From positions 1 to 41,787 of the forward strand of contig CAOJGX010000010.1 of NCBI GenBank assembly GCA_948435735.1: 41,787 nt of DNA. The letters run 5' to 3'. The stretch's first letter is position 1; every line of letters starts with the position of its first letter. This DNA is from an uncultured Clostridium sp. (GTDB taxonomy: Bacteria > Bacillota > Clostridia > TANB77 > CAG-508). Below the pieces are notes generated by a model that saw only the letters and a list, made by a program, of their open reading frames with translations, searched no databases and was not told the DNA's origin. Shown one piece after another: positions 1 through 41,787 of the stretch. The translations under genes and the position numbers were made by a program.

Positions 1-67
1 CTTTAAGTGGTTGAAAATAAAGAATTATGAAAGTTCAGGGAAAATTGCTGATTTTACTACTTTGCTC

Positions 68-96
68 TTGAAAAAATGATAAAAATGTGGTATAAT
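68..96 (+). promoter_or_regulatory. Vegetative promoter of the first gene
   Basis: TTGAAA (68-73), 17-base spacer, TATAAT (91-96), with a TGG just before the -10 giving an extended -10. The spacer and -10 region closely match the promoter half of the repeats at 24340 and 41509 (shared AAAATGTGGTATAATA). It lies about 50 bases upstream of the start at 147. Confidence 0.8.
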
Positions 97-146
97 ATAG
101 AGGAAATAATTTGCAAAAGGTAGGTAAATAAGAAAGGAGAAGTTTT

Positions 147-557
147 ATGAACAAAGACAGGGAAGTATGGTTACGGAATCAAATTGATGATTTAGCATTT
201 GAAAGGGTGCGGTTGCCGGAATATAAAAGTGCTGAAGAAATTATTACTATAATTCGAAATATTATGAGAATTTTGGATCAGGAATTTTCAAAGGAGGATA
301 TACGTGGCTTTATTCTTGAGTGGAATAGAAAAACAGATGATATTTCTTTGAAAACTTATCCGAGCGAAGCCTTTCCGAATTGTTTTTACTCAGGAGAGGA
401 GGGAATGCAAAAATGGGCCAGAATGATGAGTAAAGCCAAATGTGTAACATGGGAACTGACGTTAATACTTCGATTTTTCGATGAAACTTGTCATGTAAAT
501 CGTGATTTAAGTAAAAGCGATGAAGAAAAAGAAATTAACAGGTTTGTATTTAAATAG
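147..557 (+). CDS. Hypothetical protein, 136 aa
   Basis: I do not recognise this protein. It is soluble-looking, rich in charged residues, with no signal peptide, membrane segment or obvious metal motif; it has three scattered cysteines and aromatic-rich stretches around residues 75-115. The ATG is preceded by AGAAAGGAGAAG at good spacing. It has its own consensus promoter and a strong terminator 24 bases after the stop, so it is a single-gene unit. Its promoter belongs to a small repeat family seen again at both ends of the ribosomal cluster, which is the only contextual oddity. Codon use looks like the neighbours. The open frame and signals are clear; the function is unknown. Confidence 0.75.
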   Translation: MNKDREVWLRNQIDDLAFERVRLPEYKSAEEIITIIRNIMRILDQEFSKEDIRGFILEWNRKTDDISLKTYPSEAFPNCFYSGEEGMQKWARMMSKAKCVTWELTLILRFFDETCHVNRDLSKSDEEKEINRFVFK

Positions 558-580
558 TACCTACCGAAAACCAAAAATTT

Positions 581-619
581 GTCACTCTACTTCAAGTGTG
601 AAGTAGAGTGACTTTTTTT
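581..619 (+). terminator. Intrinsic terminator
   Basis: A perfect 14-base-pair stem (581-594 with 599-612), loop AGTG, followed by seven T (613-619). It closes the transcription unit of the first gene. Confidence 0.95.
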
Positions 620-621
620 GT

Positions 622-650
622 TTGACATTAATTGGAAAATGTATTATAAT
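622..650 (+). promoter_or_regulatory. Consensus promoter of rlmB
   Basis: TTGACA (622-627), 17-base spacer, TATAAT (645-650): a perfect sigma-A promoter. It starts only three bases after the T-run of the preceding terminator and lies 113 bases upstream of rlmB, leaving a leader of about 105 bases. Confidence 0.9.
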
Positions 651-709
651 TTAATGAATAAACAAGGATTCACATTTTGTGGATTGCCACCGAATGGAAA
701 ATCAAAAGA

Positions 710-746
710 CCTCATCTCGTCAGTGGAAAGCAGAGATGAGGTTTTT
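710..746 (+). terminator. Terminator-like hairpin in the rlmB leader
   Basis: CCTCATCTC (710-718) pairs perfectly with GAGATGAGG (733-741) and is followed by five T (742-746), then directly by AGAAAGG, the ribosome binding site of rlmB. Two smaller exclusive hairpins precede it: CACA/TGTG (671-674, 678-681) and GTGG/CCAC (679-682, 687-690). Transcripts from 650 must read through it to reach rlmB, so it is a candidate attenuator. The ligand or mechanism is not recognisable. Confidence 0.7.
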
Positions 747-762
747 AGAAAGGAAATAAAAA

Positions 763-1656
763 ATGAGACAATCCTATCGAGATAAACAAGCAAGAAAAGC
801 TAGAATGAATCAAGAAAAGAAAGAGAATAAAGCAAACCGTAATTTTCCCCAGAAGCTACTTAAGGTAGAGAAAAATCGAGAAAAGCCTGCAGAGCAAGAT
901 AAAAAAATGTATGATGATATTGTATATGGTAGAAATTCTGTTTTGGAGTTGCTGAAATCGAACCAAGATATCAACAAAATATTTATTGAACGTGGTGAAA
1001 AAGTTGGTTCTATAAAAGAAATCATAGCCAAAGCAAAAGAAGCAAGAATTATAACAGTCGAGCTTGAAAAGGCTAAATTAGATGCAATGACAAAAGAAAA
1101 TCATCAAGGCGTTGTAGCAAGTATTCCGCCATTTAATTATTGTGAAATAGAGGATATTTTAGAATTAGCCCAAAATAGAGAAGAAGAACCATTTGTGCTA
1201 CTGTTAGATGGAATTGAAGATCCACATAATTTAGGAGCCATCATTAGAACAGCTGAAACAGCGGGTGCTCATGGAATTGTCATTCCGAAAAGGCGAAGTG
1301 CTTCTGTGAATAGCACAGTAAGTAAGGTATCGTGTGGAGCAACTTCTTATTTGAAAATTGCACGCGTGAATAACTTAAATGATGCTATCAAAAAACTAAA
1401 AGAAGCCGGTTTATGGATTATTGGGACCGATGGTGCAGCTAAAACCGATTATTATGATGAAAATTTGACAGGGCCAATTGGTCTTGTGATTGGAAGCGAA
1501 GGATTTGGCATGAGCAAATTAGTCAAGGAAAATGCAGATATTTTGGTGAAAATCCCAATGAAAGGTCAAATTACATCATTAAATGCTTCTGTGGCAGCGG
1601 GAATTGTGATGTATGAAGTAGTAAAACAGAAGGGTGAAAAGCTTAAGGAAAAATAG
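763..1656 (+). CDS. rlmB: 23S rRNA 2'-O-methyltransferase, TrmH family (RlmB)
   Basis: SpoU/TrmH-type methyltransferase, predicted to 2'-O-methylate a guanosine in 23S rRNA (G2251 in E. coli). A basic, low-complexity tail of about 50 residues precedes the substrate-binding domain beginning VYGRNSVLELL. The catalytic SPOUT domain shows the three expected motifs: NLGAIIRTAE, GSEGFGMSKL and IPMKGQITSLNASVAAGI. The AGAAAGG site supports the ATG at 763. It is preceded by its own promoter and a terminator-like leader hairpin and followed by a terminator, so it is transcribed alone. At 297 residues it is longer than the E. coli protein because of the basic N-terminus. Exact position specificity (RlmB or a close TrmH paralogue) is inferred from family resemblance. 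Confidence 0.9.
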   Translation: MRQSYRDKQARKARMNQEKKENKANRNFPQKLLKVEKNREKPAEQDKKMYDDIVYGRNSVLELLKSNQDINKIFIERGEKVGSIKEIIAKAKEARIITVELEKAKLDAMTKENHQGVVASIPPFNYCEIEDILELAQNREEEPFVLLLDGIEDPHNLGAIIRTAETAGAHGIVIPKRRSASVNSTVSKVSCGATSYLKIARVNNLNDAIKKLKEAGLWIIGTDGAAKTDYYDENLTGPIGLVIGSEGFGMSKLVKENADILVKIPMKGQITSLNASVAAGIVMYEVVKQKGEKLKEK

Positions 1657-1667
1657 AAATGGAAAAA

Positions 1668-1690
1668 ACGAGAGGAAACTCGTTTTTTTT
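1668..1690 (+). terminator. Intrinsic terminator after rlmB
   Basis: ACGAG (1668-1672) pairs with CTCGT (1679-1683), loop AGGAAA, extended by an A-run upstream (1663-1667) pairing with the T-run 1683-1690. Confidence 0.9.
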
Positions 1691-1730
1691 ACATCCCTGT
1701 AAATATACTTAAAATTCGTTTTAAGAGCTT

Positions 1731-1841
1731 TTAACCCTTTTGTAGTATAGTTGCTCTACTTACTCCATAAAAAGCCCTTCTTGAGCCTTCTAGTGCTTTC
1801 TCCCAAAATCCATTTTTCTGATACCTACCCTTTTTATAGCC
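1731..1841 (-). other. Possible gene remnant in the rlmB-radA spacer
   Basis: The 381-base gap 1657-2037 has no intact gene. Its middle part is pyrimidine-rich on the + strand, unlike ordinary spacers here. Read on the minus strand, 1841 to 1731 is open for 36 codons with a protein-like composition (for example EKALEGSRRAFYGVSRATIL) and ends in TAA. The frame is closed by TAG at 1844-1842, and another minus frame just upstream stays open for 27 codons, as expected of a decayed, frameshifted C-terminus. There is no start codon or ribosome binding site. It may be a pseudogene tail or chance. The rest of the gap is AT-rich and holds the terminator after rlmB and the radA promoter. Confidence 0.3.
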
Positions 1842-1974
1842 CTAAAAATTACAGAAAAATACTTTTTTGGCATTTTTAGGAGTTTTTAATCATTTTCCTC
1901 TAACATGCTTAAAAAAATCGCTTAAATTGAATTTTTGAAAAATTTAATATTTTTATACGAGTGTCACAAAATAG

Positions 1975-2003
1975 TTGAAACTTGAAAAAAAATATGATAT
2001 AGT
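1975..2003 (+). promoter_or_regulatory. Promoter of radA
   Basis: TTGAAA (1975-1980), 17-base spacer, TATAGT (1998-2003) with TGA upstream making an extended -10. It is 35 bases upstream of the radA start. Confidence 0.7.
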
Positions 2004-2037
2004 AAAAAAATAAATAAAAACAAAGGAAGGAACAACA

Positions 2038-3404
2038 ATGGCGAAAAAAACGAGCACAGTCTTTGTATGTAGTGAATGTGGGTACGAATCTTCTAAATGG
2101 CTGGGAAAATGTCCAGCTTGTGGGGAATGGAATAAATTTTATGAAGAAAAAGTAGTTGGAAATGGATCTTCAGCAAAGGAAAAAAATAAAGTAAAAAATG
2201 AAGTAATTCCATTAAATCAAGTTGAGAAAAAAAATACGATTCGCTTGCAAACTGGTGTAAAAGAATTAGATAGAGTGTTAGGTGGAGGCTTTGTTCAAGG
2301 CTCTCTTACCCTGCTTCGGTGGGGAACCGGGAATTGGAAAATCAACGTTGATTTTGCAGATTTGTAATAGTGTGAAAGTGGAACGGTAAAATTTTGTATG
2401 TATCCGGAGAGGAATCAGCAGAACAAATCAAATTAAGAGCAGATCGATTAGAGATAAATAATGATAAACTATTATTTTTATCTGAAACAGATATTGATGA
2501 GGTAGAACAGGCCATCGAAAAAAATCAGCCAGAATTTGTGATTATTGATTCGGTGCAAACAATGTATTCAGAAGAAATTACGTCAGGCCCGGGAAGTGTT
2601 AGTCAGGTCCGCGAAATCACAGCACGCATTATGAAAATGTGTAAGCAAAAGCAGATTACCACCATTATTATTGGTCATGTTACAAAAGATGGCAATATTG
2701 CAGGCCCACGTGTTCTAGAGCACATGGTAGATACGGTGCTGTATTTAGAAGGAGAAAGATATTTTGCCTATCGAATTTTGCGAGGTGTTAAAAACCGATT
2801 TGGTTCAACCAATGAAATTGGCATGTTTGAGATGAAAAATGAGGGATTACAAGAAATTACAGATCCATCATCTGTGCTCATTTCCGAAAGAGAGGAAGGA
2901 ACCACAGGTTCAGTCATTGTAGCAAGTTTGGAAGGAACACGTCCGATTTTGCTCGAATTGCAAGCGTTATCTACCCCAACAGTGTTTGGTTTGCCAAGAA
3001 GGACTGCCAATGGAATTGATTATAATCGTTTGGTGTTATTGATGGCTGTTTTGGAAAAAAGAGCTGGTATGAATTTGGGGTCACAAGACGTATATTTGAA
3101 TATTGTAGGCGGAATGAAAGTGAATGAACCTGCTTTGGATTTGGGCATTATTTTAGCAGTTGCCTCGAGTTTTAAAAATATTTCTATACCAGAAAATCTG
3201 GCGGTACTTGGTGAAGTTGGGTTAACTGGTGAGGTACGAAGTGTGAATATGATTGACAAAAGAGTAAAAGAAGTGGAAAAATTGGGTTATAAAAAAGTGA
3301 TAATTCCAGAAACTAATAAAAAAGTATTGAAAGAAAATTATAAATTAGATATAATTGGTGTCAAGAATGTGATGGAAGCTTTGAGACTTTTGAATTTAAA
3401 ATAA
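2038..3404 (+). pseudogene. radA: radA, DNA repair ATPase, broken by two one-base insertions
   Basis: RadA/Sms is a RecA-like ATPase that processes recombination intermediates. Visible here are the N-terminal C4 zinc finger (CSECG, CPACG), Walker B (FVIIDSVQTM), the KNRFG motif and the C-terminal Lon-like domain. The reading frame is broken twice. An extra C near 2317 leaves the start frame (2038-2367) just before Walker A; the middle frame reads GGEPGIGKSTLILQICNSV and stops at 2387; an extra C near 2384 restores a third frame to 3404. Removing both bases gives about 454 residues, the usual family length. Both insertions are a C before GGT and flank the ATP-binding loop. As written the protein is inactive; everything else is intact, so sequencing error or recent inactivation are both possible. 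Confidence 0.9.
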
Positions 3405-3423
3405 GAAAGGATTGAGAAATAAA

Positions 3424-4209
3424 ATGAAAGAGAAAATAAAATTACTAATACTGATTATCATAGCAGTTGTTTTAGTTGGTTTGATAGGAGTGGTTGTCTA
3501 CAACGGTGTAAATTCCATCCAAGATACGTCAGCGAATCCGGTGGCAACTTTTGAATTACAAGATTATGGTACAATAAAAATGGAATTATATCCAGAATAT
3601 GCCCCTAATACTGTTACGAATTTTATTGCCCTAATTGAAGCTGGCTACTATAATGACAAAATAATTTATGGAAAAGATGATATTTGTTTATACATGGCGA
3701 GAAATCCAGAGGAAGAGAATAAGGGGCCAATGATTAGTTTATTAGATAATTCAATTGAAGCAGGTTCCGACCAAGATTATGCTTATGAAATTAAGGGCGA
3801 ATTTATTGCTAATGGTTTTGAGCAAAATACGTTAAGACATGAGAAAGGGATTGTGTCATTAAATCGTTCAGATTATTCGACTTATGGTTTGACAGAAGAA
3901 GGTTATAATTCTGGAAGTGCTCAATTTTCTGTCATGATGCAGGATAGTGCTAATTTGAATGGGGTCTATTGTGCCTTTGGTAAAATCACAGAAGGCTTTG
4001 ATGTGTTGGAAAAAATATATCAGGAAGTAAAGGTTGCACAAGCGGAAGAAGGAGAAGAAAATAATGGTGGTATTCAGGAATTTGAGACAAAGCCAGTTAT
4101 CAAAAACGCTAGTGTAGAACGATATGGAGTGGATTATGGAAAACCAGAAACACAGGAAGCTTTTGATTTTCAAGCGTATATGAATGAATTATATAGCCAG
4201 TATTATTAA
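3424..4209 (+). CDS. Membrane-anchored cyclophilin-like protein, divergent active site
   Basis: An uncleaved signal anchor (residues 4-25) is followed by a cyclophilin fold: VATFELQDYGTIKMELYP, then APNTVTNFIALIEAGYY, GSAQFSVMM and NGVYCAFGKITEGFDVLEKI. It would face the outside. The family normally carries FHR and a Q at the active site; here the corresponding stretch reads KIIYGKDDICLYMARN, so the catalytic arginine seems missing and prolyl isomerase activity is doubtful. A long loop around the middle is also atypical. ATG at 3424 is chosen over TTG at 3412 because AGAAAGG at 3404-3410 ends only one base before the TTG. It follows radA by 19 bases and may share its transcript. Fold assignment is good, activity uncertain. 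Confidence 0.75.
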   Translation: MKEKIKLLILIIIAVVLVGLIGVVVYNGVNSIQDTSANPVATFELQDYGTIKMELYPEYAPNTVTNFIALIEAGYYNDKIIYGKDDICLYMARNPEEENKGPMISLLDNSIEAGSDQDYAYEIKGEFIANGFEQNTLRHEKGIVSLNRSDYSTYGLTEEGYNSGSAQFSVMMQDSANLNGVYCAFGKITEGFDVLEKIYQEVKVAQAEEGEENNGGIQEFETKPVIKNASVERYGVDYGKPETQEAFDFQAYMNELYSQYY

Positions 4210-4243
4210 AATCCACCAAAGATAGGAAAGGAGAATTCCTAGT

Positions 4244-4723
4244 ATGAGAAACAATAAAGGAATAACAATGATGGCGTTAACAATTACCATTGTAGTAATG
4301 TTTATACTTTCCACCATGACAATAAACATTAGTTTAGATGCCTATCATGTGATAAAAATACAAAATTTTGTGGCTAAGATGAAAGTCATTCAAAGTAAAG
4401 TAGATAATTTTGTAGAAGAAACAGGAGAAGTTGAAGAGTATCCTTTTACAGAAGTGCCAAATACAGAGGTATTAACTAAAATAATAGAAAGTGACACGAT
4501 TGATAAAACGCATTCATGGGAGGCAGAAGTAGATTCTAATCCAGATAATTATTATTATTTTACTCCTCATGATTTAGAGGAAAAACTTGGGCTAAAAAGT
4601 CAAGATATGGCAGTTTTTATTAATTTCCAAACACGAAATGTGATTTCTGAAAAAGGCGTAAAAAAGGATGGAAAAGTATATTATAGGCAGTATGATTTAG
4701 AAGGTGGAGAACAGTTACAATAA
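4244..4723 (+). CDS. Pilin-like protein with type IV prepilin-type N-terminus
   Basis: The protein begins RNNKGITMMALTITIVVMFI: a short basic leader ending in KG, then a 20-residue hydrophobic segment, as in class III-like and type IV prepilin N-termini of Clostridia. The glutamate expected at position 5 after the cleavage site is absent. The remaining ~120 residues are acidic with many aromatic residues (YYYF near 103-106), consistent with an extracellular domain. A good AGGAAAGGAG site lies upstream. No prepilin peptidase, ATPase or other pilin gene is nearby, so it is an orphan here. It may equally be a membrane protein of other function. It sits 34 bases after the cyclophilin-like gene and 15 bases before the deaminase gene, probably one operon. 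Confidence 0.6.
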   Translation: MRNNKGITMMALTITIVVMFILSTMTINISLDAYHVIKIQNFVAKMKVIQSKVDNFVEETGEVEEYPFTEVPNTEVLTKIIESDTIDKTHSWEAEVDSNPDNYYYFTPHDLEEKLGLKSQDMAVFINFQTRNVISEKGVKKDGKVYYRQYDLEGGEQLQ

Positions 4724-4738
4724 GGAGAAAAAAGATGT

Positions 4739-5230
4739 ATGAATAGAATTGATAAAGATAATTATTATTTAGATATCGCAGAAACAGTAGCAAGTCGAGC
4801 CACCTGTCTTAGAAAAAAATATGGAAGTGTGATTGTCAATCATGACCAAATTATTGCAACAGGCTATTGCGGGGCACCACGTGGAAGAGTCAATTGCTGT
4901 GATTTGGGCTATTGTATGAAGAAAAAAGTGTTACCAGAAACACGTCATGGCGGCTATGATGCTTGTCGTTCTGTGCATAGCGAGCAAAATGCAATTATCA
5001 GCGCATCTCGTGAGGAGATGTTAGGTGGAACTTTATATTTGGTTGGTTATCGAACCGAAAATCATGATTACGAAGAAGGGGCAGCACCTTGTTTGATGTG
5101 CAGAAAATTGATTATTAATGCAGGGATTAAACAAGTTATTGTGAGAAAATTCAAGGAAGAATATGTAGTGTATGATGTTCAAGATTGGATTGAAAGGGAT
5201 GAATATTTAGAAGGCCAACTATCATACTAG
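4739..5230 (+). CDS. Deoxycytidylate (dCMP) deaminase family protein
   Basis: Zinc-dependent deaminase expected to convert dCMP to dUMP for thymidylate synthesis (ComEB/Dctd type). The zinc-binding and proton-shuttle motifs are present: HSEQNAI (HxE, residues about 80-86, with S in place of the usual A) and PCLMCRK (PCxxC, about 118-124). CRSVHSEQNA and LIINAGIKQVIV are typical of dCMP deaminases. A pair of cysteines in NCCDLGYC matches the substrate or zinc region of the family. The start at 4739 is preceded by AAGGAG; the overlapping ATG at 4735 runs into a stop after three codons. Length 163 is normal. Substrate (dCMP rather than another nucleotide) is inferred from family. Confidence 0.85.
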   Translation: MNRIDKDNYYLDIAETVASRATCLRKKYGSVIVNHDQIIATGYCGAPRGRVNCCDLGYCMKKKVLPETRHGGYDACRSVHSEQNAIISASREEMLGGTLYLVGYRTENHDYEEGAAPCLMCRKLIINAGIKQVIVRKFKEEYVVYDVQDWIERDEYLEGQLSY

Positions 5231-5242
5231 AGGAGGAAAATT

Positions 5243-6907
5243 TTGAAGAAATTACGACATCCTATAAAAGAAAATAGAACCATTGTAGATATCGTATGCT
5301 TATTCGTCATTGCGTTTATGTTGGCGTTACCGCTGTTCAGACAGGAAAACGATATCTTTTTAGATGATGGTAGCCAACATTTGATGCGTGCTTTTGGAAC
5401 CTATCAAGCCATTTTGCGAAATGGAACAGGAACGATTATTTCAGATTTTGCTAGTGGATTTGGCTATTCTTGGAATTTGTTTTATGGTTTTTTTTCGACA
5501 GATTTTATCTTGCTGATAAGTCATATAATTGGAAACTTTAATGTTGGCTTTAAAATAAGTTTACTACTGATTATTTTTTTAGCAGGTAGTATGATGTATA
5601 AACTCGTGAAAGAACTGACAGAAAACAAAGATACAGCTTGCTTAGCAGCGATTCTATATATGACATCACCGTATTTTTTTACAGATATTTACATAAGACA
5701 TGCAGTTGGTGAGGCGATGGCATTTGTATTTCTTCCGATGGTATTTTTGGGGTTATATAATTTATTTAATACCGAAAAAAATCATTATTATTTCATTTTC
5801 GGAAGCTGTGGCTTAATCCTTTCGCATAATATTGCAACTGTTTTAACTGTAATTTTTGCTGGTATTTATTGTATTGTCAACATCAAAAATCTTGCTAGTA
5901 CACGCGTAAAAAAGGGACTTGCTATGGATATCATTTTTATATTGCTAATTACCAGCCTATATTGGATGCCATTGTTAGAAACTAAATTTTCTGCGAATTA
6001 TAGAGTTTATGAACCAAATGCAATGGCTAGTAAAGAGAGTTTTATGAGTCATACGCTAAAACTAAAAGATTTATTTATTGCATCAAAGAATAGCACATTG
6101 ATATTTGAAATTGGTTTGCCAGTTCTTCTCATGCTAATTTTTTCGAGTTTGGCGTTTCATAAATTAGAAGAAAACAAAAAAGAATATTTATTTTTTCTGA
6201 TTTCTGGCATCATTAGTACATGGATGACGACGAAGTACTTTTTCTGGAAATGGTTACCAGATAGCTGTTATATTATCCAATTTCCATGGCGAATGTTACT
6301 ATTTTCGAGTTTTTTCTTTGCTCTTGTAGCTAGTATAAATATGGCGGTTATCATCAAAAAATTTAATGTAAGAGATGTTTTTATACTTAGTATAATCGCT
6401 ATTTTGTACATTTTTTCAAGACATTATGCGATTACCTATTCAGATAATGTTCCGAAAACAGAACAATATGAAATAATGCAGGTATCAGGTCAAAACAACG
6501 AATGGCTTCCTGGCATGGGTAGATTAGAATATTTACCAAGTCGAGCGTATCAAAATACTTTTTATATGGCAACCCGTGAAAAAGGAATTGTTCCTTTAGA
6601 GGGAAAATGTCAAATTAAAGAGGAAGTAAAAGTCGGAACGCATTTTACTGCAAAAATATCGACAGAAGGGGAAGCTGTTCAATTAGAACTGCCGTATGTT
6701 TATTATCCGGGGTATACGGTAAGATTAGATGGAATGTTACTAGAAATATTTGAAACAGAACATGGATTTTTGGGCTGTTATATTGAAAACAAAGAAAACG
6801 GAACCTTAGAAATTCAATACACAGGAACCAAAATTATGAATATTTCAAAAATTCTGTCAATTTCTGCCTTTATCACATATATCATCTATGTTTGGAAAAA
6901 ACATTAA
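5243..6907 (+). CDS. Large multi-pass membrane protein, YfhO/GT-C-like
   Basis: A 554-residue protein with about 10-12 hydrophobic segments up to residue ~400, a soluble ~115-residue C-terminal domain, and a final hydrophobic segment. After the first membrane segment comes an acidic pair, FLDDGSQH (residues 39-46), in the position of the catalytic acidic motif of GT-C glycosyltransferases; RHAVGEAMAFVFLP follows. This layout matches bacterial membrane proteins called YfhO-like or 6-pyruvoyl-tetrahydropterin-synthase-related, thought to move sugars from lipid carriers to surface polymers. The TTG start at 5243 has AGAGGAGG just upstream. It follows the deaminase by 12 bases. Function in envelope glycosylation is inference. 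Confidence 0.7.
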   Translation: MKKLRHPIKENRTIVDIVCLFVIAFMLALPLFRQENDIFLDDGSQHLMRAFGTYQAILRNGTGTIISDFASGFGYSWNLFYGFFSTDFILLISHIIGNFNVGFKISLLLIIFLAGSMMYKLVKELTENKDTACLAAILYMTSPYFFTDIYIRHAVGEAMAFVFLPMVFLGLYNLFNTEKNHYYFIFGSCGLILSHNIATVLTVIFAGIYCIVNIKNLASTRVKKGLAMDIIFILLITSLYWMPLLETKFSANYRVYEPNAMASKESFMSHTLKLKDLFIASKNSTLIFEIGLPVLLMLIFSSLAFHKLEENKKEYLFFLISGIISTWMTTKYFFWKWLPDSCYIIQFPWRMLLFSSFFFALVASINMAVIIKKFNVRDVFILSIIAILYIFSRHYAITYSDNVPKTEQYEIMQVSGQNNEWLPGMGRLEYLPSRAYQNTFYMATREKGIVPLEGKCQIKEEVKVGTHFTAKISTEGEAVQLELPYVYYPGYTVRLDGMLLEIFETEHGFLGCYIENKENGTLEIQYTGTKIMNISKILSISAFITYIIYVWKKH

Positions 6908-6910
6908 ACC

Positions 6911-6933
6911 GTAGGGGCGATTATCAATCGCCC
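6911..6933 (+). repeat. REP-like palindrome, GTAG-headed (copy 1)
   Basis: GTAG (6911-6914) followed by a perfect 8-bp stem GGGCGATT/AATCGCCC (6915-6922, 6926-6933) with loop ATC. Related copies lie at 26869, 26969 and 35809. The GTAG head plus palindrome is the layout of REP elements mobilised by RAYT transposases. Confidence 0.75.
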
Positions 6934-7020
6934 GTGCCCACATCAGACAATAAATAGGATATCGAAATATAAAAATATAAAATATCCCAATATCAAAATC
7001 TCCAAAGAAAGGAATCAAAA

Positions 7021-8346
7021 ATGAGCAAACCAATTGTTGCCATCATTGGAAAACCAAATGTTGGAAAGTCCAGTTTTTTTAATTATATCATTGGTCAAAG
7101 AATTTCAATTGTAGAAGATACGCCAGGTGTCACACGTGACAGAATTTATGGAGAAGCCAACTGGCGTGATAGAAATTTTACTTTGATTGATACAGGAGGA
7201 ATCGAACCCGAAAATGATGATATTATTTTGTCACAAATGCGTGAGCAAGCGAATATTGCGATTGATATAGCAGATGTTATCTTATTTATGACAGATATCA
7301 GACAAGGAGTAACTGCCAGCGATATGGAAATTGCGACTATATTAAGACGTGCCAAAAAACCGATTATTTTAGTGTGTAACAAAGCTGACCAATTTGGCGA
7401 ACCGCCAGCAGAGATGTATGAATTTTACCATTTAGGAATTGGCGAACCACATGCTATTTCTTCAGCAAATGCAATTGGAATAGGCGATTTATTGGACGAA
7501 ATTTATGATCAATTGCCACCAAAATCAGAAGAGGAAGAGGAAGAGGAAAAAATTAAGGTTGCCATTATTGGAAAGCCGAATGTTGGAAAATCTTCTTTGT
7601 TAAATAAAATTTTAGGTCAGGATCGTTCCATTGTAAGTGAAATAGCAGGAACAACGAGAGATGCCATTGATTCAGAATATACCAATGAATTAGGCGAATA
7701 TGTTTTGATTGACACAGCAGGGATTAGAAGAAAAAGTAAAATTAATGAAAGAGTTGAAAAATTTAGCATTATGAGAACTCTGCTTGCTATTGATAGGGCT
7801 GATGTTTGCCTTGTTTTAATAGATGCAACTGAAGGGGTAACAGACCAAGATGCTAAGATTTTAGGCGAAGCACATGAAAGAGGTAAAGGAATAATCATTG
7901 TTGTTAATAAATGGGACGAAATCGAAAAAGATGACAAAACCATGAATGAATTTAAGAAAAATATTTACAACAAATTAGCCTATGCAACCTATGCCCCAAT
8001 GCTTTTTATTTCAGCTAAAACAGGGCAACGAGTACCAAAAATATTTGAGTTAATTAATGAAGTGAACAAACAAAATTCGCTTCGTGTTTCAACATCGGTT
8101 GTGAATGAAGTTATCAATGAAGCGATTAGTGTGGTTCAGCCACCGAGTGATAAGGGAAAAAGACTGAAAATTTTATATGGTACGCAAGCTTCTACGCGTC
8201 CACCAACATTTGTGATATTTGTGAATGATAAAGAATTGTTCCATTTTTCCTATCAGCGTTATTTAATCAATTGTTTCCGTAATAATTTTGGTTTGCAGGG
8301 AACGCCGGTAAGATTAATTGTGAGGGAAAAAAGTAGCAAGACCTAA
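7021..8346 (+). CDS. der: Ribosome biogenesis GTPase Der (EngA)
   Basis: Essential double GTPase acting in late assembly of the large ribosomal subunit. Two complete G domains are visible. Domain 1 has GKPNVGKSS (8-16), DTPGVTRDR, DTGG and NKAD. Domain 2 has GKPNVGKSS (about 183-191), AGTTRDA, DTAGIRRK and NKWD. They are joined by an acidic linker (SEEEEEEEK). A KH-like C-terminal domain follows (about 350-441), with the typical STRPPTFVIFVN and NNFGLQGTPVRL. At 441 residues it is of standard length. AAAGAAAGG precedes the ATG. The upstream spacer carries a REP-like repeat, and there is no clear promoter immediately before it. Confidence 0.98.
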   Translation: MSKPIVAIIGKPNVGKSSFFNYIIGQRISIVEDTPGVTRDRIYGEANWRDRNFTLIDTGGIEPENDDIILSQMREQANIAIDIADVILFMTDIRQGVTASDMEIATILRRAKKPIILVCNKADQFGEPPAEMYEFYHLGIGEPHAISSANAIGIGDLLDEIYDQLPPKSEEEEEEEKIKVAIIGKPNVGKSSLLNKILGQDRSIVSEIAGTTRDAIDSEYTNELGEYVLIDTAGIRRKSKINERVEKFSIMRTLLAIDRADVCLVLIDATEGVTDQDAKILGEAHERGKGIIIVVNKWDEIEKDDKTMNEFKKNIYNKLAYATYAPMLFISAKTGQRVPKIFELINEVNKQNSLRVSTSVVNEVINEAISVVQPPSDKGKRLKILYGTQASTRPPTFVIFVNDKELFHFSYQRYLINCFRNNFGLQGTPVRLIVREKSSKT

Positions 8347-8398
8347 TGAGGTTTGAAACGATTATTTTGCAAAAATAAGAGAAATTTTCTGATTTTAC

Positions 8399-8443
8399 TT
8401 GACAAATCTAAAAAAATAGTGTAAAGTATAATAGCATTACACT
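8399..8443 (+). promoter_or_regulatory. Promoter with embedded inverted repeat upstream of ylxM
   Basis: TTGACA (8399-8404), 17-base spacer, TAAAGT (8422-8427). A better-looking TATAAT (8427-8432) is present but 22 bases from the -35. The -10 region lies inside a perfect 7-bp inverted repeat AGTGTAA (8418-8424) / TTACACT (8437-8443), an arrangement typical of an operator. It should drive the ylxM-ffh-rpsP-trmD-rplS unit. Confidence 0.6.
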
Positions 8444-8461
8444 TAAAATAAAGGAGTAGTC

Positions 8462-8815
8462 ATGGAATTAGAAAATAGTGTTAATATAAGTATGTTACTA
8501 GAAATTTATGGTAAACTGTTAACCGAAAAACAATATGATTTATTAAATGACTACTATAATAATGATTTATCGTTAGCCGAAATTGCAGAAAATGAGCAGA
8601 TTACAAGACAGGCGGTTAGAGATAATCTGAAAAAGGGGGAAAGAAAGCTTTTTGGATGGGAAGAAAAGCTGCAAATCATGAAAAAAAATAGAATGCAGGA
8701 AGAACAAATTGCGGTTATTTTGTCAGAGATTAGCACTTTAACAGAAAATTCAACCGATACAGAAATTGCAAAGGTTCTTGAGGATGTAAAAAGTAAATTA
8801 AATTGTTTGGTTTAA
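8462..8815 (+). CDS. ylxM: YlxM, UPF0122 DNA-binding-like partner of Ffh
   Basis: Sigma-factor-like helix-turn-helix protein of the UPF0122 family, usually encoded directly upstream of ffh in Firmicutes and thought to modulate the signal recognition particle. The diagnostic segment LTEKQYDLLNDYYNNDLSLA is present, followed by EIAENEQITRQAVRDNLKKGE, a region-4-like HTH (about 36-60). At 117 residues it has the normal length (about 110-117). AAAGGAG precedes the ATG at 8462. It starts the operon behind a promoter with an inverted repeat. ffh starts 29 bases after its stop. Confidence 0.92.
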   Translation: MELENSVNISMLLEIYGKLLTEKQYDLLNDYYNNDLSLAEIAENEQITRQAVRDNLKKGERKLFGWEEKLQIMKKNRMQEEQIAVILSEISTLTENSTDTEIAKVLEDVKSKLNCLV

Positions 8816-8844
8816 CAAGAATACGAAAGGGTAGGTTTGAGACG

Positions 8845-10206
8845 ATGGCATTTGAAGGATTATCTTCTAGATTACAAGAAATAACAAGAAAGCTAAAAGG
8901 AAAAGCGAGAATTACAGAAAGTGACTTAAAAGAAGTAACACGTGAAGTAAAACTTGCTTTGCTAGAGGCAGATGTGAATTATAAAATTGTGAAAGATTTT
9001 GTTAAAGTAATTGAGGAAAAATCCTTAGGGCAAGATGTTTTGAAATCTTTAACACCAGGTCAGCAAGTTATCAAAATTGTAAAAGATGAGTTGATACAGT
9101 TGCTTGGAGGAGAGGATGCCAAATTAAATTTCACACCAAATCCGCCAACTGTGATTATGCTAGTTGGTTTGCAAGGTTCTGGTAAAACTACAACCGCAGG
9201 AAAATTGGCTAATATCATTCGCAAACAAGGCAAAAAGCCGTTATTGGTTGCCTGTGATGTTTATCGACCAGCTGCCATCAAACAATTGCAAGTCGTTGGC
9301 AAACAGCTTGACATACCGGTTTATGCTAATGAAACAACCCAAGATGTCAATTTAATTGCGAAACAAGCGATGTCAGTTGCTATTTCTAAATTAAATGATG
9401 TTGTTATTTTAGATACAGCAGGTCGTTTGCAAATTGATGAAGCTTTGATGCAGGAATTAAAAGACGTCAAAAAAAGTGTCAAACCACATGAAATCTTATT
9501 GGTTGTGGATTCAATGACAGGTCAAGATGCAGTTAACATTGCAGAAACATTTAATCGTGAAGTTGGTATTGATGGAATTGTTTTAACCAAGTTAGATGGT
9601 GATACCAGAGGTGGAGCGGCACTTTCTGTCAAAAAAGTAACAGGAAAACCGATTAAATATATGGCAACTGGTGAAAAATTGAGTGATATTGAGGAATTCC
9701 ACCCAGAAAGGATGGCATCTCGAATTCTTGGCATGGGTGATGTGCTTTCGATTATTGAAAAAGCCGAAGAAAGTTTTGATTTAAGTGAAGCTGAAAAATT
9801 AGAAAAAAGCTTGAAAAAAAATAAATTCGACTTAGATGATTATTTAGCACAATTACGTCAAATGAAGAAAATGGGGTCTTTTTCATCCATTTTGAAAATG
9901 ATTCCAGGGCTAGGTAATCAACTTGCTAATGTAGAAATTGACGACAAAGAAATTGGTAGAATTGAAGCTATGATTTGCTCTATGACATTAGAAGAAAGGC
10001 GAAATCCCAAAATTTTAAACGCTAGCAGACGAATTCGTATTGCAGGTGGAAGTGGAACAACAGTACAGCAATTAAATAAATTTATGAAAACATTTGAGAT
10101 GACACAAAAAATGATGAAAGAAATGAAATCACCGAAAAAAATGAGAAGCATGATGAAAAAAATGAATATCAATCCAAATGATTTAGGTGATTTTGATGAT
10201 CGATAA
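8845..10206 (+). CDS. ffh: Signal recognition particle protein Ffh (SRP54)
   Basis: GTPase subunit of the signal recognition particle, which delivers ribosomes making membrane proteins to SecYEG via FtsY. The N domain (1-90) is followed by the G domain with GLQGSGKTTTAGKLA (about 105-119), DVYRPAA, DTAGRLQ and TKLDGDTRGG. The M domain follows (about 330-453), with methionine-rich helices ending in KMMKEMKSPKKMRSMMKKMN, which bind signal peptides and 4.5S RNA. The ATG at 8845 is preferred over a TTG at 8803, because the protein normally begins MAFEGLSSRL and the upstream start would overlap ylxM. Length is then 453, typical of the family. Confidence 0.98.
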   Translation: MAFEGLSSRLQEITRKLKGKARITESDLKEVTREVKLALLEADVNYKIVKDFVKVIEEKSLGQDVLKSLTPGQQVIKIVKDELIQLLGGEDAKLNFTPNPPTVIMLVGLQGSGKTTTAGKLANIIRKQGKKPLLVACDVYRPAAIKQLQVVGKQLDIPVYANETTQDVNLIAKQAMSVAISKLNDVVILDTAGRLQIDEALMQELKDVKKSVKPHEILLVVDSMTGQDAVNIAETFNREVGIDGIVLTKLDGDTRGGAALSVKKVTGKPIKYMATGEKLSDIEEFHPERMASRILGMGDVLSIIEKAEESFDLSEAEKLEKSLKKNKFDLDDYLAQLRQMKKMGSFSSILKMIPGLGNQLANVEIDDKEIGRIEAMICSMTLEERRNPKILNASRRIRIAGGSGTTVQQLNKFMKTFEMTQKMMKEMKSPKKMRSMMKKMNINPNDLGDFDDR

Positions 10207-10277
10207 TTTGAAATAATCTTATAATTTATTTTAATTATAATTTTATGATAAATAAAACTATATCAGGGGGTGAAATA

Positions 10278-10514
10278 ATGGTAAAAATAAGATTACAAAG
10301 AGTTGGAAAGAAGAAAGCTCCTTTCTATCACATCGTAGTAGCTGATTCAAAATCTCCAAGAGATGGAAAAATCATTGAACAAATTGGAACTTATGACCCA
10401 ATGACAAAACCATCTACAATCGTTTTAGATAACGAAAAAGTGGCAACTTGGATGAAAAATGGGGCACAACCAACACAAACAGTCAAAGCATTAATTGCAA
10501 AAGCAACAAAATAA
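10278..10514 (+). CDS. rpsP: 30S ribosomal protein S16
   Basis: Small-subunit protein binding the 5' domain of 16S rRNA. The sequence begins [20 protein letters not shown] and continues with [20 protein letters not shown], both diagnostic. The ATG at 10278 is chosen over one at 10245: it has AGGGGGTG at 10265-10272 and gives the usual length (78 residues). The spacer before it (10207-10277) is almost pure A/T and can form an 8-bp A/T-only hairpin (10219-10226 with 10233-10240). It is followed by khpA, the standard order in Firmicutes. Confidence 0.97.
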
Positions 10515-10541
10515 TTTTTTAAGGAAGTAGGATGCTAAGCT

Positions 10542-10772
10542 ATGAAAAATTTATTAGAAATCATCATCAAAGGTTTGGTAGACCATGAAGAAGAAGTTTC
10601 AATCAATGAAAAAATTGCAAATGACACCATTACGTATCAAGTAAAAGTGGCACAAAGTGATATGGGTCAAGTGATAGGAAAACAGGGAAAAATGGCGAAG
10701 TCGATTCGAACTGTTATGAAATCTGTAGCAAGTAAAGAACATAAGAAAATTAGTGTGGAATTTGTTGGTTAA
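10542..10772 (+). CDS. khpA: KhpA, KH-domain RNA-binding protein (YlqC)
   Basis: Small single-KH-domain protein that in Firmicutes pairs with KhpB/Jag to bind RNA and affect cell elongation and division. The KH signature GxxG is in QVIGKQGKMAKSIRTVMKS (about 46-64). Length 76 is normal. Located between rpsP and rimM, its conserved place. It ends three bases before rimM, which suggests translational coupling. Confidence 0.95.
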   Translation: MKNLLEIIIKGLVDHEEEVSINEKIANDTITYQVKVAQSDMGQVIGKQGKMAKSIRTVMKSVASKEHKKISVEFVG

Positions 10773-10775
10773 GCG

Positions 10776-11279
10776 ATGAAAGAATATTTAGAATTAGGTC
10801 AAATTGTGAATGTAAAAGGCTTGAAAGGCGAAGTTAAACTGAATTCTTTTGCAGAGGATAGTACTGTATTTGAAACATTACCAAAAGTTTTTCTAAAAAG
10901 TAAAACAGGCATGGTAGAAAAGCAAATTGAAAAAGTTGGCTATAACAAAAATCAAGTGATATTGAAATTTAAAGGTTGTGATTCGATTGAGGAAGCAGAA
11001 GCTTTAAGAAATTTGTATGTATTGGTCAAACGAGCAGATTTAGGGGAATTGCCAGAAGGTGTCTATTATATTGCAGATTTAATTGGCTTAGAAGTATTCA
11101 CAGATATGGGAGAATACTTAGGCAAAGTGAACGATATTTATTCGACAGGAGCCAATGATATTTATGTGGTAAAAGACGAAATGGGAAAAACGAAATTGCT
11201 TCCGGGAACGCAGGAAGTAATCAAAGAAACCAAGCTTGATGAAGGCAAAATAGTGGTACATTTGATAGAAGGATTATAA
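10776..11279 (+). CDS. rimM: Ribosome maturation factor RimM
   Basis: Assembly factor that binds S19 and helps mature the 30S head domain. The N-terminal RimM domain begins [20 protein letters not shown] (residues 3-22); the C-terminal PRC-barrel contains [20 protein letters not shown] and ends with [10 protein letters not shown]. Length 167 is normal. There is no strong ribosome binding site before the ATG, which lies three bases after the khpA stop, so translation is probably coupled. trmD starts directly after its stop. Confidence 0.96.
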
Positions 11280-11280
11280 A

Positions 11281-11994
11281 ATGAAATTTGATGTGTTAAC
11301 ACTTTTTCCTGAAATGTTTGATTTGATGAAACAAAGCATTATGGGAAGAGCAATGGAGAAAAATTTAATACAAATTAATCTAATCAATATGAGAGATTTT
11401 TCAAAGAATAAACATAAAAAAGTTGATGACACAGTTTATGGTGGCGGAGCAGGAATGCTCATTAAACCAGATATTGTATATGATGCTTACCAATCTGTAA
11501 AAAGTGAAAAAGCCAAAGTGATTTTTTTATCACCACAAGGAAAAACATTCAATCAACAGAAAGTTTTGGAATTGGCCAAAGAGGAACATTTGATTTTGCT
11601 ATGTGGGCATTATGAAGGAATTGACCAGCGTGTGATTGACAAAATCGTTGACGAGGAAATTTCGATTGGAGATTATGTTTTGACTGGTGGAGAATTGCCT
11701 GCTATGGTACTAATGGATAGTATTTCGAGATATGTTGAAGGGGTGCTATCAAATGACTCAAAATTGGAAGAATCTTTTTCAAATGGCCTGTTAGAGTATC
11801 CACAATATACAAGACCAGAAGTTTTTGAAGACCAGAAAGTTCCAGAAGTTTTGCTTTCAGGGCATCATGAAAAGATTGAGAAATGGCGCCGAGAAGAAGC
11901 CTTAAAAAAAACATTTAGGAAACGACCAGATTTATTAGAAACAATAGAATTGTCGGAAAACGACAAAAAGATTTTGAAAGATTTTATAGGTTAA
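11281..11994 (+). CDS. trmD: tRNA (guanine-N1)-methyltransferase TrmD
   Basis: SPOUT-class enzyme making m1G37 next to the anticodon, preventing +1 frameshifting. The trefoil-knot SAM site shows [14 protein letters not shown] and [17 protein letters not shown]; the N-terminus [11 protein letters not shown] and [12 protein letters not shown], and the C-terminal YTRPEVFE and [19 protein letters not shown], are all family signatures. Length 237 is normal. It begins one base after the rimM stop, in the classical rpsP-rimM-trmD-rplS order, with 15 bases to rplS. Confidence 0.98.
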
Positions 11995-12009
11995 GAAAAG
12001 GAGGAAAAA

Positions 12010-12588
12010 ATGGATATTTTAAAATCGATTGAACATGAGCAAATGAAAAATAAAATTCCTGAATTGAAAATCGGTAATACGGTTCGAGTTCATGTTAGAG
12101 TAAAAGAAGGAAATAGAGAGAGAATTCAGGTTTTTGAAGGAATTATCATTAAAAAACAAGGTGGAGGCGTGAACGCGACCTTTACTGTTAGAAAAATTTC
12201 GTATGGTGTGGGTGTAGAAAAAACATTTTTAGTACATTCTCCAAGAATTGAAAAAATTGAAGTAACGAGAGTTGGTAAAGCAAGACGTGCGAAATTATAC
12301 TACTTAAGAGACAGAGTTGGTAAAGCAGCTAAAACAAAAGAGCAAGTTGGAGCTAGAATTGAGACAAAAGAAATTATTGTAAAAGAAGATGTTGCACCAG
12401 TAGAAGAAGTTCTAGAAGAGGCTCCAGTGGTTGAAAATACGGAAGTTGTGGAAGAGGTTGTAGAAGCAGCTCCAGAAGTTGTGACAGAAGAAGTAGTAAA
12501 AGAAGAAGCAAAAACTGAGGTTGTAGAAGATGTGAAAGAAGAAAAAGAAGAAGAAGCTTCTGCAACGGATGATAAAAAAAGTGAATAA
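12010..12588 (+). CDS. rplS: 50S ribosomal protein L19 with long acidic C-terminal tail
   Basis: L19 sits at the 30S-50S interface. Residues 1-112 are a standard L19: [36 protein letters not shown], and [20 protein letters not shown]. The usual protein stops near residue 115; here about 80 residues follow, made almost only of E, V, A, K and P, ending [12 protein letters not shown]. The tail is low complexity and strongly acidic, unusual for a ribosomal protein, and probably protrudes from the ribosome. It stays in frame without a stop and is followed by a normal spacer, so it is part of the gene. AAAAGGAGG precedes the ATG. There is no clear terminator before spoIIQ. Confidence 0.95.
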
Positions 12589-12657
12589 ATTTTTTGAATA
12601 TTTTTCAGAAAAAAGCAGATACTACCAATATAAAAACACGAAAGGAATTGATTTTAT

Positions 12658-13482
12658 ATGGGTAGAAGAGATTTTTTTGAACAAGAAAAAAAGAGAAAAA
12701 TGGTTACGACATTTGCGATAGCAGTTGGTTTATCAATTGTTGCATGTGTGACCATTTTTGTTATGTATAGTAAAAAATTAAATGATGAGGCAGAAGCTAA
12801 TTTGTTTGCTTTAACACAAACAGAAGAAAATATTGTTTCGAATGAGGAGTTAGAAGAAGCAAGTTATTCAGAAGATAAAGGTGTACAAAATGTGAATTAT
12901 GAAAATACAGTAGAGGTTGAACTAGACACAGACAACACAGTAGATAATACCATTAAAACACCAGAAAGCAAAGAACCAGTGCCTTCTGTTGTCAAAGAAG
13001 AGGAAAATGTGACAAAAGAGGAGAAAACAGAAGAAACACCTAAACCAACAGAAGAGAAAGTAGAAAACACAGAAGAACCAGTTTTCCAAGCACCAATTGC
13101 GGGAGATATCACAAAAGATTTTGCGATGGATACATTAGTCTATTCAGAAACGTTAGATGAATGGTGTACACATAGCGGAATTGATATAAAGGCAGATAAG
13201 GCAAGTGTGGTTATGGCTGCAGAAAAAGGAAAAGTAGAAAGCATCAAAAATGACCCAAGATATGGTCTTACAGTTATTATTACGCATAGTAGCGGATTTA
13301 AGTCTGTTTATTCGAACCTTCTTACAACAGAATTTGTAAAAGAAGGAGAAGAAGTCGAAAAAGGACAAACCATTGCAACAGTAGGAGAAACAGCAAGTTT
13401 TGAAGTGGCTGATGATTGCCATTTGCATTTTGAAATGTATAAAGATGGGCAAGCGGTGAATCCTACCATTTATTTTAAATAA
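12658..13482 (+). CDS. spoIIQ: SpoIIQ-like LytM/M23 peptidase family protein
   Basis: Forespore membrane protein that, with SpoIIIAH from the mother cell, forms the engulfment zipper and feeding channel. A cytoplasmic basic start and one membrane span (about 16-38) precede an acidic, T/E/P-rich linker (50-140) and the LytM domain (about 145-274). The segment VYSETLDEWCTHSGIDIKA is characteristic of SpoIIQ. Both zinc motifs are present (HSGID and HLHFE), as in Clostridium SpoIIQ and unlike the Bacillus protein, which has lost one. Therefore it may be an active endopeptidase. AAAGGAATTG precedes the ATG, and a terminator follows. I see no convincing sigma-F promoter. A general M23 peptidase is the alternative reading. 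Confidence 0.82.
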   Translation: MGRRDFFEQEKKRKMVTTFAIAVGLSIVACVTIFVMYSKKLNDEAEANLFALTQTEENIVSNEELEEASYSEDKGVQNVNYENTVEVELDTDNTVDNTIKTPESKEPVPSVVKEEENVTKEEKTEETPKPTEEKVENTEEPVFQAPIAGDITKDFAMDTLVYSETLDEWCTHSGIDIKADKASVVMAAEKGKVESIKNDPRYGLTVIITHSSGFKSVYSNLLTTEFVKEGEEVEKGQTIATVGETASFEVADDCHLHFEMYKDGQAVNPTIYFK

Positions 13483-13507
13483 TTACAAAGCATAAGGTAT
13501 GAAATAT

Positions 13508-13534
13508 AACAGGTAGTTCTAGCTACCTGTTTTT
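13508..13534 (+). terminator. Intrinsic terminator after spoIIQ
   Basis: AACAGGTAG (13508-13516) pairs with CTACCTGTT (13523-13531), loop TTCTAG, with a T-run to 13534. Confidence 0.9.
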
Positions 13535-13639
13535 GCAGTTAAGAGAAAAGGAGGTTGACTTTTTATATTACAATTCTGTAAAATTTGTTTTACAATATTA
13601 CAACCGTATTAAGTCTTTATTACATTTTGACAAATAGTA

Positions 13640-13667
13640 TTGACTTTTCTTGAAAATGGAATAAAAT
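13640..13667 (+). promoter_or_regulatory. Probable promoter of rsmD
   Basis: TTGACT (13640-13645), 16-base spacer, TAAAAT (13662-13667), 39 bases before rsmD. Another TTGACA (13627-13632) lacks a good partner. Upstream, TGTAAAA/TTTTACA (13577-13583, 13588-13594) forms a 7-bp inverted repeat of unknown meaning. Confidence 0.5.
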
Positions 13668-13705
13668 GTAACTATCAAAATGAAATATAGTATATAGGGG
13701 AAAAA

Positions 13706-14269
13706 ATGAGGATAATCAGTGGAAAACATAGAGGAGCAAAATTGTATACCTTAGAAGGGCAAGATACTAGACCAACATTAGATAGGGTAAAAGAACCACT
13801 TTTTAGTATCTTACAATTTGATTTGCCCAATGCAACTGTGTTAGACTTATTTGCAGGAAGTGGAGCCTTAGGTTTGGAAGCAATTAGCCGAGGTGCTAAA
13901 AAAGCAATTTTGTGTGACAATGCCCCAAAAGCTATCCACATAATAGAACAAAATGTGGAAAAACTGAAAGAAGTATCGAACATACAAATTCTAAAGAAAG
14001 ATTATTTACAAAGTTTACAATTTTTAAAACAACAGAAGATAAAATTTAATCTTGTATTTTTAGATCCACCCTATCAAACTAATTTTGCACAAAAGGCAAT
14101 AGAAAAAATAATCGAATATGAATTATTAGAAGAAAATGGAAAAATCATAATCGAAACAGATAGAAAAAAGGAGCTGATTAGCCATATTAACCAAGCTAAT
14201 TTACTTGAGATTTATGACGAAAGAAAATATGGTAGAGTTGAACTAATTTTTTTAAGACAGAAACCATAA
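13706..14269 (+). CDS. rsmD: 16S rRNA (guanine-966-N2)-methyltransferase RsmD
   Basis: SAM-dependent methyltransferase acting on a guanosine near the 30S P-site. It begins MRIISGKHRGAKLYTLEG, with DTRPTLDRVKEPLFSIL next. SAM motif I is VLDLFAGSGALGLEAISRGA (about 45-64), and the catalytic NPPY-type motif is LVFLDPPYQ (about 116-124). Length 187 is normal. The gene usually following it, coaD, is not present; a coiled-coil protein is there instead. The ATG is preceded by AGGGGAAAAA. Confidence 0.96.
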   Translation: MRIISGKHRGAKLYTLEGQDTRPTLDRVKEPLFSILQFDLPNATVLDLFAGSGALGLEAISRGAKKAILCDNAPKAIHIIEQNVEKLKEVSNIQILKKDYLQSLQFLKQQKIKFNLVFLDPPYQTNFAQKAIEKIIEYELLEENGKIIIETDRKKELISHINQANLLEIYDERKYGRVELIFLRQKP

Positions 14270-14323
14270 AGTTACAAGCGCATTTCAAAAGGAATTTGTG
14301 CGGTAAGAAAGGAAAGTTTAAAG

Positions 14324-14803
14324 ATGGAGATTTTTGCGCTGTTAGAAACGTTAGAAGATATTTTAGAAAAAGGAAAAACAGTACCATTTACAGAGAAATG
14401 TATTGTTGAGAAAAATGAATTATTAGATATTATCAAAGAAATACGTTTGAATTTACCAGATGAGTTGAAGCAAGCCAAATGGATTCGTGAAGAACGAGAA
14501 AGAATTATTGCAGAGGCTCAAAAAGATGCAGAAGATATCGTAAAAGAAGCAGAAAATAGAATTATTTCGATGATTGATGAGCATGAAATTACACGAAAGG
14601 CCTATGCTAAGAAAAACGAAATTATAGCAGAAGCCAATGAAATGTATCGTGAATATAGCAAGGATGCTGCCAATTATGTAGATGGCATTTTAGGCAATAT
14701 TGAAGAAAGTATGGTTCAACTGGGAAAAAGTTTAGGAAGCGTAGAAGAAACGATTAAAACTGCTTTAGAAACAATTCAAAACAATCGTAAAGAATTAAAA
14801 TAA
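14324..14803 (+). CDS. Coiled-coil protein, DivIVA- or ATPase-stalk-like
   Basis: A 159-residue, highly charged helical protein. Residues 45-115 form a long predicted coiled coil with the alanine/glutamate pattern IIAEAQKDAEDIVKEAENRI and IIAEANEMYREYSKDAANYV, which resembles the peripheral stalk of V/F-type ATPases and DivIVA-like proteins. There is no membrane segment. Clostridial genomes often carry such a gene after rsmD/coaD, annotated only as ATPase-like or hypothetical. AAGAAAGGAAAG precedes the ATG at 14324. It lies between rsmD and ftsK/spoIIIE, which hints at a link with division or the septum, but this is inference from position. Confidence 0.7.
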   Translation: MEIFALLETLEDILEKGKTVPFTEKCIVEKNELLDIIKEIRLNLPDELKQAKWIREERERIIAEAQKDAEDIVKEAENRIISMIDEHEITRKAYAKKNEIIAEANEMYREYSKDAANYVDGILGNIEESMVQLGKSLGSVEETIKTALETIQNNRKELK

Positions 14804-14811
14804 ACGAAATG

Positions 14812-14836
14812 ATTCTGTAGGAAATTCCTACAGAAT
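14812..14836 (+). terminator. Hairpin between the coiled-coil gene and ftsK
   Basis: ATTCTGTAGG (14812-14821) pairs with CCTACAGAAT (14827-14836); the arms extend to a near-perfect 25-base palindrome. Only a short AAATTTT follows, so it may be a weak terminator or an mRNA-stabilising hairpin. The ftsK ribosome binding site TAGGAGGA follows directly. Confidence 0.55.
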
Positions 14837-14858
14837 AAATTTTAGGAGGATGTAATAA

Positions 14859-17351
14859 ATGGGAAAAAAACGTAAGAAAACAACGAACACAACTGCTCGT
14901 AATCATAAAAAAAAGAAAAGTAGTAATATTGATTTAGCTGTCATCAGCTGTTTTATCATAGGGGTTTTACTGACTATTTTAATTTATGCAGAAACAGGCA
15001 CCATGGGAGAAATTTTAAGCCCTGTTTTAGGTGGAATTATTGGAATTATAAAATATATTATTCCATTAGGAATTATTGGGATTTCTATATCGCTTGCAAA
15101 AAATGATAAAGACTATTTGTTTTCAAAAGTATGTCAATATATCATTTTTTTGTCGTGTATTGCTGCTATGATGTCGATTTTTCAAGTTTCAAAAGGAAAT
15201 TTGAATGTGGAGGCAGAATTTAGTAATGTTCTTGAAAGAGCGTATGAATTAGGAACAAAAAATATTGGTGGTGGAACAATTGGTACAGTTCTTGCGTATC
15301 CCTTAATTAATTTGCTTGGAATGTTTGGTGCGGCTGTTGCTACAACTGGAATTGCAATTATTATGTTGGTATTTACCTTTGGGTTAAGACCAGCTCAATT
15401 TATGTTAGAAATTTTGGATCTGTTAGAAGAAAGAAAAGAGGAAAGGAGTCTTGAATTAGAAGCACGCCGAGAAGAAAGACTAGCACGAATCCGTGAGCAA
15501 AGTAAAACAGAATTAGAGCAAAATCATAGGATGCAACACGAAAAAGCAGCAAAACCAAAAAAACAGAAAAAACCTAAATTTTTCACAATCGATGAAGAGA
15601 TGCCAGAAATTGATGATGACCAAATTACCATTAATTTAAACAACGAAAAACAAGCTATTGTAGAAGAAAATAAATCAGAAAAATTTGATTTTAACATTTT
15701 CCATAAAAAAGACAAGCCAGTAGAATCTCACCAAAAAGAGGAACCAGAAAAGTTAAATCCAAATGAATTAGAGAGTAATTTATTTGTGCAAAAAGCGGAG
15801 GAAAAAGAAGAAAAAGTCAAAGAAGTTTTGCAATTAGAACATAACACCATTGTTTCAGAAGATGAAAATTATGAGTTTCCGCCAGTGGAACTAATGAAAC
15901 AAGGAGAAGCCAAAACCTTAAAAGGTGGCAAGAAAGCTTTGGCAGATACAGCAACCAAATTACAAAAAACGTTATATAGTTTTGGTGTTTCTGCCAAAGT
16001 GGAAAATGTATCCGTTGGCCCCGCTATCACACGTTATGAGTTAAAACCAGCAGAAGGTGTGCGTGTTAGTAAAATTGCCAAGCTTTCAGATGATATTGCA
16101 CTTAATTTGGCAGCTGAAAGTATCAGAATTGAGGCACCAATTCCAGGAAAGCAAGCGGTGGGAATTGAAATTCCAAATAAAGAAAAGGAAATGGTGCATT
16201 TAAGAGATATTATCGAATCAAATGAATTTGAAGATAGTCAATCTAAGTTGTCATTTGCACTGGGAAAAGATGTTGGAGGCGAAAATGTGGTTACAGACAT
16301 CGCAAAAATGCCACACGTTTTGATCGCTGGTTCGACAGGTGCTGGAAAATCAGTTTGTATCAATACTTTGATTACAAGTATTATTTATAAAGCAAAACCA
16401 AGCGAAGTAAAATTGGTTATGGTTGACCCAAAAGTAGTTGAATTGTCTGTTTATAATGGAATTCCTCATTTGCTAATTCCAGTTGTAACTGACCCAAGAA
16501 AAGCAGCAGGTGCACTTGCTTGGGCCGTTCAAGAAATGGTAAATCGTTATAGCCTTTTTGCGGAAAAAGGAGTGCGTGATATCAAAGGTTATAATGATGC
16601 TTTAGAAAATGAAGAACTAGAAGGAAAACTTCCTCAAATTGTTATTATCATTGACGAGTTAGCAGATTTGATGATGGTTGCTGCCAAAGAAGTAGAAGAT
16701 GCGATTTGCCGTTTAGCACAAATGGCAAGAGCAGCAGGAATGCATTTGGTGATTGCGACACAAAGACCTTCAGTTGATGTCATTACAGGTATTATTAAAG
16801 CCAATATTCCATCTAGAATTGCATTTGCAGTTTCTTCTCAAATTGATTCGAGGACGATTTTGGATTCGGCTGGTGCAGAAAAATTGTTGGGAAAAGGTGA
16901 TATGTTGTTTTATCCAATTGGAAGTTCTAAACCTACAAGAGTGCAAGGTGCCTTTGTTTCGGATAAAGAAGTAGAGAAAATTGTGGATTTCTTGAAGTCT
17001 AATGGCGGAGAAGCAACGTATAATGAAGATATTTTAGAAGAAATTGAAAAAGCAAATAAATCCGATAAAGAAGTTGCCGAAATGGCCGAAGAGGATGATA
17101 CGGATCCGTTCTTAGAAGAAGCTATCAAAACGGTTGTAGAAGTGGGCCAAGCGTCTACCTCGTTTATTCAAAGAAGATTTAAAGTAGGTTATGCACGAGC
17201 TGGTCGAATTATTGACCAAATGGAAGCACGAGGCATTATTTCAGGTTATGAAGGAAGTAAGCCAAGACAAGTGTTGATTACCATGGAGCGTCTGCAAGAA
17301 TTAAGTATGGCTAAAACTCCAGAATTGGGGGAAAATAGTGGAGAAGGTTAA
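14859..17351 (+). CDS. DNA translocase FtsK/SpoIIIE
   Basis: Hexameric septal pump that moves chromosomal DNA through the division or sporulation septum. A basic start is followed by about four membrane segments (28-180), a charged low-complexity linker (190-350) and the motor: alpha/beta domains with Walker [10 protein letters not shown] (about 490) and Walker [13 protein letters not shown] (about 595), then [20 protein letters not shown]. The C-terminal winged-helix gamma domain (about 765-830) carries [20 protein letters not shown], which reads KOPS/SRS sequences. Length 830 is close to SpoIIIE (about 790). One such gene often serves both division and sporulation in Clostridia, so I leave the symbol open. 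TAGGAGG precedes the ATG. Confidence 0.96.
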
Positions 17352-17989
17352 AAACAATAAAGAAATTATCATAAAAATTGATTTTTCTTCTCTTGTATTC
17401 AATAAAAAGACTGCTAAGAAAATGCTACGTAAATTTTCTTGGATAAGACGAAAAGCGGATTTCTTGAAAAGGTATGTAAAAGTAGAAGGATTTTGTAAAA
17501 ATAAGGCAGATTTACAGGATATAAATAACCAATATGAATTTGAAATCTGTGTGGCAATGATTGCGATACAGATAGAGGATAAAAAAGAAAGATATGATTA
17601 TTTATATGATGAAATCTGTTATTATTTGGATTATGTATGTAGGACACAAAACTTATGCGATTTTAAGAATAATCAATGTTTTGCAAAACAAAATACAAAT
17701 GTTGTGATGGGATGTTGTCATCATTTTCCTAATAAAAAAGTTGGGATATTGTATCAAAAAAATCTGATTCCATGTGAGTTTTTAAGTGAAAAACGGTTGC
17801 ACAACAAAGTCAATTGGTTGCAAAATGTTTGTGTGTGATGAAGTGAAGAAGAAGGGATATCATTTTACAGTTTATAATGTGTTATTAATACGATATTTTT
17901 TCAATTGCATACAAAAATTAATCATTAAAACAAGCGTATTTGAATCAAAAGAAACGATTATGAGGAAACTATTAAAGTTTAGTAATTAA
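17338..17989 (+). pseudogene. Cysteine-rich conserved protein, split by a one-base frameshift
   Basis: Two overlapping open frames, 17338-17838 and 17786-17989, look like one gene. The first ends with GCCHHFPNKKVGILYQKNLI and PCEFLS, then drifts into unlikely sequence. The second resumes as KNGCTTKSIGCKMFVCDEVK and continues with a hydrophobic YNVLLIRYFF segment. One extra base near 17776-17786 (TTTTTAAGTGAAAAAC) explains the shift; repaired length is about 216 residues. The whole has over ten cysteines clustered between residues 90 and 165, suggesting metal or iron-sulfur binding. I do not recognise the family. The GTG start overlaps the end of ftsK by 14 bases, so they are co-translated. 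Real decay and sequencing error are both possible. Confidence 0.7.
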
Positions 17990-18008
17990 GAAAGGAGAAA
18001 ATTGGTAG

Positions 18009-19256
18009 ATGAAATTGTTTTCTAAATTAAAAGATTATCACAATTTATTAGAAGAAATTTTAGACAAGAAAACGTTTTCATCGATTTCTAAAAGCTTACT
18101 TTTAAGCATGATTTATAAAATTGAAATTGCCTATAAAGATTATGAAAAAGTCAAAGTAAACAGTATTTCCAAAGATGACTTTTTAAGTCATCTATTGCAA
18201 ACAATTCAGAAATATTGTGACCATGTGAAAACCGTGGAACCAGATTCTGTACAAGCGGAGGTATTGGTAACCAATCATGTGGAAGCGGTTACCAATGAAA
18301 AAGAGAGAAGTATCTTGACTTATCCAACCGAACAAGCAATGTTATACGCAATTTGTGATATTGAGCCAAAGTATTTTTTTGTAAGAAAAGATTTTCCGTT
18401 AAGAAATATTTTGCAAAAGGTTTTGGTAAATGGATATAAGCAAAATACGGTTGAAATTTTAGAAAATTTTAATGGTTGGTCATGGGACCTTGCTGCTCAG
18501 AAGCAAGAAGATTGTGTGATGAATTTAATTTATCAAAATTTGCTCATGATGCAAGGTGAGCAGTTTTTGTTTGCTTGGCGAACAGATCGTTCTGCGAAAA
18601 AAGATTATTTGCAGGAACTTAGAACTTCTATTAAAAAAGTAACGGGAAACGACAAGTATTATGTATCACTGTGTAAAGTGCTGTATTTGATGGCAAGTAA
18701 AAAAGAAAAAGCAAAAATCCAAAAGCATTTGGAAGAAAAAGAAGAAAATGAGTTAAAATTTTATCATGAAATGATAAATAATTCAAAAACAGAAGAGGAA
18801 GAAGTTTTGAAACTGCAGAAATATTTTTTAAAATTTCTTCAAAGAAAGATAGAAAGACTGCTACTAAGAGAAGAAATGCTTGAGATTATTTATCAGCTTA
18901 GGTATTACCAAAATAGTATGCTTTTTGATGATGTTTTGGTAAAAGAGCATAGTGAACTGATGAAAAGTTTTGATTTTGTTCTCAAATTGGCAATTACAAA
19001 AGCCTGTAAAATGGGCGTTATCAAGATTATTAGTATGGATATTGAAACCAATTTTGAACTTTTGAAGTATATTTTGGATACGAGAATGATTGATTTAGAA
19101 GAAATAAAAATATATGTAGAATTGGAAAATAAAAATTCGATTTTTATCAAAGTTTATGATAAAGATGTATTTGAAAAACAAGGCAGAGAAGAATTTTATG
19201 GCAATAAAAAAGATATTGTTATTAAGAAAAAGAAAATGGTAAATTTATTTAATTAA
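18009..19256 (+). CDS. Conserved-looking hypothetical protein, 415 aa
   Basis: I do not recognise this family. The protein is lysine/glutamate-rich, mostly helical, with no signal peptide or membrane span. A tryptophan-containing block NFNGWSWDLA (about residues 155-164) and a charged helical region (225-300) stand out; the last third resembles an alpha/beta domain (IKIISMDIETNFELL). AAGAAAGGAG precedes the ATG at 18009, 19 bases after the cysteine-rich gene, and the beta-CASP gene follows 12 bases after its stop, so it is in the ftsK operon. Codon use is like its neighbours. Confidence 0.75.
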   Translation: MKLFSKLKDYHNLLEEILDKKTFSSISKSLLLSMIYKIEIAYKDYEKVKVNSISKDDFLSHLLQTIQKYCDHVKTVEPDSVQAEVLVTNHVEAVTNEKERSILTYPTEQAMLYAICDIEPKYFFVRKDFPLRNILQKVLVNGYKQNTVEILENFNGWSWDLAAQKQEDCVMNLIYQNLLMMQGEQFLFAWRTDRSAKKDYLQELRTSIKKVTGNDKYYVSLCKVLYLMASKKEKAKIQKHLEEKEENELKFYHEMINNSKTEEEEVLKLQKYFLKFLQRKIERLLLREEMLEIIYQLRYYQNSMLFDDVLVKEHSELMKSFDFVLKLAITKACKMGVIKIISMDIETNFELLKYILDTRMIDLEEIKIYVELENKNSIFIKVYDKDVFEKQGREEFYGNKKDIVIKKKKMVNLFN

Positions 19257-19268
19257 TGGAGGTGGAAC

Positions 19269-20912
19269 ATGAAAATAACATTTTTAGGGGCAGCACAAAC
19301 CGTAACTGGTTCTAATTTTTTAGTAGAGGCGGCTGGGAAAAAATTTTTAGTAGATTGTGGTATGTACCAAGGAAAAATTACACAGGATTTTGAAAATTCA
19401 GATCCCTTTTTGTTTGCCATAGATGAAATTGATTTTGTGCTACTAACCCATGCTCATATTGACCATGCTGGAAGAATTCCAAAACTATGCAATGAAGGAT
19501 ATTCCAATCCAATTTATGCCCACAAAGCGACCTGCGATTTATGCGAAATTATGTTGCCAGATAGTGGGCACATTCAAGAAGTCGAAATAGAATGGCAGAA
19601 TAAAAAACGTAAACGTGAAGGCAAAAAGGATTTACCACCACTGTATACAGCAGAAGAAGCGTATGAATGTCTACAATATTTTGTGCCAGTTGAATATGAC
19701 AAAATTGTAGAAATTGATGAAAATATTAGTGTACGTTTTAATGATGCAGGTCACATGTTAGGTTCTAGTATCATTGAGATTTGGGCAAAAGAAAATGGAA
19801 AAACCACCAAAGCTGTGTTTACAGGTGACTTAGGAAATAATGATTTACCATTACTAGATTCACCAACTATGATAGAAAGTGCGGACTATTTAATTATGGA
19901 ATCAACGTATGGAAATCGCCTTCACATTAGAAATGAAGAAAAAGCAAAATTATTTTTGGATATTGTATCAAGCACGTTAGAGAATGGTGGAACTGTTGTT
20001 ATTCCGTCTTTTGCAGTTGGAAGAACCCAAGAAATTTTGTATGAAATTGATAAATTAAAAGATCAATATGGTCAAGATGAAGAATTTTCAAAGAAATATC
20101 AAACTTTGATGAAAACTCCAGTGTATGTGGATAGTCCTCTTGCTATTTCGGCAACTGAAATTTTTCAAAAAAATATGGATTTATTTGGAGACGAAATTCG
20201 AGAGAAAATCAAATCTGGTGATAATCCGTTGGAATTTCCGGGGCTTCGTTTTACGAGAACGGCAGAAGAATCGAAGGAATTAAATGAGAGTAATGAATCA
20301 GCCATTATTTTGTCTGCTAGTGGAATGTGCGAAGTGGGCAGAATTAAACATCATTTGAAACATAATTTATGGAATCCTAGAAATACGATTTTGTTTGTTG
20401 GGTATCAGGCACCGGGCACGCTAGGAAGAAGCATTGTAGAGGGGGCACAAAAGGTGAAGATATTTGGTGAGGAAATTGCGGTTAATGCTAGAATTGAATA
20501 TATTGAAGGATATTCTGGTCATGCAGACCAAGAATGGTTGCTGAATTTTGTGTATTCTTTTATTAATAAACCAAAACATATTTTTTTAGTGCATGGCGAA
20601 GTTGAAGGGCAAGAAGTTTTAAAAGAAAAACTTGAAAAAGAAACAGGAATTCCTGTTTCCATTCCAAGTTTTGGGGAGAGTTATGAATTAGAAGAAACAC
20701 CTCAATTATTAGAAAGAGAAGAGAAATTTATAAATTACGACCAAGTATTTATACGTTTGGATGTATTAGACCGAATTGAAAAATTAAAAGACCAAATTGG
20801 GGATATTGAAGAAGTGGTAAAAGAAGATATTAACACAAATGATATTGATATTATGAATTTAAATCAACGCATTAAGGAAATACAAACACAAATTCAAGAT
20901 TTGATGCAATAG
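19269..20912 (+). CDS. Beta-CASP metallo-beta-lactamase, RNase/CPSF73-like
   Basis: Predicted two-zinc nuclease of the beta-CASP group, acting on RNA. The MBL motifs are visible: LTHAHIDHAG (about 60-69), NDAGHMLGSS, FTGDLGNND. The beta-CASP segment carries PSFAVGRTQEILYEI, ILSASGMCEVGRIKHHL and the closing YIEGYSGHADQEWL and HGE motifs (RMMBL). There is no KH or RNase J C-terminal domain; instead, the last ~50 residues are a short coiled coil (IDIMNLNQRIKEIQTQIQD). Length 547 is near the usual 530-540. Substrate is unknown. GGAGGTGG precedes the ATG. It ends the ftsK operon, with a terminator 7 bases after its stop. Confidence 0.9.
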   Translation: MKITFLGAAQTVTGSNFLVEAAGKKFLVDCGMYQGKITQDFENSDPFLFAIDEIDFVLLTHAHIDHAGRIPKLCNEGYSNPIYAHKATCDLCEIMLPDSGHIQEVEIEWQNKKRKREGKKDLPPLYTAEEAYECLQYFVPVEYDKIVEIDENISVRFNDAGHMLGSSIIEIWAKENGKTTKAVFTGDLGNNDLPLLDSPTMIESADYLIMESTYGNRLHIRNEEKAKLFLDIVSSTLENGGTVVIPSFAVGRTQEILYEIDKLKDQYGQDEEFSKKYQTLMKTPVYVDSPLAISATEIFQKNMDLFGDEIREKIKSGDNPLEFPGLRFTRTAEESKELNESNESAIILSASGMCEVGRIKHHLKHNLWNPRNTILFVGYQAPGTLGRSIVEGAQKVKIFGEEIAVNARIEYIEGYSGHADQEWLLNFVYSFINKPKHIFLVHGEVEGQEVLKEKLEKETGIPVSIPSFGESYELEETPQLLEREEKFINYDQVFIRLDVLDRIEKLKDQIGDIEEVVKEDINTNDIDIMNLNQRIKEIQTQIQDLMQ

Positions 20913-20919
20913 AAGAGGA

Positions 20920-20942
20920 CCAGAGTGTATCTCTGGCTTTTT
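20920..20942 (+). terminator. Intrinsic terminator
   Basis: CCAGAG (20920-20925) pairs with CTCTGG (20931-20936), loop TGTAT, followed by CTTTTT. Confidence 0.85.
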
Positions 20943-20976
20943 CAATAATAAGAAAATACACAATTTTTGTATAAAT

Positions 20977-21006
20977 TTCACGAAATGAACACAATATCAA
21001 TATAAT
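20977..21006 (+). promoter_or_regulatory. Probable promoter of glmS
   Basis: TATAAT (21001-21006) with a poor -35 TTCACG (20977-20982) 18 bases upstream. The leader to the ATG at 21041 is under 35 bases, too short for a glmS ribozyme. Confidence 0.5.
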
Positions 21007-21040
21007 ATATAAATTAAAATGAAACTTTAAGGAGGTTTAT

Positions 21041-22879
21041 ATGTGTGGAATTGTTGGCTATATAGGAAATAAAAAAGCAGAAAATATCCTGTTAGATGGC
21101 CTTACCAAACTAGAATACAGAGGCTATGATTCAGCAGGTCTTACAGTCCTTGAAAAAGAAAATTTTAAAACCATAAAAAATAAAGGAAGAGTCAAAGCAT
21201 TAGCAGAAATCACAGAACAAGAAAATTTGCAAGGAACCATCGGAATTGCCCATACACGTTGGGCAACTCATGGAAAACCTTCCTCTGTAAATTCTCATCC
21301 GCATAATGATAATACCAATACATTTTCCGTTGTACATAATGGAATTATTGAAAATTATGAAGAAATACGAAAGTTTTTAACAGAAAGAAACTATCAATTT
21401 TTATCCCAAACCGATACAGAAGTCATTCCGAACTTAATTCATTATTATTTTTCGCAAGAAAAAGAAAGGACAAAACAAAGTTTGTTAAAAGCAGTTAATA
21501 AAACTTGTCATCATTTGAAAGGAAGTTATGCAATTGGTGTGCTTTCAACGCATTTTCCAGACCTTATGATAGTGGTTAGAAAAGACAGTCCACTGGTAAT
21601 TGGCAAAGGAGAAGGCGAAAACTTTATCAGTTCTGATATTCCAGCGTATCTTTCTTTTACGAGAAATTTTTATTTATTAAAAGACAAAGAATTTGCCATT
21701 ATTTCAAAAGAAAACATAGAATTTTATGATAATGACCTAACTCCAATTCACAAAGAAATCGTAAAAATTGACTGGGATGCGACATCTGCTGAAAAAAATG
21801 GATATGAAGATTTTATGCTAAAAGAAATTTATGAGCAACCAACTGCTATTCGTGAAACCATTGGCAAGCATTTATCTTTGGGAAATCCTTGTAAATTTGA
21901 TGAATTGAATTTCACCCAAGAATTTTTAAGGCAAATCCATAAAATTTATATTGTAGCCTGTGGAACAGCGATGCACGCTGGTTTAACAGCTAAAACAATG
22001 CTAGAAAATATCTGTGAAATTCCTACAGAAGTTGATATTGCTTCCGAATTTCGATATCGTGATCCACTCATTGGCAAAGATACATTGTGTATTTTCATCA
22101 CACAATCTGGTGAAACAGCAGATACCATAGCTGCTTTAAAACTTGCTAAAGAAAAAGGTGCCACAACGCTTAGTATATCCAATGTTGAAGGAAGTTCAAT
22201 TACCCGTGAAAGCGACTATGTGACCTATACACATGCAGGCCCAGAAATTGCTGTTGCTTCAACCAAAGCCTATACTTCACAAATTACATTGCTTTCGATT
22301 TTAGTCATTTATTTTGCGGAAATTTTAGATAAAAACCAAGATTTATTAGAAGATTTGAAAAAGTCTATTTTAGAATTGCCAAGCAAAACAGAGCAACTTT
22401 TATCAGATGTCACAGAAATTAAAGACTTTTCAGAAGAAGTTTTTGAGAAAAAAGATGTTTTCTTTTTAGGAAGAGGTCTAGATTATAATACAGCAGTAGA
22501 AGGTTCCTTAAAATTAAAAGAAATTTCGTATATTCATTCAGAAGCCTTTTATGCAGGTGAATTAAAGCATGGCCCAATTGCATTAGTAGAAAATGATACG
22601 TTGGTTGTATCCATTGTAACTGTGCCTAAATTGCTTGAAAAATCCATCAGTAATGTGCAAGAAGTCATTACGCGTGGAGCACAGACTTTGATGATTACAG
22701 ATAAAAACTTAGAACATTCAAACTTTTCAAAAATAATAAAAATACCTCAAACCAATCAATATTTGTCGCCTATATTAGCGATTGTTCCGTTACAGTTATT
22801 AGCTTACTATATTTCAAAACAAAAAGGTCTTGATGTGGATAAACCAAGAAACTTAGCTAAATCTGTAACCGTTGAATAA
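21041..22879 (+). CDS. glmS: Glutamine-fructose-6-phosphate aminotransferase
   Basis: Makes glucosamine-6-phosphate from fructose-6-phosphate and glutamine, the entry to peptidoglycan precursors. The N-terminal nucleophile cysteine is residue 2 (MCGIVGYIG), followed by GYDSAGL, HTRWATHG and VHNGIIENYEE of the glutaminase domain. Two SIS domains follow: YIVACGTAMHAGLTAK, ITQSGETADTIAALKLAKEK and FLGRGLDYNTAVEGSLKLKE. It ends with LDVDKPRNLAKSVTVE, the universal C-terminus. Length 612 is normal. AAGGAGG precedes the ATG. It is a single-gene unit whose terminator overlaps its stop codon, and pgi, which supplies its substrate, follows. Confidence 0.98.
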   Translation: MCGIVGYIGNKKAENILLDGLTKLEYRGYDSAGLTVLEKENFKTIKNKGRVKALAEITEQENLQGTIGIAHTRWATHGKPSSVNSHPHNDNTNTFSVVHNGIIENYEEIRKFLTERNYQFLSQTDTEVIPNLIHYYFSQEKERTKQSLLKAVNKTCHHLKGSYAIGVLSTHFPDLMIVVRKDSPLVIGKGEGENFISSDIPAYLSFTRNFYLLKDKEFAIISKENIEFYDNDLTPIHKEIVKIDWDATSAEKNGYEDFMLKEIYEQPTAIRETIGKHLSLGNPCKFDELNFTQEFLRQIHKIYIVACGTAMHAGLTAKTMLENICEIPTEVDIASEFRYRDPLIGKDTLCIFITQSGETADTIAALKLAKEKGATTLSISNVEGSSITRESDYVTYTHAGPEIAVASTKAYTSQITLLSILVIYFAEILDKNQDLLEDLKKSILELPSKTEQLLSDVTEIKDFSEEVFEKKDVFFLGRGLDYNTAVEGSLKLKEISYIHSEAFYAGELKHGPIALVENDTLVVSIVTVPKLLEKSISNVQEVITRGAQTLMITDKNLEHSNFSKIIKIPQTNQYLSPILAIVPLQLLAYYISKQKGLDVDKPRNLAKSVTVE

Positions 22880-22900
22880 AAAAGAGCTTGGCTCTTTTTT
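22878..22900 (+). terminator. Intrinsic terminator overlapping the glmS stop
   Basis: AAAAAAGAGC (22878-22887) pairs with GCTCTTTTTT (22891-22900), loop TTG. The A-run makes it potentially bidirectional. Confidence 0.9.
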
Positions 22901-22934
22901 ATTTTCTCGGCAAAAAATAAAATATAAAAAAACA

Positions 22935-22962
22935 TGTACAAAAATTTTTTTAGTGATATAAT
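22935..22962 (+). promoter_or_regulatory. Promoter of pgi
   Basis: Extended -10 TGATATAAT (TATAAT at 22957-22962) with a weak -35 TGTACA (22935-22940), spacer 16. The ATG follows 35 bases later, with AGGAGGG before it. Confidence 0.65.
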
Positions 22963-22997
22963 AAACCTAACCAATTTTAAAATTTAGGAGGGAAAAT

Positions 22998-24299
22998 ATG
23001 ATTAAATTCAAATTTGAAAATTCAAGTATAAACGAGAAGGTACTTCAAGAATATAGTCAAGAAATTGTTAAAATCCACAATAAAATTCACAAAAATGTAG
23101 AGGTCAAAGAAGAATTTTTAGGCTGGGTTGAGTTACCAACCAATTTTGATAAAACAGAATTTGAAAGAATCAAAAAAGCGGCTACGAAAATTCAAAACGA
23201 TTCCGATGTTTTAATTGTCATAGGAATTGGTGGTTCCTATTTAGGTGCAAGGGCTGTCATTGATGCACTTACCAATTCTTTTTATAATCTACAAACCAAA
23301 AGCAAACGAAAAACGCCACAAATTTTTTATGTGGGAAATAACATTAGCCCAGTGTACATGAATGATTTGTTAGATGTAATTGCAGAGAAAGAAATTTCGG
23401 TAAACGTTATATCTAAATCAGGAACTACAACAGAACCTGCCATTGCATTTCGTATTTTTCGAGAAGTGTTAGAAAACAAATATGGGCCAAAAGGAGCACG
23501 TGAAAGAATTTATGTCACGACAGACAAAGAAAAAGGTGCTTTAAAAACACTAGCTAGCAAAGAAAAATATGAAACCTTTGTGATACCAGATAATGTAGGA
23601 GGCAGATTTTCTGTTCTAACAGCAGTTGGCTTATTACCAATTGCAACAGCTGGAATTGACATTGAAAAGTTAATGATGGGAGCTAAACTTGCACAAGAAA
23701 AATATAATGATCCGGAAATAAAATATAATGATTGTTATAAATATGGCTTAATTAGAAATTTATTATATCAATCTGGAAAAACAACAGAAATTTTAGCCAA
23801 TTATGAACCAAAACTACATTATTTTACAGAATGGTGGAAACAACTTTATGGAGAAAGTGAAGGTAAAGACCAAAAAGGAATTTTCCCAGCAGGCGTAGAT
23901 TTTACGACTGATTTGCATTCGATGGGCCAATACATGCAAGATGGTCAAAGAAATTTGATGGAAACCGTTTTAAAAATCAAAACAAATTCATCAGAAATAA
24001 CCATTCAGCCAGATGACCAAAATTTAGATGGCTTGAATTATTTAGCTGGCAAAGAATTAGGCTACGTGAATAGCAAAGCAATGGAAGGTACAATTCAAGC
24101 ACATGTAACAGGAAATGTACCAAACATGTTAATTGAAATCGAAAAATTGGATGAAGAAAATATTGGAGAGTTGATTTATTTCTTTGAAAAAGCAGTAGCA
24201 ATGTCTGGGTATTTGCTGGGGGTTAATCCATTTAATCAGCCAGGCGTGGAGGAGTATAAAAGAAATATGTTTAAGCTTTTAGAAAAGCCGGGATATTAA
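22998..24299 (+). CDS. pgi: Glucose-6-phosphate isomerase
   Basis: Interconverts glucose-6-phosphate and fructose-6-phosphate in glycolysis. SIS-fold motifs are clear: [18 protein letters not shown] (about 74-91), [16 protein letters not shown], the signature [19 protein letters not shown] (about 202-220), and [19 protein letters not shown]. The C-terminal catalytic lysine region is [19 protein letters not shown]. Length 433 is the short form typical of Firmicutes. It has its own promoter and directly follows glmS. No strong terminator is visible after the stop before the repeat element at 24340. Confidence 0.98.
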
Positions 24300-24339
24300 T
24301 GACAATGGGAGAAAAGACTGAAAATGAGTAAAATCAATA

Positions 24340-24446
24340 GAGAGCATATTTTGGCCGATTTGTCAAGTTGACAATTTGGTCAAAATATGATATAATAGAT
24401 AGCGTGTTTTTTTGGAAATAATTTTGAATTATTTCCAATTTTTTAT
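24340..24446 (+). repeat. Promoter-terminator mini-element, copy 1
   Basis: A ~107-base element sharing its whole layout with 41509-41614: GAGAGCATATTTT at the start, palindrome TGTCAAGTTGACA (24361-24373), perfect promoter TTGACA (24368-24373)-17-TATAAT (24391-24396) with TGA extended -10, then AGATAG. About 18 bases later comes a 10-bp stem GGAAATAATT/AATTATTTCC (24414-24423, 24427-24436) and T-run (24439-24444). The predicted transcript is only about 40 nt. It lies between pgi and the S10 operon promoter. Confidence 0.85.
24414..24444 (+). terminator. Terminator inside the mini-element (copy 1)
   Basis: Perfect 10-bp stem, three-base loop TTG, followed by AA and six T. It begins about 18 bases after the -10 box of the element's own promoter and lies before the S10 operon promoter, so it separates the two promoters. 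Confidence 0.85.
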
Positions 24447-24505
24447 GGGAAGGTACTTCAAAAATAAAATTTTTTCCACTAAACCTCAAAATTTTCAAAA
24501 ATCTA

Positions 24506-24535
24506 TTGACAAAACTTACCAACTCGTAGTATAAT
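24506..24535 (+). promoter_or_regulatory. Main promoter of the S10 operon
   Basis: TTGACA (24506-24511), 18-base spacer, TATAAT (24530-24535). Transcription should start near 24542, leaving a leader of about 280 bases before rpsJ. Confidence 0.85.
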
Positions 24536-24541
24536 GACAAC

Positions 24542-24820
24542 TGCGTGTAGATTTGCGATGAAGCAAGATGTGGCTACGCAAAGTAAGCGTGAAAAATTTG
24601 TAAAAATTTTACTCACTTTACTTTGGCGGAGGGAACTCTTGCAGAGTATGTCGTGGCTTAGACCAGGCGATAAGTTTGATAAACGTATCTTGTAAAAGAC
24701 TTATCCAAGACAGATTTGATACAAAAGTGACTTGGATTTTAAAAGGTCAAAAAGAAAACACCAGGAAACGTTAATAACTTGCCGTTCAAGAATCGTAATA
24801 TAAAAAAAGGAGGGAAAAAA
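24542..24820 (+). promoter_or_regulatory. Structured leader of the S10 operon
   Basis: About 280 untranslated bases with several helices: TGCGT..AG/CTACGCA (24542-24550 with 24574-24580) enclosing TTGC/GCAA (24553-24556, 24563-24566); a long hairpin AAGTAA-GTGA with TCAC-TTACTT around 24581-24622; ACTCT/AGAGT (24635-24639, 24643-24647); GATAAGT/ACTTATC (24669-24675, 24699-24705); ATCCAAG/CTTGGAT (24703-24709, 24731-24737) followed by TTT. The last two share 24703-24705 and exclude each other, which suggests attenuation. I recognise no described riboswitch or ribosomal-protein leader. The region 24300-24820 has no gene. Confidence 0.6.
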
Positions 24821-25147
24821 ATGGCAACATCAAACACAATGGGAAGTGATAAAATTAGAATTAGACTAAAAGCTTATGATTATGTTGTTTTAGATCAGTC
24901 TGCTGAAAAAATAGTAGAAACTGCTAAGAGAACAGGAGCAAAAGTTTCAGGCCCAGTTCCACTTCCAACTGAAAAAGAAGTCATTACAATTTTACGTTCT
25001 CCACACAAACACAAAGATTCCAGAGAACAATTTGAAATGAGAACCCATAAAAGAGTAATTGATATTCTTTATCCAACGCAAAAGACAGTGGATAACTTAA
25101 TGAAACTTGAGTTACCAGCAGGTGTTGATATAGAAATTAAATTATAA
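24821..25147 (+). CDS. rpsJ: 30S ribosomal protein S10
   Basis: Small-subunit head protein, also NusE in transcription antitermination. Diagnostic segments are [39 protein letters not shown] and [14 protein letters not shown]. The ATG at 24821 follows AAAGGAGGG; an upstream in-frame start at 24779 would add an unlikely basic stretch through the ribosome binding site. 108 residues, slightly longer than the usual 102 because of MATSNTMGS at the front. It is the first gene of the operon, behind a long leader; tuf and fusA are not upstream. Confidence 0.98.
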
Positions 25148-25243
25148 TTAGTTTCTTAATTAACAGGTTAATTTAGAGTGAAAACCCTAAAAAAGACCAT
25201 GCTGATAAAAATCAGCCAATAGTAAAATTTAGGAGGAAATAAA

Positions 25244-25879
25244 ATGAAGAAAGCAATCATCGGTAAAAAAGTTGGTATGACACAAATTTTTGATGAAAAT
25301 GGTAGTGTTATTCCAGTAACTGTTATTGAATGTGGGCCATGTCCAGTAGTTCAAGTGAAAACGGTTGAAACAGACGGATATGATGCCGTTCAATTAGGGT
25401 TTGGGGCGGTAAAAGAACATAAAGTCAACAAACCAAACAAAGGCCATTTTTCAAAAGGAAATGTGAAACCAACCAAACACTTAAGAGAATTTAGAATTGA
25501 GGATGTCTCTTCTGTAAAAGTAGGAGATGAAATCAAAGTAGATACATTTGAAGCTGGAGAAACAGTGGATATACAAGGTATTACAAAAGGAAAAGGCTTC
25601 CAAGGCGTAATCAAACGTCATGGTCAATCAAGAGGACCAATGGGTCATGGTTCTATGTACCATAGAAGACCAGGTTCAATGGGAGCAACATCAACACCAG
25701 GTAGAGTTTTTAAAGGTAAAAAATTACCAGGGCACATGGGAGTTGATACAGTGACCATTCAAAATCTTGTGATTATTCGAGTAGATTCAGATAAAAATGC
25801 TATTTTAGTTAAAGGAAGTGTTCCAGGAAACAAAGGTAGTATTTTGAAAATTAGCGATAGTGTAAAGAAAAGTAAATAG
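25244..25879 (+). CDS. rplC: 50S ribosomal protein L3
   Basis: Early-assembly protein at the peptidyl transferase centre. It begins [19 protein letters not shown] and contains [20 protein letters not shown] with the [20 protein letters not shown] loop that reaches the active site. Length 211 is normal. AGGAGG precedes the ATG. The 96-base spacer from rpsJ holds a small hairpin GCTGAT/ATCAGC and no gene. Confidence 0.98.
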
Positions 25880-25895
25880 GAAGGAGGAAAAGTAA

Positions 25896-26519
25896 ATGCC
25901 GAAAGTAGATGTATATAATATAGAAGGTAAAAAGGTTAGTGATCTTGAGTTAAAAGAAGAAATCTTTGGTATTAAGCCAAATGAAGCTGTTGTACACAGT
26001 GTATTAGTAAATTACTTAGCAAACCAAAGACAAGGAACACAAAGCACAAAAACCAGAAGCGAAGTTAGAGGCGGTGGAAGAAAACCATGGAGACAAAAAG
26101 GTACTGGTCGTGCAAGACAAGGTTCAATCCGTGCTCCACAATGGATTAAAGGTGGTATCGCGTTAGGTCCAAAACCACGTTCTTATAAGTATAGAGTCAA
26201 TAAAAAAGAAAAAAGATTAGCCATTAAATCTATTTTAAGTTCAAAAGTTTTAGAAAAAGATTTATTGGTTGTTGACAAATTTGATTTCAAAGAAATCAAA
26301 ACAAAACAAATGGCAAATGCGATGAAAAATTTAAAAGTAGAAGATAAAGCGTTGATTATGCTTGCAACAGGAGATGAAAAAGTTCAAAAATCAGCTAGAA
26401 ATTTAGAAGGAGTTAGAACGATTTCAGTTGCAACGATTAATGTATTTGATTTGTTAAAATATAAAAAATTAGTGTTAACAGTTGATACAGTTAAGAAATT
26501 AGAGGAGGTGTATGCTTAA
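25896..26519 (+). CDS. rplD: 50S ribosomal protein L4
   Basis: Large-subunit tunnel protein; in proteobacteria it also represses its own operon. The long tunnel loop is visible as QSTKTRSEVRGGGRKPWRQK and GTGRARQGSIRAPQWIKGG. Length 207 is normal. AAGGAGG precedes the ATG. Its stop is immediately followed by the rplW start. Whether it controls the unusual S10 leader here cannot be read from the sequence. Confidence 0.98.
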   Translation: MPKVDVYNIEGKKVSDLELKEEIFGIKPNEAVVHSVLVNYLANQRQGTQSTKTRSEVRGGGRKPWRQKGTGRARQGSIRAPQWIKGGIALGPKPRSYKYRVNKKEKRLAIKSILSSKVLEKDLLVVDKFDFKEIKTKQMANAMKNLKVEDKALIMLATGDEKVQKSARNLEGVRTISVATINVFDLLKYKKLVLTVDTVKKLEEVYA

Positions 26520-26864
26520 ATGGTAGCCGAGGATATTATTATAAAACCAATTATTACAGAAAAAAGTAATATGGATATGCAAGATGGAAAATACACTTTC
26601 AAAGTTGCGAAAAAAGCAACAAAAGTTGAAATTAGAAACGCTGTAGAAAAATTATTTGATGTAAAAGTTTTGAAGGTAAACACAATGACAGTCAAAGGAA
26701 AAGAAAAAAGAGTAGGTGTTCATAGAGGAATGACATCAGACTGGAAAAAAGCAATTGTTACCATCGACACAAACGCTGGAGATATCAAATATCTTGGAAA
26801 AGGCGGAAAAGAAATGAAAGTTTCTAAAAAATACAAAGATTCAATTGACGCATTTAATGCGTAA
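26520..26864 (+). CDS. rplW: 50S ribosomal protein L23
   Basis: Protein at the tunnel exit that docks signal recognition particle and trigger factor. Typical segments: [40 protein letters not shown] and [19 protein letters not shown]. 114 residues, somewhat longer than the usual 95-100 owing to the C-terminus. Its ATG starts directly after the L4 stop; the ribosome binding site GAGGAGG lies inside rplD. A pair of REP-like palindromes follows the stop. Confidence 0.97.
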
Positions 26865-26868
26865 ATAT

Positions 26869-26991
26869 GTAGGGGCAATTATCAATTGCCCACGCTTCCG
26901 AGAAAGGCATGCTTAATTGTTTTAGGATGATTATGCGGAAATTATTCGGGATTATGCTACGCGGGAACGGACGACTAATAGTCGCCCCTAC
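26869..26991 (+). repeat. Pair of inverted REP-like palindromes between rplW and rplB
   Basis: Left unit: GTAG (26869-26872) and stem GGGCAATT/AATTGCCC (26873-26880, 26884-26891), loop ATC. Right unit in opposite orientation: stem GGACGACT/AGTCGCCC (26969-26976, 26980-26987, one mismatch), loop AAT, then CTAC (26988-26991), the complement of GTAG. Together they form a BIME-like composite of 123 bases inside the ribosomal operon. The stems differ from copy 1 by paired changes, so pairing is kept. Confidence 0.75.
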
Positions 26992-27042
26992 AAAGTATCT
27001 AGAATAAACTAGGAAAATAAATTTTAAAAGGAGAAAAGAAAA

Positions 27043-27873
27043 ATGGGAATTAAACATTATAGACCATATACACCATCAAGAAGAAATATGACGACTTCAA
27101 CATTTGAAGAAATCACGAAAAAAACACCGGAAAAATCTTTGCTAGCAAAGAAAAGAAAAAATGCTGGTAGAAATTCGTATGGTAGAATTACCGTAAGACA
27201 TCAAGGTGGTGGAAATAGACAAAAATATAGAATCATTGATTTTAAAAGAAAAAAAGATGATATGTTTGCAACGATTATTGGTATCGAATATGATCCAAAT
27301 AGAAGTGCTAACATTGCCTTAATCGAATATGAAGACGGAACCAAAAGTTACATTTTAGCACCTGCTAAATTAACAGACGGCGACAAAGTTATTTCAGGTG
27401 TTAATGTTGATATTAAACCAGGAAATGCTATGCCAATTTCCAGCATTCCAGTTGGTACGATGATACACAACATCGAATTAAATCCAGGGCAAGGTGGAAA
27501 ATTGGTTCGTTCTGCAGGGCAAGATGCACAATTAATGGCAAAAGAAGGTGCCTATGCTCACGTAAGACTTCCATCAGGTGAGATGAGATTAATCTCTGTA
27601 AGATGTAGAGCTACGATTGGAACCATTGGAAATAGTGACCATGAAAATATCAAAATTGGTAAAGCTGGTAGAAAAAGACACATGGGAATTAGACCAACCG
27701 TCAGAGGTTCTGTTATGAACCCATGCGATCATCCTCATGGTGGTGGTGAAGGTAGAGCACCAGTCGGTAGACCAGGGCCATTAACACCTTGGGGTAAACC
27801 AGCAATCGGTTATAAGACAAGAAATAAGAAAAAGCAATCGAACAAGTTTATCGTAAAGAGGAGGGGTAAATAA
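27043..27873 (+). CDS. rplB: 50S ribosomal protein L2
   Basis: Core large-subunit protein needed for subunit joining and peptidyl transfer. Begins [20 protein letters not shown]; contains [40 protein letters not shown] and the conserved C-terminal [19 protein letters not shown] with the functionally important histidine. Length 276 is normal. AAAAGGAG precedes the ATG. The 178-base upstream spacer carries the REP pair. Its stop codon shares one base with the rpsS start. Confidence 0.99.
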
Positions 27874-28154
27874 TGGCTGAAATAAAGAAAAGAGATAAAA
27901 AACCATTTGTAGCACCTGAGTTAATCAAAAGAGTAGAAGCTATGAATGAAGCAGGAAAAAAAGAAGTATTAAAAACATGGTCAAGAGCTTCTACCATTTA
28001 TCCACAAATGATTGGTCATACAATCGCTGTACATGATGGTAGAAAACATGTTCCAATTTATATTTCTGAAGAAATGGTTGGACATAAATTAGGAGAATTT
28101 GCTCCAACTAGAACATTTAAAGGTCATGCAGGAGATAAGAAAACAAAGAAATAA
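27873..28154 (+). CDS. rpsS: 30S ribosomal protein S19
   Basis: Small-subunit head protein forming a bridge and binding RimM during assembly. Segments [40 protein letters not shown] and [20 protein letters not shown] are diagnostic. Length 93 is normal. The ATG overlaps the rplB stop (TAATG), with GAGGAGGGG just upstream. Confidence 0.98.
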
Positions 28155-28188
28155 GAATTTTCAAAAATTGATAGAGGAGGTATAAACT

Positions 28189-28557
28189 GTGGAAGAAAAA
28201 GCAATCGAAAATGATGTGATAGAAGCAAAAGCGATTTTAAAATATGCTAGAATTTCAAGCAGAAAAGTTAAAATTGTGGCTGATTTAATCAGAGGCAAAA
28301 AAGTGGATGAAGCACTTAGTATTTTAAAATTTGCGCCAAAAGCATCAAGTGAAATTTTAGAAAAACTTCTAAAATCAGCAATTGCAAATGCTGAAAATAA
28401 TCACTTTATGAATCGAAGCAACCTTTATGTGGCAGAAATTTATGCAAACCAAGGCCCAACCTTAAAGAGAATTAGACCTGCTGCCAAAGGTTCTGCTGTT
28501 AGAATCAGAAAAAGAACAAGTCATATAACAATTGTGTTAAGAGAAATTGAGAAATAA
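28189..28557 (+). CDS. rplV: 50S ribosomal protein L22
   Basis: Tunnel-lining protein. The start is GTG at 28189, eight bases after GAGGAGG. A short acidic N-terminal extension ([12 protein letters not shown]) precedes the core: [40 protein letters not shown] and [20 protein letters not shown] (the tunnel hairpin and C-terminus). 122 residues against the usual 110-115. Confidence 0.97.
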
Positions 28558-28578
28558 AAGAAAGGAGATTACAAGAAC

Positions 28579-29238
28579 ATGGGACAAAAAGTTCATCCAA
28601 ATGGAATGAGGGTTGGTATAATCAGAGATTGGAACTCAAAATGGTATGCAAGTGCAAAAGATTATAGCGATTACTTAGTTGAGGATTATAACATTCGTAA
28701 ATATATAAAGAAAAAATTATATGTGAGCGGAATTTCAAAAATAGAGATTGAAAGAACTGCTAAATGTGTAAGAATTAATGTATACACAGCAAAACCAGGT
28801 TTGGTGATTGGAAAAGGTGGAAATCTTTCAGAAGCTCTAAAAAATGAGTTAGAAAAAATGATTAACAAACAAGTTAACTTAAACATTGTAGAAGTGAAAA
28901 ATATTGATACGGATGCACAATTAGTTGCAGAAAATATTGCAGGTCAATTAGAAAGAAGAATTTCATTCAGAAGAGCCATGAAACAATGCATGCAAAAATC
29001 TATGAAAGCAGGTGCTTTAGGAATTAAGACTTCTGTATCTGGAAGATTAGGTGGAGCAGATATGGCAAGAACTGAATTTTATAAAGAAGGAACCATTCCA
29101 TTACAAACTTTAAGAGCTGATATTGATTACGGATTTGCAGAAGCAGATACAACGTATGGAAAAATCGGAGTAAAAGTTTGGATTTATAAAGGCGAAATTT
29201 TACCAAGCAAAAAAGAAGCAAAAGGAGGTAAAGAATAA
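28579..29238 (+). CDS. rpsC: 30S ribosomal protein S3
   Basis: KH-domain protein at the mRNA entry with helicase role. Begins [22 protein letters not shown] motif [19 protein letters not shown]; later [20 protein letters not shown] and [20 protein letters not shown]. Length 219 is normal. AAAGGAG precedes the ATG. The stop overlaps the start of rplP. Confidence 0.99.
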
Positions 29239-29672
29239 TGCCATTAATGCCAAAAAAGACAAAATTTAGAAAAATGCAAAAAGGTAGAAATAGAGGAAAA
29301 GCAACACGTGGTAACGTGGTTAATGAAGGTGAATTTGGAATTCAAGCAACAAGTGCTGGTTGGATTACTTCTAACCAAATCGAAGCTGCCAGAATTGCCA
29401 TGACACGTTATATTAAAAGAGGTGGAAAAGTTTGGATTAAGGTATTTCCAGACAAACCAATCACAAGTAAACCAATCGGAACCCGTATGGGTAAAGGTAA
29501 AGGTGCTCCTGAATATTGGGTAGCAGTAGTAAAACCAGGTAGAGTGATGTTTGAACTTGCTGGTGTTTCTGAAGAAGTGGCAAGAGAAGCTTTGCGTTTA
29601 GCGGGCCATAAATTGCCTGTCAAAACCAAGTTTGTAAAAAGAGAAGTAGGCGGTGATTTAGATGAAGAATAA
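29238..29672 (+). CDS. rplP: 50S ribosomal protein L16
   Basis: Protein near the A and P sites and the central protuberance. Begins [18 protein letters not shown]; later [20 protein letters not shown] and [20 protein letters not shown], with the conserved arginine known to be hydroxylated in some bacteria. Length 144 is normal. The ATG overlaps the rpsC stop and its end overlaps rpmC by 11 bases. Confidence 0.99.
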
Positions 29673-29865
29673 GAAAATCAATGAAATGTCTTCACCTGAG
29701 CTAGAAAAAGAATTAGGCGAATTAAAATCAGAATTATTCAAATTACGTTTTAGTTTAGCAACAAATGGATTAGATAATCCAATGAGAATTCGTGAAGTTC
29801 GACGCGAAATTGCCAGAGTAAAGACAATACTTAGAAAAAGAGAAATAGAAAACCAAGAAAATTAA
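29662..29865 (+). CDS. rpmC: 50S ribosomal protein L29
   Basis: Tunnel-exit protein. Two-helix hairpin with [40 protein letters not shown] and [15 protein letters not shown]. 67 residues, normal. Starts inside the end of rplP in another frame, with translation probably coupled. Confidence 0.96.
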
Positions 29866-29884
29866 GAAAGGAGATAGTCTTAAA

Positions 29885-30148
29885 ATGGAAGAAAGAAATC
29901 TTCGTAAAACAATGATTGGTACAGTTGTTTCTGATAAAATGGACAAAACAATTGTAGTAGCTGTTGAAGACAATGTTACACATCCAATGTATAAGAAAAC
30001 AGTAAAAAGAACCTATAAATTAAAAGCCCATGACGAAGCAAACGAATGCAAAATGGGAGACAGAGTTGAAGTTATGGAAACAAGACCTTTGTCAAAAGAT
30101 AAAAGATGGAGACTTGTAAAAATTGTAGAGAAAGCTATTATAAAATAG
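29885..30148 (+). CDS. rpsQ: 30S ribosomal protein S17
   Basis: Primary 16S-binding protein with an OB fold. Segments [40 protein letters not shown] and [20 protein letters not shown] are diagnostic. Length 87 is normal. AAAGGAGA precedes the ATG. Confidence 0.98.
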
Positions 30149-30187
30149 GCTAAAACTTATAAATAAAATAAGAAGGAGGAACCTTAA

Positions 30188-30556
30188 ATGGTACAACAAC
30201 AAACGAGATTAAAAGTAGCTGATAATACTGGTGCAAAAGAGATTATGTGTATCCGATGCTTAGGTGGATCCTATCGAAGATATGCTGAAATAGGAGATAT
30301 CATAGTTGCTTCTGTTAAATCTGCTACACCAGGTGGCGTTGTAAAAAAAGGAGAAGTTGTCAAAGCAGTCGTTGTTAGAACAAAAAAAGGCGCAAGACGT
30401 CCAGATGGTTCTTATGTAAAATTTGATGAAAATGCTGCTGTTATCATTCGTGATGACGGAACTCCAAAAGGAACACGTATCTTTGGCCCAGTAGCAAGGG
30501 AGTTAAGAGATAAAAATTATTTAAAAATCTTATCTCTTGCACCAGAGGTTTTATAA
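30188..30556 (+). CDS. rplN: 50S ribosomal protein L14
   Basis: Interface protein contacting L19 and 16S rRNA, target of the silencing factor RsfS. Begins [20 protein letters not shown]; then [39 protein letters not shown] and [20 protein letters not shown]. Length 122 is normal. AGAAGGAGGA precedes the ATG. Confidence 0.99.
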
Positions 30557-30612
30557 AAAATGGATTATAATACAAAATTCAAAAATCTAAAAAAGAATTA
30601 GAGGTGAATAAA

Positions 30613-30921
30613 TTGAAAATCAAAAAAGGTGATAATGTTAAGATTTTATCAGGAAATGACAAAGATAAAACAGGAGAAGTTTTAGAAGTTATTCCAAAGA
30701 AAAATAAAATCGTTGTCAAAGGTGTAAATGTTAGAAAAAAACATGTAAAGCCTAGAAGACAAGGCGATGAAGGTGGAATTATTTCAAGTGAATGTCCGAT
30801 TGACAGTAGCAAAGCCAATGTGGTATGTAGCAAATGTGGCAAAGCAACCAAAATTGGATATGGTGAAGAAAAAGGCGAAAAAATACGTGTTTGTAAGAAA
30901 TGCGGAGCAAAATTAAAATAG
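30613..30921 (+). CDS. rplX: 50S ribosomal protein L24 with zinc-ribbon motif
   Basis: Assembly-initiator protein at the tunnel exit. KOW motif: KIKKGDNVKILSGNDKDKTG; then GVNVRKKHVKPRRQGDEGGI. The C-terminal part keeps two CxxC pairs (VVCSKCGK and RVCKKCG), a zinc ribbon found in many but not all bacterial L24. The TTG at 30613 is chosen over GTG at 30604 because AGAGGTG (30600-30606) is six bases upstream of the TTG and overlaps the GTG. 102 residues. Confidence 0.96.
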   Translation: MKIKKGDNVKILSGNDKDKTGEVLEVIPKKNKIVVKGVNVRKKHVKPRRQGDEGGIISSECPIDSSKANVVCSKCGKATKIGYGEEKGEKIRVCKKCGAKLK

Positions 30922-30950
30922 TGATTTAGAAAGGAGGAATTTAAAAGAAA

Positions 30951-31490
30951 ATGGAAGTACTGAAAGAACAATATAAAACGGAAGTAGTACCAGCCTTGAT
31001 GAAAAAATTTAACTATAAATCAATTATGGAAGTTCCTAAATTAGAAAAAATAGTAATTAATATTGGATTAGGCGAAACCAAAGATAATCCAAAAGCATTA
31101 GACAATGCGGTTAATGATTTGACCATTATTACAGGGCAAAAACCAGTAATAACAAAAGCCAAAAAATCAATTGCTGCTTTTAAGTTAAGAGAGGGAATGA
31201 AAATTGGTTGTAAGGTAACTTTAAGAGCTGGAAAGATGTATGATTTTGCACAAAAATTATTTAATGTTGCTTTACCTAGGGTAAGAGATTTTAGAGGTGT
31301 ATCAAGCCATGCGTTTGATGGTAGAGGAAATTATTCAATGGGAATTAAAGAACAGTTGATTTTCCCAGAGATTGAATACGATAAAATCGACAAAATAAGA
31401 GGTATGGATATTATATTTGTAACAACTGCCAAAACGGATGAAGAAGCAAAAGAGTTGTTATCGTTGTTAGGAATGCCATTCCGAAACTAA
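30951..31490 (+). CDS. rplE: 50S ribosomal protein L5
   Basis: Binds 5S rRNA in the central protuberance. Segments [39 protein letters not shown] and [20 protein letters not shown] are diagnostic; ends [11 protein letters not shown]. Length 179 is normal. AAAGGAGG precedes the ATG. The 94-base spacer after it carries structured element A. Confidence 0.99.
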
Positions 31491-31560
31491 GTTAGATGTT
31501 AGCGAGCTTACAGATAACTTATGCAACGAAGTTGTAAACATTGAAAAGACTACCATGGTC
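31491..31560 (+). other. Structured intergenic element, copy A (rplE-rpsN)
   Basis: Contains the family core GAGC-TTACAGAT-ACTT-AACGAAG (31504-31531), a P1 stem TGT/ACA (31497-31499, 31510-31512) inside GTTA/TAAC (31491-31494, 31515-31518), a P2 hairpin CAAC-GAA-GTTG (31524-31534) and the tail AAAAGACTACCATGG (ending 31558). Copies C and D align over the whole length; copy B over the first part. Confidence 0.55.
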
Positions 31561-31584
31561 TAACTAAAAAGAAAGGAGAAATCA

Positions 31585-31770
31585 ATGGCTAAAAAATCAT
31601 TAAAAGTGAAATGCGCCAGAGAGCAAAAATATAAAACAAGAGCATATAACAGATGTAAAATTTGTGGAAGACCACATGCCTACATCAGAAAATTTGGAAT
31701 TTGTCGTGTTTGCTTTAGAGAATTAGCTCATAAGGGAGAAATTCCTGGAGTAAAAAAAGCAAGCTGGTAA
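31585..31770 (+). CDS. rpsN: 30S ribosomal protein S14, zinc-binding type
   Basis: Short 61-residue S14 (type Z). The zinc site is two CxxC pairs, CKICG and CRVCF (about residues 24-43). Begins [20 protein letters not shown], ends [11 protein letters not shown] as usual. AAAGGAG precedes the ATG. The presence of the zinc form in the operon is standard for Firmicutes. Confidence 0.98.
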
Positions 31771-31831
31771 TGCTAAAGACTGTTCAAGTGTGAGCGAGTT
31801 ACAGTGTCAGTAGCAATACGAAAGTATTGCT
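31771..31831 (+). other. Structured intergenic element, copy B (rpsN-rpsH)
   Basis: Shares GAGCGAGTTACAG (31792-31804) with the family. P1: ACTGT/ACAGT (31779-31783, 31801-31805). P2 is a perfect 8-bp hairpin AGCAATAC-GAAA-GTATTGCT (31812-31831). The tail seen in A, C and D is not recognisable. It is not followed by a T-run, so it is not a terminator. Confidence 0.5.
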
Positions 31832-31864
31832 TCCTATATGAAAAATAAAAAAGGAGGGAAAAAC

Positions 31865-32263
31865 GTGAATACAACGGATCCAATTGCAGATATGTTAACA
31901 AGAATTAGAAATGCCAATAGCAAAAAATTTAAAACAGTTGATGTGCCTGCTTCAAAAATGAAAAAAGCGATTGCAGAAAATTTGCTAGAAGAAGGATATA
32001 TTAAATCTTTTGAAGAGATTGAAAATGAAACACAAGGAATCATTAGAATTACGTTAAAATATGACGAAAAAGGAAATCGAGTAATTGATGGATTAAAAAG
32101 AATTAGTAAACCAGGTTTAAGAATTTATGCACCAAAGGACGAATTACCTAAAGTGTTAAATGGTTTAGGAATTGCCTTGATTTCAACCTCAAAAGGTATT
32201 ATGACGGATAAAAAAGCGCGTGAACTTGGTATCGGTGGCGAGGTTTTAGCGTATATCTGGTAA
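31865..32263 (+). CDS. rpsH: 30S ribosomal protein S8
   Basis: Central-domain 16S-binding protein; it represses the spc operon in E. coli. Segments [40 protein letters not shown] and [20 protein letters not shown] are diagnostic. The GTG at 31865, after AAAGGAGGG, gives 132 residues, the usual length; an ATG at 31838 would include the ribosome binding site in the protein. Confidence 0.98.
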
Positions 32264-32334
32264 ATAAAATAAATTAGAATTCTGAAAAAATATCGATCGA
32301 TAAGTAGATATTAATCTAAGAAAGGAGAAATAAA

Positions 32335-32874
32335 ATGTCAAGAATAGGAAACAAACCAATTACTGTGCCAGATGGTGTAGAGGTAAAATTAGACGGTCAA
32401 CATATTACCGTAAAAGGGCCAAAAGGAACCTTAGAAAGAGACATTCATGAAAACATGAAAGTAACATTAGAAGACAAGGTTTTAAAAGTAGTAAGACCAA
32501 ATGATGAACCAAAAAACAGAAGTTTACATGGTTTAACAAGAACGTTAATTAATAATATGGTAGAAGGAACTACCAATGGTTTTGAAAGAAAATTAGAAAT
32601 CAATGGTGTTGGGTACAGAGCACAAAAGCAAGGGAATAAATTGGTGATGAATTTAGGATATTCACATCCAGTTGAAATGGAAGCACCAGCAGGTATTACA
32701 TTTGACGTACCAAGTCAAAATGAAATCATTGTAAAAGGAATTGACAAAGAATTAGTTGGTCAAACAGCAGCAGTTATCAGAACCAAAAGACCACCAGAAG
32801 TATATCGTGGTAAAGGTATTAAATATGCTGAAGAAATTATTAGACGTAAAGAAGGTAAGGCAGGGAAAAAGTAA
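32335..32874 (+). CDS. rplF: 50S ribosomal protein L6
   Basis: Protein near the factor-binding site. Begins [20 protein letters not shown]; contains [20 protein letters not shown] and the C-terminal [20 protein letters not shown]. Length 179 is normal. AAAGGAG precedes the ATG. Structured element C begins at its stop codon. Confidence 0.99.
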
Positions 32875-32964
32875 GCCGTTAGCGACGTAGGAGCTTTACG
32901 GATTACTTTGTTAACGCAGTGTAACGGAGTTAACTACCTTAGAAAAAGCTACTATGCCTACTTA
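32875..32964 (+). other. Structured intergenic element, copy C (rplF-rplR)
   Basis: Core GAGCTTTACGGATTACTTTG continued by TTAACGCAG (32891-32919) is 26 of 29 identical to copy D. P1 is CCGT/ACGG (32876-32879, 32898-32901), against CTGT/ACAG in B and D: a compensatory change. P2: GTTA/TAAC (32910-32913, 32922-32925) or GTTAAC with GTTAAC (32910-32915, 32929-32934). Tail AGAAAAAGCTACTATGC ends at 32957. The 153-base spacer has no gene. Confidence 0.6.
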
Positions 32965-33027
32965 CTATAAATATGCAAAGTAAAGTTAACTTCAAAAAGT
33001 CCTATAAAAATAGAAAGGAGAACTAAA

Positions 33028-33387
33028 ATGATTACAAAAATCAATCGAAAAGCAGAACGTCAAAGAAGACATAAAAGAGTTCGTACTAAAATCAGTGGAA
33101 CAACAGAAGTTCCAAGACTAGCTGTTTGCAGAACGAACAAGAATATCATTGCACAAATCATTGATGATACAAAAGGTGAAACCCTTGTTTATGTATCAAC
33201 CATGGATCAAGATATTAAAACCAAAAAAGCCAACAAAGAAGCTGCCAAAGAAGTTGGAGCAGCCATTGCCAAAAAAGCTGCAGTCAAAAAAATCGAAAAT
33301 GTAGTTTTTGATCGAGGTGGATTTATTTATCACGGTGTTGTAAAAGAATTAGCAGAAGCAGCACGTGAAGCAGGTTTAAAATTTTAA
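33028..33387 (+). CDS. rplR: 50S ribosomal protein L18
   Basis: 5S rRNA-binding protein of the central protuberance. Segments [40 protein letters not shown] and [20 protein letters not shown] with AREAGLKF at the end. Length 119 is normal. AAAGGAG precedes the ATG. Confidence 0.98.
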
Positions 33388-33407
33388 AAGAAAGGAGAAA
33401 TAAAAAC

Positions 33408-33899
33408 GTGGAAGAAGAAAAATCAGTTGAATTGAAAGAGAAAGTGGTTGCGATTAACAGAGTTGCCAAAGTTGTGAAAGGTGGTAGAACCTTTCGATTT
33501 AGTGCAGTTGTTGTAGTTGGTGATGAAGCTGGTCACATTGGGGTTGGAAATGGTAAAGCTGCCGAAGTTCCAGATGCTATCAAAAAAGCAATTGAAGAAG
33601 CCAAAAAGAACCTAATCACAGTACCAATCGTAGGAACAACCATTCCTCATGAATATATTGGAAGATTTGGTAGTGCTAGAGTTATGCTAAAACCAGGAGC
33701 AGAAGGTTCTGGAATTATTGCTGGTGGTAGTGTAAGACCAGTATTAGAATTAGCAGGATACAAAGACATCAATTCGAAAGTTTTAGGAACGACAAATCCT
33801 AGAAATGTTGTTTATGCTACAATGGAAGCATTAAAAAATATGCAAACAGTAGAAGAAGTTGCTAGAAAAAGAGGAAAGAAAGTTTCTGAAATTTTATAA
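33408..33899 (+). CDS. rpsE: 30S ribosomal protein S5
   Basis: Decoding-fidelity protein. Segments [40 protein letters not shown] and [20 protein letters not shown] are diagnostic. The GTG start at 33408 follows AAAGGAG. Length 163 is normal. In most bacteria rpmD (L30) comes next; here a 121-base non-coding spacer separates it from rplO. Confidence 0.99.
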
Positions 33900-33944
33900 A
33901 ACAAATTTTATAAAATACAACCAAGATGCAAAAACGTAAAATGA

Positions 33945-33996
33945 ATTTTACAAAATTGAATGAATACGCAATTTTGTAAAATCGATTTTACAAAAT
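33945..33996 (+). other. Alternative hairpins where rpmD is expected
   Basis: ATTTTACAAAATTG (33945-33958) pairs perfectly over 14 bp with CAATTTTGTAAAAT (33969-33982). The same middle segment pairs over 12 bp with ATTTTACAAAAT (33985-33996), a perfect palindrome around CG. The two hairpins exclude each other. No T-run follows; the rplO ribosome binding site AAGGAGG lies 12 bases after. The spacer 33900-34020 holds no reading frame for L30. Confidence 0.7.
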
Positions 33997-34020
33997 AATT
34001 TATTTTAAGGAGGTGCAAAA

Positions 34021-34455
34021 ATGGAATTAGGAAATTTACATCCCAATGTTAAAACAAAAACAAAGAAAAGAGTTGGCCGTGGAATCGCTTCTGGGTTAGG
34101 AAAAACTTCTGGTAGAGGTCATAAAGGCCAAAAAGCAAGATCTGGAGGTGGCGTAAGAAGAGGATTTGAAGGTGGTCAAACACCATTATATAGAAGATTA
34201 CCAAAAAGAGGATTTAATCATTTTAATGCAAAAACTTATACAGAAGTAACTTTGAATATGCTAAATAAATCAACCGTTAACGAAGTGACTGCTGAAACCT
34301 TATTAAAAGACGGAATTATTGGTAAAATAAACGATGGAATTGTTGTTTTAGCAACTGGAAAATTAGATAAAAAATTAACCGTAAAAGCAACTAGATTTAC
34401 AAAAGGTGCAACAGAAAAAATCGAAGCTGCTGGTGGAAAATGTGAGGTGGTTTAA
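34021..34455 (+). CDS. rplO: 50S ribosomal protein L15
   Basis: Late-assembly large-subunit protein. The glycine- and arginine-rich extended N-terminus is clear: [40 protein letters not shown]. Length 144 is normal. AAGGAGGTG precedes the ATG. secY starts right after its stop. Confidence 0.98.
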
Positions 34456-35796
34456 TTGTTTAAAACAATACAAAATGCTTTTAAAACACCAGATGTACGC
34501 AAACGATTATTCTATACATTACTTTTAATTGTTGTATTTCGATTTGGCTGTTTCATTACAGTACCTGGAGTAGATACATTTGCTTTAAGGGAAGCTATGG
34601 ATACTTCAACAGGATCCCTTGTAAGTTTAATTGATACGATATCGGGTGGGGCTTTTTCTAATTTGTCAATCTTTGCCATGTCAATTACACCATATATTAC
34701 GGCCTCTATTGTTATTCAATTATTAGCAATGATTATTCCTTCATTAGAGAAGTTAATGAAAGAAGGAGGAGAGACCTCAAGAGCAAAAGTCAATAAGTAC
34801 ACGAAGGTATTAGCTTTAGTATTAGCATTAATTGAAGCAATGGGAATTTTTATATCATATCAATCTTCAGACATATTTAAAACAAGTTTGGCTGATGGTC
34901 CAAGTTTGTTAACAGGTGCACTTGTAGTGATCTCGCTAATTGCTGGTACATCGATTTTGATGTGGCTTGGTGAGCAAATTACCAATAAAGGTGTTGGAAA
35001 TGGTATTTCGATGATTATTTTCATTGGTATCATATCTAGTTTACCTTCTGGCTTAGTCACTTTATGGAACTTAATTGTGACAGAAAGTGGTGTTAATACA
35101 GTTGGAATTGTTACTGCTTTCGTAATTTTGTTAGGAGCGATTCTTTTGGTTGCTGGTGTTGTGTTTGTGCAACAAGCAGAAAGAAAAATACCAGTACAAT
35201 ATGCCAAAAAAGTAGTAGGAAGAAAAATGTATGGTGGTCAAAATACACATATTCCGTTAAAACTAGCAATGGCTGGTGTTATGCCAATCATTTTTGCAAG
35301 TAGTTTTATGACGTTTCCAGCGATGATTATTCAAATTTTTGCTGCAGATAAAATAGGAGGAGCAGGATTTTTAGCAGGTTTATATAAATTCTCAATTGCC
35401 ACATCTTCATCGAGTGTTGGTTGGGGGTATTCACTTGCTAATGCACTTGTGTATTTCTTGTTAATTGTTGGATTTACATTTTTCTACACCTATGCAACGT
35501 TCAATCCAGATGAAGTGGCAACCAATATCAAACAAAATGGTGGATTTATTCCAGGAATCAGAGCAGGTAAACCAACAGCAGATTACTTAAAAAATACACT
35601 TAATAAATTAACTGTTTTTGGAGCTGTATTTTTAAGTTTAATTGCCATTTTACCGATGTTACTTAGATTCTCAAGTTTGAATTTATCTTTTGGTGGAACA
35701 TCTATTTTGATTGTCGTTGGTGTTGCGTTAGAGACAATACAACAACTGGAATCTTTATTAGTTATGAGACATTATAAAGGATTCTTAGAAAAATAA
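34456..35796 (+). CDS. secY: Protein translocase subunit SecY
   Basis: Channel of the Sec translocon. Ten membrane spans; signatures include VFRFGCFITVPGVD, ITPYITASIVIQLLAMIIPS, EGGETSRAKVNKYT, QQAERKIPVQYAKKVVGRKM, and FNPDEVATNIKQNGGFIPGI in the cytoplasmic loops that contact SecA and the ribosome. Length 446 is normal. The TTG start directly follows the rplO stop and has GAGGTGG five bases upstream, so translation is coupled. An inverted REP-like palindrome follows the gene. Confidence 0.98.
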   Translation: MFKTIQNAFKTPDVRKRLFYTLLLIVVFRFGCFITVPGVDTFALREAMDTSTGSLVSLIDTISGGAFSNLSIFAMSITPYITASIVIQLLAMIIPSLEKLMKEGGETSRAKVNKYTKVLALVLALIEAMGIFISYQSSDIFKTSLADGPSLLTGALVVISLIAGTSILMWLGEQITNKGVGNGISMIIFIGIISSLPSGLVTLWNLIVTESGVNTVGIVTAFVILLGAILLVAGVVFVQQAERKIPVQYAKKVVGRKMYGGQNTHIPLKLAMAGVMPIIFASSFMTFPAMIIQIFAADKIGGAGFLAGLYKFSIATSSSSVGWGYSLANALVYFLLIVGFTFFYTYATFNPDEVATNIKQNGGFIPGIRAGKPTADYLKNTLNKLTVFGAVFLSLIAILPMLLRFSSLNLSFGGTSILIVVGVALETIQQLESLLVMRHYKGFLEK

Positions 35797-35808
35797 TTCA
35801 ATTTGTGA

Positions 35809-35833
35809 GGGCGATTTTTTTAGTCGCCCCTAC
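35809..35833 (-). repeat. REP-like palindrome, inverted (copy 4), secY-adk
   Basis: Stem GGGCGATT/AGTCGCCC (35809-35816, 35822-35829; one G-T pair), T5 loop, then CTAC (35830-35833), the complement of GTAG. Same family as 6911 and 26869-26991, inverted. Confidence 0.7.
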
Positions 35834-35902
35834 GAGTTATAAGTTTATAAATAAAATTGATTTAGAATTTGTTTTATTTATGAATTTAAAGGAGGTATCA
35901 AT

Positions 35903-36565
35903 ATGGTTATATTAATGTTAGGTGCTCAAGGCACAGGGAAAGGAACAGTTGCAGGTCTATTGAGTGAAAGTCTTGGCTGGCCACAAATTTCTACAGGTGA
36001 TATTTTTCGAAAAAATATCAAAGAAGAAACGCCGTTAGGGGTGGAAGCAAAAAAATACACAACAAAAGGGGAATTAGTTCCAGATGAAATCACAGTTCCG
36101 ATGGTAGTTGACAGATTAAATGAAAAAGATGCACAAGCAGGAGCCATTCTAGATGGATTTCCACGTAATCTTGCACAAGCAGAAAAGCTAGACGAAATAT
36201 TAGCACAAAAAGGGAAAAAGGTAGATTTAGTCATTAACCTTACGAGTCCTAAAGATGAAATTATTACACGAATTTTAAATCGAAGAGTATGCTCAAACCA
36301 AGCGTGCAAAACAACCTATAATTTGACAATGCACCCACCAAAAGAGCAAGGTATTTGTGATAAATGTGGAGCACAAATTGTTCAAAGGGAAGATGATTGT
36401 GATGAAGCAGCCATTCAAAAAAGATTAGAATTGTATGATGAAAAAACCTTACCTTTAGTAGAATTTTATAGTCAAAAGGGTGTTTTACGTACAGAGGAAA
36501 TTAGTGAAAAAACAGGAAGGCTAGGAAAAGAAGTAGCTGAAGATATCCTACAGGGGATAAAATAA
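35903..36565 (+). CDS. adk: Adenylate kinase, zinc-LID form
   Basis: Converts ATP plus AMP to two ADP. P-loop LGAQGTGKGTVAGLL (about 6-20); AMP site STGDIFRKNI; ILDGFPRNLAQAEKLD; LID domain with four cysteines (VCSNQAC and ICDKCG, about residues 129-155) that should hold zinc, as in Gram-positive adenylate kinases. Length 220 is normal. AAGGAGG precedes the ATG. It lies between secY and map as in many Firmicutes, though here an extra gene separates adk and map. Confidence 0.97.
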   Translation: MVILMLGAQGTGKGTVAGLLSESLGWPQISTGDIFRKNIKEETPLGVEAKKYTTKGELVPDEITVPMVVDRLNEKDAQAGAILDGFPRNLAQAEKLDEILAQKGKKVDLVINLTSPKDEIITRILNRRVCSNQACKTTYNLTMHPPKEQGICDKCGAQIVQREDDCDEAAIQKRLELYDEKTLPLVEFYSQKGVLRTEEISEKTGRLGKEVAEDILQGIK

Positions 36566-36587
36566 TCAATAGTTAGGAGAAGTTTTT

Positions 36588-36980
36588 ATGGAAAGAAATT
36601 ATTCGGATGATGTTCCTAATCGTAAAGAAAAGGAGCAAACGGAAATATTACATCGTATTATGATGGAACGTATAAAAAATGGTGAAGATCCATATAAGGG
36701 GAGTGTAGTAAAATCTAGAAATTATGTTTATCAAAAACAAAATCAGGCTGAAGAAAAAGACAAAACTTTAACCCGTGAAGAAAAGATAAATGAGGTTTTA
36801 GAAAATTTGGAAAAATGTTCTCCTCAATTACAAAAGAAGGTAAATAGCTTAATAGAAGCTCAAAAACAACTAAAAGAAAAAGAGGAAGCTTTGAAAAAGC
36901 AATTATTAGAAGAAGTTTTAAAAATCAATGCTCCTCAAACTAGAGTGGATAAAGATAAAGCAAAAGGTGAAGAAAGATAA
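36588..36980 (+). CDS. Hypothetical coiled-coil protein inserted between adk and map
   Basis: 130 residues, not recognised. Very charged, no membrane segment. Residues 80-115 form a clear coiled coil (EAQKQLKEKEEALKKQLLEE), and the start is polar and probably disordered. TTAGGAGA precedes the ATG. It lies 22 bases after adk and 12 before map in an operon whose gene order is otherwise strongly conserved, so it is an insertion specific to this lineage or a rapidly evolving gene. Composition and codon use are like the neighbours; no sign of transfer. Confidence 0.75.
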   Translation: MERNYSDDVPNRKEKEQTEILHRIMMERIKNGEDPYKGSVVKSRNYVYQKQNQAEEKDKTLTREEKINEVLENLEKCSPQLQKKVNSLIEAQKQLKEKEEALKKQLLEEVLKINAPQTRVDKDKAKGEER

Positions 36981-36992
36981 GGGAGAAGTAAA

Positions 36993-37763
36993 TTGGTTAG
37001 CATAAAATCGGATCGAGAAATTGAATTGATGATGGAAGCTTGCAAAATTACAGCTGAAACGCATGAGATGCTAGAAAAGAATATAAAACCAGGGATATCT
37101 ACCTATGATTTAGATAAAATGGCAGAACAATTTATCAAGTCAAAAGGTGCAGTTCCAGCCCAAAAAGGTTATCCAAGTGGTGAAAAAGGCGTGCCGGATT
37201 TTCCATCAACATTATGTATATCCATCAATGATGAAGTAATCCATGGTGTTCCGAGTAAAAGGGCAATCATCCAAGATGGAGATATAGTAAGTATTGATTT
37301 AGTTGTACAAAAAAATGGTTTTCATGGAGATGCTGCTCGAACGCATTTAGTTGGCAATGTTTCAGAGGAAGCTAGAAAATTAGTCGAAGTTACCAAACAA
37401 GCATTTTTTGAAGGAATTAAATTTGCCAAAGAAGGAAATCGAGTGGGCGACATTTCATTTGCTATTCAGGAATATGTAAAAAAATTTGGTTATTCTGTTG
37501 TTCGCGAATTTCAAGGACATGGAATTGGAAGAGAAATGCATGAAGATCCGGGAATTCCTAATTATGGCAAAAAAGGCAAAGGAATGCGTCTGCAAAAAGG
37601 CATGACGCTTGCTGTTGAGCCGATGGTCATTCAAAGACAACCAGATATTTTTGAATTAGAAGATGGTTGGACGATTGTCACAGAAGATGGTAGTTTAGCA
37701 GCCCATTATGAAAATACAATTTTAATTACAGAAAAAGAAGCAAAAGTATTGACAATCATCTAA
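36993..37763 (+). CDS. map: Methionine aminopeptidase, type I
   Basis: Removes the initiator methionine from new proteins. Metal ligands and motifs: CISINDEVIHGVPSKR, VSIDLVVQKNGFHGDAARTH (two Asp), FQGHGIGREMHEDPGIPNYG (His), AVEPMV (Glu) and DGSLAAHYENTILITE (Glu). Length 256 is normal. The TTG start follows AAGGGAGAAG. Its last codons contain the -35 box of the internal promoter for infA. Confidence 0.97.
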   Translation: MVSIKSDREIELMMEACKITAETHEMLEKNIKPGISTYDLDKMAEQFIKSKGAVPAQKGYPSGEKGVPDFPSTLCISINDEVIHGVPSKRAIIQDGDIVSIDLVVQKNGFHGDAARTHLVGNVSEEARKLVEVTKQAFFEGIKFAKEGNRVGDISFAIQEYVKKFGYSVVREFQGHGIGREMHEDPGIPNYGKKGKGMRLQKGMTLAVEPMVIQRQPDIFELEDGWTIVTEDGSLAAHYENTILITEKEAKVLTII

Positions 37764-37777
37764 AAATGTTATATACT
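37749..37777 (+). promoter_or_regulatory. Internal promoter for infA-rplQ
   Basis: TTGACA (37749-37754, inside the end of map), 17-base spacer, TATACT (37772-37777). It lies 58 bases before infA and would let the alpha-operon part be transcribed independently of the S10 promoter. Confidence 0.75.
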
Positions 37778-37835
37778 ATAAAAGCTTAATTAGAAAAACA
37801 ATCAAATAAAACCTTAAATTTAGGAGGAAAATAGC

Positions 37836-38054
37836 TTGTCGAAAGAGGATGTTATCGAAGTTGAGGGAATTGTTGTTGAAACATTACCCAATACAAATTT
37901 TAAAGTAGAGTTAGAAAATGGCCACCAAGTATTAGCTCATATTTCTGGAAAATTAAGAATGAATTATATCAAAATTCTTCCAGGAGATAAAGTAAAATTA
38001 GAATTGTCTCCTTATGATTTAAGCAAGGGAAGAATTACATGGAGAGCGAAATAA
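37836..38054 (+). CDS. infA: Translation initiation factor IF-1
   Basis: OB-fold factor occupying the 30S A-site during initiation. [40 protein letters not shown] and [20 protein letters not shown] are diagnostic. 72 residues, normal. The TTG start follows TAGGAGG. Structured element D begins at its stop. Confidence 0.98.
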
Positions 38055-38142
38055 AGTAAGCTGTTCACGAGGAACGAGCGTTACAGATTACTTTGTTAAC
38101 GTAGCAAAGAGGAGATAACTTCATTAAAAAAACTACTTTGCA
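38055..38142 (+). other. Structured intergenic element, copy D (infA-rpmJ)
   Basis: Core GAGCGTTACAGATTACTTTG plus TTAACGTAG (38076-38104). P1 CTGT/ACAG (38061-38064, 38083-38086) or, alternatively, GTAA/TTAC (38056-38059, 38081-38084) with inner GTTC-ACGAG-GAAC. P2 CTTTG/CAAAG (38091-38095, 38105-38109). Tail TTAAAAAAACTACTTTGC ends at 38141. A further small hairpin GCAAC-CAA-GTTGC lies at 38166-38178. The 161-base spacer has no gene. Confidence 0.6.
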
Positions 38143-38215
38143 ACACATTAAAATGAAAAAGATAAGCAACCAAGTTGCAATTCATATAAAATACAAAGAA
38201 GGGAAGGAATGAAAA

Positions 38216-38329
38216 ATGAAAGTAAGACCATCAGTAAAACCAATCTGCGAAAAATGTAAAGTCATCAAAAGAAAAGGAAAAATAAGAGTAATTTGCGAAA
38301 ATCCTAAGCACAAACAAAGACAAGGATAA
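38216..38329 (+). CDS. rpmJ: 50S ribosomal protein L36
   Basis: A 37-codon gene: begins [20 protein letters not shown] and ends [11 protein letters not shown]. The zinc ligands C, C, C, H (positions 11, 14, 27, 32) of the C+ form are all present. AAGGGAAGGAATG lies upstream of the ATG at 38216. It sits between infA and rpsM, its standard position. Confidence 0.97.
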
Positions 38330-38339
38330 AACTGGTATT

Positions 38340-38394
38340 AACACGAATGTGGAGCGGCTGTTAGATAACCTTTATCTAATTTCATATTTGTGTT
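38340..38394 (+). other. Two-level hairpin between rpmJ and rpsM
   Basis: Outer stem AACACGAAT/ATTTGTGTT (38340-38348, 38386-38394; one G-T pair) encloses a 7-bp hairpin TTAGATA-ACCTT-TATCTAA (38361-38379). The enclosed GAGCGGCTGTTAGATAACC faintly resembles elements A-D. It is not followed by a T-run. Confidence 0.55.
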
Positions 38395-38436
38395 TATATA
38401 TATTTAAAAGAAATAAACATGGAGGTGTAAAAATTT

Positions 38437-38802
38437 ATGGCTCGTATAGCAGGAGTTGATTTACCTAGGGAAAAAAGAATTGAAATTGGATTAACATATG
38501 TTTATGGAATTGGTTTATCTAGTTCACAAAAAATTTTAAAAGAAGCAGGTGTTAACCCAGATACTAGGGTAAAAGATTTAACAGATGAAGAAGAAGCAAA
38601 AATAAGAAAAGCAATGGAAGACTACAAAGTGGAAGGTGACCTAAGAAGAGAAGTTGCATTAAACATTAAAAGACTTATGGAAATTGGTTGCTATAGAGGA
38701 ATTAGACATAGAAGAGGATTGCCAGTAAGAGGTCAAAGAACAAAAACAAATGCACGTACCAGAAAAGGTCCTAGAAAATTAGTAAGTAAGAGCAAAAAAT
38801 AA
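38437..38802 (+). CDS. rpsM: 30S ribosomal protein S13
   Basis: Head protein contacting the P-site tRNA and 50[41 protein letters not shown] and [20 protein letters not shown] are diagnostic. Length 121 is normal. TGGAGGTG precedes the ATG at 38437. Confidence 0.99.
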
Positions 38803-38834
38803 TTAGAAAATCTTTTAAGGAGGGAAAAACTTAA

Positions 38835-39236
38835 ATGGCAAAAGTAAGTAGCGTAAAGAAAACAGGAGTTAGAAGAAGAGAAAGAAAAAATATCGATAAA
38901 GGGGAAGCCCATATTCGTTCTAGCTTTAATAATACAATTGTTTCAATTACAGATGTACAAGGTAATGTTATATCTTGGGCAAGTGCTGGTGGTTTAGGTT
39001 TTAAAGGTTCAAGAAAAAGCACGCCATATGCTGCTGGTCAAGCTGCTGAAGTAGCTTCAAAAACAGCAATGGAACATGGAATGAAAACAGTTGATGTTTA
39101 TGTGAAAGGGCCAGGTGCTGGTCGTGAAGCAGCAATTCGAGCTTTACAAACAGCTGGCTTAGAAATCACAATGATTAAAGATGTTACGCCAATTCCACAT
39201 AATGGTTGTAGACCACCAAAAAGAAGAAGGGTGTAA
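38835..39236 (+). CDS. rpsK: 30S ribosomal protein S11
   Basis: Platform protein. [40 protein letters not shown] and [17 protein letters not shown], including the NG site known to form isoaspartate in E. coli. 133 residues, normal. AAGGAGGG precedes the ATG. Confidence 0.99.
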
Positions 39237-39302
39237 ACGTGATAGAAAATTAAAACAAAATATAAAAGATATTTTGATTAAGAAAGAGGTGTAAAATAAT
39301 CA

Positions 39303-39929
39303 ATGGCAAGATATAATGGTGAACAATGTCGTATATGCCGTAGAGAAGGTTGTAAATTATTCTTGAAAGGTGACAGATGTTATTCAGACAAATGTAGTGT
39401 AACAAGAAGAAACTATGGGCCAGGAGATCATGGTCAAAAAAAATCAAAACTTTCCGAATATGGTACTCAATTAAGAGAAAAACAAAAAACAAGATATTTT
39501 TATGGTGTTGGTGAAAAACAATTTAGAAAATATTTTGAAATGGCTTCTAATAAAAAAGGAATTACAGGTACAAACCTTTTACAAATCTTAGAAAGTAGAT
39601 TAGATAACGTAGTTTACAGATTAGGTTTAGGAGTTTCAAGAGCACAAGCAAGACAAATTGTAACACATGGTAATATTGAAGTAAATGGAAGAAAAGTAAA
39701 TATTGCATCCTACTTAGTAAAACCGGGTGATCAAATTGCAGTTCGTGAAACAAGAAAAGATAATCCATTAATTAAAGAAAATGCTCAAAAAGGTGCTACA
39801 CGACCAATTCCAGAATGGTTAGAATTAGATACTGAAAAATTAAGTGCAAAAGTGTTAAGAAATGTCAATCGAGATGAAATTGATTTAACAGTTGAAGACC
39901 ACTTAATCGTTGAGTTGTACTCTAAATAA
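39303..39929 (+). CDS. rpsD: 30S ribosomal protein S4, zinc-binding form
   Basis: Assembly initiator of the 30S body. The N-terminal zinc site has four cysteines (CRIC, then GDRCYSDKC; about positions 9, 12, 26, 31), with a further C at 17. S4 RNA-binding domain: [40 protein letters not shown]. Length 208 is normal. AAGAGGTG precedes the ATG. Its place before rpoA is the usual alpha-operon order. Confidence 0.98.
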
Positions 39930-40004
39930 TAAGTTTTCTACTTAGGATACGTACTAGAAGTCAGGTAGTAATTTAAAGGTTTAAGAAACCATTAGGAGGT
40001 AAAA

Positions 40005-40952
40005 ATGATTGAATTTGAAAAGCCAAACATCGAATGTGTAGAAGCAGACGATAAGAGGAATTATGCAAAATTCATATGTGAACCACTAGAACGTGGTTAT
40101 GGAATGACAATAGGAAATTCGTTAAGAAGAATCTTATTATCTTCCTTACCAGGAACTGCGATTACAAGTGTTAAAATCAATGGTGTAGTACATGAATTTT
40201 CTACAGTCAAAGGGATTGTAGAAGATGTTCCAGAGATTATTGTTAATTTGAAAAGTGTAAGACTAAAAGCATTTGATAGTGATGATAAAATCATTACAAT
40301 TGAGCATAAAGGGGCTGGCGAAATAAAAGCAGGTGATATTGTAACAGATGGAAGTATAGAAATTTTGAATCCTGAGTTACATATTGCAACAACGTCTGAA
40401 GATGCTGATGTTCATATGGAAATGACAGTTAGCAGAGGAAGAGGATATAATGTAGCAGAGAAAAATAAAAAGGATAATAGTTCAATCGATGTATTGCCAA
40501 TCGATTCCATATTTACTCCTGTAAAAAAAGTAAATTATTCTGTTGAAAATACGAGAGTTGGCCAAATGGTAGATTATGATAAATTAACCATTGAAGTATG
40601 GACAGATGGCAGTTTAAAACCTTTTGAGGCATTAAGTTTAGCAGCAAAAGTGATGACAGGTCATTTAGAGTTATTTATTGACTTATCAGAAACAGCTAAA
40701 AATACACAAGTTATGATAGAAAAAGAAGAATCTACGAAGGAAAGAGTTTTAGAAATGCCGATAGAGGAATTAGAACTTTCGGTAAGATCTTATAACTGCT
40801 TAAAAAGAGCAGGAATTATGACAGTAGAGGATTTAGCTAAAAAAACGCAAGCTGATATGATGAAAGTTAGAAATCTAGGAAAGAAATCATTAGATGAAGT
40901 AACCAATAAATTGTATGCATTAGGCTTACAATTTGCATCGGATGAAGATTAA
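40005..40952 (+). CDS. rpoA: RNA polymerase alpha subunit
   Basis: Scaffold for polymerase assembly and contact for UP elements and regulators. N-terminal domain: [40 protein letters not shown]-terminal domain (about 245-315): [32 protein letters not shown]. Length 315 is normal. TAGGAGG precedes the ATG. The 75-base spacer from rpsD holds a small hairpin GGTTT-AAG-AAACC (39978-39990). Confidence 0.99.
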
Positions 40953-40974
40953 ATAAGTAAGGAAGGTGAAGAAA

Positions 40975-41484
40975 GTGGCAGGTACAAGAAAACTTGGAAA
41001 ACCAACAGATCAAAGATTAGCAATGTTAAAAACACAAACAACTGATTTTTTCAAACATGATAAAATTGTAACAACTGAGGCAAGAGCAAAAGAATTAAAA
41101 GCAATTGTAGATAGTATTATTGCCTTGGCTGTGAAAGAAAGCAAGAACTTTGAAGAAGTAGAACAAAAAGTTATAAAAGCAAAACTTGATAGCAATGGAA
41201 GAAAAGTAACTGAAAAGGCAACAAGCAAAAATGGAAAAGAATATTTAAAAGTTGTCAAAGAAGAAAAAATGGAAAAAAGACAAAAAGATATGCCATCTAG
41301 ATTAAGTGCTAGAAGAAAAATCATGACAAAAATCAACAAAGTAGAAGGAGTAGATTTAGTTGATAAATTATTTAACGAAATTGCACCTAAATACGAAGAC
41401 AGAGTTGGTGGCTATACAACCATTTTAAAAATGGAACCTAGAAAAGGGGACAATGCTAGAATGGCTATTTTGAAGTTGGTGTAG
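40975..41484 (+). CDS. rplQ: 50S ribosomal protein L17 with ~50-residue insertion
   Basis: Tunnel-exit region protein. It starts [20 protein letters not shown] and ends [20 protein letters not shown], both standard, but between the second helix (about 55) and the SARRKI segment (about 111) lie some 50 charged residues absent from the common 115-125-residue L17. The GTG at 40975 is preferred over the in-frame GTG at 40966, which lies within the GGAAGGTG site. 169 residues. It closes the ribosomal cluster; a second promoter-terminator element follows. Confidence 0.96.
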
Positions 41485-41508
41485 ACAAGAAATTCAGTAA
41501 AAACAACT

Positions 41509-41614
41509 GAGAGCATATTTTTATAATTCTGTCAAGTTGACAAAATTATGAAAATGTGGTATAATAGATAGGTAAATTTTGCGGAAATAATGTTAAATTA
41601 TTTCCGTTTTTTCA
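41509..41614 (+). repeat. Promoter-terminator mini-element, copy 2
   Basis: Same order as copy 1: GAGAGCATATTTTT, palindrome TGTCAAGTTGACA (41530-41542), TTGACA (41537-41542)-17-TATAAT (41560-41565) with TGG extended -10, AGATAG, then a 10-bp stem CGGAAATAAT/ATTATTTCCG (41582-41591, 41597-41606) and six T (41607-41612). Predicted transcript about 40 nt. Confidence 0.85.
41582..41612 (+). terminator. Terminator inside the mini-element (copy 2)
   Basis: Perfect 10-bp stem, loop GTTAA, six T. The outer C-G pair is absent in copy 1. Confidence 0.85.
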
Positions 41615-41651
41615 TGTCAATATTACATTTTTATTACATTTTTCAAAACTA

Positions 41652-41680
41652 TTGCCAAATAAAATAGAATAGCATATAAT
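41652..41680 (+). promoter_or_regulatory. Promoter of the gene at the window end
   Basis: TTGCCA (41652-41657), 17-base spacer, TATAAT (41675-41680). Confidence 0.75.
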
Positions 41681-41737
41681 AAATTTAACTAGAAATTAAT
41701 AATAGTCTAGGTAAATTAAAATGGGGGGGAACAAAGA

Positions 41738-41787
41738 GTGCAAGAATCAAGACAAATGGCTGAAACCGTTGATATTGTACACACACA
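41738..41787 (+). CDS. Start of an unidentified gene, cut by the window end
   Basis: GTG at 41738, eight bases after the G-run GGGGGGGA, opens a frame beginning MQESRQMAETVDIVHT that runs off the end. An ATG at 41721 in another frame is also open, but has no ribosome binding site. Sixteen codons are too few to identify the protein. Confidence 0.5.
   Translation, partial: MQESRQMAETVDIVHT

Follow-up and report, generated by a model that had tools for sequence, protein, structure and literature searches.

A small interspersed repeat with a maintained hairpin structure at gene junctions of the spc/alpha operon and elsewhere in an uncultured Clostridium and its relatives

The window, the whole 41,787-base stretch analysed here, carries the spc/alpha operon, four spacers of which hold a short structured element on the forward strand: rplE-rpsN (copy A), rpsN-rpsH (copy B), rplF-rplR (copy C) and infA-rpmJ (copy D). 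The coordinates and sequences of these sites in the initial annotation proved correct. Its assignment of the four to one family was borne out by covariance model R3, whose matches in the window at E<=1 were sites A, B, C and D and none other (E 4e-14 to 5e-6). R3 was built from 74 copies in other genomes, with the window and every G000 locus left out; it is partly dependent on the window, since sites B, C and D have orthologues among its copies and the alignment of its rows relied on R1, the seed of which contained window copies. There is good support for a single family of small interspersed repeats to which all four sites belong.

Copy A (31487..31548; R3 44.7 bits, E 7e-7) comprises helices P0 (31488-31494/31515-31521), P1 (31496-31499/31510-31513) and P2 (31522-31527/31531-31536). 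The rplE stop codon (31488-31490) falls inside P0, and P1 reads ATGT/ACAG with a broken outer pair. Among 77 loci having the rplE-rpsN spacer, the window alone carries the element. Copy B (31774..31843; 40.6 bits, E 5e-6) has P1 as CTGT (31780-31783) paired with ACAG (31801-31804) and a P2 hairpin (31812-31819/31824-31831) closed by a GAAA loop. Its P0 is decayed, while orthologues show CTGA/TCAG there; the rpsN-rpsH spacer contains the element in 8 of 80 loci.

Copy C (32867..32946; 79.2 bits, E 4e-14) is folded through P0 (32868-32874/32903-32909), P1 (CCGT 32876-32879, ACGG 32898-32901) and P2 (GTTAAC 32910-32915, pairing with 32929-32934), followed by an A-rich tail (32935-32946). The rplF stop codon (32872-32874) is included in P0, and the element is present in 7 of 81 loci at this spacer. 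Copy D (38052..38131; 78.0 bits, E 7e-14) starts with the infA stop codon (38052-38054) and possesses P0 (38053-38059/38088-38094), P1 (CTGT 38061-38064, ACAG 38083-38086) and P2 (GTTA 38095-38098, TAAC 38116-38119), again followed by an A-rich tail. In the infA-rpsM interval, 5 of 63 loci have the element immediately 3' of infA.

Copies C and D are identical at 26 of 29 positions, as originally reported, and none of 200 dinucleotide shuffles reached this figure (maximum 20). Each of the remaining five pairs is identical at no more than 20 of 29 positions, with A-C (20/29, equalled by 5/200 shuffles) and B-D (19/29, 29/200) at or near chance. Identity to the other copies is thus too low for A and B to be recognised unless structure is scored. 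The shared 15-mer alone was uninformative: with up to three mismatches it occurred at 142 places, versus 143 in a reversed control.

The family alignment predicts a unit of about 75-85 nt, in which P0 (6-7 bp) would be followed by a conserved G.A mismatch, P1 (CYGU/ACRG), a U.U and a tip of paired GA/GA motifs beside a 2-3 bp stem and small loop; after 2-3 nt would come the P2 hairpin of variable sequence and then a UUCMUUARAAAA tail. The P1 variants CTGT/ACAG and CCGT/ACGG had been identified correctly in the initial pairing scheme, which overlooked P0. This outer helix is strongly covarying, being AAAGTAA/TTACTTT in C and D and TAAGTTA/TAACTTA in A. The scheme also gave CTTTG/CAAAG as P2 of D; this takes bases from the 3' strand of P0, and the family alignment assigns GTTA/TAAC to both C and D, although the minimum-energy fold of D alone does contain CTTTG/CAAAG. 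Folding of single copies beats shuffles moderately (z -2.0, -3.4, -1.7 and -2.5 for A, B, C and D). The shared tail proposed earlier is real: CTACTATG lies directly 3' of copy C and is identical in five further copies, and column counts over 96 aligned copies place an A-rich 3' tail after P2, a tail that the covariance models excluded.

Across 19 aligned copies, 90.4% of cells were paired (slid controls 26-51%) and both sides had changed at 13 of 17 pairs. With 96 copies, in an alignment fitted to the covariance model, the values were 92.7% and 16 of 17, and the covariation score was 0.611 against at most 0.101 in slid controls. Compensatory change is also seen within orthologous sites: at infA, P1 has passed from CTGT/ACAG to CCGT/ACGG; at rplF-rplR, the inner stem varies among AGC/GCT, CGC/GCG and AAC/GTT, and a P2 pair has changed from T-A to C-G. 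The hairpin structure of the repeat is therefore maintained by compensating mutations. Of the original proposal of a functional RNA structure, the conserved pairing stands; since the hairpins are kept intact, the element may act in messenger RNA. DNA template switching can likewise preserve inverted repeats.

GNRA sequences were found in 11 of 26 four-base P2 loops. In 81 operon loci, the background among four-base hairpin loops was 34/562 in other intergenic sequence and 143/3094 in coding sequence. Outside the element, GNRA exceeded its reverse complement by 34:16 (intergenic) and 143:32 (coding), and purines make up 62% of the sense strand in these operons, so loop asymmetry by itself is little proof. 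A count of GA-tipped hairpins was dropped as support, the sense:antisense ratio being 14:1 in spacers yet 15:1 in coding sequence; their total (31) was near the shuffled one-strand mean of 26.6.

The covariance search of relatives suggested in the initial annotation returned 115 matches in 18 of 40 congeneric genomes, with compensatory changes present; 10 of the 115 score below 33 bits and could partly be chance. The other 22 genomes gave no match at E<=0.01, so any function of the element is not an essential one. Carrying genomes hold 1-27 matches each, and matches outside the taxonomic family are rare. The S10-spc-alpha cluster accounts for only 29 of the 115 (five placed via matching contigs of L009 and L012), a share that is inflated because seeds were taken from the spc operon, and specificity for this operon or for one ribosomal protein is not supported. 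Other contexts include rplA-rplJ, rpsG-fusA, hrcA-grpE-dnaK and tRNA genes; neighbouring genes read as dnaK, fusA, murJ, mnmE, der, spoVT, MATE transporters and tRNAs. Ribosomal, elongation-factor and chaperone operons are over-represented among the copies, with some seed bias. Regular sampling of 240 kb from G029 gave 7 matches, 4 of them in the single 20-kb piece bearing the spc operon, and in G124, of another genus, 9 of 23 lay in the S10-spc-alpha cluster, one of the nine antisense. Patchy presence and many sites per genome, together with empty sites, tandem copies and the duplications at tRNA insertions, show that the element has spread as a non-autonomous repeat.

Context counts omit 13 of the 115 congeneric matches, which lacked a neighbourhood, and 7 of 102 records have a neighbour on a single side only. 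Neighbours were ORFs called mechanically from 55 codons upwards, such that some orientation classes are wrong; one infA copy appears convergent because rpmJ is too short for an ORF call. Between co-directional genes, sense copies outnumbered antisense copies by 63 to 12 records (out of 102 in all), or by 34 to 9 distinct sites (p=1.7e-4). The model start fell -9 to +5 nt from the upstream stop codon in 41 of 71 records and 19 of 40 distinct sites, which places P0 at or over that codon in about half of the copies. Co-directional placement per se was not enriched, given a background of 74 in 93 gaps of at least 60 nt, and some copies are located between convergent genes. By the initial annotation's own test, a scatter of matches over every intergenic region would indicate a mobile repeat: the repeat is indeed dispersed, but it is sense-biased and many of its copies sit in translation and chaperone operons.

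We favour, with moderate confidence, a structured repeat that resembles REP and BOX elements, arose as a mobile sequence and has been retained between cistrons as an mRNA hairpin module, where it would influence decay or termination. The hairpins would fold in the mRNA after departure of the terminating ribosome and, in the manner of an intercistronic REP element, may block 3'-5' exonucleases or set a cleavage point; the relative stability and translation of flanking genes could thereby be tuned.

Rfam 15 offered no name for such an element: cmscan of the window found no family at gathering score, six further loci gave tRNA only, and a relaxed E-value returned one chance match (osmY, E 3.1) in window positions 31400-33050. 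In line with the earlier claim that no equivalent was known, the open-access literature searched gave no description, although motifs from Fremin and Bhatt 2021 (PMC8040213) or from other surveys might be the same. Like REP/REPIN sequences, the element is a short palindromic intergenic multicopy repeat near upstream stop codons. According to PMC12306157, Escherichia coli REPs number thousands, beside which the copy number here is low, and some of them lie no more than 15 nt from an upstream stop codon, reportedly lowering translation. Unlike REPs, as these are described, the present family consists of a two-hairpin unit with a conserved internal-loop tip, is sense-biased and shows no clear association with the presence of a Y1 transposase. 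BOX elements of Streptococcus pneumoniae are described in PMC3049150 as modular structured repeats with tandem variation and low mobility, lineage-restricted and in some cases expressed; modularity, tandem variation and lineage restriction are common to both, whereas sense bias and the frequent location in operons for translation and chaperones set this family apart. By description it also resembles the multi-copy structured 'mobile/repeat sequence candidates' of the GC-IGR survey, deemed selfish partly via association with transposase genes (PMC11109978). The L17 downstream element, a structured RNA candidate 3' of a ribosomal protein gene (PMC2864571), is similarly placed but has one gene context only.

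A purely selfish small repeat with no host function, its pattern marking where insertions are tolerated, is possible but appears to us the less likely reading. Small interspersed repeats are often taken for parasites, and the pneumococcal elements BOX, RUP and SPRITE have been argued to be selfish. Patchy presence and variable copy number fit this reading, as do tandem units in G033 and G124, tRNA insertions, and an amplification that took place recently in G174: of 21 fetched copies there, 15 lie inside a longer near-identical repeat, and strands are mixed (8 sense, 6 antisense, 7 other). Against it stand the sense bias, the clustering at stop codons, the many copies in essential operons and the compensatory change inside orthologous sites; BOX, RUP and SPRITE are instead reported in PMC3049150 to be in excess where genes converge and to favour no functional class. 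In the present family, clear covariation, sense orientation and frequent stop-codon sites inside ribosomal and chaperone operons come together, and gain, decay and loss can be traced per site across many species. Conversion of a mobile repeat into an mRNA control element thus becomes testable.

Empty sites, tandem units, recent amplification and tRNA insertions with flanking duplications are traces of mobility. In a flanking-repeat scan, five of 102 copies scored at least 12, a level reached by about 1% of shuffled pairings. The four strong cases (score >=16) were all at tRNA genes; the fifth-ranked, at rplW-rplB in G056, was weak (13), and a fifth tRNA site, in G057, scored 10.5. Outside tRNA sites, no convincing flanking duplication was observed among the 102 copies. 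The duplications at tRNA insertions vary in length (about 13-23 nt), and a DDE-type MITE was rejected on both accounts, terminal inverted repeats and a fixed-length target duplication being expected of one. It is itself unusual that a repeat inserts recurrently into tRNA genes and the tRNA is regenerated.

Recognition of the hairpins as DNA by a Y1 transposase of the IS200/IS605 or RAYT type, as for the ends of PATE or for REP/REPIN, is unlikely. The conserved hairpins do come in pairs and the genus has Y1 transposases, with four matches in the source genome itself. Of 18 carriers, however, 12 have Y1_Tnp, as do 10 of 22 non-carriers, so that no clear link to the element emerges, and G005, G020 and G033 have 8-9 matches each and zero Y1_Tnp. 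P2 sequence diverges widely among copies, and target duplications such as those at tRNA sites are, to our knowledge, not expected for this class.

Remoter still is a bacterial short interspersed element spreading via its own transcript, with sense-strand insertion, including into the tRNA 5' half (mostly the D-arm), and a 13-23 nt duplication regenerating the tRNA; the RNA fold, its tip common to several larger repeats, would be a handle for shared machinery and secondarily be used by the host for mRNA stability at ribosomal protein junctions. SINE-like RNA-mediated spread by target-primed reverse transcription, taken by itself, is very unlikely: mostly sense-strand insertion in transcripts, the A-rich 3' end and the variable duplications flanking tRNA-gene copies are consistent with it, but strong flanking repeats are confined to the tRNA sites.

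A feedback site of the spc/alpha operon binding a ribosomal or other protein, for which four copies within one operon might speak, is equally hard to credit. An internal ribosomal protein operon element regulating upstream genes offers a possible analogy (PMC2864571), but the same fold lies beside dnaK-, murJ-, mnmE-, der- and spoVT-like genes and tRNAs, and its operon positions vary from species to species; this genome-wide distribution largely refutes the reading. Intrinsic terminators or attenuators are of negligible probability: hairpins do lie downstream of stop codons, some of them between convergent genes, but the tract after P2 is A-rich, not U-rich, and the elements sit within essential operons.

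The four sites in the window belong to a family of interspersed two-hairpin repeats (approximately 75–85 nt). The initial annotation had described structured elements in four spacers of the spc and alpha operons (copy A, rplE-rpsN; B, rpsN-rpsH; C, rplF-rplR; D, infA-rpmJ; all on the + strand). Re-reading of the window bore out these spacers and their coordinates, together with the likeness of C and D, which are identical at 26 of 29 positions, a value reached by 0 of 200 shuffles. The pairwise identity of A and B is at or close to chance level. To lessen circularity, a covariance model (R3) was trained on 74 copies from other genomes, its rows being aligned with R1, a model whose seed included the window copies, and including orthologues of B, C and D. 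R3 matched copies A–D alone in the window at E ≤ 1. In the assembly's own genome, ten places were matched at E ≤ 0.1: the four window copies, grpE-dnaK (contig C7), rplA-rplJ (C30), rnhB-pyrimidine phosphorylase (C39) and three weaker places, gene names beyond the window being readings of translated neighbours rather than database matches. An Rfam search of the window matched no family, and at six further element loci tRNA alone was matched.

Alignment of 19 copies (window and related loci) supported a common architecture, with 90.4% of cells paired (26–51% in slid controls) and 13 of 17 pairs changed on both sides. In a 96-copy alignment, whose pairing and covariation figures are qualified by its having been fitted to the model, 92.7% of cells were paired, double changes occurred at 16 of 17 pairs and the covariation score was 0.611 versus ≤0.101 in slid controls. 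From 5′ to 3′, the element comprises P0, a G.A mismatch, P1, a U.U position, the tip, 2–3 bases, P2 and UUCMUUARAAAA. P0 (6–7 bp) is usually UAAGUUA/UAACUUA, with variants AAGAUA/UAUCUU, AAGUCA/UGACUU, AAGCUA/UAGCUU and CUGA/UCAG; CUGA-type copies possess a pair in place of the mismatch. The P1 consensus is CYGU/ACRG. The tip occurs as type I, UYGA-GC-NNN(N)-GC-GARUU, in which the GC/GC stem interchanges with AC/GU and GU/AC and Y-R is C-G or U-A in most copies, or as type II, NGC-GA-loop-GA-GCN; a crude script assigned 50, 24 and 15 of the 89 copies scoring ≥38 bits to type I, type II and neither, respectively. GNRA is over-represented in P2, accounting for 11 of 26 four-base loops (reverse complement, 1). 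Outside the element the motif forms 34 of 562 such loops in intergenic sequence (reverse complement, 16) and 143 of 3094 in coding sequence (reverse complement, 32). A general sense-strand purine bias (62%) explains part of this strand asymmetry. Single-sequence folding recovered the consensus in C, P0 and P2 in A, and P2 in B, while the fold of D departed from it (z-scores: A −2.0, B −3.4, C −1.7, D −2.5).

R1 returned 115 matches at E ≤ 0.01 in 18 of 40 congeneric genomes, among them copies at rpsG-fusA (four genomes), rplA-rplJ (three) and hrcA-grpE-dnaK (five). Across 143 genomes from the order, model R2 matched 27, 26 of them (own included) from the same taxonomic family, the share of the 143 from outside the family not being fully listed. 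At class level 2 of 148 genomes were matched, one being the assembly's own; the order and class searches ran stricter filters and may miss weak copies. In G124, from another genus, the S10-spc-alpha cluster holds 9 of 23 matches, one of the nine antisense. Plain sampling of 240 kb of G029 recovered six strong matches and one weak match, all previously found; four of the seven fall in the 20 kb holding the spc operon. In one relative, a copy (L339; G330:C1:163653) lies in what reads as a groES-groEL spacer and begins at the stop codon of groES.

The paired P1 change proposed from comparison of the window copies was also seen within one site: at infA-rpmJ, where the window copy pairs CTGT/ACAG, loci L010 and L014 pair CCGT/ACGG. 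Elsewhere at this spacer P1 is TTGT/ACAG (L009) or partly broken (L012). At rplF-rplR the inner stem alternates among AGC/GCT, CGC/GCG and AAC/GTT, and P2 is rebuilt in L151; compensation there is incomplete, with CCAT/ACGG in L011 and A.G in the outer pair of the inner stem in L010. Across the window and 80 related loci, the element occupied rpsN-rpsH in 8 of 80 loci, rplF-rplR in 7 of 81, infA-rpsM in 6 of 63, rplB-rpsS in 3 of 67 and six other junctions in one or two loci apiece, with one copy before rpsN at a contig edge. This survey places 36 of 41 matches, the others being four with E > 0.05 and one minus-strand match at a locus edge. The spc spacers of relatives also hold other repeat families (L025, L029, L033, L036, L038, L039, L040, L044), with a ~130-nt palindromic element having an end like CTAGCAATACTCGTTTCTAATTAATTTTA, GGGGACA repeats and AGAAGTTAGAGGTTGGAAGTTAG runs.

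Among 102 matches with neighbours read, 63 lie in sense and 12 in antisense between co-directional genes; a further 12 precede a gene read in the same direction and have a divergent gene on the other side, 8 follow a gene read in the same direction and have a convergent gene on the other side, and 7 have a single neighbour. Collapsing orthologues left 63 sites, 34 sense versus 9 antisense (p = 1.7e-4). The gene-pair classes holding the element showed no departure from background. This sense bias differs from the pneumococcal repeats BOX, RUP and SPRITE, which PMC3049150 (section 6) describes as over-represented between convergent genes. At 19 of 40 distinct sites, the model start falls between −9 and +5 nt relative to the upstream stop codon. 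Because of this strand bias and stop-codon position, together with the choice of operons and the compensation within sites, we favour a role at the mRNA level, in which the element would hinder mRNA decay or set a point of cleavage following termination.

A serious rival is that the element is a purely selfish repeat. At ten tRNA loci in eight related genomes, the element is preceded by a duplicate of the 5′ end of the tRNA and followed by the intact tRNA (Thr in G029, G330 and G033; Leu in G013, G056, G057 and, at two loci, G005; Gln in G034 and G013). The 5′ copy ends in the D-arm at nine loci and after the acceptor strand in G057. Duplication lengths are 22–23 nt (G029), 21 nt (G034), 20 nt as an uninterrupted match (G056), 16 nt (Leu locus of G013) and 13 nt including one mismatch (G057). 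By eye, the duplication exceeds 15 nt at each of the two G005 loci and, with one mismatch, at the G330 locus; it is decayed at G013 Gln and the first G033 unit. At the site downstream of a sigma-factor gene (30 loci retrieved, 19 scanned, 11 readable), nine of the 11 have one tRNA and no element, and the other two carry the element (G029 and, twice in tandem, G033). No convincing flanking duplication was found outside tRNAs at the copies examined. G174 yielded 27 matches; of 21 copies fetched, in both orientations, 15 sit within a longer near-identical repeat. Most copies of this recently amplified repeat (L250–L269) are bounded by TTTTTTA; the repeat contains several nested hairpins, the element among them, and no duplication is evident around it by eye. 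The element's hairpin recurs at no fewer than five places in four genomes within a GC-rich repeat starting CCACCAGCGAGGCTCTCGTGGGGACC (same tip in L340, L342, L344, L346 and L347), and is thus a module common to several repeats.

That the element is a dedicated r-protein switch is unlikely: the proposed spc/alpha location holds for the copies there, but most congeneric matches lie elsewhere, with 29 of 115 in S10-spc-alpha. Tandem partial copies in r-protein spacers (L198 in G033; L270 in G124:C3) recall BOX module arrays.

A second dispersed repeat occurs in the window upstream of the S10 operon (24320–24447) and after rplQ (41489–41616), the two being 76% identical and containing a palindrome, TGTCAAGTTGACA, a TATAAT box and a hairpin. 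It has 21 matches in its own genome, 12–19 in G005, G013 and G020, and 0–2 in each of the remaining 17 of the 21 genomes searched, and looks like a shared promoter/operator module.
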